A DNA stretch of 49,542 bases from a virus, in IMG/VR virus record IMGVR_UViG_3300047094_001644, positions 1 through 49,542 of that record; one strand, 5' to 3'. The notes below the pieces were generated by a model, which did no database searches, was not told the DNA's origin, and saw only the letters and a list, made by a program, of their open reading frames with translations. Below, in pieces: positions 1-49,542 of this stretch (the first letter of the stretch is position 1; every line of letters begins with the position of its first letter). Made by a program: the position numbers and the translations under genes.

Positions 1-10
1 AATATCTCTA

Positions 11-289
11 TTATTCTGGCGGAGAAATAGCGTTAATTTGAGACATGTATGTTGAGTGCTGATTTTGAGTAATAAAACCATTGTCTAGTGCACTCTGTAT
101 GACAATTCTGGCCCAATTCGCATGAAACGCAGCTCCGTTCATGTCTCCAATACCTGCAGCAGTATCAGCAGAATATATAAGTTTTTCAATTCTACTTATA
201 GCTTTAGGAGCAGCAGCGTTTAGCGCTGCCTGGGTGCGAACCCATTGGTCGCCTTGTTTTTCAAATCCGATTTTTTCTCTAAAAGACAT
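11..289 (-). CDS. hypothetical protein, 92 aa
   Basis: Unrecognised protein. The ATG at 289 has a good ribosome site (GAGG, 8 nt upstream). The middle is rich in Ala and looks helical. No membrane segment or catalytic motif is visible. It starts 5 nt after the stop of the gene upstream of it, so the two are probably co-transcribed as the distal end of the minus-strand block. Confidence 0.6.
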   Translation of the reverse strand: MSFREKIGFEKQGDQWVRTQAALNAAAPKAISRIEKLIYSADTAAGIGDMNGAAFHANWARIVIQSALDNGFITQNQHSTYMSQINAISPPE

Positions 290-294
290 CTTTA

Positions 295-750
295 TTACCT
301 CACTAATGAACCTGATGAATCTAAGTATGTTATACCTGTAGGATTATCCTGACTAGTATTAATTCTATTAAACAGTTCTGTTGAATTTTCTGAATTATCA
401 AAGTATTCACTTACGTCTAAGTTTTGACTGACATAGAAAGATTTTGCTGCGTCAGTATATGTAGAAAATTCTACAGGATTAATAAGCTCGTACTTAGCGG
501 CAACATTTAAATTCTTTTTGAAAACAATTCCAAGCATTCTGACTCCACTTGGAGCGCTTTCTCCTGATTCTGTGTAGCTATTAAGTTGATTAATAACTAG
601 ATTTGAATATGACTTAAACTGAGTTGTTAAAGCATTTTTTTGCTCTGGATATGTTTTCATTTGACGTGCATACTCTTCATCGTAAGACATAAGAATAAGC
701 TTAAGCCTTTTTGCGTCATCTCCAGTTCCATAAAATTCAGAATAGTTCAT
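295..750 (-). CDS. hypothetical protein, 151 aa
   Basis: Unrecognised soluble protein, rich in Asn, Ser and Tyr, with codon use more AT-rich than the 8.6-39 kb block. I chose the ATG at 750 (MNYSEFYG), which has GGAAA about 8 nt upstream; a longer reading to 804 would overlap the upstream gene and has no ribosome site. No motif was recognised. Confidence 0.6.
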   Translation of the reverse strand: MNYSEFYGTGDDAKRLKLILMSYDEEYARQMKTYPEQKNALTTQFKSYSNLVINQLNSYTESGESAPSGVRMLGIVFKKNLNVAAKYELINPVEFSTYTDAAKSFYVSQNLDVSEYFDNSENSTELFNRINTSQDNPTGITYLDSSGSLVR

Positions 751-770
751 GTGTGTTTTCCAAAGATGTA

Positions 771-1538
771 TTACCCTGTTCTGTCCACGTATTCCTCGAT
801 CCACCTGCCTATATCTTTTAATATATTAGATGGGAATCTAGCCTGATTTTTTGTCATAAATTCTAAAATACTAAAAATTTCTTCTTCTGATTTTCCTTCA
901 AGCATTCTTTTATGAATGCTGATGCCTTCAATATTTCTATCGCGTATCATCTTTACAGAATTTACTAACCAGTCAAAAGGGTTTTGAGGATTGAGATCTA
1001 CTATTTTTTCTTGGTTTTCTTTTCTTTGAATTTGAAATGTGTATTTTGGACAATCATCTACGTGAGAAGAATTATATAGACTAATCCATGGCAAATAATC
1101 TTCATCATGATTTTCAAATACTCTCTTGATAATTAAAAATTTACGTCCAGTTCTTTCAAATTCTTGCTCTCGAATGTATTTGTCTGATGATTCTGAAGTT
1201 TCTCCTCCTAAAGAACATAGTTGTGCTCCTATTCTGTAAGCCTTTCCGGGACCTTCAGCGAGTCCAACACCTCTTGGCTCAAATACGTGAATCTTTATTT
1301 TTTCTTTTGGTCCGTTTGGAATGTAAGGATTTGCAGCAGACCTGGATTCTACATTCCGTAAATTAATTTGTCTTCTATCAATAACGTCTTTAATAAGCAT
1401 GCTAATTTCCTTAGCACTTCTTCCTTCCTGAGACTTCTTAAAATCTTTCAAGTCTCTCATGGCCTCTGGTGTGTATAAAATACCCTCTACATTGGCCCAA
1501 GAAAAAGACCTATTTTGAGCCAGCTTATACCAGTTCAT
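771..1538 (-). CDS. hypothetical protein with MNWYKLAQ N-terminal tag, 255 aa
   Basis: Unrecognised protein. It begins with MNWYKLAQ, an N-terminal peptide shared with several unrelated proteins in this window (MNWYKSAR at 4431, MGWLKAAQ at 6039). The rest is mixed alpha/beta with many charged residues and no recognised motif. Its ATG overlaps the stop of the upstream gene (ATGA), which indicates translational coupling. Confidence 0.65.
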   Translation of the reverse strand: MNWYKLAQNRSFSWANVEGILYTPEAMRDLKDFKKSQEGRSAKEISMLIKDVIDRRQINLRNVESRSAANPYIPNGPKEKIKIHVFEPRGVGLAEGPGKAYRIGAQLCSLGGETSESSDKYIREQEFERTGRKFLIIKRVFENHDEDYLPWISLYNSSHVDDCPKYTFQIQRKENQEKIVDLNPQNPFDWLVNSVKMIRDRNIEGISIHKRMLEGKSEEEIFSILEFMTKNQARFPSNILKDIGRWIEEYVDRTG

Positions 1539-1990
1539 TCTTTATTCTTTCTGCCTTTCATGATTCTTTCTAAATATCCAGATTTTAGTGCACGCTCGAT
1601 TTCTTCATCTGTCATCCCGATGGACTTCATTCTTTCTATAAACTCTTCCTTATACTGCTCTGGTGTTTTTTCATCAGTTTTGTCATTTAATTTAAGAGCC
1701 GTCTTTATTTCATTATCAAATGAAGCTGTTGGGACTTTACCTCCAGCTGGTGGCATTATGCTGTTCAGGTATTGTTGTGCTTGCTGCAATGGCAGTGCTG
1801 CAACCCTTGCTCTATTGGCAGCATCCAATGTTGCATAATTATTTTTTTGTTGCTGATTTAGGCTTGCCCACAACTTTTGCTCTGCTGCACTCATGGAAGC
1901 CTGAAATCTTCCGCCAGGTCCAGCAATTTTCATCCACCCAGCATTGACGCCTATAGATTCCCACTCTGACTTTGATAATTTATATTGCAT
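1535..1990 (-). CDS. tagged hypothetical protein (MQYKLSK...AGWMKIA), 151 aa
   Basis: Starts at ATG 1990 with GGAG 6 nt upstream. Residues 1-25 hold the long form of the shared N-terminal tag: MQYKLSKSEW, then NAGWMKIA. The rest is Ala/Gln-rich helix (about residues 35-90) followed by a charged tail (GRKNKE). Nothing else was recognised. It overlaps the next gene by 4 nt. Confidence 0.65.
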   Translation of the reverse strand: MQYKLSKSEWESIGVNAGWMKIAGPGGRFQASMSAAEQKLWASLNQQQKNNYATLDAANRARVAALPLQQAQQYLNSIMPPAGGKVPTASFDNEIKTALKLNDKTDEKTPEQYKEEFIERMKSIGMTDEEIERALKSGYLERIMKGRKNKE

Positions 1991-2043
1991 ATAATTCTCC
2001 ATTGAAATATATTCAACGCTAACAGATGATTACCTGCAACGCG

Positions 2044-2562
2044 TCATTTTCCATTCATAAGCTCACGAGCTCGCTTAGACCATTTTCCCTTATGTTCCAG
2101 GCAAACAATGCGAGTCAGCACGGGAACTCCCAGTGCTTTTCCGATTGCTGCACGAGTTCTGCCACCTGTGATAAATTGTCTTTTACCATTTATGTCCACT
2201 ACATTTACTGGATCGTATCCATCTTTGTTCCACACAAGTTGAGCTAAATTGATAATGTATTTTTGTGGATTCTTTTTTCTTTTCAATTCCCACTTGGTGT
2301 CAAACACTTCATCTCTATCTTCCGTTGCAGATATCTCAAGCAGTTTTCTTATTCTGTTCTCCATTGTGCCATTCAGCTTTTCACGATATGGAGAGAAGTT
2401 TCTGAATGAATCAAAATTCTTTGGTTCAAGCAATACTACAGGAGATTCATTCCATATTTTTTTAAGCTGACTTTTTGATATATCAGGAGCTATCCCTCTT
2501 TTCTGATACCATCTAAACTCTGCAAAAAAATCATCAAATGGAGTATACGGATGTTCTTTCAT
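2044..2562 (-). CDS. ParB/sulfiredoxin-fold-like protein, 172 aa
   Basis: The C-terminal half (about residues 95-160) resembles the ParB N-terminal/ParB-like nuclease fold: DPVNVVDINGKRQFITGGR, followed by TRAAIGKALGVPV. This is the usual pattern of a beta strand, a G-G-x-T/H-R turn and an A-x-x-x-L-G helix. The N-terminal part is unrecognised. In phages such domains occur in DNA-binding or DNA-modifying proteins and in nucleases. The substrate cannot be read from the sequence. Confidence 0.5.
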   Translation of the reverse strand: MKEHPYTPFDDFFAEFRWYQKRGIAPDISKSQLKKIWNESPVVLLEPKNFDSFRNFSPYREKLNGTMENRIRKLLEISATEDRDEVFDTKWELKRKKNPQKYIINLAQLVWNKDGYDPVNVVDINGKRQFITGGRTRAAIGKALGVPVLTRIVCLEHKGKWSKRARELMNGK

Positions 2563-2571
2563 ACAGCAACC

Positions 2572-4029
2572 TTACGGACAAGGCCCCCATGCAGAAAGAA
2601 GAACGCCTAAATCTTCGCCATTGACGACTGAATCTCCAGTAAGGTCAGATCCAGATGAACCCCATGAAGACAACAATTGACCAAGATCGCTTCCATTGAC
2701 AGACCTGTCTCCATTTAAATCTGCTGGGCATGGAACAGGGCGAGCAAGAAGCACGGCAGCTTCTGCATTCAGCATTCCCCATCCAGTAAGAGTGTCAAAT
2801 CCTACTGCTCCCATGTCCTTGCATGTTGTTTGCATAATGGACTCAACCTGTGCTGCAGAAAGTGATGGGTTCACTGAAATGATAAGTGCTGCGACACCAG
2901 CGGCATATGGGGAAGAAAAAGAAGTTCCGTCAATAAGTGAATAGTCACCTGAAGAGTATCCATTTGATCCCGTCCTGTCTGTGGTGTAAACCGATTGGCC
3001 AGCAGCAACAAAAGCGAGCTTTGTGCCGTATGACGAAAAAGAAGCTTTCTGTCCGTTTCTGCTGCTTGCACCAACTGCGTTCACCGCAGAAGCACTTGCT
3101 GGGAAACCAATAGAAGTGTTTCCAGAATTTCCAGAACTTGCAAAATTAACTATTCCAGCATTTTTTGCGGCAGAATATGCATTTGACATTGCCGTAGAAG
3201 CTGTGCCGTAATCATTGCTGTTGTTTGTTACCCTTACTCCATTGCCGATTGCCCAGTTAATAGCATTTACAGTCCATGATGTTTGCCCCTGCCACGACCC
3301 ATTGCATGGAGTGATTGCTGTGCCAACTTTTGCGGAAATGACTTTGCAATTTGGTGCAGTTCCCACGGTTCCTATTGAATTGTTGATAATGCCTGTAATG
3401 CATCCTGCAACGGCAGTCCCGTGATTGTCACAAGAGTTGCTTGGTCCACCGCCGCTTACTCCGTTCACTGCACCTGTTGTGAAGTCTCTTCCTGGCAGTT
3501 GATTTATATCTGGATGATCTTGCTGTATTCCTGTCTCAAAGACAAGTATTTTTACCGTTGGCTGTCCTTGAGTAATAGACCATGCATTTGTTGTATTCAT
3601 ATCAAAGTTTACCAGTCCACCAGAAGCTCCGGTATTTCTGTGACCCCAGCATTGTGAGAATCCGGCATCGTTTGGAATCACTTCGCTGTATGTTGCGGTA
3701 AATCTTCTGTCCATTTCAAAGAATGAAACAGTCTCATTTCCTTCAAGTGCACTTGACACGTCTGCTATGTTAGTTATAAAGTTACTCGAAACAACGACAA
3801 GTGCCAAATTGGGGATATTTTCATAATAATGTGCAGACTCAATCATGTTCCCAAGAGATGCAATAGTCCTCTGTTTGTCCTCCAGAGAAACGCCGTCATT
3901 AAAACCGACAAACGCCGTATTCACCTGGGTTTCCGTGGCGGTTACGACGTTCTTGTTTGTTGTATTTTTCTTAAATTCAGAACCGTTTACGATAAGAGCA
4001 CTTACTAAAATTGCGAGTAGTATTTTCAT
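2572..4029 (-). CDS. secreted subtilisin-like (S8) protease with two dockerin-like repeats, 485 aa
   Basis: Peptidase S8 family. Visible parts: a signal peptide (residues 1 to about 17), a prodomain (about 35-110), then the catalytic domain. The His box is DNHGTAVAG (H203), the oxyanion Asn is in SSGNSG (N301), and the Ser box is DGTSFSSP (S370). The position of the catalytic Asp holds Glu (VFETG, E165). After residue 433 come two calcium-loop repeats, CPADLNGDRSVNGSDLG and a DLTGDSVVNGEDLG copy, each ending in a SWG or AWG motif. This is the dockerin-type tail typical of secreted proteins of Planctomycetota. GGAG lies 10 nt before ATG 4029. Likely an acquired bacterial gene. Whether it is active with Glu is uncertain. 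Confidence 0.9.
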   Translation of the reverse strand: MKILLAILVSALIVNGSEFKKNTTNKNVVTATETQVNTAFVGFNDGVSLEDKQRTIASLGNMIESAHYYENIPNLALVVVSSNFITNIADVSSALEGNETVSFFEMDRRFTATYSEVIPNDAGFSQCWGHRNTGASGGLVNFDMNTTNAWSITQGQPTVKILVFETGIQQDHPDINQLPGRDFTTGAVNGVSGGGPSNSCDNHGTAVAGCITGIINNSIGTVGTAPNCKVISAKVGTAITPCNGSWQGQTSWTVNAINWAIGNGVRVTNNSNDYGTASTAMSNAYSAAKNAGIVNFASSGNSGNTSIGFPASASAVNAVGASSRNGQKASFSSYGTKLAFVAAGQSVYTTDRTGSNGYSSGDYSLIDGTSFSSPYAAGVAALIISVNPSLSAAQVESIMQTTCKDMGAVGFDTLTGWGMLNAEAAVLLARPVPCPADLNGDRSVNGSDLGQLLSSWGSSGSDLTGDSVVNGEDLGVLLSAWGPCP

Positions 4030-4116
4030 TGGACATAATCTCCTGTGATAAATGATGTCATCATTTGTACGATTATGAATTTAAAATGTTCTGTAATTTT
4101 TAAAAATTATTTCAAA

Positions 4117-4431
4117 TTAATCAAATTCGTGGTCAAAGGCTTTTTCTCGCAAATGTTCTTCATCTCTGAGTATGGCCTCAACCTCCCTAACCATTTCATT
4201 CGTGACTGGAATTTCTTCACCCTCTGCGTCTGTGCAGTAAAGTGACTCAACTGTCACATTGAGATCAACATCTGTGGTCGGAGGCTCATATCTGTCACCT
4301 GGATCTCTTTCTATTGAAAATTCCACATTTGCAGTTCCAGAGCAAAAGCAAATGGGATTAATAAGCTCTATTCCGTCAAAGTCATAATGGAATGATCCGT
4401 ATCTTTTTCTTGCGCTTTTGTACCAGTTCAT
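4117..4431 (-). CDS. hypothetical protein with MNWYKSAR tag, 104 aa
   Basis: Small protein beginning MNWYKSAR, the short form of the shared N-terminal tag. The remainder is acidic, with a beta-rich middle and an acidic helical end. AAGGA lies 8 nt upstream of ATG 4431. No family recognised. Confidence 0.6.
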   Translation of the reverse strand: MNWYKSARKRYGSFHYDFDGIELINPICFCSGTANVEFSIERDPGDRYEPPTTDVDLNVTVESLYCTDAEGEEIPVTNEMVREVEAILRDEEHLREKAFDHEFD

Positions 4432-4449
4432 GTGTTTTCCTTATAATTT

Positions 4450-4968
4450 TTATCTTGGGGTGTTTGCTCCCAGGCCAGGTAGTCTCAGTCTTTTTTCTGC
4501 ATCTCCCTGTAAGGTGCTTTGGCTTCGGGATTGCTCATGTTCTTTTTGAGAAAGTGTCTCCATTGAATCTGCCATGTCCATGAGCTTGGCTGGTTCTGGA
4601 GTTTTTACATTCGGAAATCTTACCGTAAGCATTGCCAGTGCTTTTGCAAACTTGTCTGCAACTTCAATTTTTTGCTTTTCTAACTTGAGCTGGAATCTGT
4701 AGTCATCAGCGTCTCCGCCTGCATCAGCTGACATCGCAGCCCTACGAGCCCCATTTGCACTCTCCCTCATCATGTCTCTTTCGCCCGCAAGGTTGTCGGC
4801 AAGATCCTGCGCAGACGACTCTTCTATGCTGTCTATATATTTTTTTATTTCTTCTTCTGAAGCAGTGACGAAGAATGCACGTCCTTTCTCTTCTTGCTGT
4901 GCAATTTTGAACCAACCAGCCTTTTGCCCGATCTCCAACCACTGTTCTTTAGATAGTTTGTATTGCAT
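4450..4968 (-). CDS. tagged hypothetical protein (MQYKLSK...AGWFKIA), 172 aa
   Basis: Starts at ATG 4968 with GGGAG 9 nt upstream. The first 25 residues carry MQYKLSKEQW and KAGWFKIA, the long N-terminal tag. The rest is highly charged and probably alpha-helical or coiled coil, ending in an Arg/Pro-rich tail. No known domain. The composition would suit a scaffold or internal virion protein, but that is inference. Confidence 0.65.
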   Translation of the reverse strand: MQYKLSKEQWLEIGQKAGWFKIAQQEEKGRAFFVTASEEEIKKYIDSIEESSAQDLADNLAGERDMMRESANGARRAAMSADAGGDADDYRFQLKLEKQKIEVADKFAKALAMLTVRFPNVKTPEPAKLMDMADSMETLSQKEHEQSRSQSTLQGDAEKRLRLPGLGANTPR

Positions 4969-5143
4969 ATTGAGTCTCCCTATTTATTATATTGCTTTGA
5001 TTAATAGTCTTTCCCTTTTGGTCTTATGATGATTATAAAAATTTCCGCCCCCTCCATCAGTAACCCAGTATTAACGCGCCAAAAATTTTTTTAGGGGCAT
5101 CTCAACAGGTCGATGTTTTTTCAACCAGAACAATATAATAAAA

Positions 5144-5170
5144 ATCCCCCTCCATAATTTTTCGGGGGAT
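5144..5170 (-). terminator. Rho-independent terminator after the 5194-6039 gene
   Basis: On the minus strand an ATCCCCC arm and a GGGGGAT arm flank a 13-nt A/T-rich loop and are followed by TTTTATT. The hairpin lies 24 nt downstream of the stop at 5194. The stretch 4969-5193 holds no gene. Confidence 0.75.
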
Positions 5171-5193
5171 ACAAAAAACAAAACAGGTGTTCG

Positions 5194-6039
5194 TCACATC
5201 AGTTCCTGTGCTACCTCTTTGCCGTGCCCAATAAGCCAGTCTGCTGCTTCCTTCATACTGATCTCTCCCCCCTTCACCAAGCCCTTCCAGCGCGGGTCAT
5301 CAGGGTTCTTGCCAACAAGTTCCATGAAGCGGGCCAATGTAGTGCCAAATGATCCACCACCCCTTTCCAGCCCCATGGCAATGAATCCCTCTGGCTTCAG
5401 CCATCCCAGCCTGTCCGTCATCTCCTTGTGCTCCACCTGCGTTCCGTCCCTGTACTCCGTCTGCTCGTGCCAGTCAAAGCCCTCGTTGTACGAACGCTTC
5501 CCTTCCTCCAGTCCCCATTTGCCCATCCAGCCACGAACAACGGAAGAGATGAAGTCCGTCCACCTGCTGCGAGGCTCGAACGGGTGATACATCACGACTG
5601 TGTCGTTCTCCCGCAAAAATCCACTCCAGGTTCCAGGGATCTTGTAGAGAAGGGCGACGCCATGAGGACCAAGGTTTGCCTCCAGCTGTCTCGGAAGGTC
5701 TTTCAACGCCTCAAGGGTGTTTCCCATGCTCTCCGCGCCCCCGTCCTTTGGATTGACGGTAAAGTACAGCTTCCACTCCATTCCCTTGTGGGCAAGTGGA
5801 TTCATCCTGTCGGTGTTCTTTCGCTTCTGGGGGTCGTAGTCCACGTATGCCCAGCTGCCACCGGACCAACGGGACACGTAACCCGGTATCTTCACTATTT
5901 CCTCCCCCCATTTTTTATTCAGCTCAGCGCTGCTCCTGTGGGGATTGGCACGTTCACGCAATGCGGTGTAGATTTCCCTTGCACCCCTGCTCGTGTTCTG
6001 GCCCCATGCACTTGTCTGCGCCGCCTTGAGCCAACCCAT
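5194..6039 (-). CDS. hypothetical protein with MGWLKAAQ tag, 281 aa
   Basis: Begins MGWLKAAQ, a variant of the shared N-terminal tag. The remainder is a Trp/Gly-rich mixed protein with no family I recognise. Its ATG follows the upstream stop by a few nt, with AAGGAG 6 nt before it, so it is co-transcribed with 6040-6525. Base composition is more GC-rich than genes at 1-2.5 kb. Confidence 0.65.
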   Translation of the reverse strand: MGWLKAAQTSAWGQNTSRGAREIYTALRERANPHRSSAELNKKWGEEIVKIPGYVSRWSGGSWAYVDYDPQKRKNTDRMNPLAHKGMEWKLYFTVNPKDGGAESMGNTLEALKDLPRQLEANLGPHGVALLYKIPGTWSGFLRENDTVVMYHPFEPRSRWTDFISSVVRGWMGKWGLEEGKRSYNEGFDWHEQTEYRDGTQVEHKEMTDRLGWLKPEGFIAMGLERGGGSFGTTLARFMELVGKNPDDPRWKGLVKGGEISMKEAADWLIGHGKEVAQELM

Positions 6040-6525
6040 TCAGCTCTCCTTGCGGACGCAATTGGGAACGGTCTTGCCCTTTTTCTTCTTCATGCCAACG
6101 GCTTTGTAGCCCTTCCAGCACTTGGCTTCCTTCAGCCATCCAGCTTGTTCGCCTGCTTCCCGAACTCCCAAGTCGCCAACTTCAAGCATTTTATAGATGA
6201 TTTTTTCAATGATACTCCGTAACTCGATTCGGTCAATGAACAAATCTTCTGATGCTCCTGTGTCCAAAAAATTATGATAGTCAACAACGATCTCTTGCTC
6301 CAGATCTTGAAGCTTCTTGCTAAACTCGCTTGAATTGGAATTCCAGATTTTAGAAAGTTCAATGATCCTCTTTGCTATCTCGGGTTTACGCATCACCTGA
6401 AAGACCGCACCAGCAACATTTGATTTCCCCTGCTTCGTCAGGACTGCCTGTTCCCCGCTGATCCTCAGCCATCCAGCTTGTTCGCCTATTTTGAGCCATT
6501 CGCTTTTAGATAATTTGTACTGCAT
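6040..6525 (-). CDS. tagged protein with C-terminal CWKGYKAVG motif, 161 aa
   Basis: The N-terminus carries the long tag (MQYKLSKSEW, then EQAGWLRIS). Near residue 125 the tag core recurs as EQAGWLKEA, directly followed by KCWKGYKAVGMKKKKGK and VPNCV. The CWKGY...VPNCV peptide is a short motif I associate with structural proteins of marine myophages (recollection, not searched). The repeat of the tag core next to it suggests a modular peptide. It ends 1 nt before the next gene starts. Confidence 0.7.
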   Translation of the reverse strand: MQYKLSKSEWLKIGEQAGWLRISGEQAVLTKQGKSNVAGAVFQVMRKPEIAKRIIELSKIWNSNSSEFSKKLQDLEQEIVVDYHNFLDTGASEDLFIDRIELRSIIEKIIYKMLEVGDLGVREAGEQAGWLKEAKCWKGYKAVGMKKKKGKTVPNCVRKES

Positions 6526-6528
6526 AGT

Positions 6529-7350
6529 TTATGCCTTTTGGATTCTTTCCTTGATCCTTTCCGTAAGCCATGCACCCACGGCTTTTGGATCAATGCACCT
6601 GTTGTACCATTTCACTGTTTCGTCGCTGATGTCCTGCATCCTTTTAGGATCTGCAAGCAGTTCGTCAACAATCTTCAGGTTCGACCAGTCTTCAATCTTT
6701 ATCCCAGGAAACCCCTGGAAATACCATAGATGCGTGGGCAAGTCATTCGGGACTAGAAGGACGCAACCGCAGCGAGCAGCTTCTGGAAGCCTTGCGCATT
6801 CAGGACTCACGTATCCAGGAGGACAAAGAGCGATCTTTGTCTTCGTCAGCAGCGAACCGTAGTCCCACATCCCCTTTCCCTTGCCCCAACCTTCGTAAAA
6901 ACCCCACTCCTTCTTGCATCCGTCCCCCTTTCGCTTCCTTAGCCATCCGTGCAGCTTGTCACGACCATTGTCGTTGTGAGCACCGTAGAACGAGTAGTCA
7001 AGACCTCTCTCCGCAATAGGAGTAAGCGCATGGCCCCCAAAATCCGTGAAATAACCCAGAGGAAACGGCAGCACACGATGGTCAGTCACCCCTTCCTTGG
7101 GGAAAAAAGTCTTCAAAAGTATCCCAACGTTTTCCTGCAAGTGGTTCGGTATGGGCTGCCTGTGGTGTTCGTCAGATGTAGAAAATACAATTGTTCCCGG
7201 AGGAATCTCTGGCAATTCAGTGTTGCATACGGAAAAGCAGAACGTGTGATCCATTCCCGTATGGACGTTTTTTATGATTGATTCGTAGTACTCGCTCTCG
7301 TCCTTCCCGTGCACGAAGCGACCCCTTAGCGTATTGATAATCGTATGCAT
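6529..7350 (-). CDS. exostosin-like (GT47-type) glycosyltransferase, 273 aa
   Basis: Starts at ATG 7350 with GGAGG 11 nt upstream. The second half has the exostosin/GT47-like pattern: YSFYGAHN (about residue 110), a K-x-ALCPPGY segment with SPECARLPEAARCGCV, then a PNDLPTH stretch and a helical end. Such enzymes transfer a sugar from a nucleotide sugar to a glycan. In a phage this could modify host surface glycans or virion proteins. The family match is by eye and moderate. Confidence 0.55.
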   Translation of the reverse strand: MHTIINTLRGRFVHGKDESEYYESIIKNVHTGMDHTFCFSVCNTELPEIPPGTIVFSTSDEHHRQPIPNHLQENVGILLKTFFPKEGVTDHRVLPFPLGYFTDFGGHALTPIAERGLDYSFYGAHNDNGRDKLHGWLRKRKGDGCKKEWGFYEGWGKGKGMWDYGSLLTKTKIALCPPGYVSPECARLPEAARCGCVLLVPNDLPTHLWYFQGFPGIKIEDWSNLKIVDELLADPKRMQDISDETVKWYNRCIDPKAVGAWLTERIKERIQKA

Positions 7351-7451
7351 GCGTAATACTTCCTCCAAATCTTACTATTGCCCCAATTCACTAAGGTATC
7401 CCTTTTTACAAAAAAGTGAACTGTCTGCGCTAGCATTCCTTGTTTAAGTAA

Positions 7452-7778
7452 TCACTTTGTGCGTCTTTTTTTCTTTGCCGCTTTTTTCTTAATTGGCTTC
7501 ACGAATCGCATGTAATGGAATACGGAAGCCCAGCAAAACAGCGCGGCAACACCCGCATTAAGCAACAGCTCCGAAGGCGCTGGCTCGTGGAGTATGCACG
7601 CATTGTAAAGAGCCCCAGAAGCACACATGCTCAGGATGATCTTCACGAAAATAACATTCATATTACCCAATTTATGAATAAGGGAATTCTCTCTTCCAAA
7701 CAGGAACACCAGAAATGCACTAAAACCAAGCGCCATTACCCCGTTGACAACAGCGTTTATCACAGAAATCACGTTCAT
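7452..7778 (-). CDS. small membrane protein, 108 aa (holin-like candidate)
   Basis: Three hydrophobic segments (about residues 5-27, 42-62 and 70-90) followed by a strongly basic tail (KKKAAKKKRRTK). Its ATG overlaps the stop of the upstream membrane gene (ATGA). Size, topology and tail fit a holin or antiholin, but no family signature is visible. Confidence 0.55.
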   Translation of the reverse strand: MNVISVINAVVNGVMALGFSAFLVFLFGRENSLIHKLGNMNVIFVKIILSMCASGALYNACILHEPAPSELLLNAGVAALFCWASVFHYMRFVKPIKKKAAKKKRRTK

Positions 7779-8137
7779 GACTTGCCCTTTCTCTTAGTGG
7801 ATGAACGGGAACGATTCTTCTTCCCGCCCTCCTCTTCCTTTTTAACAAATTTGTCTATCATCAGCTCCAAGCCCTTTAACCCCATGAATCCCATCATGAA
7901 GGCAGCAGCGTACTTTCCTTGAGCCCTGATGGATTCAGGAAGAAAGTTCAGGACCACAGGCGTCAGGTAGTTTGCACACGCAGTTCCCGCAAGAAGCGAC
8001 GCAACCGTTGCCCCCATGCGCTGCGATGCGTTCTTCGAAACAAGGAGCAAAGCCCCAAAGAAACCTGAAATAAGAAGCCCTATCTCTATCCCGTAACCCA
8101 CAAGCTGCTTGTGTATAACATCAGTCTGTTCCTGCAT
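7775..8137 (-). CDS. holin-like membrane protein, 120 aa
   Basis: About three hydrophobic segments (residues 13-35, 43-62 and 72-92), then a lysine/arginine-rich tail. Paired and translationally coupled with the 108-aa membrane protein. A holin/antiholin pair is a reasonable guess from architecture alone. No endolysin is seen next to it. Confidence 0.55.
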   Translation of the reverse strand: MQEQTDVIHKQLVGYGIEIGLLISGFFGALLLVSKNASQRMGATVASLLAGTACANYLTPVVLNFLPESIRAQGKYAAAFMMGFMGLKGLELMIDKFVKKEEEGGKKNRSRSSTKRKGKS

Positions 8138-8508
8138 TTACACACCCCCCGTAAAAATAAAATATTACCATTCATACACTCCCGCTAAGGTATCCCCCTT
8201 TTTTCAAAATCATAAATCTTATATTTTTATGCCCCTATTTTTTAAACCAGGATTTATTACAAAAAAGAGAAGAGGGGCTAAGGTATCCCCCTCCAGCCAA
8301 ATCACCCCTATATAAGCACCCCCGGGTGGGGGGTATAGTGTACGACCCTTTGGCTACCTGCCATGCTGCCCAGTTGGTTTGGATGGATTCAGACCGTTGG
8401 TTTGGATGCTTCCATACCGGCTGTCCGATTCTGCAAACTCTTTCGATACCGGCTGTCTCTGTTCGCTGCTTTCTTCCATACCGGCTTTCTGCCTATGCAA
8501 AGAAACAC

Positions 8509-8536
8509 GCCCCGTCCTCCTTTAGGGGGACAGGGC
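8509..8536 (-). terminator. terminator hairpin at the end of the small-gene block
   Basis: On the minus strand the arms GCCCTGTCC and GGACGGGGC (one G-U pair) are followed by GTGTTTCTTT. It is the second of two hairpins after the stop at 8570. Confidence 0.65.
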
Positions 8537-8546
8537 GGAAAGGATG

Positions 8547-8564
8547 GGGAGCCGTGTGGCTCCC
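8547..8564 (-). terminator. hairpin just after the 8570 stop
   Basis: Arms GGGAGCC and GGCTCCC with loop ACAC, followed by ATCCTTTCC. It forms a double terminator with 8509-8536. Confidence 0.55.
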
Positions 8565-8569
8565 GTTGA

Positions 8570-8833
8570 TTAGGCGACTGTTTCGACCCCTTCGATCATC
8601 CACGGGTGGTCGCGGCACTCCTGCACGAACTGCTCGTAGGGGATCGTGGTGCCGATGATGTACTCCTCGGAGTAGTCGGTCTTGTGGCACTTCTTCTCCT
8701 GCACCACGCGCTCCGCATCGGCGGCGGTTGCGGCTTCCACGGCGTAGTCGCTGCCGCCCTTCGCCTTCCAGTACGGCTTCTCGCTGTCGCCGTAGTTCTC
8801 CATGTACTGCGTTCCGACGATCCACTTGGGCAT
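8570..8833 (-). CDS. hypothetical protein, 87 aa
   Basis: Unrecognised small acidic protein. ATG at 8833 with AGAAAGGA upstream in a long leader that carries a CCCGTTG/CAACGGG hairpin. The 13-bp element (8885-8897) lies 51 nt upstream. It is the last gene of the 8.6-39 kb block. Confidence 0.65.
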   Translation of the reverse strand: MPKWIVGTQYMENYGDSEKPYWKAKGGSDYAVEAATAADAERVVQEKKCHKTDYSEEYIIGTTIPYEQFVQECRDHPWMIEGVETVA

Positions 8834-8896
8834 CGTTCGATCCTTTCTGCCCCGTTGGGGCTACACCACAACGGGTGCGGTGCAGGGGGAAAACGA

Positions 8897-8924
8897 GGGG
8901 CGGGAGCCTTTCGACTCCCGCCCC
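8897..8924 (-). terminator. hairpin directly preceding a 13-bp element
   Basis: Arms GGGGCGGGAG and CTCCCGCCCC with loop TCGAAAGG. The T-run of the adjoining 13-bp element (TCGTTTT) follows at once, so this copy could also end the 8933-9415 transcript. Confidence 0.7.
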
Positions 8925-8932
8925 TCCGCTGT

Positions 8933-9415
8933 TCACTTCCGCGTCTTGAGGGGGAGCGGAGCGGTCGGGATGGCGGCGATGGCGTCCGCGAGAGCGGGGG
9001 TCGCGTCCTTGCCCCACTTCACCGTGCCATCCGCGAGGATGCGCCCTGCCCACTTCGCGGCGGGGTCGCCCCACTTGCCCGATGCGATGCCCACCGTGTC
9101 CTTGTTCTCGGGCTTCGCCTTGTCGGAGTCGGGGCGAGTGTACGAGAGCGTCCACTCCACGCCGTCAGCCTCCACGACGACCTTCGGGAACTTGACCGCC
9201 TGCGCCGCTGCGCGGAACGCCTCCACGAGCGGGGCGAGCGTGAGCGACGGGACGGGGTTCGCTTCCTCGTTGATGAGGCGGTCGATCCACTCCGCCTGCT
9301 TGGGGGTCGGGTTGCCCTTCGCCAGCGCACCCAGGAGGCTCGCCGCGAACTCCGCCTTCTGCGGGTTGCTCCCGATGATCTGCGCGAGAGCCGACATCTT
9401 CTGCTGCTTGTCCAT
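8933..9415 (-). CDS. hypothetical protein related to the DUF6011-type protein at 20865, 160 aa
   Basis: The N-terminal half (FAASLLGALAKGNPTPKQ, then WIDRL) resembles the start of the 236-aa protein at 20865-21575 (FAKSLV... WTPKQ...EEIV). The C-terminal part (KWAGRILADGTVKWGKD) also matches the pattern of that protein's central region. It lacks the cysteine cluster. Function unknown. The element at 9469 lies 53 nt upstream, with AGAAAGGA before ATG 9415. Confidence 0.65.
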   Translation of the reverse strand: MDKQQKMSALAQIIGSNPQKAEFAASLLGALAKGNPTPKQAEWIDRLINEEANPVPSLTLAPLVEAFRAAAQAVKFPKVVVEADGVEWTLSYTRPDSDKAKPENKDTVGIASGKWGDPAAKWAGRILADGTVKWGKDATPALADAIAAIPTAPLPLKTRK

Positions 9416-9509
9416 TCTTGCGTATCCTTTCTGCCCCGTTGGGGCTACACCACAACGGGAGCGAGGCAGGGGGAAAACGATACGGCTGCCTAGTTCACCA
9501 AATGAGGAA

Positions 9510-9531
9510 GGGGAGCCGCTTTCGGCTCCCC
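9510..9531 (-). terminator. hairpin after the 9553-9756 gene
   Basis: Arms GGGGAGCC and GGCTCCCC with loop GAAAGC, followed by a weakly T-rich stretch. Here the 13-bp element (9469-9481) lies 28 nt further on, separate from the stem. Confidence 0.55.
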
Positions 9532-9552
9532 TTCGGGGACGGTTCCGCCGCT

Positions 9553-9756
9553 TCAGGCGAGGGCGGTTTCAGGGGTCGGGCATTCCCAGACCTTGCCGCA
9601 GAACCACAGGCGACCCATGTAGGCGAGGCTCTGCCCCTCCGCCTCCACCTTGCGGTCGAGGCTCGTCCACGACCGCCCGCCCTTGCCGGTCACACGCGCC
9701 TCCACCTCCACCGTGTCCCCCATGCACCCGAAACCCGCGTCGTGCTGCTTCTTCAT
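9553..9756 (-). CDS. hypothetical protein, 67 aa
   Basis: Unrecognised small protein with four cysteines/tryptophans spread through a beta-rich sequence. ATG 9756 is preceded by AGAAAGGA in a leader with a CCCGTTGGG hairpin. The element at 9808 is 51 nt upstream. Confidence 0.6.
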   Translation of the reverse strand: MKKQHDAGFGCMGDTVEVEARVTGKGGRSWTSLDRKVEAEGQSLAYMGRLWFCGKVWECPTPETALA

Positions 9757-9839
9757 GTTGCAGCGTCCTTTCTGCCCCTTTGGGGCTGACCCAACGGGAG
9801 CGGGGCAGGGGGAAAACGAGGCGGCTGCTTGGGCGCGCT

Positions 9840-9998
9840 CTACATACGCGAGAGTTCGCGCCTGCTTTCGCGTCGTGCCTTGCGGGGATCACGCGACTTC
9901 TTGCCCCAAGTCTTGGAGCGGACGCGACGACCCGCAGCGATCTCGTCCCTGCGAGTCTCCCACGCGATCTTGCGAGCGATGTCTACGACTGACTTCAT
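9840..9998 (-). CDS. arginine-rich small protein, 52 aa
   Basis: Starts at ATG 9998 (MKSVVDIARK) after AGAAAGGA. About one quarter Arg, with RKARRESRRELSR near the end. Possibly nucleic-acid binding, by composition only. The element at 10038 is 39 nt upstream. Confidence 0.55.
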   Translation of the reverse strand: MKSVVDIARKIAWETRRDEIAAGRRVRSKTWGKKSRDPRKARRESRRELSRM

Positions 9999-10078
9999 GG
10001 CGTTTCTTCCTTTCTGCTCCCCAAGAGGGGAGGGAGAGGGGGAAAACGAGCCACAGGTGGAAGTGAGCCGTATGTGGC

Positions 10079-10306
10079 TTACTTCTTGAGAACGATCTGC
10101 ATGAGCAGGTCGCGTTCGATCTGCAACTTCTTGATCTGCTCCTCCATGTTTCGCAGTTTCGCCCGCAGGGAGTTGCATTCCTGCTGCAAGCGGTGGTTTG
10201 CGTCATGTACGGAGAGTTCGCGTTCCTCCAGCGTGACCGTATCGACCACGCTGTAGCCACTCCTGACCGGGTCTGGCTTGGTGTTCTTCCACCATTCTTC
10301 GTTCAT
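10079..10306 (-). CDS. coiled-coil protein, 75 aa
   Basis: Residues 30-72 form a heptad-like coiled coil (LQQECNSLRAKLRNMEEQ onward). ATG 10306 follows AGAAAGGA. The element at 10342 (four-C variant) is 35 nt upstream. Function unknown. Confidence 0.6.
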   Translation of the reverse strand: MNEEWWKNTKPDPVRSGYSVVDTVTLEERELSVHDANHRLQQECNSLRAKLRNMEEQIKKLQIERDLLMQIVLKK

Positions 10307-10413
10307 GGGGGTTCCTTTCTGTTCCAACGGCTTGGCGGGGAGGGGAAAAAGAGGATTTGTTCCCCTAGATTCCCTTCCCCGCGAAAAGCGGTGCGCGGTG
10401 CGGTGCTTCGGTG

Positions 10414-10584
10414 CTAGCGGCGCGGTGGGTTGAAGAAATGGTTGCTTGCGTAGCCCATTCCAAGGAACCCAGCCACCACTACGGGATTGGCGTCTAGCCA
10501 GTTGATGAATGCCCACATGATGGCGGCAGACACGGTGAACGCCACACAGATCACTACGGCGATTCGAATCATTCCCTTACCCAT
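10414..10584 (-). CDS. single-pass membrane protein, 56 aa
   Basis: One long hydrophobic segment (residues 5-27) and a second weaker one (33-48), ending FFNPPRR. ATG 10584 follows AGAAAGGAAA. The element at 10624 is 39 nt upstream. No family recognised. Confidence 0.55.
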   Translation of the reverse strand: MGKGMIRIAVVICVAFTVSAAIMWAFINWLDANPVVVAGFLGMGYASNHFFNPPRR

Positions 10585-10636
10585 TCTGTTGCTTTCCTTT
10601 CTGCCCCAAGCAGTGCGGTGCGAGGGGAAAAAGAGA

Positions 10637-10662
10637 GGGAGGGAGCCTTTCGACTCCCTCCC
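10637..10662 (-). terminator. hairpin fused to a 13-bp element
   Basis: Arms GGGAGGGAG and CTCCCTCCC with loop TCGAAAGG, directly followed by TCTTTTTCCCC. It has the classical terminator form and lies just after the stop of 10673-11035. Confidence 0.7.
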
Positions 10663-10672
10663 CTTCTCTTGT

Positions 10673-11035
10673 TCACGACACCGTGCAGCGCGGTGCGAAC
10701 GCTTCCGCTTCCTTGCGTGCTGCGTCCGACACCCACGCGGGGTAGTCGTAGTCCTCGCCGTCGTTCTCACCGGAGGGGGAGATGTAGCCGACGATGACCA
10801 CATCGCCCACGACGATGTCGATGCCCTTGCCGAATGCGTTCTCGTAGAGGCGCGTAGCGACGAGGTTAGCGGGCAGACCGTTGCACTTGCCCTCCTCGTT
10901 GCAGTACATCATCGCGCCGTTGCCCAAGTCGATGCCTTCGATCCAGCCACCGACACCCGACTGGAGGGACTCCAGACCCGTGTTCTCGCGCTCCTCCACC
11001 TGACCGTTCATCTTGATAACGAGCATCTTCTTCAT
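10673..11035 (-). CDS. DUF3846 family protein, 120 aa
   Basis: Matches the DUF3846 layout: a first strand (MLVIKMNGQVEERE), then LESLQSGVGGWIEGIDLG, then YCNEEGKCNGLPANLVATR, then IVVGDVVIVG. The family is common in phages and plasmids and has no proven function. ATG 11035 follows AGAAAGGA. The element at 11087 is 51 nt upstream. Confidence 0.75.
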   Translation of the reverse strand: MKKMLVIKMNGQVEERENTGLESLQSGVGGWIEGIDLGNGAMMYCNEEGKCNGLPANLVATRLYENAFGKGIDIVVGDVVIVGYISPSGENDGEDYDYPAWVSDAARKEAEAFAPRCTVS

Positions 11036-11107
11036 CTTGCGATCCTTTCTGCCCCTTTGGGGCTGTGTCCTAACGGGAGCGGGGAAGGGGGAAAACGAGG
11101 CGGTTGC

Positions 11108-11329
11108 CTAGTTTCCTCCCCTGTTGACGATGAGTTCCCCGCTGAGCAGGGACTTCACCATCTCCTCGTGATACCGCTCCGCAGAACGGAATCCCTCATC
11201 ACGCGCAGCGTCAGCCGCCTTGATGCGCTCACGGAGTTGAGCATTCTCCTCCTTGAGTTGAGCGTTCTCAAGGATGGTCGCCTTGATCGTGTCGCAAGCC
11301 ATGAAGATGCTGAGGAGGGTGTCGTTCAT
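11108..11329 (-). CDS. coiled-coil protein, 73 aa
   Basis: Residues 18-45 (ENAQLKEENAQLRERI) form a clear leucine-zipper-like coiled coil. I chose ATG 11329 because AGAAAGG lies 8 nt upstream. The element at 11368 is 38 nt upstream. Function unknown. Confidence 0.6.
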   Translation of the reverse strand: MNDTLLSIFMACDTIKATILENAQLKEENAQLRERIKAADAARDEGFRSAERYHEEMVKSLLSGELIVNRGGN

Positions 11330-11432
11330 TGAAGTACCTTTCTTGTTGCCCGAAAAACTACCCGACTGGGGGAAAACGAGAGGAAGGACAGGGGAGGATG
11401 TTGCCATCAACTCCCCCATCCCTTCCGGGGGT

Positions 11433-11750
11433 TCAGATCATTCCCAAGATGCGGAGCCACGACTTGGGGTGATCGGGTTCCACATCGTCGCCCCACGGCG
11501 TTTGGCACACGGAGTCGAACGCCATGAAGTTGAGTTCCTCCGTAGACGGGACGGGGAACCACTCCCACTCGCCTTCCTCGTTCTTGAGGTACTTGTGGGA
11601 GATGATGCCATCGTCACGACGGCAGTAGCCATCGGGAGTCTTGATCCACCTTCCGGTGCTACGCGACTGGAGGTGGGTGGGCTGACCGTGACCGTTGTTG
11701 TCGGAGTAGTCAGCGGGCTTGTCGGTGAGGTTCACATACTTGGGCTGCAT
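11433..11750 (-). CDS. hypothetical protein, 105 aa
   Basis: Unrecognised Trp-rich soluble protein. ATG 11750 follows AGAAAGGAAA. The element at 11784 is 33 nt upstream. No motif recognised. Confidence 0.6.
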   Translation of the reverse strand: MQPKYVNLTDKPADYSDNNGHGQPTHLQSRSTGRWIKTPDGYCRRDDGIISHKYLKNEEGEWEWFPVPSTEELNFMAFDSVCQTPWGDDVEPDHPKSWLRILGMI

Positions 11751-11804
11751 GAGTTTCCTTTCTGCCCCAAGCGGTGCGAGGCAGGGGGAAAACGAGGCGG
11801 CTGC

Positions 11805-11978
11805 CTAGAATGCGTCAGCCTTGAGGCAATCGGGGCAGAACTTGAACCACTCCCACGATTCATCGGGATAGTCGTACCTGCACTCCGTGAGGGCATCGGG
11901 ATCGAATGACCCGTCACACCCGTCACATCCGCACTTTGTTCCGCTTGTGGTTGAGGACGAGTTGTCGTTGGGCTTCAT
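11805..11978 (-). CDS. small zinc-finger-like protein, 57 aa
   Basis: Starts at ATG 11978 with GGAGG 6 nt upstream and overlaps the 3' end of the upstream gene by 56 nt in another frame. It contains KCGCDGCDG near residue 16 and FCPDC near residue 48, a Cys4-type zinc site. It is the third gene behind the element at 12371. Confidence 0.6.
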   Translation of the reverse strand: MKPNDNSSSTTSGTKCGCDGCDGSFDPDALTECRYDYPDESWEWFKFCPDCLKADAF

Positions 11979-12144
11979 AGGTTGCCTCCAGTTGTTCGTC
12001 TGTCATTCCCGTCACGAAATGGAAGTAGGAAGGGGTGATGACTCTTGGGCTACGAGCCTCGCACTCCCTGCATTCCGTCCATCGTCCTGCGTTGGGGTCT
12101 TGGTGAACCTCTCCGCACTTGATGCACTTGTTGGGATACTCCAT
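11923..12144 (-). CDS. zinc-ribbon-like protein, 73 aa
   Basis: CIKCGEVH near residue 7 and ECRECEAR near residue 25 give a two-CxxC zinc site, followed by a helical tail. ATG 12144 overlaps the stop of the upstream gene (TGATG). Middle gene of a three-gene unit. Confidence 0.65.
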   Translation of the reverse strand: MEYPNKCIKCGEVHQDPNAGRWTECRECEARSPRVITPSYFHFVTGMTDEQLEATYEAQRQLVLNHKRNKVRM

Positions 12145-12332
12145 CACGCATCCTCGTCAATCACGGTGAACGAACCGACCGTGTTGCCGTTGGAGTCCAT
12201 GATGGCGTGGTTCCTCATGTCGCCTCGCGCCACCTTGCGCGCAAGACTCTCAAAGACGCGGGACACCTCGTTGAACTCGTCCACATGGAAGGCGTCGTTG
12301 TTCAGGTTGATCGTGACTCGCAGTTCAGCCAT
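12144..12332 (-). CDS. hypothetical protein, 62 aa
   Basis: Begins MAELRVTINL. I preferred ATG 12332 over a longer reading because GAAAGGAA lies about 10 nt upstream. The element at 12371 is 38 nt upstream. A small alpha/beta protein, unrecognised. Confidence 0.6.
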   Translation of the reverse strand: MAELRVTINLNNDAFHVDEFNEVSRVFESLARKVARGDMRNHAIMDSNGNTVGSFTVIDEDA

Positions 12333-12386
12333 TGGGGGAAGTTCCTTTCTGCCCAAAAGTCTACCACGGTGGGGGAAAAAGAGGGT

Positions 12387-12611
12387 TTAGTAACCCTCCT
12401 CGCGCTTCGTGGCGATCAGTTCGCCGTTCATGTCTCGCAGCATGAGGATGTTGAAATCGGTGGGCGACGGGAAGTTGAACGGAGTAGACCAGCACTCCAT
12501 CTCCATTCCGGGCTTCACATCAGCCCACGGGAAGCACGACTTGATGCGGGCAGCATCGGTGTAGACATCGTGGAGGTACAGACCGTTGATGGGGGAAGTT
12601 CTCTTGTCCAT
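12387..12611 (-). CDS. hypothetical protein, 74 aa
   Basis: Unrecognised. The element at 12632 is exactly 20 nt upstream of ATG 12611, the strict-spacing leader class, though the ribosome site is weak. Confidence 0.6.
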   Translation of the reverse strand: MDKRTSPINGLYLHDVYTDAARIKSCFPWADVKPGMEMECWSTPFNFPSPTDFNILMLRDMNGELIATKREEGY

Positions 12612-12692
12612 GCTAGAAGTTTGTCGGCAAAGGGGGAAAAAGATAGCGGGGCGGGGGAAAGGAAGTACCCCGCCCCGCAGGACGCAAGAAGA

Positions 12693-12833
12693 TTAGAAAG
12701 TTTCCGACCCGTACATGGGATCGGTGTAGAACTCGTTTGGCTCCCACATTGGCTCGTCAGACGGCTCCTCGTAGAAGAACTCGCCGCCGTCGTAGTTGTC
12801 CTCGTCAGAGGGGTCTAGCGATGGATCACTCAT
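12693..12833 (-). CDS. acidic small protein, 46 aa
   Basis: Very acidic (many Asp/Glu, MSDPSLDPSDEDNYDGGE). Starts at ATG 12833 inside the end of the upstream gene (8-nt overlap). Possibly a DNA-mimic-like or binding peptide, by charge only. Confidence 0.5.
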   Translation of the reverse strand: MSDPSLDPSDEDNYDGGEFFYEEPSDEPMWEPNEFYTDPMYGSETF

Positions 12834-13077
12834 CGTTACCTCCAAACAACTCCTCCCAACCTTGCGGGCTGGTTCCGCTGATGATGAACTCACGATCCTC
12901 GCGGGAGAGGTAAGGGAACGCAAGTTGCGCCAACTTGCCGCCCTTCCACGCATCCCAATCGGTGCGGCGAACGCTGACGCTGTACGGTTCACCCGTCACG
13001 ACACACGGACGCTTGATGTCAATCCACTCGCTCTCATCTTGCGAAACGATGAGGCGACCAATCTGCTTGTAACCCAT
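12826..13077 (-). CDS. hypothetical protein, 83 aa
   Basis: Begins MGYKQIGRLI. ATG 13077 has AAAGGAG 9 nt upstream. The element at 13116 is 38 nt upstream, and the leader contains a short GGG/CCC hairpin. Unrecognised. Confidence 0.6.
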   Translation of the reverse strand: MGYKQIGRLIVSQDESEWIDIKRPCVVTGEPYSVSVRRTDWDAWKGGKLAQLAFPYLSREDREFIISGTSPQGWEELFGGNDE

Positions 13078-13174
13078 TCGTTGTCTCCTTTCGACAACCC
13101 AAGAGGCGGGGAACAGGGGGAAAAAGAGGAAGGGAGCGCATTCACTTCGGAACGCACTCCCTTCGCAGAAAGGA

Positions 13175-13486
13175 TTAGTTGTCGCAATCTGTGCAGATCG
13201 GTACGCCCATTGTACCAACTGCGGGGAACTTGTCAATCCCGTTGATCAGTCCGCCACACTTGTCGCAAGTGTCCTTCAGCCAAGTTCTTACCTTCGTCAC
13301 TTCCACGAACCCGGCTCCGTTGCCTTCGGGATCACGCAAGGCAATCACCTGATACACGGCTTCGGGTCGCGTCACGATGAAGCCGCAGAACGGATCACCA
13401 TGCGGGTCGCTTTCATCGTAGATGATCTTCGTGATCGTTCCACCGATGAGAGGTTCAAGCATCTGAATGTAAGGGTTCGACTTCAC
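13175..13486 (-). CDS. CxxC-containing protein, 103 aa, GTG start
   Basis: The GTG at 13486 overlaps the TGA of the upstream small membrane gene (GTGA). The C-terminal part holds CDKCGG and CTDC, which can form a zinc site. The N-terminal part is beta-rich (IGGTITKIIYDE). Unrecognised family. Confidence 0.6.
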   Translation of the reverse strand: MKSNPYIQMLEPLIGGTITKIIYDESDPHGDPFCGFIVTRPEAVYQVIALRDPEGNGAGFVEVTKVRTWLKDTCDKCGGLINGIDKFPAVGTMGVPICTDCDN

Positions 13487-13596
13487 GCCGTTGCCTTCCT
13501 GCGCGACTTGCTGCGCTTGCCCTTCATGTCCTTGTGGCACAGGTAGCCAATCAAGGCAAGGTTCGATCCGATGAGCATGAGGATGATTGTGTCCAT
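13483..13596 (-). CDS. single-pass membrane protein, 37 aa
   Basis: MDTIILMLIGSNLALIGYL forms one membrane helix, followed by a basic tail (KGKRSKSRRKA). It lies exactly 20 nt behind the element at 13617 and is coupled to the GTG-start gene. The strict leader geometry supports it as a real gene. Confidence 0.6.
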   Translation of the reverse strand: MDTIILMLIGSNLALIGYLCHKDMKGKRSKSRRKATA

Positions 13597-13628
13597 GCCG
13601 CAAATACTCCGGTTGAGGGGGAAAAAGA

Positions 13629-13653
13629 GGGGAGGCGCACTACTTGCCTCCCC
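13629..13653 (-). terminator. hairpin adjoining a 13-bp element
   Basis: Arms GGGGAGGC and GCCTCCCC with a 9-nt loop, followed by the T-run of the element at 13617-13629. Confidence 0.6.
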
Positions 13654-13670
13654 TCCGTTCCGGGGGTCTG

Positions 13671-14099
13671 TTAGGCGGTTGCGACCGGGAGGTTATCCCC
13701 CGTCACGGTGGCATCGCCCGCCACTTCGATGCGCGTCTTGCCGGAGCGCACCTTCTGCACGAATGCGCCCATCTCCTCAAGCCGCTTCGTGGTGGACTCC
13801 TTCAGCGACTCGCGCAGCACCTTGCGCTGCTTGTCGTTCATCTCCATGATCGTGGGGATGCAGTCGATCACGGCATCCTGCGTAACCCCGTTGATCTTGG
13901 ACATGAGAACCGCCACGAGCGTCCACGGGCAGAGTTCCTGCACGGCGGTGTAAGTCTCGTCCGCACCCTTGTCGGCGGTGAAGTTGAACGCCACTTCCAC
14001 GCGACCGGAGGTGAAGCCTTCGGGGAGGTTGAGGAGTTCCTTCACGATCTCCGCAGCACCCTTCGACTTCACATCGAGGCTGATCTTCGTCATCGTCAT
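13671..14099 (-). CDS. hypothetical protein, 142 aa
   Basis: Begins MTMTKISLDV at ATG 14099 after AGAAAGGA. Mixed alpha/beta N-terminus and a helical middle with many Lys/Glu. The element at 14163 is 63 nt upstream, with a CCCCGGTGGGG hairpin in the leader. Unrecognised. Confidence 0.6.
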   Translation of the reverse strand: MTMTKISLDVKSKGAAEIVKELLNLPEGFTSGRVEVAFNFTADKGADETYTAVQELCPWTLVAVLMSKINGVTQDAVIDCIPTIMEMNDKQRKVLRESLKESTTKRLEEMGAFVQKVRSGKTRIEVAGDATVTGDNLPVATA

Positions 14100-14183
14100 C
14101 GTTCGTCCTTTCTTGTTGCGTCTGCTGCCCACGGCGGGCAACACCGCAACCCCACCGGGGAAGGGGGAAAACGAGGCGGCTGC

Positions 14184-14447
14184 TTACTTCTCGTCCTTCT
14201 TCGCCGCATCCATCAGGTCAGCGATTGGATCTTCAGGAATCCCCGTTGCACACTCGTCAACAAGGTTCCAGATGTAGTCAAACAGAGCATCGCAGTTGTG
14301 AGACATATCTTCAATGACACGCTCTGCGCGCTCCTCGCTGCAACCAAGATGGTCAGCGACATCAAGGGCAGTTAGGTCGATGGTGAACACACGCCGCTGC
14401 TGCTTGAGGAGGAAATCAGCGGTTTGCTTGTTTGCAGGATGCGTCAT
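14184..14447 (-). CDS. small protein with DPIADLMDAAKK C-terminus, 87 aa
   Basis: The first part looks like a small helix-turn-helix/winged helix (IDLTALDVADHLGCSEERAE). The last 15 residues, DPIADLMDAAKKDEK, match a C-terminal peptide shared with the neighbouring gene and others in this window. Its ATG overlaps the upstream stop (ATGA). Confidence 0.65.
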   Translation of the reverse strand: MTHPANKQTADFLLKQQRRVFTIDLTALDVADHLGCSEERAERVIEDMSHNCDALFDYIWNLVDECATGIPEDPIADLMDAAKKDEK

Positions 14448-14749
14448 TTCTTGCCTTTCTTCTTGGACTTTGCTGCGTCTACGAGATCGTCAAGGGGGTC
14501 AGGGTCGTAATCAGCGATGTAGGCATCGACAAGATCGGAGAACACGCGGAACATATGTCCTTCGCGCTCCTCCTCTGCCATCACTTCCTTCAGAATCTTT
14601 CCCGCGATTTCTGCGGTAATGGACTTGTCTTGATGACTTGCAGAGTCGATTACAAAGTTTGGACACACATAGAAGCAGCAGATGTGCTGATCTCCTCCAA
14701 ACTCCTTCTCCAAACGCTTGAGTTCAGCGATTGCCTTCTTGATCTTCAT
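14444..14749 (-). CDS. small protein with DPLDDLVDAAK C-terminus, 101 aa
   Basis: Helical small protein. The C-terminus, DPLDDLVDAAKSKKKGKK, is the same peptide as in the next gene, on an otherwise different body. Second gene of the unit behind the element at 15178. Function unknown. Confidence 0.65.
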   Translation of the reverse strand: MKIKKAIAELKRLEKEFGGDQHICCFYVCPNFVIDSASHQDKSITAEIAGKILKEVMAEEEREGHMFRVFSDLVDAYIADYDPDPLDDLVDAAKSKKKGKK

Positions 14750-14758
14750 TGCGGTGCC

Positions 14759-15157
14759 TCACTTGGTTTCCATCGTCTGAAGCAGTGCCATGCTCTTTGT
14801 GAAGTCATCAGGTCGCATGATCTTGCCCTTCGTGAACAAGTCGGGATGTCGGTGGGTGAGGATCATCCACGCATTTCCGCTCTTGTTGTGTTCGGTGCTG
14901 ACATACCAACAGTAGAACCTGCGGTGCATGGTCTGTCCGTTCGGATACAGAACCATAGCAATGTGCTGACCGCTGTAGGTCTCCTTCATCATCGCACGGA
15001 ACTCATCCGTCTGAAACGCAATCGCGTTTGGGTCGATCTCGTCATTCTCAAGAGATGGGAGCATCTCGTTGAGGACATCAATCGTTCCTACGGTGCACGA
15101 TGCGAGAGTTGTCATGCGTTCGTATACCAAGTTTCTGATCGGGTGCTTTGCGTCCAC
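14759..15157 (-). CDS. hypothetical protein, 132 aa, GTG start
   Basis: The GTG at 15157 lies exactly 20 nt behind the element at 15178 with GAAGGAGG upstream. It contains VLYPNGQ and an MALLQTMETK end, which loosely resemble the LALLxxxxMD endings at 18650 and 21545. Unrecognised. Confidence 0.6.
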   Translation of the reverse strand: MDAKHPIRNLVYERMTTLASCTVGTIDVLNEMLPSLENDEIDPNAIAFQTDEFRAMMKETYSGQHIAMVLYPNGQTMHRRFYCWYVSTEHNKSGNAWMILTHRHPDLFTKGKIMRPDDFTKSMALLQTMETK

Positions 15158-15199
15158 GATGCAACACCTCCTTCGGTGGGGGAAAACGAGGCAGTTGCC

Positions 15200-15400
15200 T
15201 TACTCCACTTCCACCCACTTCATAACGGTGACAAGAAGTTCATCGTAGTTGCCCTTCGTTGCCTCTGACATGAAGTTGTCGATCTCGTTGCGAGGAACGC
15301 CGCCACGCTTCATTTCCCTCTGAACGCGACCAAGAATGGCGAAAGCGTTGCCGTCCTGTCCAACCAGTTGCACGGTGATGTTTGGGTACTTGGGTTCCAT
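15200..15400 (-). CDS. conserved phage hypothetical protein, 66 aa
   Basis: The sequence pattern ITVQLVGQDGNAFAILGRV followed by a helix and YDELLVTVMKWVEV is one I recall from many phage and plasmid genomes, without known function. ATG 15400 has GGAG 6 nt upstream, immediately after the upstream stop. Confidence 0.7.
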   Translation of the reverse strand: MEPKYPNITVQLVGQDGNAFAILGRVQREMKRGGVPRNEIDNFMSEATKGNYDELLVTVMKWVEVE

Positions 15401-15401
15401 A

Positions 15402-15836
15402 TCAGTCTCCATCAGGTGAGTTGTCATCGGGCATCCCGTCATAGCGGGGGTCAGTCCAATCAGGACACTTGTCGATAATCATGTCTTGGATGATCTCGCT
15501 GTCGTTGATCTCGTTCAGCCATTCGTACAGGTTGATCCCGTAGTCAGAGAGAACACCGCTGACGAAATCCGGGTTGAACTGTTGGCTGTTGGTAGCGGTC
15601 AGTACGGTTCCGCTGTCGTTGGAAGCCTTGATGCCTTCAACGCCGTACTCCACCCACTCCCATCCGCCACCGATGTCCACACCACGCGCTCCCCAGAACT
15701 CGTAGGCTCCGATGCCGCCACGCACCCACTCGTACTTGACCTTCAGGGTCAGGTCGATCTTCCAGCCCGGTGCGGACTTCAGGGAGATACCGTTGAGGAT
15801 GATGTCCGTTTCGCGCTCGTAGGTTGAGTTGCTCAT
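15402..15836 (-). CDS. hypothetical protein, 144 aa
   Basis: Begins MSNSTYERET. Beta-rich first half with several Gly/Trp, acidic end. ATG 15836 is exactly 20 nt behind the element at 15857, with AAAGGA upstream. Unrecognised. Confidence 0.6.
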   Translation of the reverse strand: MSNSTYERETDIILNGISLKSAPGWKIDLTLKVKYEWVRGGIGAYEFWGARGVDIGGGWEWVEYGVEGIKASNDSGTVLTATNSQQFNPDFVSGVLSDYGINLYEWLNEINDSEIIQDMIIDKCPDWTDPRYDGMPDDNSPDGD

Positions 15837-15871
15837 GCTCCAAGTCCTTTCGGGCAGGGGGAAAACGAGGC

Positions 15872-15893
15872 GGCGGGAGTATTTCATCCCGCC
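15872..15893 (-). terminator. hairpin after the 15908 gene
   Basis: Arms GGCGGGA and TCCCGCC with an 8-nt loop, leading into the element at 15857-15869. Confidence 0.55.
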
Positions 15894-15907
15894 ACCCCAT
15901 TCCGTCG

Positions 15908-16453
15908 TCAGTCAACGCCCACTCCGGTTGTCTTGATGATTTCGCCATCCTTGTAGGTGACGCTTCCGCGACCGATACACCCCGGCTCGTAAAACGAGAG
16001 CAGGATGTTCGCATCGGGGAACATCTCCGACAGTTTTTGGATCACGGGTTCAGGAGGTGCCCATGCGGTATCAAAGGAGTAGATCATTGAACCCTTCTTC
16101 TCCTCAAATCCGATGTCCTCTCCGTTCACCGACCACTTCGTGCCCCAGTTGTTGACACGCCAGTTCCACCACTCTGGCATACCCTTCTCTTCCTTCTTGG
16201 ACAGACGCTCAAGAATCTCCGCAGATGACATCTTTGCCTTGCGGCGCGGATCTTCCGGGTCGAGAATCTCGTCAGGCTGCGGAATGATGCTGTGGAAGCA
16301 GAAGATGCTGTCCACACAGGTGAGTTCGCCATCCTCTCGCTTCTCAAAGTTGAAGGGGCGAACATACTCCTTGCCCTTCAGCGTTTCCTTGATCGCTGCG
16401 AGAGTTGCGGGCTTTGCCTTGATACGAACCTTGTTCAGACACCAGTTTGGCAT
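15908..16453 (-). CDS. Api92/YubB-like ferredoxin-fold protein, 181 aa
   Basis: The start MPNWCLNKVRI and the later WWNWRVNNWGTKW and FDTAWAPPEPVIQKLSEMFP segments are the typical landmarks of the phage/plasmid Api92-like family (DUF1281/YubB type). These proteins are of unknown function. ATG 16453 follows AGAAAGGAAA. The element at 16487 is 33 nt upstream. Confidence 0.75.
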   Translation of the reverse strand: MPNWCLNKVRIKAKPATLAAIKETLKGKEYVRPFNFEKREDGELTCVDSIFCFHSIIPQPDEILDPEDPRRKAKMSSAEILERLSKKEEKGMPEWWNWRVNNWGTKWSVNGEDIGFEEKKGSMIYSFDTAWAPPEPVIQKLSEMFPDANILLSFYEPGCIGRGSVTYKDGEIIKTTGVGVD

Positions 16454-16512
16454 GAGTTTCCTTTCTGCCTCAAAGCGGTGGGCGGTGGGGGAAAACGAGG
16501 CAGTTGCCTTCT

Positions 16513-17100
16513 TTACGCCACTTGCGGCTCCTCAATGGGAGAGAAGTAGTCAAAGATTGAAGCCAACTTGCCCCAACGCTTGCGGCGCGACAAGAATCGG
16601 TGCAGCGCAAGAGTCACGGTGCAGTCACGGACGCAATACTCCATCATTTCATCGGAATACTGCGAGAACGGATTGGTCTTCTTGTTGAACAAACCCTTGT
16701 GGATGCCCAAACGGAATCCCCAAGTCTCCAACTTGTGCCGACCACGCTGACCTTCGGGAACCCGATCCTCACGGTACCCGTTGGGGAACAGTTCCTTTGC
16801 CATCTTCTGCGTACAGGTGATGACAACTTCTTTGGGGAACTTTGCCCCAATGTAGGACTCAATCACCTGCACATCGAACTTCGCGTAATGAGCGATGACT
16901 TCGTTCGCTTGGTTGAAGATCCAAATGATGCCGTCACGGACTCGCTCCTCACGGAACCGATACACCTTGTTCGTGTCTGCGTCAATGGCGACAAGACAAT
17001 GAACGGACTTCAGGGAACTGAAGTCACCCTTGTGCCAAGCATCAAAGTTGATGGCGTTAGTTTCGCAATCAATGACGAATCTTCGGGTGCGGTGTGCCAT
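16513..17100 (-). CDS. DnaQ-like 3'-5' exonuclease (T7 polymerase exonuclease-domain type), 195 aa
   Basis: RNase H-like exonuclease. Exo I is VIDCETNAI (D-x-E), Exo II is VIAHYAKFDVQV (about residues 70-80), and Exo III is YCVRDCTVTL (Y-x3-D, about residue 165). The order and the VHCLVAIDADTNKVYRF segment resemble the N-terminal exonuclease domain of T7-like DNA polymerases, here without a polymerase domain. Likely a proofreading or DNA-degrading nuclease. The element at 17121 is exactly 20 nt upstream of ATG 17100, with AAAGGA. Confidence 0.8.
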   Translation of the reverse strand: MAHRTRRFVIDCETNAINFDAWHKGDFSSLKSVHCLVAIDADTNKVYRFREERVRDGIIWIFNQANEVIAHYAKFDVQVIESYIGAKFPKEVVITCTQKMAKELFPNGYREDRVPEGQRGRHKLETWGFRLGIHKGLFNKKTNPFSQYSDEMMEYCVRDCTVTLALHRFLSRRKRWGKLASIFDYFSPIEEPQVA

Positions 17101-17131
17101 GCCTCAAGTCCTTTCGGGCAGGGGGAAAAAG

Positions 17132-17296
17132 TCAGTCCATCCACCTGCCATGCTTGAACAGGTGCCAAATGCGGTGCCGCAGGATTGCCCATCCAAGACT
17201 GATCCACGAATGGGCGACATACCTACCTTCGGGGCAAGCCATGCAGTAGGTGATCTGCTTCTGCTGAAGCGGGAAGTTGGAATAGGGGTCGTTCAT
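17132..17296 (-). CDS. small protein, 54 aa
   Basis: Begins MNDPYSNFPLQQKQ. Contains YCMACPEGR and a Trp/His-rich end (GRWMD). Its TGA stop merges with the element at 17121, which reads GAC in place of CTC. It starts 2 nt after the upstream stop. Third gene of the unit behind 18102. Unrecognised. Confidence 0.55.
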   Translation of the reverse strand: MNDPYSNFPLQQKQITYCMACPEGRYVAHSWISLGWAILRHRIWHLFKHGRWMD

Positions 17297-17298
17297 GG

Positions 17299-17655
17299 TT
17301 AGTCCTGCATATTGATTTCGGGTTCAAACGGAACGCCAGCCTTGTCAAGCATGGCGTAGAAAGTCTCGTCCACGGCACCGAACAGGTACATCACATCGTC
17401 AATCTCGTCCGCGCTGTAGGGGGTTCCGTTGAAACCATCGTCAAGAATCTGCTTCACTTCGTCCCACGCATTGACGGCAGCGCGCATGGAGATGTCTGAA
17501 CCCGTGAGGGACTGCTGAATGTTGTCAAAGTGAGTACGGATAGAGTTGCACCACTTGCGATCCTTCTCGTTCATCTTGATGAGGGCAGCACGGAGGCTCC
17601 CGCATCCGATCAGGACGGTAGCGATGGCAAGACGCTCAGGGACATTGGGCTTCAT
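17299..17655 (-). CDS. hypothetical protein, 118 aa
   Basis: Helical protein with no recognised motif. ATG 17655 has GAAAGGAAA upstream and follows the DUF4259 gene by 14 nt. The C-terminus is acidic. Confidence 0.6.
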   Translation of the reverse strand: MKPNVPERLAIATVLIGCGSLRAALIKMNEKDRKWCNSIRTHFDNIQQSLTGSDISMRAAVNAWDEVKQILDDGFNGTPYSADEIDDVMYLFGAVDETFYAMLDKAGVPFEPEINMQD

Positions 17656-17669
17656 GTGTTTCCTTTCGT

Positions 17670-18050
17670 TTACTGTGACAGTTCCGTGTCACATTCGGCA
17701 AGAACTTCGGAAAGAGTCGTAGCAGGGTTGATCTTTGCTAGATCATTCATCTGCTGCTTGATTTCTTTTCTGACCGCTTCGGGGTTGTCCCACGAATCAA
17801 GCCACTCGCTGTCATTCAAGACACGCTTCAGCGCATCGTATGCAATCTTCAGGATGTTGAAGCCGTAGGGAGTAACTCCACGGCAACCGGAGAGAACCGC
17901 GATGGTGATTCCGGCAGCAGCACGAATCTCATCGTGATTATTGCCTTCAAGACCCTTCTTGACCTTGCCCCAAAAAGCGTCGTCGATCACGATGCCAGCC
18001 CAATCAAGAGCGTGATCGTTGTCGAATGCCTTGTATCCCCATGCGCCCAT
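17670..18050 (-). CDS. DUF4259-like protein, 126 aa
   Basis: The start MGAWGYKAFDNDHALDWAG is the hallmark of the DUF4259 family, followed by helices with AAAGITIAVLSGCRG. Function unknown; members are scattered in bacteria and phages. First gene of a three-gene unit, 51 nt behind the element at 18102. Confidence 0.75.
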   Translation of the reverse strand: MGAWGYKAFDNDHALDWAGIVIDDAFWGKVKKGLEGNNHDEIRAAAGITIAVLSGCRGVTPYGFNILKIAYDALKRVLNDSEWLDSWDNPEAVRKEIKQQMNDLAKINPATTLSEVLAECDTELSQ

Positions 18051-18122
18051 AGTGAGTTCCTTTGTGTTGATGACCTGTGCTGCCCCAAACCCGGCAGGGG
18101 AGGGGGAAAACGAGGGAGTTGC

Positions 18123-18608
18123 TTAGTCCTGCTTTGCCGTATTTAGAAGTTCATCAATGGGATCAATCAACCCATCCTCAAGAAGAACATCGTACAACTT
18201 CCTGTAACGACCTTCTGATGTGGGCTTTACAAGCCACTCCTTGTTGTGGCAGTCGTACAGGTAAATCCATTCAGCCCAAACACTTTGGGCAAGTGACTTG
18301 AGTTTCCGGTTGTCCTTGAGGATTCGCGCTTCACAACCCTCGTCGCCACGGTCACGCCCGAAAGCCGTACACCATCCATTGTCGCTTCCGACCTTATTGA
18401 GAGGATCGGTCATGTCATGCTTCTCGCCCAACTTTTCGCGGAGGCTTGACAGGTCGCCAAGAGACATGAGGGCTTCAACTTGCTCAACCGTGTTGTAGCA
18501 GTTGTAAAGAATCATGCCGTTGTTGCTGATGTACCCGTCCCAATGGCAATAGATCGCCTTGATCTCGCCGTTGGTCAGGGTCATTCCGATCATGCTTCGT
18601 GTAGCCAT
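18123..18608 (-). CDS. conserved phage protein with DPIDELLNTAK C-terminus, 161 aa
   Basis: The opening MATRSMIGMTL with IYCHWDGY, then LGDLSSLREKLG, and a WIYLYD segment match a family I know from T4-like phages and bacteria (function unknown). The C-terminus, DPIDELLNTAKQD, is the shared C-terminal peptide. The element at 18629 is exactly 20 nt upstream. Confidence 0.75.
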   Translation of the reverse strand: MATRSMIGMTLTNGEIKAIYCHWDGYISNNGMILYNCYNTVEQVEALMSLGDLSSLREKLGEKHDMTDPLNKVGSDNGWCTAFGRDRGDEGCEARILKDNRKLKSLAQSVWAEWIYLYDCHNKEWLVKPTSEGRYRKLYDVLLEDGLIDPIDELLNTAKQD

Positions 18609-18649
18609 GCTGCAACCTCCCCATCTAAGGGGGAAAACGAGGCGACTGA

Positions 18650-19042
18650 CTAAACCTTCTCGCCCATCCGCATGAATCCCGCATCCATCTTCTGCACATG
18701 AAGCAGTGCCAGTAGAGGATCGGTCACGCCAACAAGCGGGTGCAGCATCCTGCGGTTCCAGTCATGCCGCATCCACTTGTGCAGGACATGCTCCGTCACC
18801 TCGCACCAACCCACCGAAAGGCAGATGAAGTGACGGGTAAGAGAGACATGCTTGCTCATGTTTGACACGCTGGCGCAATCGCCAACGGACATGGAACGAG
18901 CATTGAGAGGAGTCGTTTCCTCGTGGTTCATGTTGTAGAACAACTGATCCAGACACTCCTCCACGGTGGGAAGGTCGAACTCCCAACTGTGACTACCTTC
19001 GCCCTCGTTGCCGCCCAGATGAGCCACGCACTTGTACGCCAT
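18650..19042 (-). CDS. hypothetical protein with DPLLALLHVQK near the C-terminus, 130 aa
   Basis: Rich in His, Met and Cys. DPLLALLHVQKMD near residue 108 is a variant of the shared C-terminal peptide. ATG 19042 follows AGAAAGG. The element at 19111 is 68 nt upstream. Unrecognised. Confidence 0.6.
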   Translation of the reverse strand: MAYKCVAHLGGNEGEGSHSWEFDLPTVEECLDQLFYNMNHEETTPLNARSMSVGDCASVSNMSKHVSLTRHFICLSVGWCEVTEHVLHKWMRHDWNRRMLHPLVGVTDPLLALLHVQKMDAGFMRMGEKV

Positions 19043-19110
19043 TGTTCTTGCCTTTCTGCGTTGTGGTTGAAAAAACCGGACTCGTTGGTGTTACCAGGTG
19101 TACCGTTGGA

Positions 19111-19202
19111 GGGGGAAAAAGAGACTTCAGCCTGCTCGTCTTTATCGACTTGGAATAAAGGCTCCTCATGCCTCAACCTGCACGGATGAGGGGGAAAACG
19201 AG
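19111..19202 (-). promoter_or_regulatory. tandem pair of 13-bp elements with no gene between them
   Basis: Copies at 19111-19123 and 19190-19202 are only 66 nt apart. The upstream copy keeps the strict leader (20 nt to ATG 19169), but the reading frame behind it runs through the second copy and looks non-coding. Probably a leftover of a deleted gene. Confidence 0.55.
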
Positions 19203-19636
19203 GCAGTTGCCTTCTTTGCCATCGCGTGGAGTTGCATGAGCGGATCAGGATTCAGTCCGTCAAAGATGTCCTGCACCACATCAAGGATGATCGGCAGATC
19301 ACGCATGACCGCATTTGCACCACTCAAAGGGTCAAACTCAGGACAACCTTGATTGGACTCATTCACTTCCATCCAATAGTGAAGCACGGAATCCTTTTCA
19401 GCCATGCACGGACGCCAACGAATCGTGATCCACGGGTGCGGACCATAATCCATCTTGATCTCCCACCGCACCTTGCCGTGGTTGTATGGAGCGATGATCT
19501 TGTAAGACCATCCCTTTGGAAGCCTGCCCTTCAACTTCTTGGCGACCTTGCGCTTGGCAGTCTCAAACTTCCCATTACGCGCCTGCTCCGGGGTCCACTC
19601 GTATGGGGTCATCGTTCGATAGTTGACTAGCGACAT
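19166..19636 (-). CDS. hypothetical protein with DPLMQLHAMAKK near the C-terminus, 156 aa
   Basis: Basic N-terminal half (KRKVAKKLKGRLPKGWSYK), beta-rich middle, and DPLMQLHAMAKK at about residue 132. The last residues (TASFSPSSV) are the translation of the 13-bp element at 19190 itself, so this gene runs through the element and stops beyond it. The element at 19657 is exactly 20 nt upstream of ATG 19636. Confidence 0.6.
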   Translation of the reverse strand: MSLVNYRTMTPYEWTPEQARNGKFETAKRKVAKKLKGRLPKGWSYKIIAPYNHGKVRWEIKMDYGPHPWITIRWRPCMAEKDSVLHYWMEVNESNQGCPEFDPLSGANAVMRDLPIILDVVQDIFDGLNPDPLMQLHAMAKKATASFSPSSVQVEA

Positions 19637-19672
19637 ATCTCAAACACTCCGGTTGAGGGGGAAAACGAGAGA

Positions 19673-19696
19673 GGGGAGGGGCTTGCGCCCCTCCCC
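19673..19696 (-). terminator. hairpin adjoining a 13-bp element
   Basis: Arms GGGGAGGGGC and GCCCCTCCCC (4-nt loop) after the DUF932 stop, leading into the element at 19657-19669. Confidence 0.6.
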
Positions 19697-19703
19697 ATCC
19701 CGG

Positions 19704-20723
19704 TCACTTGAGCATCGCCACCGCGATATCGTGAGCCTCGTTCGTCCGGTCGAACCCATCGCTGAACCGATTGCTCCACAGGCGCATCATCGGATCATCG
19801 GACTCGCCGCGCACAGAGCGGTCGTGCTGCGCCCACTTGGTCACGCTGTTCATAGCGAGCCACAGGTTGGGCGACGCAGACTTGAGAATCTGACGCTCCG
19901 TGTTCAGCGTGTCCCACCACACATCGCGGACACGCTCCGTCTTGCGGTTAGCGCGTTCGATCTTCTCGACCTTCGCCTCGTACTGCTCCGCGTTCTCGCC
20001 CGCAGAGAGTCCGGGGACTGCCTGCACGGGCATGATCGTGTTGTAGTACGCTTCGACCTCTGCATCGGTCAGAGACTTGGCGATCATCGCCTGCATCTCT
20101 GCGTCAGCCTTGTCGAACGCCGCACAAGCGATACCAAGGATGCGCTTCGCTTCCGACAGGCGGTTGAAAGCGGACTTCGTGTGGCGCACCTTGAGGCAGC
20201 GCGGAGAAGTCTTTGCCTCACCGATCATCAGGTTGAGCGTGTTCGCACAGACGATGCGGTGCATATGCGCTCCACCGATGAAGTGACGCGACCCGACCGC
20301 GTTGTTGGACAGACCGATGTACGGCTTGTTCACATCATCGCCGTTGCGGAACTCCTTGCCCAACTCAAGGTCAAGGAAGAAGTCCTGCCGACCGTGAAGC
20401 GTACCTGCCGACACGATGCGACCCGTGCCGTGCTGAAGGATGATGTCCTCCGCGAGAGACACCACATCGTCAATGCCGATCATGGTGTAGGAGTCACCGA
20501 CAACGCCCACGGCGTTGCCCTCGCTCGTCACAGCCTTGAAGCCGTCCACCTTGTTGCCGTTGGGCAGCAGGAGATCGTCCATCTGCCAATCCCACGGGAA
20601 CGCCTCACGGACATCCTTCGCGGAGATCGACTTGCGATCCTCGCCCAGCCCGTGCCAACCCTTGTCGCCCTCAATCAGCATCCGGTCGCGGAGAGCGCCG
20701 TCAGTCACGATGTTGTGTGCCAT
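19704..20723 (-). CDS. DUF932 family phage/plasmid protein, 339 aa
   Basis: Full-length match by eye to DUF932. Landmarks: KGWHGLG near residue 22, VGDSYTMIG, then GRQDFFLDLELG, YIGLSNNAVGSRHFIGGAHM with IVCANTLN, and a long helical C-terminal part. Widespread in phages and plasmids; molecular role unproven. The element at 20793 is 69 nt upstream of ATG 20723. A possible sigma-70 promoter lies just before it. Confidence 0.85.
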   Translation of the reverse strand: MAHNIVTDGALRDRMLIEGDKGWHGLGEDRKSISAKDVREAFPWDWQMDDLLLPNGNKVDGFKAVTSEGNAVGVVGDSYTMIGIDDVVSLAEDIILQHGTGRIVSAGTLHGRQDFFLDLELGKEFRNGDDVNKPYIGLSNNAVGSRHFIGGAHMHRIVCANTLNLMIGEAKTSPRCLKVRHTKSAFNRLSEAKRILGIACAAFDKADAEMQAMIAKSLTDAEVEAYYNTIMPVQAVPGLSAGENAEQYEAKVEKIERANRKTERVRDVWWDTLNTERQILKSASPNLWLAMNSVTKWAQHDRSVRGESDDPMMRLWSNRFSDGFDRTNEAHDIAVAMLK

Positions 20724-20815
20724 ATTCGTCCTTTGTTATGACTTTTGTTCAGGCTTGCCATTCAAGCCGTCTGCCCTAACCCCACCGGGGAAGGGGGAAA
20801 ACGAGGCGGCTAGGC

Positions 20816-20843
20816 AGTTTAGCCCCTGTCTCGAAACTGTCAA
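20816..20843 (-). promoter_or_regulatory. possible sigma-70 promoter before the DUF932 gene
   Basis: On the minus strand TTGACA (20838-20843), a 16-nt spacer, then TAAACT (20816-20821), just upstream of the element at 20793. The -35 is perfect; the -10 matches 4 of 6. Confidence 0.4.
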
Positions 20844-20864
20844 GACAGAGTATATCAGATTCTT

Positions 20865-21575
20865 TCAATCAGGATGAATGTCTACGACATCTTCACGGCA
20901 GCCCTCAGACATCCCATGAGCAGCCTGTCTGAGTTGAATAATCGGGACATCGGGAGCGATGTCTGACTGCTCAGACCGCTTCATGTTCTCCTCCTTCTCA
21001 TCGCCCCAAGGAAGTTCCCAATGATTGGCGCAGACGGGTCCGTAGCCCTTGATGAGCGACCTGCCATCGCTCAGACCCATCCCGCAGAAGCAGCAGCAGC
21101 CGCTCTTTCTGCCGTACTCAGAGCCAACCGTCAGGGGGTCCTTGGCAAACACTTCCATGAAGTCCATGACGTTCTGAGGAACGAACCCGTGGCGACCCTG
21201 AAAGAGTCCACTTGGAGTGATCTTGCCGCAATACAAGCCTTCGTACTTGACGTAGAAGCACCCTGCGTTGGGGTGAGGACTGCTGCCCTTCATGGCAGGA
21301 GCCATGCTGATGGTCAACTTCTTTGTATCCAAGATGAAGGACAACTTCGGTCGCTTCATACCGCGAGAAATCGGACGGGCAAACAGATCAACAATGCCCT
21401 TCAGTGCCGCAGAAGCAACCTCCTGCTTCGGTGCCTGAGTGACACGAACGATCTCCTCAGCACACGCTCTCTGCTTGGGAGTCCAACGCCCCCACTTGCC
21501 GTGAGAAGCAACGAGAGACTTGGCAAAGTCGCTGCCGTTCTGATTCAAGACGGAGATGATGGTGTTGTCGTCCAT
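20865..21575 (-). CDS. DUF6011-like Cys-rich protein, 236 aa
   Basis: The N-terminal part has FAKSLV and WTPKQRACAEEIV. The middle has GLYCGKITPSGLF. Near residue 170 comes CCCFCGMGLSDGRSLIKGYG, then PVCANHW: a CxxC...C zinc site of the DUF6011 type found in many phage and plasmid proteins. Likely a nucleic-acid-associated protein, function unproven. The element at 21596 is exactly 20 nt before ATG 21575. Confidence 0.7.
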   Translation of the reverse strand: MDDNTIISVLNQNGSDFAKSLVASHGKWGRWTPKQRACAEEIVRVTQAPKQEVASAALKGIVDLFARPISRGMKRPKLSFILDTKKLTISMAPAMKGSSPHPNAGCFYVKYEGLYCGKITPSGLFQGRHGFVPQNVMDFMEVFAKDPLTVGSEYGRKSGCCCFCGMGLSDGRSLIKGYGPVCANHWELPWGDEKEENMKRSEQSDIAPDVPIIQLRQAAHGMSEGCREDVVDIHPD

Positions 21576-22072
21576 GATGCAACATCTTCCTTGGCGGGGG
21601 AAAAAGAGTCTGCCCAGTCAGAGAGAGTCTTGACCTTGCTTACTCCAATCAGGAAGTTCATTCCACCATTGTCGGTGTCGCACATGGCGTAGAGTGCTTC
21701 AAGGCATTGAAACACACGATCCATTTCGGTGGCAGCAAGCAGTGCCAGTTGAGTGCTGACATGAGATGCGGTGCCTTGGTCAGCCCAGTTGCTCAGGCTC
21801 CACACACGGTCACCGTTTGGGTACAGGAACAACTTGAGGTATGGATACCCCTTGTGCGACTTTGTTGGTCCAAGGTACTTTGTCGCAGTCACCCAGTACT
21901 TGTCGTACTTGTCTATGACAATGGGCAAGCCCTTGCGGAACATTCGTGGGTTTGCTGCACGCTTGAAGGACAAGCGCAAACGCCACCCATCAGGAACCTT
22001 GTTCCTGAGGATGCGACTTGCCTTTGCGCGGATTTTCTTTTGCGCGGGCGTTTGATAGCCGTACCGTGCCAT
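21545..22072 (-). CDS. hypothetical protein, 175 aa, running through a 13-bp element
   Basis: Begins MARYGYQTPAQKK with a basic helix. It contains LFLYPNGDRVW and STQLALLAATEMD. The final residues (ADSFSPAKEDVASW and on) translate the 13-bp element at 21596 and overlap the next gene's start by 31 nt. The stop before the element seems to have been lost. The element at 22093 is exactly 20 nt upstream. Confidence 0.6.
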   Translation of the reverse strand: MARYGYQTPAQKKIRAKASRILRNKVPDGWRLRLSFKRAANPRMFRKGLPIVIDKYDKYWVTATKYLGPTKSHKGYPYLKLFLYPNGDRVWSLSNWADQGTASHVSTQLALLAATEMDRVFQCLEALYAMCDTDNGGMNFLIGVSKVKTLSDWADSFSPAKEDVASWTTTPSSPS

Positions 22073-22103
22073 GCCACAACCTCCCCCGGCAAGGGGGAAA
22101 AAG

Positions 22104-22301
22104 TCAGGAGAAGTCAACTCCTTCAAGCCCGTGAGTCTCTGCTGCGAATGCGGTGGCTCGCTTGTGCAGTTCAGGATCGACTTGCCCCACATACTCCATG
22201 CAAGTCATGGAGAAGAACAGCATGGCAGACAGTTCCTTGATCTCTGAGTTGCTTTCGCCTTCGATCAGTTCCTTCAACCGGTTCCTGATTTCGCTATTCA
22301 T
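22104..22301 (-). CDS. hypothetical helical protein, 65 aa
   Basis: Starts at ATG 22301, overlapping the upstream gene by 8 nt. Helical, acidic. The stop TGA merges with the element at 22093 (a GAC variant). Third gene behind the element at 22810. Confidence 0.55.
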   Translation of the reverse strand: MNSEIRNRLKELIEGESNSEIKELSAMLFFSMTCMEYVGQVDPELHKRATAFAAETHGLEGVDFS

Positions 22302-22590
22302 CGTTGTAGTACCCCGATTCTTCTCGTTCAAAAAACGGCTCACTTGCATCGTAGCCGACTTCCTGAACTGCCTGTTTGATAAGCAGCCGCATCAGGTGAC
22401 AGTCCTCAAAAGACACCTTCGCCTCATGCACAATGGGAATGAGTGCCTGACGAGCAGACTCTACAGCATCATCAATGTCGATGCAAAGTTCGCGCTCCTC
22501 ACGCTTGAGGAAGTCGTAAACCTCGGACTTGATGTGAGGCTCAAGATGGGCAGTTGCCATCTTGTTGAGTAGTTCTTCGCTGCTGCTCAT
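22294..22590 (-). CDS. hypothetical helical protein, 98 aa
   Basis: Begins MSSSEELLNKM at ATG 22590, inside the end of the upstream gene. Mostly helical and acidic, ending ESGYYNDE. Unrecognised. Confidence 0.55.
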   Translation of the reverse strand: MSSSEELLNKMATAHLEPHIKSEVYDFLKREERELCIDIDDAVESARQALIPIVHEAKVSFEDCHLMRLLIKQAVQEVGYDASEPFFEREESGYYNDE

Positions 22591-22789
22591 CCTTATCCTC
22601 TGCAATCTCAAGTAGTTCTTCAAGCGGGTCTTGCCTCATCCAACAGGTAAGGCAGACCACTTCGATGATCGGTCCATCACCAAGTAACACCTCGCCGCAC
22701 TCTGAGCATTCAATGGTTGCATCCGAATCAACTGCATCGCCATATCTCAGACGCCATTGTGCTTCCTTTTCTTGCTTTCGCCGCGACAT
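22541..22789 (-). CDS. zinc-ribbon protein with DPLEELLEIAE segment, 82 aa
   Basis: A basic N-terminal helix, then CSECGEV (about residue 28) and VCLTCW (about residue 45), a Cys4 zinc ribbon. DPLEELLEIAEDK follows at once, a variant of the shared C-terminal peptide, here followed by 16 more residues. The element at 22810 is exactly 20 nt upstream. Confidence 0.65.
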   Translation of the reverse strand: MSRRKQEKEAQWRLRYGDAVDSDATIECSECGEVLLGDGPIIEVVCLTCWMRQDPLEELLEIAEDKDEQQRRTTQQDGNCPS

Positions 22790-22825
22790 GGCTCAAACCC
22801 CGGTGCGGTGGGGGAAAACGAGGCT

Positions 22826-23128
22826 TTACCAATCGTATGAGGCAAGTTCAGAAACAATCGGACCATCACGATCAAGACGCACACCCGCAAAACGGTTGTG
22901 ATGCGCCCACATAATGATCTCAACTACGCTCTGACTGAAACCCCAATCAAGCACTTCAGTCCGCTGTCTTGCTGTAAGCACTTCGGTAGCAAGAAGTGGC
23001 AGGATAATCCCACCTTCGTAATGGAAGGTGGTCAGCGGATAAGTGGTTACTTTCTTGAAAAGAACGTTGTCATCAGGCGTGATGTGCGCCGTTGAGATGA
23101 CAGCGATCCTGTCAATGTCTGCTTTCAT
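22826..23128 (-). CDS. DUF5983-like protein, 100 aa
   Basis: ISTAHITPDDN near residue 11, then a beta-rich middle and EVLDWGFSQSVVEIIMWAHH, as in a phage/plasmid family I believe to be DUF5983. Function unknown. Starts inside the stop of the upstream gene (ATGA-type overlap). Confidence 0.5.
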   Translation of the reverse strand: MKADIDRIAVISTAHITPDDNVLFKKVTTYPLTTFHYEGGIILPLLATEVLTARQRTEVLDWGFSQSVVEIIMWAHHNRFAGVRLDRDGPIVSELASYDW

Positions 23129-23412
23129 ACGAACTTGATTTTCATTTCAATGATAGCGCCGTGTGAATCGCGCTTCACATAGACGGGATATGTGCCATCT
23201 CCGAAAGCGGTGCGCGTTGCGAAAGCCATGCCATCGCCACCAAAGTTGCCGCAACCATCCTGCGAAAGCGTGACTTCACAAGCACCCGCATAGTTCAGGT
23301 CAGGCTTTGCCCCAAACTCACTCTCAAAGTCCTTCTTGATGTAGCAGGGGTCGATGAGCATGACTTGACCGCTATCGACACCGATGTATCCGACCTTTTC
23401 AAATCGTGGCAT
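23125..23412 (-). CDS. DUF4241-like protein, 95 aa
   Basis: GYIGVDSGQVMLIDPCYI near the start, then a GDGMAFATRTAFGDGTYPVY segment: the pattern of small DUF4241-like proteins with a V-D-S-G-x(3,6)-D-P-C-Y motif. Role unknown. It lies 1 nt after the upstream stop. Confidence 0.65.
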   Translation of the reverse strand: MPRFEKVGYIGVDSGQVMLIDPCYIKKDFESEFGAKPDLNYAGACEVTLSQDGCGNFGGDGMAFATRTAFGDGTYPVYVKRDSHGAIIEMKIKFV

Positions 23413-23413
23413 T

Positions 23414-23743
23414 TTATTTCTCGTCTGTCAAAGATTGCGTGAAGTTCTCAAGCAAACGCTGCACGGCATGGTGGAGCGACTTCTTGAATACATCGTCTGA
23501 TTCCTTTGTGCGAATCATCATCATCGACTGATGAACAGCCTTCAGTTCGGGAGCCGTAAGGAGATCACCAAAGGACTTCATTGAAGCCCTACTGATGACA
23601 TCAGATAGAGCCATGACAGCGGTAACCGCCTTTTCCTCACGATCCTTGATGTCGGGAAACTCTCCTGTGGCGATCTGATGCCACTCAAGGAACGCTTCCT
23701 TTGCCTTATCAAGAGAATGTTGGATTGTCGCTGGCTCTTTCAT
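23414..23743 (-). CDS. hypothetical helical protein, 109 aa
   Basis: Begins MKEPATIQHSLDKAKE. All-helical by appearance. ATG 23743 is exactly 20 nt behind the element at 23764 with AAGAGG upstream. First gene of a three-gene unit. Unrecognised. Confidence 0.6.
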   Translation of the reverse strand: MKEPATIQHSLDKAKEAFLEWHQIATGEFPDIKDREEKAVTAVMALSDVISRASMKSFGDLLTAPELKAVHQSMMMIRTKESDDVFKKSLHHAVQRLLENFTQSLTDEK

Positions 23744-23780
23744 GCTGCAACCTCTTGCTTGTAGGGGGAAAACGAGGACA

Positions 23781-24491
23781 TCACTCCTCGCTCTCCTCCT
23801 CGTCATCTTCGTACTCATCCTGCTCGTAGTCGTGAAGGTGAACTGACCACTTCTCAAGGTCAATCTTCATCATCTGCGAGTAGGTGTTCCCATCTCCTGC
23901 GCCGGAGTCATCAAGGAAAGCGTACAGAATGTCCCGTGCTTCGACTCCCGTTTCGTTCTTCAGCCAATCAAAAAGTTCACCGTAGAACTTCTGCAAAGTA
24001 TCCCACTTGTTGCTGTTGAGTCGCTTTTCATCAGCCTTCGACAGGGCATCAGGGAAGAAATCGACCGTAGGAGCGCCTTCGTCATAGGAAGTTTCATCCC
24101 AACCACCGCTGTATTGGAAGTCAAGAGACTTCACGCCACGCGACATAAGAGCGAGGATCGCGGGAGGAATAGCCGCGTTGTCGCGGCGATACCAAGACTT
24201 TTCCCCTTCGGGTGAAGCCAACTTGTTCAAAGTCTCAAGAACCTTGCGCCGCTCCGTATCAGGAATAAGAGACTTGGGCATGAACTTCCAAGAGTTCGGA
24301 GAGTACGAGATGATCTGCTCTGCGAACTGCTCGGGCTTCGCGTTCGTGTCAATCTTGACTTCCTCATCAGAGCAAATGCTAATGAGTCGAACAATGGTCT
24401 TGCGAGTCTGCGGCTTGTTGAAATGAGCAAGCCAATCAAACTTGGACTCGGATGCGGTCTTGACGGTCTTGGTAGCCTTCTTCTTTGCCAT
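23781..24491 (-). CDS. hypothetical protein with acidic tail, 236 aa
   Basis: A basic N-terminus (MAKKKATKTVKT), a mixed middle, and a very acidic tail (EQDEYEDDEEESEE). Unrecognised. The opposed charged ends suggest a nucleic-acid- or protein-binding role (inference). The element at 24512 is exactly 20 nt upstream. Confidence 0.6.
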   Translation of the reverse strand: MAKKKATKTVKTASESKFDWLAHFNKPQTRKTIVRLISICSDEEVKIDTNAKPEQFAEQIISYSPNSWKFMPKSLIPDTERRKVLETLNKLASPEGEKSWYRRDNAAIPPAILALMSRGVKSLDFQYSGGWDETSYDEGAPTVDFFPDALSKADEKRLNSNKWDTLQKFYGELFDWLKNETGVEARDILYAFLDDSGAGDGNTYSQMMKIDLEKWSVHLHDYEQDEYEDDEEESEE

Positions 24492-24524
24492 GTCTCAAGT
24501 CCTGCCGTGGAGGGGGAAAACGAG

Positions 24525-24770
24525 TCAGCCCTTACCTAACTTTGCTATCAGGTAGGTTGACTTTATCTCTTTGTTATTTCTAAGCGATTTCGGAAGTATG
24601 TTGTATATGCCGGGATGTGCGGATACTAGTCTACAACATTCAGCAATGTTGTCTAGCGGAATCCGCTGTGTTTCCTTGCCCGATTTATCCACCCCGACAA
24701 TATCACCGTTTTTGCCCAAGAACAGAACGCCATCCACCACAGCAAAGGTGTTGGATCGTTCTTTTTTCAT
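24525..24770 (-). CDS. hypothetical protein, 81 aa
   Basis: Begins MKKERSNTFAVVDG. A beta-hairpin-rich start (VLFLGKNGDIVGVDKSG), then a helical end. It starts 5 nt after tRNA-Lys without a clear ribosome site. Its TGA directly abuts the element at 24512-24524. Confidence 0.5.
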   Translation of the reverse strand: MKKERSNTFAVVDGVLFLGKNGDIVGVDKSGKETQRIPLDNIAECCRLVSAHPGIYNILPKSLRNNKEIKSTYLIAKLGKG

Positions 24771-24775
24771 TTGAA

Positions 24776-24848
24776 TGAGACTGATGGGACTTGAACCCAT
24801 GACCAATCGGTTAAAAGCCGATTGCTCTACCAACTGAGCTACAGTCTC
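24776..24848 (-). tRNA. tRNA-Lys(TTT)
   Basis: Cloverleaf with acceptor GAGACTG/CAGTCTC, D arm AGCTCAGTTGGTAGAGC, anticodon loop CTTTTAA and T loop GTTCAAG. CCA is not encoded. It lies between two small protein genes. Confidence 0.95.
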
Positions 24849-24856
24849 GTTACCTA

Positions 24857-24896
24857 TTGATATCCCTTTCAAAACTCATCTGATACGGGATATCAA
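24857..24896 (-). other. inverted repeat before tRNA-Lys
   Basis: Perfect 10-nt arms TTGATATCCC and GGGATATCAA separated by 20 nt, between the 24905 stop and tRNA-Lys. Could be a terminator-like or processing hairpin; there is no U-run. Confidence 0.4.
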
Positions 24897-24904
24897 CTTT
24901 TAGG

Positions 24905-25324
24905 TCAACTTTCTGTAGTCACAGGCTGTCCAATAACTTCGTGCTGATTCGGCTCACACATACCGCCTTCAGCAGAGTCTTGCTCCTTGCTCAAAGCCTT
25001 TGCGCCACGGATCATCCACGAACGCAGGGGGAGTTCCTTGAGCCAATCTTGAAGCGTGGGAATCATACCCATGTCCTCAAGAACGTGCTGTTCGCCAAGC
25101 ATTCGGGTGGGGACAGGCTTGCCGTCTGACTTGCGAACGATCACCTCACCAAAGACTTGCTGCGCCATGTAGATGCCGAAAGACGAATGGAGAACAGAGC
25201 GGTGACGCGCATCGGGAAGATGAGCCTTCGTCTGATCGAACCATTCATGTAGAGCGATGTAATCTTCCGGCTGACCACCAAACTTCTTGGCGGAACTCTT
25301 GGCGTGGTAGTAAGGGTGGCTCAT
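24905..25324 (-). CDS. DUF6915 family protein, 139 aa
   Basis: Strong visual match to DUF6915: MSHPYYHAKSSAKKFGG, EDYIALHEWFDQTKAHL, RHRSVLHSSFGIYMAQ, then GEQHVLEDMGMIPTLQDWL. The conserved His residues suggest a metal-linked fold. Function unknown; frequent in phages. The element at 25345 is exactly 20 nt upstream. Confidence 0.8.
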   Translation of the reverse strand: MSHPYYHAKSSAKKFGGQPEDYIALHEWFDQTKAHLPDARHRSVLHSSFGIYMAQQVFGEVIVRKSDGKPVPTRMLGEQHVLEDMGMIPTLQDWLKELPLRSWMIRGAKALSKEQDSAEGGMCEPNQHEVIGQPVTTES

Positions 25325-25360
25325 GTCGTAAGTTCCGGTGCGGTGGGGGAAAACGAGGGT

Positions 25361-26563
25361 CTACCGATCTCCTGCCATCGCATACATATGCTTGTATGGA
25401 CGCAGTTCACGATTCCTTCTGACCATGCCATCAATGTACTGATACGCATGGGGTCCAAGTTGTGCAATCTTCTTGCAGAAGTCAACATCCTTGCGTAGAC
25501 GATTAGAGGCACACAGGAAGTTGCGAGGGGCAATCTTGCACATTCCGTACACGATGTCCTCGTCATCAGCCCATTCGTCAAAGGCTGACAGAACCATGTC
25601 AGTACGACTCCAAGCCTCATCAGAAATCGGGATGATTACACCTTTGTTCGTAAGGACAAAGTTGCAGTCAAACTGCTTCACTCCATCCTCAAACACAGGA
25701 GTGATGCTGCCTTCGCACTTGTCTCCACGGAATCTGCCGTTGATGCAACGCAGAATGGAGTTATCGTCAAGCAAGAATGCCTGATTGTCGTTAGTGAAAT
25801 GATCCGCTGATGCAACTGCACGATGAATAGGGCTTTCCTTGTCCTCAACGGCAGCGATACTCATGGAGGTACTCCACTTGTTGTTGCCCCTCATGGCAAT
25901 ATGCACACCCCTTCCGTCCCTATAGATCAGGCTTCCATCGCTGAATGAAGCCCAAATGCAATCACTTACGGTCTTGCACTTCCAGTCACAACTCTTGTCG
26001 CTATCTGAACCGTTCTTGTCCCAATAGTAAAGGAGACTGCCATCTTCACCCATCATGTACCCGCTGTCTCGCGCAATCGCAGCAGACTTGATTGCAGGAA
26101 ATGACTTAGCGTGTTGGAAGAACATGGTCGTTGACGGACCTTCTTCACGCAAGAACATGGGAACGCTCGTTCCATCCGTTTGAGTAAAGAGAATGGTCCC
26201 CCATCCAACGCACATGATGTTCTTGAAAGTACGGTCAAATGGGATAGAGTCCCATTGACGCTTCTTGAATGTACCCCAAGCGTACAGTCTGCCCGTGTTA
26301 TCAATGGCGAAAGTCATTCCCCACATGGTCACGCACTTCACGATGTGACCGATGTGCTGAGGAGGAGCGTGGAAATACTTGTTGCTGATGCTGCCGACAA
26401 TCACTCCGTTGGGAGAAATCTTCGTGTACGAGTGACACCCCTTGGAGTAGAAGCCAAAGGCTCCCTCACGACCCGCTTCTCCGACCATGCGAATGCTGCC
26501 ATCACTCAGGGTGAATGCGGCGGCGCTGTGTCCGCTGAAGAAAGAATCGACCTTGATGCTCAT
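25361..26563 (-). CDS. RCC1-like beta-propeller protein, 400 aa
   Basis: Repeated blades of about 50 residues with the RCC1-type pattern: SGHSAAAFTLSDGSIRMVG, WGMTFAIDNTGRLYAWG, WGTILFTQTDGTSVPM. A C-terminal non-repeat region follows. RCC1 propellers bind proteins or nucleosomes in eukaryotes; bacterial and phage copies are poorly known. A second RCC1-like gene lies 1.1 kb upstream (27656-28768). The element at 26584 is exactly 20 nt upstream. Confidence 0.7.
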   Translation of the reverse strand: MSIKVDSFFSGHSAAAFTLSDGSIRMVGEAGREGAFGFYSKGCHSYTKISPNGVIVGSISNKYFHAPPQHIGHIVKCVTMWGMTFAIDNTGRLYAWGTFKKRQWDSIPFDRTFKNIMCVGWGTILFTQTDGTSVPMFLREEGPSTTMFFQHAKSFPAIKSAAIARDSGYMMGEDGSLLYYWDKNGSDSDKSCDWKCKTVSDCIWASFSDGSLIYRDGRGVHIAMRGNNKWSTSMSIAAVEDKESPIHRAVASADHFTNDNQAFLLDDNSILRCINGRFRGDKCEGSITPVFEDGVKQFDCNFVLTNKGVIIPISDEAWSRTDMVLSAFDEWADDEDIVYGMCKIAPRNFLCASNRLRKDVDFCKKIAQLGPHAYQYIDGMVRRNRELRPYKHMYAMAGDR

Positions 26564-26601
26564 ACCTCAAACCCACGGCTAGAGGGGGAAAACGAGAAGG
26601 G

Positions 26602-27312
26602 TCAAGTAGTCAGTTTTTTGCCAACTGACACCAAGATGTCATCAACTGACTGAACAAGATTGTTCTTGTTGGAAATACTCATTTTTTCCGCGAAACTTCT
26701 GCGAACTGCCATCTCTCCCTCGCAGGTGACATTCAACTTGAGAATGTCAACATGGATGGTGATTGCCACATTCCTGTACGCATACGAGTTGATGAGCCAA
26801 TCATTGATGTCCCAAGTCCAAGTCTCGTAGTCAAGATCAATCGGCTTGTTCACATCCTTGAAGAAGGTGATGTCAATGGAATCATCACCATCAATGCCTG
26901 AGCCGATGGTGTAAATGTCCATCTTGATTGCCCCGGCAGCGAGAATCAAGGCAAGAGGTTGCCACCCAAGCAACTCCCATCCTTCGTCAACAACAAGGCA
27001 AAACTGAATACCCTCCGTGTTGTGAGGCATCGCTCCACCCACACGCTGAAGCGTGAGGATGTTGTCTGCGTCATCCTTGATCTTTTCCCAAACTTGCTCA
27101 GGAATGCAAGAGATTGAGTTGGGATCGCTGCGAATCAAGGCAAGTGCATATTCCTCGTTGGAATAATCAAGCCTCAGTGCATCAAGACCAAAAAGTCGAT
27201 TCAGTACGCCACGAACGGCGGGAGTTGAGAAACGATGCCCCCAATCCTTTGACTCCTTGAGGAGTGATCGGTAAGCCTTCACTACGGATGCGTTGTCCAA
27301 AACCTTGGTCAT
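26602..27312 (-). CDS. hypothetical protein, 236 aa
   Basis: Unrecognised acidic alpha/beta protein lying between the two RCC1-like genes. Contains WELLGWQPLALILAAGAIK and DYETWTWDINDW. The element at 27333 is exactly 20 nt upstream of ATG 27312. Confidence 0.6.
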   Translation of the reverse strand: MTKVLDNASVVKAYRSLLKESKDWGHRFSTPAVRGVLNRLFGLDALRLDYSNEEYALALIRSDPNSISCIPEQVWEKIKDDADNILTLQRVGGAMPHNTEGIQFCLVVDEGWELLGWQPLALILAAGAIKMDIYTIGSGIDGDDSIDITFFKDVNKPIDLDYETWTWDINDWLINSYAYRNVAITIHVDILKLNVTCEGEMAVRRSFAEKMSISNKNNLVQSVDDILVSVGKKLTT

Positions 27313-27345
27313 GCCGCAATCCTACCGGGAGAGGGGGAAAAAGAG

Positions 27346-27430
27346 TGGGACTGGTGGGACTTGAACCCACAAGACTTTTGAGGTCGGCAGATTTTAAGTC
27401 TGCTGCGTATGCCGATTCCGCCACAGTCCC
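27346..27430 (-). tRNA. tRNA-Leu(TAA)
   Basis: Class II tRNA with acceptor GGGACTG/CAGTCCC, anticodon loop CTTAAAA and a long variable arm. Its 3' end (discriminator A) directly abuts the 13-bp element at 27333-27345. CCA is not encoded. Confidence 0.95.
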
Positions 27431-27433
27431 GAA

Positions 27434-27517
27434 TGGCTCCGGTGGGGGTCGAACCCACACGCTTTTTACGGCGGCGGATTTTGAGTCCGCTGCGTCTGCC
27501 AGTTCCGCCACAGAGCC
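27434..27517 (-). tRNA. tRNA-Leu(CAA)
   Basis: Class II tRNA with acceptor GGCTCTG/CGGAGCC, anticodon loop CTCAAAA and a long variable arm. It lies 3 nt from tRNA-Leu(TAA). CCA is not encoded. Two leucine tRNAs suggest codon-usage compensation. Confidence 0.95.
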
Positions 27518-27534
27518 TTCAACGATTTATCGGT

Positions 27535-27663
27535 TCAAGGAAATCGGTCGATGGCAAAAAAGTAGGCAGTCCAAACAAAATGAGGCTGCATCCACTTTGG
27601 AGTATTGCTGATCCACCAATCCATGATCGGTTCAATGTTGGAATACCACTTGCGTTCAAACAT
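27535..27663 (-). CDS. small Trp-rich protein, 42 aa
   Basis: Begins MFERKWYSNIE, overlapping the RCC1 stop by 8 nt (ATGTTTGA). Aromatic-rich, possibly membrane-associated (WTAYFFAI). Weak ribosome site. Could be a real coupled gene. Confidence 0.45.
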   Translation of the reverse strand: MFERKWYSNIEPIMDWWISNTPKWMQPHFVWTAYFFAIDRFP

Positions 27664-28768
27664 TGACCGCCACCTCGCCCTTACACATCGGGCAAACAGG
27701 GGACTTTGCGACAAAGCGGAACTTGCACGGCTCACACTCGTAGTCGGAATCATCGCAATCATCGGTGATCGCGCTGACAGCGGCAACGACAATCGGCTTC
27801 GCCTTGGCGGTCTTGTCCTCACGAATCTCATAGATCATGCCGTCCTTGCGGGGGCATTCACGATGATCGTGACCTTCGATCACAAGTTCCTTGTTCTTGG
27901 TGTTGTCTCCAACAAGGACAAGATGGCGACTGCCTTCATTGTCGCTCACACAGATTGCATAACCATTATTGCCGCCATCGGCGCTCTCAATCGACCAACC
28001 ATCGGGAAGGCGAATGTTTCCGAAATGCTCTCCAACGACAACGAGTTCACGCTTGGAAACAACATATCCATAGAACTTGTTTGCACAGATCACATCGGTG
28101 ACATCACCCGCAATCTCCGCAATCTGCTGAGTTCCCGTGTGGGTGCGGGTGAGCAGATATGCCCTGTCATTCACATGGGCGATTGCAATGGTCGTGGTGT
28201 TGGGGTCGCCGCAACGAACCTTGGTAACTTTACCGGGAAGTCCGCTCAGGCTGCAAATGCTGCCACGAATGACGGAGATCGAACCCTTGAGATCATCAAC
28301 AACGAGAGTCCCGTTGTCATCAATGTCAAAGTCTCCGATGTTGGAGTCAAAGGTGAACACACCTTCATCCTTAGCCGTCTTGGAGTAAATCGTGGACGGG
28401 AGAACGCTGTACGGCTTCTGATCGCCAAACACGGCAATCCGATGCTTTCCGTCACCGTACTCAATGGTCGCAGCGGTGTAGTTGCGAGAGCAGCGAACGG
28501 TCTTGAACTTGCCACGACTGTTCAGATTGCCGCTGTTCAACTTGCCACCAAGCGCGTTGCCAATGGTGAAAAGACTGCCGTTGGAGTCAACGGCGGCAGA
28601 GTGAGAGAAGCCACAGGCTGCGCTCACGAACTTGCCAACCGGGAAGTCCAACTTGCTCTTGGCGCGGCTACCCCACCCAAGGATGCTGTCACCAATAAGG
28701 GCAGCAGAGTGAGAGTTGCTGACGCTGACCGAATCAACAGAGAGATTGTCGTAGATGCGTGCGGGCAT
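27656..28768 (-). CDS. RCC1-like propeller with C-terminal zinc ribbon, 370 aa
   Basis: Blades with the RCC1 pattern: SNSHSAALIGDSILGWGS, CGFSHSAAVDSNGSLFTIG, CSRNYTAATIEYGDG, and later FYGYVVSKRELVVVG. After a linker the end carries CEPCKFRFV and CPMCKGEV, a Cys4 zinc ribbon. A propeller plus zinc ribbon suggests a binding platform. The element at 28789 is exactly 20 nt upstream of ATG 28768. Followed by two tRNA-Leu genes. Confidence 0.75.
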   Translation of the reverse strand: MPARIYDNLSVDSVSVSNSHSAALIGDSILGWGSRAKSKLDFPVGKFVSAACGFSHSAAVDSNGSLFTIGNALGGKLNSGNLNSRGKFKTVRCSRNYTAATIEYGDGKHRIAVFGDQKPYSVLPSTIYSKTAKDEGVFTFDSNIGDFDIDDNGTLVVDDLKGSISVIRGSICSLSGLPGKVTKVRCGDPNTTTIAIAHVNDRAYLLTRTHTGTQQIAEIAGDVTDVICANKFYGYVVSKRELVVVGEHFGNIRLPDGWSIESADGGNNGYAICVSDNEGSRHLVLVGDNTKNKELVIEGHDHRECPRKDGMIYEIREDKTAKAKPIVVAAVSAITDDCDDSDYECEPCKFRFVAKSPVCPMCKGEVAVNV

Positions 28769-28777
28769 ATCGTAAGT

Positions 28778-29695
28778 TCACCGAGAGAGGGGGAAAAAGA
28801 GGTTTCTGTATTTGAGGAGAGCGAGTTCCTTTGCCTTTGCCTCAATCATCACATCGTATTGTCTGACTGGACAAAGTTCGGGAATCTCATTCACGATGTA
28901 GTCGGAATGTGCTTGGGGACGGCAACCCTCTTTAGGTTCACTATAATGAACTTTTGGAGTTTTTCCGTTCCAAGTGGAAAGAGCGATGTCTGCTACGGCT
29001 GTCAGTTCATCTCCACCTGTGTTGAGCGAGTGGTGATGAATGTCAAGAACAAGTGGAATACCTGTCTTTTCATGCACCGGAAGAAGGTCACGAATCGTCC
29101 ACATTCCCTCCTTGTCATCGTTTTCAAGCGTCAGCCTTGATTGAGCGCGTGGAGAAAGTCGGGAGAAGTTGTGGACAAACCGCTCTGCACACCCTTCCTT
29201 GCCGTCATACACACCACCAATGTGGATGTTGATTGGGAAGTCATCCATTCCAAGAAGATCGCCAACCATTGAGTGCATCTCCACGCACAGCAAGGACTTA
29301 GCGACAACTGCCTCATCAGGGGATGCAAGACAGGTGTATGGACCGGGGTGCATTGACAGCCGGATACCATGCTCACGGGCAAGGTTGCCGACATTCTGAA
29401 ACACGCCCTTGATCGTGAACGCAGTAGCGAGGTCATCAAGACCGTACTTCAGTTCGGGATGATCCATGAACGGAAACATCCCTGAACCAATGCGGAAGAA
29501 GTTGATTTTATTTTCAACATTCCACCACATGATCTTGAGCAGATCACGGGAGTTCGACAGGGCAAGTTCATTTACTCGCCGCAGACTAAACCCGTCCATC
29601 CGAAGCGTTCTGTCCGTAAAGACACGCTTGGAGACTGGCTTAGTCTCCCCGAGGGTCATATTCTGACAGGCATAACCGAGGTGTCGGATGGGCAT
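28778..29695 (-). CDS. uvsE: UV-damage endonuclease (UvdE family), 305 aa
   Basis: UVDE TIM-barrel. Starts MPIRHLGYACQNMTLGE (typical LGYAC-N opening). Then FFRIGSGMFPF, IRLSMHPGPYTCL (metal His), FPINIHIGGVYDGKEG, RLTLENDDK (metal Glu), and GIPLVLDIHHH with KVHYSEP. The family nicks DNA 5' of UV photoproducts, a repair route independent of UvrABC, and is plausible for a sunlight-exposed phage. ATG 29695 has AAGGA upstream. The element at 29729 is 33 nt upstream. Confidence 0.9.
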   Translation of the reverse strand: MPIRHLGYACQNMTLGETKPVSKRVFTDRTLRMDGFSLRRVNELALSNSRDLLKIMWWNVENKINFFRIGSGMFPFMDHPELKYGLDDLATAFTIKGVFQNVGNLAREHGIRLSMHPGPYTCLASPDEAVVAKSLLCVEMHSMVGDLLGMDDFPINIHIGGVYDGKEGCAERFVHNFSRLSPRAQSRLTLENDDKEGMWTIRDLLPVHEKTGIPLVLDIHHHSLNTGGDELTAVADIALSTWNGKTPKVHYSEPKEGCRPQAHSDYIVNEIPELCPVRQYDVMIEAKAKELALLKYRNLFFPLSR

Positions 29696-29746
29696 GATCG
29701 TCCTTGCTGCCACAACCTTCCCCATCGTGGGGGAAAAAGAGAAAAA

Positions 29747-29780
29747 GGTGAGGGGGAGGGCGAACCCTCAACCCCTCACC
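29747..29780 (-). terminator. Rho-independent terminator after the 29776 gene
   Basis: Arms GGTGAGGGG and CCCCTCACC with an inner GAGGG/CCCTC stem, followed by TTTTTCTCTTTTT, which includes the element at 29729. Strong terminator form. Confidence 0.8.
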
Positions 29781-30042
29781 CTTCCGGGGGCTTATTGAGT
29801 TTCACAAGATTGGGTCCGAACTCAGGATACGCAATACCCTGAGCGTCCAAAGAATCATAATACTGGTTCAATGAAGCACCGCTACCCGCAACAGGACTCG
29901 CATTCCTTCCAGTTACCAAGTTGTACAGTCCAACTCGCACCATCGGACTGAGGATTGGCTGAGGCAAAGACGGCGTATTATCAACCTGATTGATGATACG
30001 GCTTGTCTTTCGACTCTTACTGTATAGAGGATTGCGCTCCAT
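29776..30042 (-). CDS. hypothetical protein, 88 aa
   Basis: Begins MERNPLYSKSRKTSR. Pro/Asn/Ser-rich, probably extended. No motif; ribosome site weak. Its stop overlaps the terminator arm. It belongs to the 29.75-33.35 kb stretch that lacks the 13-bp element. Confidence 0.5.
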   Translation of the reverse strand: MERNPLYSKSRKTSRIINQVDNTPSLPQPILSPMVRVGLYNLVTGRNASPVAGSGASLNQYYDSLDAQGIAYPEFGPNLVKLNKPPEG

Positions 30043-30130
30043 GTCTATTAGTATACAAGTCTACATTCTTCTTGGTACGAAATCTCTCCATTTTTCCCAA
30101 GAAAGTTGACCATCGTAGATTAAAAAAAGA

Positions 30131-30158
30131 TAGCCCCGATCTCCGACAATCGGGGCTA
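30131..30158 (-). terminator. Rho-independent terminator after the 30182 gene
   Basis: Perfect arms TAGCCCCGAT and ATCGGGGCTA with an 8-nt loop, followed by TCTTTTTTT. Confidence 0.9.
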
Positions 30159-30181
30159 CCCCATCCCTCTCTCCTTGGCTC

Positions 30182-30499
30182 TTACGCAGAAGCTTGTCCG
30201 ATAATCTCGTTCAAGTTCTGAATGATGATCTGCGCTTCAGCATCGCCAGACTCAGCGCGCCTCTTGATTGCCCGAATCGCCCACGCAGCGCTCTTGATGA
30301 GTCCCTGCGTCTTCACTTCCTCAAGACCACGGGGGCAAGCCCATCCGTTGTCGTTGACTGAGCGAGCGTAGACACCTGGCTTGAACTCAACGGTGCTGAC
30401 GGCATCTTCGCAAACGCGAACATACTGTCCTGCACTATCTCCGTTCAAAACCGCAAGGCGGTCAAGACCACCTTTGGAGTTACTTGGGCGGCGCGACAT
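30182..30499 (-). CDS. hypothetical protein, 105 aa
   Basis: Basic N-terminus, beta-rich middle with a WACPRG segment, helical end. Unrecognised. Its ATG overlaps the upstream stop (TGATG). Confidence 0.6.
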   Translation of the reverse strand: MSRRPSNSKGGLDRLAVLNGDSAGQYVRVCEDAVSTVEFKPGVYARSVNDNGWACPRGLEEVKTQGLIKSAAWAIRAIKRRAESGDAEAQIIIQNLNEIIGQASA

Positions 30500-30831
30500 C
30501 AGCGAGCGTCTTTCTGTTTGTTCGTGCAGATGCGACTCTCAACCTGAGCCAGTTCACGGCGCACTCCATCAACATCTCTCTGGATGCTGTCTTCAACGGA
30601 ACTAACGTGATTGTACATATCACGCCGATTGTTGTCAGTTTCAACATTCATCTCATCAAAACGACGAGTGAAGTGAGCGGAACTGGCGATTGCACCAGCA
30701 ATGATGAAGAACTGCGAACCAAACAGAAAATACATGGAATACTGCGGCGCACTCATGGTGGCAGCAGAACCAAACAGCATTCCTGCACCGATGCTGAAAA
30801 GGATCACAGAGGTCTTGTTTCTTTCGTTCAT
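30499..30831 (-). CDS. two-helix membrane protein with coiled-coil tail, 110 aa
   Basis: Two membrane segments (residues 8-27 and 34-53), then a coiled-coil-like cytoplasmic tail to residue 105. ATG 30831 has AAGGAGAAG upstream. Function unknown. Confidence 0.6.
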   Translation of the reverse strand: MNERNKTSVILFSIGAGMLFGSAATMSAPQYSMYFLFGSQFFIIAGAIASSAHFTRRFDEMNVETDNNRRDMYNHVSSVEDSIQRDVDGVRRELAQVESRICTNKQKDAR

Positions 30832-30905
30832 TTTTTCTTCTCCTTGATATTCGTAAAAGTGACTAGGCATACGCCACGGTAAAAGCTTTATCCGTCTAGG
30901 CATAA

Positions 30906-30979
30906 TGGGAGATGTGGGGTTCGAACCCACGACCAAGCGATTATGAGTCGCCTGCTCTTGACCGCTGAGCTAATCTCCC
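30906..30979 (-). tRNA. tRNA with CAT anticodon (elongator Met or Ile2)
   Basis: Acceptor GGGAGAT/ATCTCCC, D arm AGCTCAGCGGTCAAGAGC, anticodon loop CTCATAA. A full G1-C72 pair argues against an initiator tRNA. CCA is not encoded. Sequence alone does not decide between elongator Met and lysidine-modified Ile. Confidence 0.9.
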
Positions 30980-31019
30980 ACCTAGTAATATCCAACAGAT
31001 AGAGAAGTGATACGGAATC

Positions 31020-31262
31020 TCAACCAATCCAGACTTCTTCTTGCTTGCTTTTTTCATTCACGATCTTTTTTGCGCCATACATAAGCCTTGGCTTACTCTG
31101 ACGGAAAATAGCGTTTTTGTTAGCGTGAATGGCAGCAGTCACCCCATGATCGTACCCGGTTTTGTGTCCGTCTTTGTTTCCCTGAGCGTAACCGAACTTC
31201 CAGCCAAAGTAAGCGGAAGCCACAGAGCAAATAGCGATACCGATCCCGTAAACCATTTCCAT
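31020..31262 (-). CDS. small N-terminally anchored membrane protein, 80 aa
   Basis: One membrane segment (residues 3-24), then a hydrophilic basic part. ATG 31262 follows AAAGGGA. Lies between tRNA-CAT and the tmRNA. Unrecognised. Confidence 0.55.
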   Translation of the reverse strand: MEMVYGIGIAICSVASAYFGWKFGYAQGNKDGHKTGYDHGVTAAIHANKNAIFRQSKPRLMYGAKKIVNEKSKQEEVWIG

Positions 31263-31291
31263 TGAATCCCTTTCTGTATTTAGTAGAAAAT

Positions 31292-31319
31292 CCCTCGCCC
31301 AGATTTCTCTGAACGAGGG
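31292..31319 (-). terminator. terminator after tmRNA
   Basis: Arms CCCTCG and CGAGGG with an inner CAGA/TCTG stem, followed by ATTTTCT. It sits 10 nt after the mature tmRNA 3' end. Confidence 0.75.
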
Positions 31320-31328
31320 CTTGCTGAA

Positions 31329-31683
31329 TGGAGCCGAGGGGAGTCGAACCCCTGTGTTGGCAAAAGTCCTATCGCACCTTCTCCACGCTAGGTACGAGTC
31401 CGTCGATCAAAGGAGTCCTCGTACCATGAGTCCTTTGAAAGTTCCAAATCATATAATATTAACTTCAGCGCCTTATGCGTTGGAACTTCGCAGTACGCTG
31501 ATCGACACTTCAGACAGTTCTTAGAAGCAAGTGTCCAACTTCTAAGAACTTTGCTGCATCAAGCAGCGACAGCCATCAACGATTCGTTGGCGGTTGTTGT
31601 TTGATCGGCTTTTTACGAGTTGCCCATCAGCCTCGTCGTGCAGTATCGAATAGTCCTTCAGCAATCGAAACCAGTTCAGCCCC
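31329..31683 (-). ncRNA. ssrA: tmRNA (ssrA), about 355 nt
   Basis: Complete one-piece tmRNA for trans-translation (ribosome rescue). The 5' end GGGGCTGAACTGGTTTCGA pairs with the 3' end CGGCTCC (G-C rich acceptor), with T arm GGGGTTCGACTCCCC. The tag reading frame (31559-31591) encodes ANESLMAVAA then TGA, preceded by CAACAACC. The tag ends in a ClpXP-type hydrophobic AVAA. Pseudoknot-like pairs are visible between the tag and the tRNA-like part (TTCTTAGAAG with CTTCTAAGAA). CCA is not encoded. It probably shares the sigma-70 promoter at 32064-32092 with the 31722 gene. Confidence 0.95.
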
Positions 31684-31721
31684 TTCACAGCCCATATTTC
31701 TATGGAACTGGGAAAAGTCCT

Positions 31722-32012
31722 TTACTCACGATCTGTTTTCCGCATCGCCTTCTGAGCAATGTTCTGCTCAAGACGGCTAGCAAAAGTCAGCAGATCGGCA
31801 TTTGATCCATCAAGAATCATGTTGCCATTGTCATCAGAGCAGCAGTCACGGATCATGCCGATGATCTCCTCAGCAAGAGCATCGTTCATGCCCACAAGAA
31901 CTCCCTGCGTGACAGGACTTGGAGGGAACACCCATCCATGAAGCCTCTGACGAGGTGTTGCATTTTCTTCAGTCAGACGAATAGACGAACTGCGAACAGA
32001 AATGTGACTCAT
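31722..32012 (-). CDS. hypothetical protein, 96 aa
   Basis: Begins MSHISVRSSSIRL. ATG 32012 follows AAAAGGAG. Contains EEIIGMIRDCCSDD and a helical end. Located directly upstream of tmRNA, but it has no SmpB features. Transcribed from a near-consensus sigma-70 promoter. Confidence 0.6.
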   Translation of the reverse strand: MSHISVRSSSIRLTEENATPRQRLHGWVFPPSPVTQGVLVGMNDALAEEIIGMIRDCCSDDNGNMILDGSNADLLTFASRLEQNIAQKAMRKTDRE

Positions 32013-32063
32013 GTTGAACTCCTTTTGTAAAAGGTAAATGAAGAATAAAACTCAGACATACAT

Positions 32064-32092
32064 AGTATAGCGTTGGTTCAATGGAGTGTCAA
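32064..32092 (-). promoter_or_regulatory. sigma-70 promoter upstream of the 31722 gene and tmRNA
   Basis: Minus strand: TTGACA (32087-32092), 17-nt spacer, TATACT (32064-32069). Near-perfect host-type promoter, about 50 nt before ATG 32012. Confidence 0.85.
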
Positions 32093-32125
32093 GTCCATTC
32101 TGTCCACTTTTATTATGAGACTAAG

Positions 32126-32199
32126 CGTTCCCGACTGGGCTCGAACCAGTAACCTGCCGCTTAGAAGGCGGCTGCTCTATCCAGTTGAGCTACGGGAAC
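32126..32199 (-). tRNA. tRNA-Arg(TCT)
   Basis: Acceptor GTTCCCG/CGGGAAC, anticodon loop CTTCTAA, T loop GTTCGAG. Discriminator G, CCA not encoded. Its 5' part overlaps the coding 3' end of the gene upstream. Confidence 0.95.
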
Positions 32200-32409
32200 A
32201 GTTTTGCGTTTAGCGCAGTCAGGACAAATCCTGGTTTTTTCATCCTTCTTGCTTGGATACCATCCGTAAGAGGCGCCGCCACTCACATCTTTGCCACACA
32301 CGGTCTTGCCGTCACTAGAAATAAAATGCGTGATAAGACCCTTGATGGAGTCCCAAGCGATTCCGTTCCCAATGGTTTGCGTAGCCTGATTGATACGAGG
32401 TTCGGGCAT
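32161..32409 (-). CDS. zinc-site protein overlapping tRNA-Arg, 82 aa
   Basis: The frame from ATG 32409 (MPEPRINQ) holds GKTVCGKDV and ICPDCAKRK. The last 13 codons lie inside the tRNA-Arg gene, as no stop occurs earlier. A TTG at 32457 would add CFCITCEKSW, giving a fuller Cys site, but sits on a terminator hairpin. Start uncertain. Confidence 0.5.
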   Translation of the reverse strand: MPEPRINQATQTIGNGIAWDSIKGLITHFISSDGKTVCGKDVSGGASYGWYPSKKDEKTRICPDCAKRKTVPVAQLDRAAAF

Positions 32410-32455
32410 CTCATTGGGTACTATCCAAGATTTCTCGCAAGTGATACAAAAGCAC

Positions 32456-32490
32456 AACGGCGAGTCGCTTTTTTAGGGCGACCCGCCGTT
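32456..32490 (-). terminator. terminator after the AT-hook gene
   Basis: Long stem AACGGCGGGTCGC with GCGACTCGCCGTT (one mismatch), loop rich in A, followed by GTGCTTTTGT. Lies 20 nt past the stop at 32510. Confidence 0.8.
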
Positions 32491-32509
32491 GGAACTTTTT
32501 CAATCAGAC

Positions 32510-33181
32510 TCAGGCGGTCTGAGCGACTTCAGCCGTCTGCTCTGCCGGGGCGTTGCTGCCCGACCAAGCATACGAACCACGCTCAGGGCGGCTGGCAAGT
32601 CCATCAGTCACCATGCGGCTCAACTCCTGAGCCACCTGAGTGTTGAGCGACTTGCTCGTAAAGCCCTGACCCTTGAGGGTTTCAGCGATGGCAGGAGCCT
32701 TCACCGGACCATTGGCGTTGCGGAGAGCGTTAGTGACCGCATCGCGCATGGTCATGCCGTTCGGGTTCTTCGCCTTGCGACCACGGCGAGAGGCGGTTGC
32801 GCCACCCTTCACCGTCTTGCGCTTGGCAACCGACCCCTTCGGGCGACCGGGACCACGCTTGGCAGCGGGGCGACCCGGACCCTTCTTCGCCTTGGGGCGA
32901 CCCGGACCACGCTTCTTCTTCGGGCGACCGGGACCACGCTTCGCCTTCGGGCGACCGGGCTTCCGGTTCTTCGACCCCTTCGGGCGACCGGGACCACGCT
33001 TGCCCGTGTCCTCCTCGCCACCTTCGTTCGGGGCGGCAACCGTCGCTGACTGATCCAACTGCGTCAGCGAGTTGTAGAGGTTGACAGCCTGAAGGAAAGT
33101 GTTGCGGTCCAACTTCAACTGACGGCTGATGATGTCAGCCGGGTTCGGGGCAAGAACCATGCCCGTGTTGCTGTTCTTCAT
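32510..33181 (-). CDS. AT-hook/GRP-repeat DNA-binding protein with C-terminal winged helix, 223 aa
   Basis: The N-terminal 55 residues are unrecognised. Then come at least six GRP-type AT-hook repeats (GPGRPKGSKNRK, PGRPKAKRGPGRPKKKR and so on, residues about 57-115) that bind the DNA minor groove. A C-terminal winged-helix-like domain (MTMRDAVTNALRN...APAIAETLKGQGF...RGSYAW) follows. Similar repeat plus helix proteins occur in Planctomycetota and other bacteria as histone-H1-like factors. A sigma-70 promoter and a 13-bp element both lie upstream. A nucleoid- or transcription-modulating role is likely. Confidence 0.75.
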   Translation of the reverse strand: MKNSNTGMVLAPNPADIISRQLKLDRNTFLQAVNLYNSLTQLDQSATVAAPNEGGEEDTGKRGPGRPKGSKNRKPGRPKAKRGPGRPKKKRGPGRPKAKKGPGRPAAKRGPGRPKGSVAKRKTVKGGATASRRGRKAKNPNGMTMRDAVTNALRNANGPVKAPAIAETLKGQGFTSKSLNTQVAQELSRMVTDGLASRPERGSYAWSGSNAPAEQTAEVAQTA

Positions 33182-33262
33182 TTTGAAGAAACTCCTGTTA
33201 GTAAGAACTGCCGATTGGATGAATCAGATTGACCCTCGGCAGCGATGGATCAATATGAGCAA

Positions 33263-33290
33263 ATCATAGAACGCTTCTTATTTGTGTCAA
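33263..33290 (-). promoter_or_regulatory. sigma-70 promoter of the AT-hook gene
   Basis: Minus strand: TTGACA (33285-33290), 16-nt spacer, TATGAT (33263-33268), 82 nt before ATG 33181. The element at 33355 lies further upstream. Confidence 0.8.
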
Positions 33291-33376
33291 GTGATGTTAG
33301 TAACAAATGTAAGAAGATTCTTGATTTTTCTTATACCCCAACCTAAAGAGGGAAGGGGGAAAACGAGCGTATCGAA

Positions 33377-33405
33377 CGGGGAGGGGGTTTTACCCCCACT
33401 CCCCG
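33377..33405 (-). terminator. hairpin after the 33418 gene
   Basis: Arms CGGGGAGTGGGGG and CCCCCTCCCCG (one bulge) with loop TAAAA, followed by TTCGATACG and then the element at 33355. Confidence 0.65.
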
Positions 33406-33417
33406 CCCGATTATTGG

Positions 33418-34068
33418 TCACTTCCGCTTCCTGCGAACAGGCTTGCTGTTCTTAGCATCCGCATCATTCTGCGGTCCACCCGCAGCATGAGTGACGGCTG
33501 CAACCGGAGTGGGAGTGATGTTCCACACAGCGGGATTCTCCGACCCGACAGCCCCAACGATGGAGTTGAGGATGTCGATGCTGAGGTCGCTCACGCTGAA
33601 GTCACCCGCCTTCGGAGCGGACTCGTCAACCGGAGCGTACATCCGGTCGCAGAAATCCCGTCCAAAGAGTTCCCCAAGGACAGAATCGAAAGTCTCGCTG
33701 TCGATCTGCTTGAGGTCACGGTTGTCCTTGTGAAGCGTCCACAGGCGATCCATCTCACCGATGATGAGAGCCTTGTTGATGGGCGCACCCTGACGAGTCA
33801 GATTGATGACAGCCTGAGTGAACAACTTGAACCGATCAAGACGCTTCTTGATCGTGCCGTTCTGCTCCACGCTGATCGTTCCCGTCATGCGAACGGTCGC
33901 GTCAATGGCGTACTTCTCACCACGCGACTTGTCCACCAACATGGTGTCAGCCGTGGAGTTACCCTTCATCGTCTTGCACGAACCGCTCTTAGCGAGGGAG
34001 GTACGGATCAGGGCGTGAGCCTGAGCGTTGCTGACGACGACCGATGCGTTGCTGATGGTGTTAGCCAT
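33418..34068 (-). CDS. hypothetical protein between the VWA and AT-hook genes, 216 aa
   Basis: Begins MANTISNASVVVS at ATG 34068 with AAGGAG upstream. Mixed alpha/beta, with an Ala/Pro linker and a basic end (KPVRRKRK). Not recognised. By position it may act with the MoxR-VWA pair. Confidence 0.6.
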   Translation of the reverse strand: MANTISNASVVVSNAQAHALIRTSLAKSGSCKTMKGNSTADTMLVDKSRGEKYAIDATVRMTGTISVEQNGTIKKRLDRFKLFTQAVINLTRQGAPINKALIIGEMDRLWTLHKDNRDLKQIDSETFDSVLGELFGRDFCDRMYAPVDESAPKAGDFSVSDLSIDILNSIVGAVGSENPAVWNITPTPVAAVTHAAGGPQNDADAKNSKPVRRKRK

Positions 34069-34183
34069 CTTTTCTCCTTGCCACCTAAACAAGTCATGCG
34101 ACTTGGTTTGTGGCTCTCAAGTGCTACTGTCAACCGGAACATCCGGCTGACTCTCCAACTTCCCCCACGGAGGGGGAAAAAGA

Positions 34184-34209
34184 GGGAGAGGGGCTTTCGC
34201 CCCTGTCCC
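34184..34209 (-). terminator. hairpin fused to a 13-bp element after the VWA gene
   Basis: Arms GGGACAGGGGC and GCCCCTCTCCC (one mismatch) with loop GAAA, directly followed by TCTTTTTCCCCC. Confidence 0.7.
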
Positions 34210-34214
34210 CCATA

Positions 34215-35465
34215 TTAGCCCACACCCACTTGAATGTGGTCGCCATAAGGCGGCTTGACATTCGTGGTCGTGACCCAAAGGACATCGACTTCGGGCTGAT
34301 CTCCAAACTCGCCGTAGCCATCGGTGAGGTACACCATAATGTCCACGGGGACTTTCTGCTCCTTGAGGTGGTCAAACACGGGACGGAAATCGGTTCCGCC
34401 GCCGCCCTTGAACGCCGTTGGGCAGGACTGATCGGGACTGATCCAACGCCCGTCATGGACTTCCGCATCACACTCCACAAGGTAAAGAGGGCAGTTGAAC
34501 TGACGGCGAATCTCATCAATCTCAGCGATTGCCTGAGCCATCTCTGACTCACCAATCGAACCGGAGGTGTCCACGGCAAAGCCGATCTTCGGGGCATCGT
34601 TGCCGTACATGGACGGCAAGTAAAGACCCTGATGGACAAAGCGGCGGTTCGGGGGCATGAAGGTGTAGTGATCCCGCAGGATGCGAGTCACGCCAAAGCG
34701 GAGGTACTGCTTGAGTGCTTCGCGCCAATCAATCTTGCTGCCCAACTTCTCCGACACGGCACGATCAAGAGACTCAGGCATATCGCCCTGCATCTTTGCA
34801 CGGGCATGGCTCAAGGCGATTGCCTGATCCCAACCCTGCTCGTTGCCCTTCTTTTCGGCACGGCGATCACGGATCACGATGCCATCGCCATCGCCATCGC
34901 CATCCTCGCCCTTGTCGCTGTAGTCAACATCGCCCGAAAGCGTGTAGACCTTCACGGTCTTGGCGTTGCGGATGACATCTTCGTAAATCTCCTCAGCGGA
35001 CATCCCCGCGTACTTCTTGTCAAGCAGGACACCCTTCGGCAGATACTTGGAATCGTTGAAGTTGTCCGACAGGAGGAGGTTGATGGCGTAGTCAATCGCA
35101 ACATTCCAAAGCAGCGGATCACGGCTCTGACGGCGATCAATGTGACTGAACGCAGCGTGACCGATCTCATGCGCGAGGACGAACAACGCCTGATCTTCGG
35201 TCAAGTCCTTGAAGAACTTTGCTCCGAAACTGATGTTGCCGTATCGGTCAACACAGGCGGTCGGAACATCCTTGTCGGACTTGATCGACACCTTGCAGTT
35301 CTCCGCAAGCAGTCCCCAAAAGGGAAAGAAGCGGTACATACGGAACACGATGCCCTTCATGCGCTCACGGAGTTCGTTGAGTTCAGAAGGCGTGAGTCCG
35401 ACATCCTGAGCGTTGTCGGCAGCAGGAGCGGCGGTTGCGGTGGAGTTGTTCTTCTTCTTTGCCAT
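34215..35465 (-). CDS. VWA-like/putative metallopeptidase (DUF2201 family), 416 aa
   Basis: The N-terminal metallopeptidase-like domain has VLAHEIGHAAFSH (HExxH, about residue 105). The C-terminal von Willebrand A-like domain has FAVDTSGSIGESE (MIDAS D-x-S-x-S, about residue 290) and a late VYLTDGYG. This is the DUF2201 architecture, usually paired with a MoxR ATPase, as here (next gene upstream). Such pairs act as metal-dependent, ATP-driven remodelling systems. The element at 35486 is exactly 20 nt upstream. Confidence 0.85.
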   Translation of the reverse strand: MAKKKNNSTATAAPAADNAQDVGLTPSELNELRERMKGIVFRMYRFFPFWGLLAENCKVSIKSDKDVPTACVDRYGNISFGAKFFKDLTEDQALFVLAHEIGHAAFSHIDRRQSRDPLLWNVAIDYAINLLLSDNFNDSKYLPKGVLLDKKYAGMSAEEIYEDVIRNAKTVKVYTLSGDVDYSDKGEDGDGDGDGIVIRDRRAEKKGNEQGWDQAIALSHARAKMQGDMPESLDRAVSEKLGSKIDWREALKQYLRFGVTRILRDHYTFMPPNRRFVHQGLYLPSMYGNDAPKIGFAVDTSGSIGESEMAQAIAEIDEIRRQFNCPLYLVECDAEVHDGRWISPDQSCPTAFKGGGGTDFRPVFDHLKEQKVPVDIMVYLTDGYGEFGDQPEVDVLWVTTTNVKPPYGDHIQVGVG

Positions 35466-35545
35466 GTCCCAAGTCCTTCGGGGAAGGGGGAAAAAGAGGG
35501 AGAGGGGGAGAGCGTTGCCGCCCTCCCCCCACTCCTGCGGGGGGA

Positions 35546-36568
35546 TTACTTCTTGATCCCGTACTTCGTCAGCAACTTCTCATGGGTCAGCACCCACTTG
35601 TGAGCAGACTTGCTCTCACACACAGCGGTCTTGACATGAGGATCGGAGGTGAGAGTACGGACAAAGAACAGACACGCGATCTCCGGGGACAGGGCAGACA
35701 CGATCTCACAGCACCGATCCGCGTTCGTGGTCACGAACTTCTTGTCACCACGGGACAGGCGGGAAGCGAGAGCCATCGCCACAGCGTAGGAAATGCTGAT
35801 CTTCTTGGGGTTCTCCTTGAACTCAGCCTTCTTCGCAATCAGAGCGTCAATGTCGGGCATATCCCGAATCTCCGTCCGATACGCCGTGAACTCCGCAGCA
35901 GCACCCTTGCCGACAAGAGGCTCCATGTCCTCCTGCTCGTCAAGACCCGCCTGAAGGAACTTCGACACGCGATCCCACGAACGGGGGGAGGCAAAGTTGG
36001 CGTACTCGTCCTTCGGATCGGTCGTGAGCAGACCGGGGCGGAAGTTGAGGAAGCCGATCACATGGTCGTGAACTCCCGCACCCATCGCCCACGCAGACCA
36101 AGCCTCAACGGACGGCTCGTACTCAACCACGGCAAAGCGGTTGCGGAGCGGTGCGGAGAGCGGGTTGACATGAGCCTTGTGGGAAGCCTTGTTTCCCGCA
36201 GCCACGATGTACCAACCATCGCCCAACTTATGCGGACCACACTTGCGATCAAGGATGATCTGAAGCGCAGCGTTCTGCACGGCAGCGGGGGCGGTGTTCA
36301 ACTCATCAAAGAAGATGATGCCCTTGCCTTCAGCCGGGATGAACTCAGGACGCGCCCACTCAACCACGGACTCACCATCGCCGTTCTGCTTGACGGTCGG
36401 CAGACCACGCAGGTCAACCGGATCAAGCATGGACAGACGGACATCAATCACGGTGTCCCCGTCCGCTGCCTGATGAACCATCTGCGACTTGCCAACACCG
36501 GGCGCACCAAAGATGAAGGTGGGAACACCCGTCTTGCGGTTGCGCTTGATCTTCTCAACGAGATTCAT
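35546..36568 (-). CDS. MoxR-type AAA+ ATPase, 340 aa
   Basis: AAA+ core: Walker A GAPGVGKSQ (about residues 20-28), Walker B IIFFDELNTAP (about 125), and a sensor-1-like IVAAGN (about 157). Arg-finger region and lid follow. MoxR proteins work with VWA-domain partners, and the adjoining gene encodes one. Possible roles are complex remodelling or metal insertion; the target is unknown. The element at 36648 is 79 nt upstream. Confidence 0.85.
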   Translation of the reverse strand: MNLVEKIKRNRKTGVPTFIFGAPGVGKSQMVHQAADGDTVIDVRLSMLDPVDLRGLPTVKQNGDGESVVEWARPEFIPAEGKGIIFFDELNTAPAAVQNAALQIILDRKCGPHKLGDGWYIVAAGNKASHKAHVNPLSAPLRNRFAVVEYEPSVEAWSAWAMGAGVHDHVIGFLNFRPGLLTTDPKDEYANFASPRSWDRVSKFLQAGLDEQEDMEPLVGKGAAAEFTAYRTEIRDMPDIDALIAKKAEFKENPKKISISYAVAMALASRLSRGDKKFVTTNADRCCEIVSALSPEIACLFFVRTLTSDPHVKTAVCESKSAHKWVLTHEKLLTKYGIKK

Positions 36569-36664
36569 TTGTTATTGCTCCAAACTTTAGAAACGATTGT
36601 ATGGTTCTCCCCGCTGGAGTCCCAACGCCCTCAAATCCCCCACCGGAGGGGGAAAAAGAGGGAA

Positions 36665-36736
36665 TGCGGTAGGGGAGGATCGAACTCCCATGACGGGTTT
36701 GGAAAACCCGCGTAATAGCCATTATACGACAACCGC
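36665..36736 (-). tRNA. tRNA-Gly(TCC)
   Basis: Acceptor GCGGTTG/CTACCGC, anticodon loop TTTCCAA, T loop GTTCGAT. CCA not encoded. It sits between ClpS and the element at 36648, only 4 nt from the element. Confidence 0.95.
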
Positions 36737-36748
36737 AGTCTTTTGTAA

Positions 36749-37027
36749 TCAATCCGGCTCAATAGTGACCGTGAGAGCCTTGGACTTCAACTGATCCTGT
36801 AACAGTTCAGCGTGTTCCTTGTGCGTCACGGACACCACGGACATCCCTTCCTTATCGACTTCAACAGTCTTGAGGAGGGCGGTCTGCTTGTCCATTTTGA
36901 TGATTTCCATGAAAGTCCCAATAACGTGATTGTAGGTGTTCACATCATCGTTGTGAACAATCACCTTGTACATGGGAAGCGGCTTGAATGTGGGCTTGTT
37001 GTTTACCAAACTTGTTTCGTTATTCAT
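36749..37027 (-). CDS. clpS: ClpS-like Clp protease adaptor, 92 aa
   Basis: ClpS fold. A flexible N-terminal arm of about 20 residues, then MYKVIVHNDDVNTYNHV (the N-D-D degron-binding signature), helix TALLKTVEVDKEGMSVV and the end TVTIEP. The usual His of the VHxxG region is Asp here (VDKEG), which may alter N-degron binding. ClpS delivers N-degron substrates to ClpAP. ATG 37027 has GGAGG 7 nt upstream, directly behind the RadA-like gene. Confidence 0.85.
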   Translation of the reverse strand: MNNETSLVNNKPTFKPLPMYKVIVHNDDVNTYNHVIGTFMEIIKMDKQTALLKTVEVDKEGMSVVSVTHKEHAELLQDQLKSKALTVTIEPD

Positions 37028-37029
37028 GT

Positions 37030-37974
37030 TCAATCCTCCGATTGGGTGATGTCTCCGACAGGCTCAATGCCCGTTGCTGTGTGCTTGAAGCAACCTTGGA
37101 TACCTGACATTCCCCATCTGTTTTTCGTACAACGGATGGCGAATCCTCCCGTATCACGGTCACGAACTGCCGTAAATACAGAGTCCACAAGATGTTCCAA
37201 CACACGACTTCCTGCGACTTGTTCGCGCTTGTTCAACTGACCGACAAGAACGACATGGATGTTGTGTTCCACGGCAGCAGCCTTGTAAGCCGCGATGCAG
37301 CGTTCCATGCCTGTCTTGTTCTTTGCTTCTTCAAGCATCTGAATAGAGTCAACCACGACAAGATCGGGCTTCTCCTTGTCAACGACCTTCAACTGCTCCT
37401 TCAAAGAGCGGATGTCTCCGCACCTAAACCGTGCGCCTGACTTGATTTGAGACTTTGATACAGTCTTGAACTGCTCAAGTGCAAACTCATTTTGCCAATA
37501 AAGTGCCTTGAGTGCAGGTCGATAGTCCGGTGCGCTGATCTTGCCGCAGACAGCGATCATGGCGCGAGTCTTGCCCACGCCGGGGCTTCCCGCAATCAGG
37601 CTGATTTGCCCGCGAGGAAATCCCTTGATCTTCCCATCTTCTGAAAAACCCCACAGCATATCAATGTGGTCGATACCACAAGCAAAGCGGACAAGTTTCT
37701 TGTCTGCAATCTTGTCAAGTGAGGTGACCGTTCCACCGCCAATAAGTGCGCTCACTTCTGCATTCTCTTTCTGATCTGTGCGATACCGTGAACGGCATAC
37801 GCGAATATGGTTGATAAGGGACTGTTGATCTGACTTCAGTTCAGGGTGTGCGCTCAAGACTGCGCTTACAATCTGAGATTCACTCCAACCAAGCATTTGG
37901 ACCATGAACTCAACTTCACGGTTGAGACTCAGGCTTCCAAGCATTCCTTCGACTGGGATTGATGTTCGTGGCAT
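37030..37974 (-). CDS. RadA/DnaB-like RecA-fold ATPase, 314 aa
   Basis: N-terminal helical region (about 1-95), then a RecA-like core: Walker A GSPGVGKT (about residue 130), Walker B LVVVDSIQML, and GSRVLEHLVDSVF followed by KNRWG, close to the RadA KNRFG signature. It lacks RadA's zinc finger and Lon-like end. RadA is a branch-migration helicase in recombination. This may serve as a phage recombination or replication helicase. Driven by the sigma-70 promoter at 37992-38019 and co-transcribed with ClpS and tRNA-Gly. Confidence 0.8.
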   Translation of the reverse strand: MPRTSIPVEGMLGSLSLNREVEFMVQMLGWSESQIVSAVLSAHPELKSDQQSLINHIRVCRSRYRTDQKENAEVSALIGGGTVTSLDKIADKKLVRFACGIDHIDMLWGFSEDGKIKGFPRGQISLIAGSPGVGKTRAMIAVCGKISAPDYRPALKALYWQNEFALEQFKTVSKSQIKSGARFRCGDIRSLKEQLKVVDKEKPDLVVVDSIQMLEEAKNKTGMERCIAAYKAAAVEHNIHVVLVGQLNKREQVAGSRVLEHLVDSVFTAVRDRDTGGFAIRCTKNRWGMSGIQGCFKHTATGIEPVGDITQSED

Positions 37975-37991
37975 AAAAAGTGCAACCTGTG

Positions 37992-38019
37992 ATTATAGCC
38001 TGTGTATGCTATCGTGCAA
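37992..38019 (-). promoter_or_regulatory. sigma-70 promoter of the RadA-like/ClpS unit
   Basis: Minus strand: TTGCAC (38014-38019), 16-nt spacer, TATAAT (37992-37997), about 18 nt before ATG 37974, giving a very short leader. Confidence 0.8.
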
Positions 38020-38058
38020 GCATATTCTTGCCGCTTTTTGATAGATTACAAACTTTTT

Positions 38059-39033
38059 TCAGTTTGCATCTCCACTTAGTTGGTACATCCGCCTCAAGGT
38101 TCGCATCTCACCCGAAACCTTTGCGCTGCTGTGCATCAGGTTGAAAAAAGGCGGAATAAGGCGACAGGTACGAATCACGAAATCCTTGTGACCACCTTCC
38201 CACTTGCCGTTCAGGTAGGAAGTCATCCAGCCAGCATCACGGCGGCGGGTCTTTTTGCCACCAACGCTGTGGTTGTCAAGATCACCCTTGATGCGCTGCA
38301 TATTCTCCCTGTCCTTGCGGCAGATCGTGCAAATGTGCATGAAAAGATCGTCGTAAATCTCCTCCATGTCAGGGCGGACAGAACTATCCGAAAGCCCCTC
38401 ACGGCTCAGGGTGGTGGGAGCATCCATGTCGAACGCATGAGTAAAGCCAAGCGCAGTCTTTGCAACTTGCAGGATGCGATCCTTCGGCATAGAACGATTA
38501 CGGACGAAACGATTGAGAAGGAACGGGCGAGAGGCAAAAGCCTTGGCGACAAGCGCAGGATGATCCTCAAAAAGCCCGTTCCATTGATTGTCCGTAACCT
38601 GAACGAAAACCTGACTTTCCATGCAGCCGCTTCCATTGCGACCACCGCCAAAGTCCGATTCGCTCAAGACAAAGGACAAGATGTCCGGGTTCGTGATGAC
38701 AGACGGAGCGATATCGCTCTTGCCAAGCATGGTATGACGCTGTGAACCACCCTTGCGGTCACTAAGCACAGCGTTCAGAAGCGTCATAACCGCTTCCTTG
38801 TTTTCGCTCAAGGCTCCCCATACGGCGCTCGTAGAACCATACCCATACCCCTGAGCGATACGCATGGTCGCAGGAACGCGATAGTCCATCTTGGCAACCT
38901 GAGCAATCAGCCCGTGGTCGTAGTAACGGACATTGCTTCCCATGTGACGGACGGCGATCTCGCACAGACTGCGAACTGTCTCCGTGGGTAGTGACTCAAA
39001 GGGGATGTCTTGAAGGCTGAAGTCTGCGCTCAT
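38059..39033 (-). CDS. hypothetical protein, 324 aa
   Basis: Unrecognised. Mostly helical with HEAT-like stretches; contains CTICRK near residue 237. Last minus-strand gene behind the 13-bp element (39111, 77 nt upstream). It faces the divergent plus-strand block. Confidence 0.6.
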   Translation of the reverse strand: MSADFSLQDIPFESLPTETVRSLCEIAVRHMGSNVRYYDHGLIAQVAKMDYRVPATMRIAQGYGYGSTSAVWGALSENKEAVMTLLNAVLSDRKGGSQRHTMLGKSDIAPSVITNPDILSFVLSESDFGGGRNGSGCMESQVFVQVTDNQWNGLFEDHPALVAKAFASRPFLLNRFVRNRSMPKDRILQVAKTALGFTHAFDMDAPTTLSREGLSDSSVRPDMEEIYDDLFMHICTICRKDRENMQRIKGDLDNHSVGGKKTRRRDAGWMTSYLNGKWEGGHKDFVIRTCRLIPPFFNLMHSSAKVSGEMRTLRRMYQLSGDAN

Positions 39034-39162
39034 GGGACTGCCGATAGATTACATCAAAGTTTGGGTAGTGGAAGCGACCGTTGCCGCTTTTCGCCAATCT
39101 CCCCTCGGGAGGGGGAAAAAGAGGGAACTTCCAACCATGACATGGCAATCCGATAAAGAGAC

Positions 39163-39882
39163 ATGCCCCGTCACATACATATCCCGGAGATGGCCGATTG
39201 GACATCTTTCTTAGCAAATTCAGCGGAGATCGACAACTATCTGGTGAGCGAGAACGAGCTCCTCAGAGTCAGGACATCACCTGCGCCTCGGCAACTTGCC
39301 CTTGCCATGACAAACTGCTGCAATGAGATCTGGAACTTCGTAACTGCTGAGGGAGCCGTCTCGATATGGGAGACAACTCAAAAAGTAAACGAGATGCTTC
39401 GAAAGGGCGCAGCTGAAGAGCTGGGCCTTACAGATGAGGGGCTGCCACCAGATCACCCCGTTATCCACATCGTAGATAAAAAAACCTACTTCGAGCACAC
39501 ACCAGGGGAGAAGTTAGTAGAGGAATGGGCATGCCAGTTTGCCGCCCATGACGCCAAAGCCTTGGACTATCTGGAAAGGGGCTTCTCTCCACTCCCCCTC
39601 CAAAAGGAGATTGCTCTCTGGGCGTGGCACAGCCAGTTCTGGATCGCCTCGTTTTCCCCATTTTTTAATTTGAATGGTATGACAGGCCGCTTTATGACGA
39701 ACGCAGTGCGCCTTCGTTGGTCCATGCCCCTATGGAGATGCGACTCGGTGCGCGGTGCGTGGAGGGAGAACCTGAAGACGTATACCAAGGTTTGGATGAA
39801 AAAAGGCCCCTTCCACCCTTTGCCAGACGCAGTGCTACCGAATGTCGAAAAGCTGGATTTGGTTGGTCAGTCTGAAGAATGA
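39163..39882 (+). CDS. Fic/DOC-like protein with degenerate active site, 239 aa
   Basis: Residues 153-180 read LWAWHSQFWIASFSPFF, then NLNGMTGRFMTN. This matches the Fic pattern (H-x-x-F...HPFx[D/E]GNGRxxR) with the catalytic His replaced by Ser165 and Arg by Met173, while N171, G172 and R176 remain. Likely a Fic-fold pseudoenzyme or divergent AMP-transferase. First gene of the plus-strand block; AAAGAG lies before ATG 39163. Confidence 0.45.
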   Translation: MPRHIHIPEMADWTSFLANSAEIDNYLVSENELLRVRTSPAPRQLALAMTNCCNEIWNFVTAEGAVSIWETTQKVNEMLRKGAAEELGLTDEGLPPDHPVIHIVDKKTYFEHTPGEKLVEEWACQFAAHDAKALDYLERGFSPLPLQKEIALWAWHSQFWIASFSPFFNLNGMTGRFMTNAVRLRWSMPLWRCDSVRGAWRENLKTYTKVWMKKGPFHPLPDAVLPNVEKLDLVGQSEE

Positions 39883-39980
39883 GTGGTTACTAAGAGGTAT
39901 CGCTCGCCTTCAAGCGGTGCGCGAAGTGGGGTCCGCAGTGCGATGTTTGGTCCCCTGAATTAAAAAAGGAGACCAGACTC

Positions 39981-40262
39981 GTGCTTTCAGAAGACGAAGC
40001 TATTGACGGCGACAAACTTCTTGGATTCTTCAGTTACGCCATCTATACGGTGGACGAACTGACATCATCTATCGAACTTGAGGGAATCCTCAGGGCTGGA
40101 GCCATTGCGATGGACCGCATGGCGACACTCGTTCATGAGGGACACGTGTCAGATGATGACTTCCGCACCGCAAGCGATCTGTACCTCAATCTTCACGCAA
40201 CCGTTTCAGTGCGGTCTCGTGAGCTCGAGGTCGTCACTCAAGAACTGATTGGGGCATCCTAA
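39981..40262 (+). CDS. hypothetical helical protein, 93 aa, GTG start
   Basis: GTG 39981 has AAGGAG 9 nt upstream. Acidic, all-helical (SSIELEGILRAGAIAMDRMA). It ends directly before the lipoprotein gene, which suggests coupling. Confidence 0.6.
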   Translation: MLSEDEAIDGDKLLGFFSYAIYTVDELTSSIELEGILRAGAIAMDRMATLVHEGHVSDDDFRTASDLYLNLHATVSVRSRELEVVTQELIGAS

Positions 40263-40664
40263 ATGAAAAAAAGCATTGGCCTTACGAGCTTAGTTGTTGC
40301 GTTGTCGCTTTTTTCTTCTGGATGCCAAACCACCCCAAACAGTGCCACCAACGCAGGTGCGACGCGTCAATCACGTGAAGAGCGGATCATGGTCACGTGG
40401 TTTAAATACCATGACGATCTGGTGGAGTCCATTCGGTGCTCCATGAACTCGGACAAGCTTCGATACAACGCAGAAGAAGCCATGCTTGCTCGTCAGGGGA
40501 TTGTTCGGGATCTGTCTATCTACTCCCACGAAGGGAAGATGACAAAAGCAGAAACTGACATGTGGTACGAGAAGCTGCGCATCGCAGTGGGTACCGAAAA
40601 CATTGCCTACGTTGACGCGTACCAGCGCTTGACCGGTCACACGACCTTACCTCAGGGTCGTTGA
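40263..40664 (+). CDS. small lipoprotein, 133 aa
   Basis: Lipoprotein signal: MKKSIGLTSLVVALSLFSSGC, here split as MKKSIGLTSL, a hydrophobic core and the lipobox FSSGC (Cys21). The mature part is helical and acidic. Membrane-anchored; role unknown. An outer spanin-like role is possible but not supported by a partner. Confidence 0.65.
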   Translation: MKKSIGLTSLVVALSLFSSGCQTTPNSATNAGATRQSREERIMVTWFKYHDDLVESIRCSMNSDKLRYNAEEAMLARQGIVRDLSIYSHEGKMTKAETDMWYEKLRIAVGTENIAYVDAYQRLTGHTTLPQGR

Positions 40665-40712
40665 AAAAACCGCTCAAATACAATTTTTTGGGGAGGAGAT
40701 GGCCCCTTTTTG

Positions 40713-40740
40713 AATGAATTTCTACGTATAGAAATTCATT
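40713..40740 (+). promoter_or_regulatory. palindrome before the PAP2 gene (copy 1)
   Basis: Arms AATGAATTTCTA and TAGAAATTCATT around loop CGTA, between a GGAGGAG ribosome-site-like stretch (40691-40698) and ATG 40746. The same arms recur at 42154-42181 with loop TACA. Possible operator or RNA hairpin. Confidence 0.65.
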
Positions 40741-40745
40741 TTACT

Positions 40746-41387
40746 ATGCCACGCCCACTCTCCCCAGAACATCACGTCGCGCTCCACAGACCCACAGTCA
40801 TACTGAAGGAAAATCCACCTCATCTTCCGTCTCCGCCAGACAGTGCTACGGAACTCCTTCAAGTTGTTCAGCAGATGCGAGATGCTCAAGACGACCCAGA
40901 AAGGGTGCTCTTGGTCCAAGTCTTCGATACTTCATTCGTAGATGACTTTTTAAGATTATTACCTCAGGGTTCAGGCCCAGTATTTCGCCCGCTGCTCGAG
41001 CTCATCGCATCAGATACAGAAACCCTTGTTCTAAAAGAAAAAATCTATCACAATCGTCCCAGGCCGAAAGAAGTAGCAAAGCGCCTGCAGATGGACTTTG
41101 AGCCAGCAACATCAGATACAGACCATTCACCCTCGTACCCCTCTGGACACATGGCATGCGCCCGAATCATGGCTCATGCCCTTGCTGAAAATTTCCCCCA
41201 CAAGGAAAGTACGTTTATGAAGATGGCCGATTTAGTTGGCCAGAGCAGAGTCGATGGCGGACTCCACTTCCCATCCGATATACAGGCAGGCGCTCTCTGG
41301 GCTGATCTTCTATGGAACAGTGCTCGACGATCTGGCCTTCGCACTCAAGAGCTTATTTCAAATGAAAAAATCAAAAAACCACTTTAG
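40746..41387 (+). CDS. PAP2-family phosphatase (class A acid phosphatase-like), 213 aa
   Basis: Complete PAP2 signature: KEKIYHNRP (K-x6-RP), SYPSGH (P-S-G-H), SRVDGGLHFPSD (SR-x5-H-x3-D). No membrane helix and no clear signal peptide, so a soluble phosphatase acting on phospho-sugars or phospholipid head groups. I chose ATG 40746 after the palindrome; a TTG at 40710 would put the palindrome inside the coding part. Its end overlaps the LpxH-like gene. Confidence 0.85.
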   Translation: MPRPLSPEHHVALHRPTVILKENPPHLPSPPDSATELLQVVQQMRDAQDDPERVLLVQVFDTSFVDDFLRLLPQGSGPVFRPLLELIASDTETLVLKEKIYHNRPRPKEVAKRLQMDFEPATSDTDHSPSYPSGHMACARIMAHALAENFPHKESTFMKMADLVGQSRVDGGLHFPSDIQAGALWADLLWNSARRSGLRTQELISNEKIKKPL

Positions 41388-42114
41388 AGCAGTCTGGATC
41401 TCTGACCTGCACCTCGGAGCTGACTGCGCCAACCCTCATAAGGTCAACGACTTTCTTGATTCATTCACCTGCGACTCCCTGTATCTTGTAGGTGATATCA
41501 TTGACGGATGGCGCCTCAAATCACGATGGCACTGGCCTAATGCCAATTCCACTACTGTCCGTAAAATACTGAAGAAGGTAAAGCAGGGTGCCCACGTTAC
41601 CTATCTTCCAGGAAACCACGATGAATTCATCCGTCTATGGCTACCGACAAAAATCACCCTTGGAGACATCAAGTTCAAGAACGAAGCTTCCCACACAACC
41701 CTCGGTGGTAAGAAGATCCTTGTTCTTCATGGCGATGTTTTTGACTCTGCTGTCCGCCTCAACCCTCTGATCAGTGCTCTGGGATCAACGGCATACGACT
41801 TCCTTGTTGTATCTAACCGACTGGTAGGAAAAGCTTTACGTCTTTTCGGCAAGAAGAACTGGTCGTTCTCCAAGTTCATTAAGCAGAACTTTAAGCAGGC
41901 AACAAACTTCGTTTTTCATTTTGAGCATCACATCTCTGAATATACAAAGCGTCGTGGATACGACGGTGTCGTGTGCGGACACATCCATAAGCCTGAAGTG
42001 CGCGACCTCAACGGGATTTCCTACTACAACTGTGGCGACTGGGTTGAGTCGTTCAGTGCCCTCGTTGAAACAGAAGAAGGCGAAATAAAACTAGTCTTCT
42101 GGACAGAATTATAA
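41362..42114 (+). CDS. LpxH/COG2908-like metallophosphoesterase, 250 aa
   Basis: Motifs in order: SDLHLGAD (D-x-H), VGDIIDGW (GD), LPGNHDE (GNHD), LHGDVFD and CGHIHKPE (GHxH): a complete calcineurin-like two-metal site of the UDP-2,3-diacylglucosamine diphosphatase type. In alphaproteobacteria this family often adjoins a GT4 gene, as here. Could act on nucleotide-linked lipid intermediates. Start ATG 41362 overlaps PAP2 by 26 nt. Confidence 0.85.
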   Translation: MKKSKNHFRAVWISDLHLGADCANPHKVNDFLDSFTCDSLYLVGDIIDGWRLKSRWHWPNANSTTVRKILKKVKQGAHVTYLPGNHDEFIRLWLPTKITLGDIKFKNEASHTTLGGKKILVLHGDVFDSAVRLNPLISALGSTAYDFLVVSNRLVGKALRLFGKKNWSFSKFIKQNFKQATNFVFHFEHHISEYTKRRGYDGVVCGHIHKPEVRDLNGISYYNCGDWVESFSALVETEEGEIKLVFWTEL

Positions 42115-42153
42115 AAATCGGGGCAGAAATAAGAAGGAGACACCTCGTTTTTG

Positions 42154-42181
42154 AATGAATTTCTATACATAGAAATTCATT
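42154..42181 (+). promoter_or_regulatory. palindrome before the GT4 gene (copy 2)
   Basis: Same 12-nt arms as 40713-40740 with loop TACA, within a shared flank (TTTTTGAATG). Here a ribosome site AAAGGGG and ATG 42201 follow. Confidence 0.65.
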
Positions 42182-42200
42182 TTAGAAAGGGGTCTTACCC

Positions 42201-43232
42201 ATGCGGATTATCCTTGTCACAGACGCCTGGGAGCCCCAGATCAATGGCGTCTACACCACAGTTAAAAATACAGCTTCAGCACTTACCCAGCTGGGTCACG
42301 AAGTGCTGCTTCTTCATCCAGGTCTCTTCTGGGGAATACAATTGCCATTCACCGGTGGCGTCAAACTCGTCTTCCCCTTCCTAAAGAAAAAAATCAAAGA
42401 CTTTAACCCTGATCATATACACATTTTCACTGAAGGACCTCTGGGCTTCAGTGCTAGGAGAGCATGCTCGAGCTCCCGCCTCCATTTCACAACAGGATAC
42501 CACACTAAATTTCCCGATATCTTAAACGACTGGTACGGCATCCCCCAGTCCTTGACCCAGTGCTACCTCAAGTGGTTCCACAAACTTTCTAAGAAAATTC
42601 TCGTACCCACACGCTCCACAAAGGGCGAGCTCGTCAACGAGTCGTACCTACTCGCACCAGCCCACCGCATTGCCGTCTGGGGAAGGGGCGTAGACGAGTC
42701 CTACTTCTTCCCGCCTGCGTGGAAGCGTAATGCCCTCAAGATTCACTCCAAGCGCCTTATATGCGTGTCCAGAGCCCACCCAGAGAAAGGCTTAGACGAC
42801 TTCTGCGAACTCTCCAACAGTGGGTTCCACTGCACTTTTGTAGGCGGTGGCTCGTACCTTAATACACTTAAAAAGAAATACCCCAAAGTTCATTTCAGTG
42901 GCCCACTCCCACCAGAAGGTGTGGGGAGAGCTCTGCGCAATGCCGACATCTTCGTGTTCCCATCAAAAAACGACACCTTTGGACTCGTCATGCTGGAAGC
43001 AAATGCATGCGGCCTCCCCGTTGTGGGATACCCCGTCACAGGACCAAAAGACTGGGTCCAGAACGGGAAGAACGGATACCTCGCCTTTGATGGCTCACTC
43101 CCAGCACTGAAACTCGCCACAGTGCTAGCCATTATCCACTGCTCCCCTCAAGGAGCAATCAGGCACGCAAGCGGTCACACATGGAAAAAAGTATCTGAAG
43201 ACTTCCTTAAATTTCTCCATCCGTGCCGATAA
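42201..43232 (+). CDS. GT4-family glycosyltransferase, 343 aa
   Basis: GT-B fold. The N-terminus is RIILVTDAWEPQINGVYTT. The C-domain has GRGVDESYFFP, then EKGLDDF, and PSKNDTFGLVMLEANACGLP (E-x7-E motif) with VVGYPVTGP. Resembles mannosyl- or sulfoquinovosyl-transferases that build glycolipids. Follows the LpxH-like gene with its own ribosome site. Likely transfers a sugar to a lipid or glycan on the host envelope. Confidence 0.85.
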   Translation: MRIILVTDAWEPQINGVYTTVKNTASALTQLGHEVLLLHPGLFWGIQLPFTGGVKLVFPFLKKKIKDFNPDHIHIFTEGPLGFSARRACSSSRLHFTTGYHTKFPDILNDWYGIPQSLTQCYLKWFHKLSKKILVPTRSTKGELVNESYLLAPAHRIAVWGRGVDESYFFPPAWKRNALKIHSKRLICVSRAHPEKGLDDFCELSNSGFHCTFVGGGSYLNTLKKKYPKVHFSGPLPPEGVGRALRNADIFVFPSKNDTFGLVMLEANACGLPVVGYPVTGPKDWVQNGKNGYLAFDGSLPALKLATVLAIIHCSPQGAIRHASGHTWKKVSEDFLKFLHPCR

Positions 43233-43256
43233 ATAAAAACCCCCCTGAGAGTGATA

Positions 43257-43322
43257 AGGGTCTCTTGGACACCGCTTTCGAGCGCTTTCCCTTCTCGCTA
43301 GGGAATTACAAGAGACCCTTCC
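43257..43322 (-). terminator. inverted repeat between converging genes
   Basis: Arms AAGGGTCTCTTG (43257-43268) and CAAGAGACCCTT (about 43311-43322) flank a 42-nt interior. The minus-strand gene's stop lies in the arm. Possibly a shared terminator, though the loop is long. Confidence 0.45.
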
Positions 43323-44010
43323 CTCCCAGCTCACGGACTCTCTCAATTCCCCCACCTCTCAGCTCTGCCCCCCAGAATCTGCGAGCAAACGCCTCAAAGC
43401 GCTTGACGGGAATGGGAGAGTCTTTTTTTTCCCGCAATAATTCCAACGCAAACCCCACCGCGTTCATACCCCAAGGGGGAACAAACTTATCGCACTCATC
43501 GTCCTTCACCCTCACGAACCGCTTCGCACCAGGTGGAACATGGACCATTTTGGGGCGCAAAGTAAAATCAGACACCCCCATTCTGTCCGTCCACCATTTA
43601 CTCCCCACAACAGTCGTTACCCACACCATCGCAGGAGTAGGACAACGACCCTTTGCCTTCACCCGCTTCCGCATGGCCCCACACCCCCAAACCTCCTCGT
43701 CACACCAACTCCCAAAGACCTCATCACCCCAACGGCACAGCAAAGACTCCTCACGAGGGGTCAACGTAACCCCCTTTTCCATCCACTCACGGTGCTTGCG
43801 AGCTCCCAGCCGATCAAACAAGTCAATGTCACCCATAGACTTGAAATGAAAATGCCAGCCCCAGATGTACCGCATACGACGCACAGCCTGCATGCCGTAT
43901 TCACTAGAGCGCAGCCCCCACTTGTCACGTACATCAGCGCTCTCATGGAACGCCACGTACTGCCAGCTTGCGTGAGTTACTCTGCTCACGTCCATGTGAC
44001 GCCTAATCAT
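43306..44010 (-). CDS. Trp-rich hypothetical protein, 234 aa
   Basis: Unrecognised. Very rich in Trp, Arg and Cys with YIWGWHFHFK and CRWGDEVFGSWC. GC-rich third positions unlike the 1-5 kb genes. Faces the plus-strand GT4 gene. The overlapping plus-strand frame is low-complexity and was not called. Confidence 0.6.
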   Translation of the reverse strand: MIRRHMDVSRVTHASWQYVAFHESADVRDKWGLRSSEYGMQAVRRMRYIWGWHFHFKSMGDIDLFDRLGARKHREWMEKGVTLTPREESLLCRWGDEVFGSWCDEEVWGCGAMRKRVKAKGRCPTPAMVWVTTVVGSKWWTDRMGVSDFTLRPKMVHVPPGAKRFVRVKDDECDKFVPPWGMNAVGFALELLREKKDSPIPVKRFEAFARRFWGAELRGGGIERVRELGGKGLL

Positions 44011-44029
44011 GTTTAAAATCCTAAGAAAG

Positions 44030-44104
44030 TGACCCTGAGGGGATTCGAACCCCTGTTACCTCCGTGAAAGGGAGGTGTCCTAGACCAGGCTAGACGACAG
44101 GGCC
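44030..44104 (-). tRNA. tRNA-Glu(TTC)
   Basis: Acceptor GGCCCTG/CAGGGTC (one G-U), anticodon loop CTTTCAC, T loop GTTCGAA. CCA not encoded. Confidence 0.95.
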
Positions 44105-44139
44105 AGTTTTTTAATCCTAGCACACACCGCACCAAAGAT

Positions 44140-44158
44140 GAGTTCCCCAAGGGAACTC
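44140..44158 (-). terminator. hairpin after the methyltransferase gene
   Basis: Arms GAGTTCCC and GGGAACTC around a 3-nt loop, followed by ATCTTT; 40 nt past the stop at 44199. Confidence 0.6.
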
Positions 44159-44198
44159 ACTTCTATATCCATCTATCGTACCTAGACGACCAAAAAAA

Positions 44199-44897
44199 TC
44201 AATTCCTCTCGTAAAAAACCACCCAGTCGTGCATTCCCCACCAACGAGGAATTTCAACCTCGCCCACAACACGCCATCCCTTGTTCAGCTCAGCCCACAA
44301 ACCAGGTGATCCAGTGGCCCCACCTTCACTCTCCCCAACGTAGATGAACTTCCTGCCCCCAAAGCGCCTCAGTGCCTCACCCTGCCAGTCTCCCTTTGCA
44401 CCCTCGTCTTCCATGTACGGCCAGATCATCATCAACACGTCGTTCGGTCCACCCGTAGCAGCATGGTCCTCACCACTCATCTGCTGAACCTCCGTCCACG
44501 TGTGGTCAGAACCCTCGTCCTTCTCCTTGAACCTGTCCTTCAGGAAGAAATTCTCCTTTGCCCCATACGCATCAGACACCTCAACCGTTACCCCCATACC
44601 ACGAAGCAAGCGACTCCATAGACCCCTACCCCCTCCCACCTCTATCACCTTGCCACCGCCAATCCATTCCTTCATCTTCTTCAGTGCTCCACGTGAAGGA
44701 ACAGCCCAACCATAACGGTGGGTGAATTGTTGGCGTCTGGAGTATTCCCCGCTCAGGTCTTCACGGCCATACCCACCCAGCGGGCGAGGGCCAGCTTCCC
44801 CTATCTCCCGCCACAACGCCTCGTCATCATCGCCCGTAAGAGCATCAGCTAATTTCATAATTGAATACCAGTTCATGATTTTATATTCATCGGACAT
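44199..44897 (-). CDS. SAM-dependent methyltransferase-like protein, 232 aa
   Basis: KVIEVGGGRGLWSRLL (about residue 82) is the SAM-binding motif I, followed by VTVEVSDAYG (motif II). Near the start is MNWYSIMKLAD, a variant of the MNWY tag. ATG 44897 has GGAGG upstream; an internal ATG (44876) would put MNWY at the very N-terminus. Substrate unknown. Confidence 0.6.
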   Translation of the reverse strand: MSDEYKIMNWYSIMKLADALTGDDDEALWREIGEAGPRPLGGYGREDLSGEYSRRQQFTHRYGWAVPSRGALKKMKEWIGGGKVIEVGGGRGLWSRLLRGMGVTVEVSDAYGAKENFFLKDRFKEKDEGSDHTWTEVQQMSGEDHAATGGPNDVLMMIWPYMEDEGAKGDWQGEALRRFGGRKFIYVGESEGGATGSPGLWAELNKGWRVVGEVEIPRWWGMHDWVVFYERN

Positions 44898-45039
44898 GAG
44901 GGAAAACCTCCCCCAGTGGGCCGTGAATTTTGTAAGAAGTGTGATGAAGTGTGTTGCAATGTGGGGCAGTGTGGAGGGAAGTGGGGCAGCGAATTATCTA
45001 ATATAAGAAAATTCCATGGCGCAGATGGGCGGCAAGTAG

Positions 45040-45194
45040 AGATCCAAATGAGGGGGGTATATTTCTAATAAACCTTGCTACGGAGATCCAAATGAGGGGG
45101 GTATATTTCTAATAAACCCCTTTTGCTACAGAAGTGAAAATGAGGGGGGTATATTTCTAATAAACCCCTTTTGCTACAGAGATCGGAATGAGGG
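45040..45194. repeat. tandem repeat array, 3.3 copies of a 44-48 bp unit
   Basis: Core AATGAGGGGGGTATATTTCT followed by AATAAACC and a GCTAC end. Cores start at 45047, 45091 and 45139, and a partial copy at 45187 (spacings 44, 48, 48). The GGGGGGTATA part also occurs at 8328. The array lies in the gene-free stretch 44898-45303, upstream of the methyltransferase gene. Possibly a promoter or iteron array. Confidence 0.75.
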
Positions 45195-45303
45195 TTATTG
45201 CTGCAGTTGCGTTGAGCCAAACGCTGTCACGCCCTTACGAGGATTGGAAGACCGCACCAGTACACCCAATACTCGGGCGGCACATCTTGATCGGACATGG
45301 GAT

Positions 45304-45933
45304 TCATGCGGGATCTTTGGGGGTGATTCCCCACTTCTCCATGTACTTCAAGACACACGAACGGGAATGTTCAGAAATGCATTTTGAACCATGCTTCAGT
45401 AAGCCTTCACCCCAGTTGCATTGCTGGCAAATGATGCCTCTGAGTGCATTTGTGTCGTGGTCATGGTCTTGACACTTTTTTCTTTTCCCCTGTTTTTGGA
45501 ATGGCTCTCCACAGCATTCGCAGCAAGTGGCTTTGCAATAGCGCTCAAAATCTTCTTGAGTGGGATTGGATTGGGAGTGGCGGAAAAAGTAATTCTTTTT
45601 TACATAACATGATTTGCATACACCGTACAGTCCGCTCTTTGCTTTCTTGTGAACATTGAACTGGTTGCGGTGCTTTTCCTTCTTGCATACGATGCATTCC
45701 CTTTTGTCTGGGAACAAGTTTGCTGCCAACTTGCGTTCGTATTTTTGGTCAAACTCAATCTTTTTGCACAAACGGCACTTCCCTCGTAGGTAGTATCCTT
45801 TCTTATCCCTTTTATCTATGCACTTGTAGTGGGAAAGAGGGTGCATGGAGGAGCATTTGCTACACGCTCTCAGTTCTTCCCAAAGGGTTACATGGGAGAA
45901 CAAGCTGTCTTGTACTTCTTCCTTTTCTGCCAT
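45304..45933 (-). CDS. recombination endonuclease VII-like HNH nuclease, 209 aa
   Basis: The N-terminal half has several CxxC pairs (CSKCSSMHP, CRLCKK, CIVCKKEKH, CKSCY) that can bind zinc. The C-terminal half is the endonuclease VII pattern: CCECCGEPF, then CQDHDHDTNALRGIICQQCN. T4 endonuclease VII resolves branched DNA before packaging. The extra N-terminal zinc region is unusual. Ribosome site weak at ATG 45933. Confidence 0.8.
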   Translation of the reverse strand: MAEKEEVQDSLFSHVTLWEELRACSKCSSMHPLSHYKCIDKRDKKGYYLRGKCRLCKKIEFDQKYERKLAANLFPDKRECIVCKKEKHRNQFNVHKKAKSGLYGVCKSCYVKKNYFFRHSQSNPTQEDFERYCKATCCECCGEPFQKQGKRKKCQDHDHDTNALRGIICQQCNWGEGLLKHGSKCISEHSRSCVLKYMEKWGITPKDPA

Positions 45934-46027
45934 ACGGCTTTATCGGGATGGGAAGGGAGGGAAAGAGGGGTGAAATTTTGGTCATATTCTGTTTTTTTGA
46001 AGTGATATACCTTTCCCCCGAATTTTC

Positions 46028-46330
46028 TTAAGAAGAGGCTTTTCCTTGGAGAGCAGCGATTTGGAGTGCTAAGAAGGGATTTTCTTCTATTGCCCATTTT
46101 GCTGCTCTGCGGACAAAATAATCCTCGTCTTTCAGGGCAATAAGAAGCACTTGGGGAGTGGCATTGGAATTGGCTGCTGCTACTTGGCGGACATACTGAT
46201 ACTCGTCTTTCATCGCAATAAGAAGTACTTCGGGAGTGGCATTGGGATTCCTTGCTGCATCCATGCGGACATTCCGTTCAGGGCTTTTCAGGTCTTCTAG
46301 TAGTTTCTGCGTGGTAGTATTGGTGGTCAT
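46028..46330 (-). CDS. HEAT-like repeat protein, 100 aa
   Basis: Begins MTTNTTTQKLLE. Three repeats of the type NPNATPEVLLIAMKDE followed by YVRQVAAAN (about 24 residues each), like leucine-rich-variant/HEAT repeats. Probably a binding protein. Its stop lies in the 18-nt repeat. Confidence 0.65.
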   Translation of the reverse strand: MTTNTTTQKLLEDLKSPERNVRMDAARNPNATPEVLLIAMKDEYQYVRQVAAANSNATPQVLLIALKDEDYFVRRAAKWAIEENPFLALQIAALQGKASS

Positions 46331-46349
46331 CTTGTTTGCCCGAATTTTC

Positions 46350-46655
46350 TTAAGAACGTGTTTTTGAAGAGAGGAGGAGGGAGTACAAGGGGCAGATCCT
46401 GATGTCCCACTCCTTGGGATTGGTGGACTTCCTGCTTTCGATCTTTCCCTCGTCAAACAACTCGTACATCACCTTGTAGAAATACTGCTGCTGCTTGGGG
46501 GAAAGGGAAGTGTCACACGCACTCCACAACAACTGTACGCTTACCCACCCTCCGTGACTGATATCATGCACAAGAGACAGCATCTCGCTCTTCATCGCCT
46601 CCACCTGTAGGGGAGTCAGGCGGTCTGTGTCCACGTATTCCATCATACACGACAT
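46350..46655 (-). CDS. hypothetical protein, 101 aa
   Basis: Helical, with QQQYFYKVMYELFDEGKIE as in winged-helix folds. The start (46655 or the Met pair near 46646) has no clear ribosome site. Its stop lies in the 18-nt repeat. Unrecognised. The stretch 46656-46876 upstream holds no gene apart from repeat copy 3. Confidence 0.5.
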   Translation of the reverse strand: MSCMMEYVDTDRLTPLQVEAMKSEMLSLVHDISHGGWVSVQLLWSACDTSLSPKQQQYFYKVMYELFDEGKIESRKSTNPKEWDIRICPLYSLLLSSKTRS

Positions 46656-46876
46656 ACAAGGAGAAAGGTTTTTAAGTTTTAAGAATAATTTTGCAGCTTT
46701 TTAAGCTTAAAGACTGGGGTGTAAAAAAGGAAGGAAAGAAGTAGCATTTTAGACGCAATACCAATAGGTAGTGGATTGTAAATGAAAAAATACTATAAGT
46801 AGTGTTGATGTGTACTTTCCTTGCCCCGAATTTTCTTATGAAGTGGATTTTGCTTATGGAGGAGCGAATTGGAGTT

Positions 46877-47182
46877 TTAGAAGCCCCGCGTCTTCTTCCA
46901 CTCGTCTACTTCTGCAAAAAAATTCTGCATCCACTTCTCTTGACGGGTTTCGTTCTCTTGACGCTGTTCTTCTGTCATCAAGCCGTAACCTGGCTCCCAA
47001 TGAAAATACCCCTTGAGAGCCCATTCATAACGCGCCTTTGCGTGTTCATAGCAACTGCGTGCTCTGTGAGTCCAGCCACGCCTTCCTTCAAAGCCGCCTT
47101 CACGCTCCCAATCATCACGCGCCCTCTCGTAGACTTCCCGGATTGCTCGGAGACGCTTTTCCTTTTCTTCAGGAGACAGCAT
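46877..47182 (-). CDS. hypothetical helical protein, 101 aa
   Basis: Begins MLSPEEKEKRLRAIRE at ATG 47182 with GGGGGAAG upstream. Very charged helical protein with EHAKARYEWALKGYFHW. Overlaps the end of the DUF4385 gene by 14 nt. Confidence 0.6.
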   Translation of the reverse strand: MLSPEEKEKRLRAIREVYERARDDWEREGGFEGRRGWTHRARSCYEHAKARYEWALKGYFHWEPGYGLMTEEQRQENETRQEKWMQNFFAEVDEWKKTRGF

Positions 47183-47633
47183 TTGTCTTCCCCCAAAAAA
47201 TGAGCATCTGCCCATATTCTTTGTTTGATTTTGCCATCTCGTAGTACTCCTTGAATACGGCGGCGGATTGAGCCTTTTCCGATGTGTCGTGATCGGGAAG
47301 ACGCTCGTTGAGCTTTCCGTCACTTCCGTACTTTTTACCACCGGAGTAGTTTGCGTACCTTCTTGCGCGAGTCCAACCCATCATCAGGTACTTTCTCGCC
47401 ATGTCAGCACCAACGAAATCTCCCTGCGAGATGTACGACAGGAACATTCTGTAAATCTTTTGGGCAGACTCACGTGCAATGGCAGGATTCCTGAAACGCC
47501 AATGGGGAAGAATCTCGCTCTTGTACGGCTCCACAAGGAGAACGCCCTGTTCTCCCCTGCCCACTTTGTACAGATGGGGATTCTTCCTGAAATCAACGGA
47601 AGAGAAATCAACCCCGTAGTCAAACGGCTCCAT
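47169..47633 (-). CDS. DUF4385 family phage protein, 154 aa
   Basis: Near-full match by eye to DUF4385: FDYGVDFSSVDFRKNPHLY, then VGRGEQGVLLVEPYKSEIL, PHWRFRNP, GDFVGADMARKYLMMG and RARRYANYSGGKKY. Known from T4-like cyanophages and other phages; function unknown. I chose the start at 47633 (MEPFDYG). Confidence 0.85.
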   Translation of the reverse strand: MEPFDYGVDFSSVDFRKNPHLYKVGRGEQGVLLVEPYKSEILPHWRFRNPAIARESAQKIYRMFLSYISQGDFVGADMARKYLMMGWTRARRYANYSGGKKYGSDGKLNERLPDHDTSEKAQSAAVFKEYYEMAKSNKEYGQMLIFWGKTNAVS

Positions 47634-47635
47634 GC

Positions 47636-47830
47636 TCAACGACTGTCTCTTGCAGACTTGAGGGAGCGCACACTGGCACGAATGGAAGATCGGTGTGCAG
47701 CAATGGACTTGCACAGTCTCGCAGTCCGCTTGCGAGAGTTTCTAATAGCCTCTGGATTCCTGCCCTTCAGGATTGAACGTAACTTTTTGTAATCTTCTTT
47801 TGGGATAAGAATAGCGGATTTGGTAGCCAT
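47636..47830 (-). CDS. basic small protein, 64 aa
   Basis: Begins MATKSAILIPKEDYKKL. Strongly basic (many Arg, Lys, Ser), ending KSARDSR. Ends 2 nt before the DUF4385 start. Possibly nucleic-acid binding, by charge. Confidence 0.55.
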   Translation of the reverse strand: MATKSAILIPKEDYKKLRSILKGRNPEAIRNSRKRTARLCKSIAAHRSSIRASVRSLKSARDSR

Positions 47831-47861
47831 GACACGATTGTACACCCCCTGCGTCCCCGCG

Positions 47862-48281
47862 TCAAGGAATGTACGCTACTTTCCCATAGATTACATCTTC
47901 TGCCCACGCTGTCCCGTCTGGACGAAATTCCACTCTTTTTGCACTCAAGACAGGCTTGTTGTGGACAGTGACGAAGTGGGGCGCTCTGTACGGATTGTAA
48001 GACACTTTGACTGCCTTTTTCAGTGGCGTGTACTGCCAAGGGTGATCGGTTGCCGTCCACTCACTCCACACTCCCGCATGGACATTCTTTACCCGCTCAC
48101 GAAGAACGCGCTCGCGCCCTGACTGTGACACCTTGAAAACGCAGCCCCCTTCACCTTCAAGACAAAGAGAAGGCAGATGGGCAATGACTCTTCCCGTGTA
48201 CCTATCTTTTACAGACCAACACTGCTTTTGCAGGTTTCGGTAGACGGTCACACGAAGCTTTGTCCCTGGAAGAATAAACAT
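47862..48281 (-). CDS. conserved hypothetical protein, 139 aa
   Basis: NLQKQCWSVKDRYTGRVIAH near residue 15, then GRERVLRERVKNVHAGVWSEW and VSYNPYRAPHFV. I recall this pattern as a widespread bacterial/phage family of unknown function. ATG 48281; ribosome site weak. Confidence 0.65.
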   Translation of the reverse strand: MFILPGTKLRVTVYRNLQKQCWSVKDRYTGRVIAHLPSLCLEGEGGCVFKVSQSGRERVLRERVKNVHAGVWSEWTATDHPWQYTPLKKAVKVSYNPYRAPHFVTVHNKPVLSAKRVEFRPDGTAWAEDVIYGKVAYIP

Positions 48282-48286
48282 GTAAG

Positions 48287-48583
48287 TTAATTCTTGCTCT
48301 TGGCGATGTCGATGATCTCGCTGAAAGGATTCGCCATGAAAAGAGTGAAAGTTCCGCCCACCGTATAGATGCGACCCTTGCGCTGAAGCCTGTTCACGGC
48401 ATTATGCACCCTGTTAGAGAACATGTGCCTCTTGGTGCGGTCCAGTGCGTTAACGCCGAACTCAATTTCTGCGTGTGTGTAGATATCGAAAAAAGAAACA
48501 GGCCTTGTTCTGTCATGGTGCATGATGAAGAAAAGTATCTTTTCTTCCAGCGCTTTTATGGATGGATTCACGGAGCGCTTCAA
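48287..48583 (-). CDS. winged-helix-like protein with NPFSEIIDIAKSKN C-terminus, 98 aa, TTG start
   Basis: The TTG at 48583 has AGGAGGTG upstream. A helix-rich N-terminal half and a beta-wing (GRIYTVGGTFTLF) suggest a winged helix. The last residues NPFSEIIDIAKSKN are the shared C-terminal peptide. Confidence 0.6.
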   Translation of the reverse strand: MKRSVNPSIKALEEKILFFIMHHDRTRPVSFFDIYTHAEIEFGVNALDRTKRHMFSNRVHNAVNRLQRKGRIYTVGGTFTLFMANPFSEIIDIAKSKN

Positions 48584-48609
48584 TACTCACGCACCTCCTG
48601 AACGATGCA

Positions 48610-48762
48610 TTACTTTTTCACGGGCATGCTTGCCATCATCTGCACCATCAGGTACAGAATCCAGATGCCCCAAGCGGTGAATGCAGTAATGACAACAGAC
48701 TTGATCGCAGAGACAGGAACGGAAACGGTGATGTATTCAGACTTTTCTTTGGGGGTAGACAT
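48610..48762 (-). CDS. small membrane protein, 50 aa
   Basis: Begins MSTPKEKSEYITVSVPVSA with one membrane helix in the second half (TAFTAWGIWILYLMVQMM). ATG 48762 has GGAG 9 nt upstream. Overlaps the end of the next membrane gene upstream. Confidence 0.6.
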   Translation of the reverse strand: MSTPKEKSEYITVSVPVSAIKSVVITAFTAWGIWILYLMVQMMASMPVKK

Positions 48763-48904
48763 AGTTCTTTGCTCCAAAATTCTTTTTGGGGTAATTTACT
48801 TTGGGCTCAAAAGGCCAGACCTCGTTGTACATGGCGTATCCAAGGAACGCAATGAAGGCAGGAATGGCAACAAAAGACAACACCATGGCGAATTCAGGGC
48901 TCAT
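48737..48904 (-). CDS. small membrane protein, 55 aa
   Basis: Begins MSPEFAMVLSFVAIPAFIAF with one membrane helix, then VWPFEPKVNYPKKNFG. Ends inside the start of the 50-aa membrane gene (26-nt overlap). Confidence 0.55.
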   Translation of the reverse strand: MSPEFAMVLSFVAIPAFIAFLGYAMYNEVWPFEPKVNYPKKNFGAKNYVYPQRKV

Positions 48905-48946
48905 ACTAACCAGTAACCGAACATATGCCGTATCGCCACGAAAACT

Positions 48947-49219
48947 TCAATTTTTGGCGGCTTTCAGCAATTCGTAGAACGGCGTGGGTGAAATTTCCAC
49001 AAAAGACACTCTTCCCATTGCGTCCCTGAACCTGTCTTCCGTGATGTAGTTCTCACGCAAAAGATTCGACAGATAAACGCTGAAGTCGTTCAGGTTGAAA
49101 TTGCCGTGTTTTTTCTTCACACGCCTGTACAGGGCGTGATACTCAATCTTTCGTGCAGACACGATGCTGGACAAGATGTCCTCTTCAACAACGCAGAGTT
49201 TCTTGCTGCCTTCACGCAT
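48947..49219 (-). CDS. small protein with TPFYELLKAAKN C-terminus, 90 aa
   Basis: Winged-helix-like pattern (ALYRRVKKKHG...LSNLLRENYITEDRF). C-terminus TPFYELLKAAKN is the shared peptide. ATG 49219 overlaps the upstream stop by 8 nt. Confidence 0.6.
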   Translation of the reverse strand: MREGSKKLCVVEEDILSSIVSARKIEYHALYRRVKKKHGNFNLNDFSVYLSNLLRENYITEDRFRDAMGRVSFVEISPTPFYELLKAAKN

Positions 49220-49499
49220 TGTAGCTTTTTGCCTTTTCAAGGAGTTCTCCGAACGGATTGAGAACGAACATGCACTCGTCATGGAGTATTTGCCGAAGAG
49301 AAGATTTGCCGCCCTTCTTTGACACTGGCATGATCACTCCTCTCTTGATGAGGATAAGAAGAACTTCATCCACCTCAACAGAATTGACTCCAGCATACAC
49401 GTACTCAGAAGCAGCGAACATGATCTGATTGTAGTCGTACTGCTCATCTGGAACCATCCTGTCGATGATGCCTTTTTCTATCCGTTGCAGCCTGTTCAT
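49212..49499 (-). CDS. small protein with NPFGELLEKAKSYNA C-terminus, 95 aa
   Basis: Begins MNRLQRIEKGI at ATG 49499 with AAGGA upstream. Winged-helix-like (VDEVLLILIKRGVIMPV). Ends NPFGELLEKAKSYNA, the same C-terminal peptide as its two neighbours. Function unknown. Confidence 0.6.
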   Translation of the reverse strand: MNRLQRIEKGIIDRMVPDEQYDYNQIMFAASEYVYAGVNSVEVDEVLLILIKRGVIMPVSKKGGKSSLRQILHDECMFVLNPFGELLEKAKSYNA

Positions 49500-49542
49500 T
49501 TTATGATTCCTTCGCAGTCCTGTCAAGCCTGCTCCTGATCTC

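Follow-up and report, generated by a model that had tools for sequence, protein, structure and literature searches.

Subtilases are textbook Asp-His-Ser enzymes. A Glu-His-Ser subset of prokaryotic subtilases, with Asp changed to Glu and with His and Ser kept, was reportedly proposed by Siezen, Renckens and Boekhorst in 2007. Members of that subset were reportedly cellular and predicted only; a search of the available literature on Glu-His-Ser or Asp-to-Glu subtilases found nothing relevant. A triad Glu is also found in the sedolisins (S53), which have the subtilisin fold; there, however, the Glu replaces His as the base (PMC11593635). Among phages, subtilases of the S8 family are represented by phrog_3677 and by proteins of Bacillus phages BSP14 and vB_BcoS-136 and Moorella phage MTATph1. 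These are ~29-36% identical to the protein described here, and those that were read have Asp.

The subtilase considered here is encoded by a virus, in a stretch of 49,542 nucleotides that we call the window (the whole of IMG/VR record IMGVR_UViG_3300047094_001644). It has in common with S8 subtilases such as subtilisin and thermitase the fold, the His and Ser motifs, the oxyanion Asn and the layout with an I9-like prodomain, but a Glu occupies the position of their catalytic Asp. The arrangement is like that reported for the 2007 subset, with His and Ser kept beside the Glu. The clade to which it belongs is viral, however, and its Glu change appears to have arisen separately. Nor is the protein a sedolisin: Glu replaces Asp, and His203 is kept in the motif NHGTAVAG.

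Two groups of cellular relatives frame the comparison. Tailed subtilases of Phycisphaerae (L036, L064, L066, L040 and L043) have the same prodomain, catalytic domain and two-repeat tail at 41-48% identity, but they keep Asp and have longer open frames (560-721 aa). Glu-type proteins of Zixibacteriota (L024, L028 and L103) have an ETG box and are 53-56% identical to the window catalytic domain; they are nevertheless closer to Asp-type relatives in Zixibacteriota and Gemmatimonadetes (up to 65-71%), and they have other C-terminal domains, with no dockerin tail found. Phage subtilases are common, and a Glu-His-Ser subset had reportedly been proposed for prokaryotes. What seems new is the fixation of Glu across a viral clade, combined with a host-type docking tail.

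Domain layout of the phage subtilase

The gene and its immediate surroundings are described in Table 1. The match to Peptidase_S8 (Pfam PF00082) covers residues 159-418 and scores 135.5 bits against a curated cut-off of 21.8, and the protein also matches phrog_3677 'protease' (E=7e-46) and, in the PDB, subtilisin Carlsberg (E=1e-36), where Glu165 is aligned with the Asp of VLDTG. The best NCBIfam match, the type VII mycosin TIGR03921, reaches 160 bits and lies under its cut-off of 278.75.

A structure model built on an alignment of 85 relatives (mean pLDDT 92.4, pTM 0.84) has an N-terminal helix followed by the prodomain, the catalytic domain and the tail. A strand ends at residue 165 and helices span residues 203-212 and 373-386, as in subtilisin; the best PDB matches of the model in Foldseek are subtilisins, including thermitase (1thm, TM 0.93, 2.1 A). 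The Asp-position box reads LVFETGIQQDHPDI and contains Glu165. The motifs NHGTAVAG (His203), SSGNSG (Asn301) and DGTSFSSP (Ser370) are all intact, as the initial annotation had read these residues. In score, fold, His and Ser motifs and oxyanion Asn the protein therefore belongs with PF00082, but because Glu165 replaces the catalytic Asp we regard it as a variant S8 subtilase rather than a canonical member. At the N-terminus, hydropathy has a maximum of 3.3 (12-residue), and the same layout is found in the viral relatives examined.

Table 1. Features of the subtilase gene and its neighbours in the window (A2, alignment of 85 sequences)
Feature	Positions	Strand	Basis or remark
Downstream genes, 172, 155 and 255 aa	771..2562	-	Collinear with L080, where the subtilase occupies another block position
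Pre-pro-subtilase gene, complete	2572..4029	-	485 aa plus stop, ATG start; ORF list and full-length homologues
Dockerin-like C-terminal tail, residues 434-485	2575..2730	-	Two loop-helix repeats, D-x-N/T-x-D-x-x-V-N-G-x-D-L-G
S8 catalytic domain, residues 116-430	2740..3684	-	PF00082, E=3e-39; Foldseek match to thermitase
Nucleophile Ser370	2920..2922	-	Invariant in A2
Oxyanion Asn301	3127..3129	-	Nearly invariant in A2
Catalytic His203	3421..3423	-	Invariant in A2
Glu165 (codon GAG), subtilisin Asp32 position	3535..3537	-	Alignments
I9-like inhibitory prodomain, residues 32-111	3697..3936	-	Beta-alpha-beta-beta-alpha-beta in the model, pLDDT mostly 80-97
Putative signal peptide, ~residues 1-18	3976..4029	-	MK, then hydrophobic core ILLAILVSALIV; hydropathy
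Ribosome-binding site AGGAGA	4039..4044	-	9 bases ahead of the ATG; read from the sequence
Upstream neighbour, 104 aa, MNWYK tag	4117..4431	-	Homologue upstream in L080

Glutamate at the catalytic aspartate position

Scans of IMG/VR yielded ~30 related viral loci, whose full-length members are 56-74% identical. The Glu that had been noticed in the single sequence holds throughout: Glu165, opposite the Asp of VLDTG, is Glu in 25/25 aligned viral sequences of the clade, among which His, Ser and Asn are invariant. One third-position change suffices to turn Asp into Glu, so a misreading through sequencing or assembly has to be considered. It can be set aside as having practically no chance of being right, because all 25 sequences, from many samples, carry Glu, through two different codons (GAA in 23, GAG in 2).

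Outside this clade Glu is rare. The cellular relatives of the same subfamily in the tree set, from Planctomycetota, Zixibacteriota and a few others, divide into 64 with Asp and 3 with Glu (3/67); the three are from Zixibacteriota MAGs (L024 and L028) and a Zixibacteriota genome (L103). All readable subtilases from 40 further genome stretches of Planctomycetota and Zixibacteriota have Asp. So do all 53 readable sequences among 54 sampled from more distant viral subtilases (Glu, 0/53), as well as six phage subtilases from INPHARED records. Phage subtilases as such are common, since one scan alone found 288 viral stretches that encode relatives; the view that a phage-carried protease of this kind is unusual thus fails for the protease itself. 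It is the Glu form that is limited to one viral clade and rare cellular cases.

How often the change occurred was addressed with a careful maximum-likelihood tree of 63 rows, from which the trait column had been removed, and 200 bootstrap trees. L103 falls beside the Asp-type L061 (100/99), to which it is 71% identical, as against 53% to the window subtilase, and L024 and L028 group with the Asp-type L102 and L022 (100/99). A single Glu clade appears in 0/200 bootstrap trees and is rejected when forced (delta lnL 85.8, p-AU 0.0035). In a quick tree of 92 rows that includes long branches, one Glu clade is not rejected (p-AU 0.51) and lnL is 1.9 higher when it is held. We give more weight to the careful tree, which supports three separate Asp/Glu changes; parsimony on it does not distinguish gain from loss of Glu.

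The sister group of the viral clade is weakly supported (80/79) and mixes Planctomycetota, Zixibacteriota and others, so we name no single donor of the catalytic domain, which would lie among these groups. The initial annotation had called the tail typical of secreted Planctomycetota proteins and had named a phylogeny pointing elsewhere as counter-evidence; our tree gives no indication against that phylum, which is one of the candidate donor groups just named.

Whether the Glu site works is a separate question. Engineered subtilisins without Asp32 require an added anion, and nitrite or azide restores them (PMC7935941). The site is therefore a sensitive one, and the analogy suggests that an anion in this place is needed rather than the exact side chain; Glu may suffice as that anion. 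Because the extra methylene could strongly slow catalysis, it is also conceivable that the site is too slow for turnover, and that the protein is a surface-binding or decoy protein or cuts only its own prodomain, as a pseudoprotease or single-turnover enzyme. Such a fate would be in keeping with the canonical standing of Asp32, with the cost of its loss in engineered subtilisin (PMC7935941) and with the retention of Asp in 53/53 other scorable viral subtilases. A dead enzyme, however, would be expected to drop Ser or His in some lineages, whereas His203, Ser370 and Asn301 are invariant in the 25 viral sequences; Glu, moreover, retains the carboxylate. Strong purifying selection acts on the catalytic domain (dN/dS of 0.015-0.095 in ten viral pairs with measurable synonymous change), which argues against decay, and a repeated and tolerated Asp/Glu change fits a working enzyme. 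We consider the pseudoprotease unlikely and, on these comparisons, judge an active Ser-His-Glu triad to be considerably likelier.

A nearby Asp might have taken over the catalytic role, as was pointed out at the outset, but the alignment scan brought none to light. D201 and D174 are conserved alike in sequences with Asp and with Glu at residue 165. When the alignment was scanned for residues that set the viral clade apart, D273 was the one new acid, and it is absent from the cellular Glu types. On this alignment we reject the explanation, as no acid near the active site was gained in common by the Glu types.

Three other residues may be connected with the change. Thr166, Val235 and Gly236 occur together in 28/28 Glu types and 0/64 Asp types; taken one at a time, they are present in 34%, 17% and 16% of the Asp types, respectively. 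Val235 is opposite Val95 of subtilisin in the Carlsberg alignment, and Gly236 adjoins the position of Leu96, a residue that lines the S2 pocket next to Asp32 and His64. There is a hint here of compensating residues, which we put forward as a suggestion because the combination was picked post hoc from ~315 columns and its pair test comprises three independent pairs.

The dockerin-like tail and the probable host

The two tail repeats read CPADLNGDRSVNGSDLGQLLSSWG...DLTGDSVVNGEDLGVLLSAWGPCP. Both are also present in the full-length viral homologues, so that the two-repeat dockerin reading of the initial annotation stands. A Pfam search of the subtilase did not report the tail, and its match to the 'GC-type dockerin' family NF041540 (E=0.0013, 19.1 bits) falls short of the curated 29-bit cut-off. 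A profile built from the viral tails (A3), on the other hand, matches the solved type I dockerins 6kg9, 6kge and 2y3n at E-values from 2.5e-4, for 6kg9, to 1.5e-3, and the model places two short high-confidence helices at residues 446-454 and 471-479. With two calcium-loop/helix repeats and this profile similarity, the tail is type I dockerin-like.

Among cellular homologues, fifteen have a matching tail (E<1e-4) that forms the C-terminus or lies close to it, and all are from Planctomycetota, mostly Phycisphaerae, except for one MAG labelled Cyanobacteria; the same profile search found no matching tail in homologues from Zixibacteriota or Flavobacteriales. In L036 and L064 from Phycisphaerae the tail is at the very C-terminus, in the protease-plus-tail layout of the phage protein. 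The planctomycete character first ascribed to the tail is thus supported by cellular relatives with the same architecture. GC-type dockerin matches number at least 150 per genome in some Phycisphaerae and are few in the Zixibacteriota sample. In some subtilase-bearing phages the subtilase is not the sole dockerin-tailed protein, since L091 (15389-16195, minus strand) and L078 (18260-19336, minus strand) each encode a second one, whose dockerin repeats lie at the C-terminus or close to it (35.1 and 28.4 bits, respectively, versus a Pfam cut-off of 22.9).

No cohesin partner for the tail was identified. In freshwater planctomycete genomes (Nemodlikiaceae), cohesin-dockerin tethering of proteases at the outer membrane has been proposed as the 'planctosome' hypothesis (PMC6461901), and by analogy the viral dockerin-tailed protease could join an assembly of that kind.

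Because both the tail and the protease-tail architecture occur in Phycisphaerae, a host of that type is our best guess and, we think, a probable one. The hint of a host or donor seen in the single sequence holds for the tail-bearing architecture, which occurs there, rather than for the catalytic domain. Searches for DNA or CRISPR links gave no direct connection to any host. For one stretch, a search of ~400 Phycisphaerae genomes returned tRNA genes only; as scoring was confined to the top two candidates in each genome, a spacer may have escaped notice. For another stretch there were weak matches only, among them one 26 bases long that had no CRISPR repeats around it. Two genomes considered as hosts by tail profile (G146 and G166) were rejected, as they have similar repeats, several of them followed by a further anchor-like segment, and no clean match.

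Gene neighbourhoods and proposed role

The subtilase gene is found in at least seven different viral gene neighbourhoods. The window and L080 share a collinear block of six neighbours, with the subtilase between different members of the block, and we conclude from these differing flanks that the subtilase was inserted or moved separately. The variety of neighbourhoods, together with two insertion points in one block, marks the gene as exchangeable cargo. The genes themselves are also mosaic. L080 (4243-5661) and L082 (488-1888) have near-identical catalytic domains (dS 0.19) and much more divergent prodomains and tails, and the comparison with L079 likewise sets a near-identical catalytic domain against a prodomain or tail that has diverged to a very different degree; phage-phage recombination would account for such mosaics. 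These patterns fit an exchangeable accessory gene that may act outside the cell.

Two recurrent N-terminal tags, M(N/G)W(Y/L)KxA and MQYKLSKxEWxxIGxxAGWxKIA, occur on otherwise different proteins near the subtilase. Within its first 6.5 kb the window has six tagged proteins (771-1538, 1535-2002, 4117-4431, 4450-4968, 5194-6039 and 6040-6525, all on the minus strand), and L080 has seven; the tags may be capsid-targeting or sorting sequences. Elsewhere in the window, all on the minus strand, are a phage tmRNA (31329-31683; tag ANESLMAVAA), a MoxR-like AAA ATPase that adjoins a DUF2201 metallopeptidase/VWA-like protein (34215-36568), a UvdE UV-damage endonuclease (28778-29725) and two proteins whose RCC1-like/DUF4116 matches are weak (25361-26563 and 27656-28768); the window also has seven tRNA genes.

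The initial annotation had placed the subtilase among tagged, possibly virion, proteins. This is true of the window and of its close relative L080, but the neighbours differ elsewhere and the subtilase itself is untagged. If it were a protease carried inside or on the virion, it might open the host surface at entry, and such a position among tag-bearing proteins would be natural, as would the arrangement in the T4-like relatives L002, L005, L006, L008, L076-L079 and L091, where the gene follows the major head protein and/or tail-tube genes (phrog_138, phrog_45) on the same strand. Other copies, however, lie beside ribonucleotide reductase (L094 and L095) or with a clamp loader nearby (L086). 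A host-type dockerin tail, moreover, is easier to understand on a protein that the host exports, and because the subtilase has a predicted signal peptide and no tag we favour export over packaging; a role in the virion seems to us quite improbable. In eight T4-like loci the gene directly 3' of the subtilase (e.g., L076, 9009-9971, plus strand) encodes a protein that has ISISGC, or a similar sequence, as a lipoprotein-like signal. A family search with the L076 protein and its homologues gave no assignment; this conserved gene is possibly an envelope partner.

Our preferred reading, which we hold with somewhat better than even confidence, is that this accessory gene supplies the phage with a Ser-His-Glu subtilase that is exported, is probably active and is docked by its tail on the surface of a Phycisphaerae-type host. 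The sequences themselves show the domain layout, the fixed Glu, the purifying selection and the exchange among phage backgrounds, whereas activity, export, docking partner, host and target are inferred from them. The infected cell would produce the pre-pro-protein, which the signal peptide would route through Sec. The I9-like prodomain would fold and inhibit the subtilase until it is cleaved off, and Glu165 would then serve in place of Asp32, orienting and polarising His203. Modelled on the presumed role of such tails on host proteins, the two-repeat tail would bind calcium and anchor the enzyme on the host outer surface or on a secreted scaffold. There, late in infection, it may trim proteins of the envelope or surface and so aid release or alter the surface. 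We favour release or a changed host surface over a role in entry, though the evidence that separates them is thin.

A mobile accessory gene that is found in only some phages, and whose product is predicted to be exported and probably anchored, might instead serve superinfection exclusion or surface remodelling, with the anchored protease stripping phage receptors or the proteins of competitors rather than promoting release. The data do not separate this role from release; we regard it as distinctly unlikely. The proposed reading can also be taken further: the viral clade may have permanently adopted a working Ser-His-Glu triad, with Val235 and Gly236 recurring beside the Glu, together with a copy of a host dockerin tail that hijacks a cohesin-dockerin surface scaffold. 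We consider this combination possible but doubtful.

Finally, we note what the subtilase may mean more broadly. A Glu triad that is fixed in a viral clade and was reached separately in cells makes the effect of the longer acid on rate and on pH dependence testable. The tail, for its part, suggests a borrowing by Phycisphaerae phages of the surface-docking code of their hosts, a little-studied aspect of a group that is mostly uncultured.
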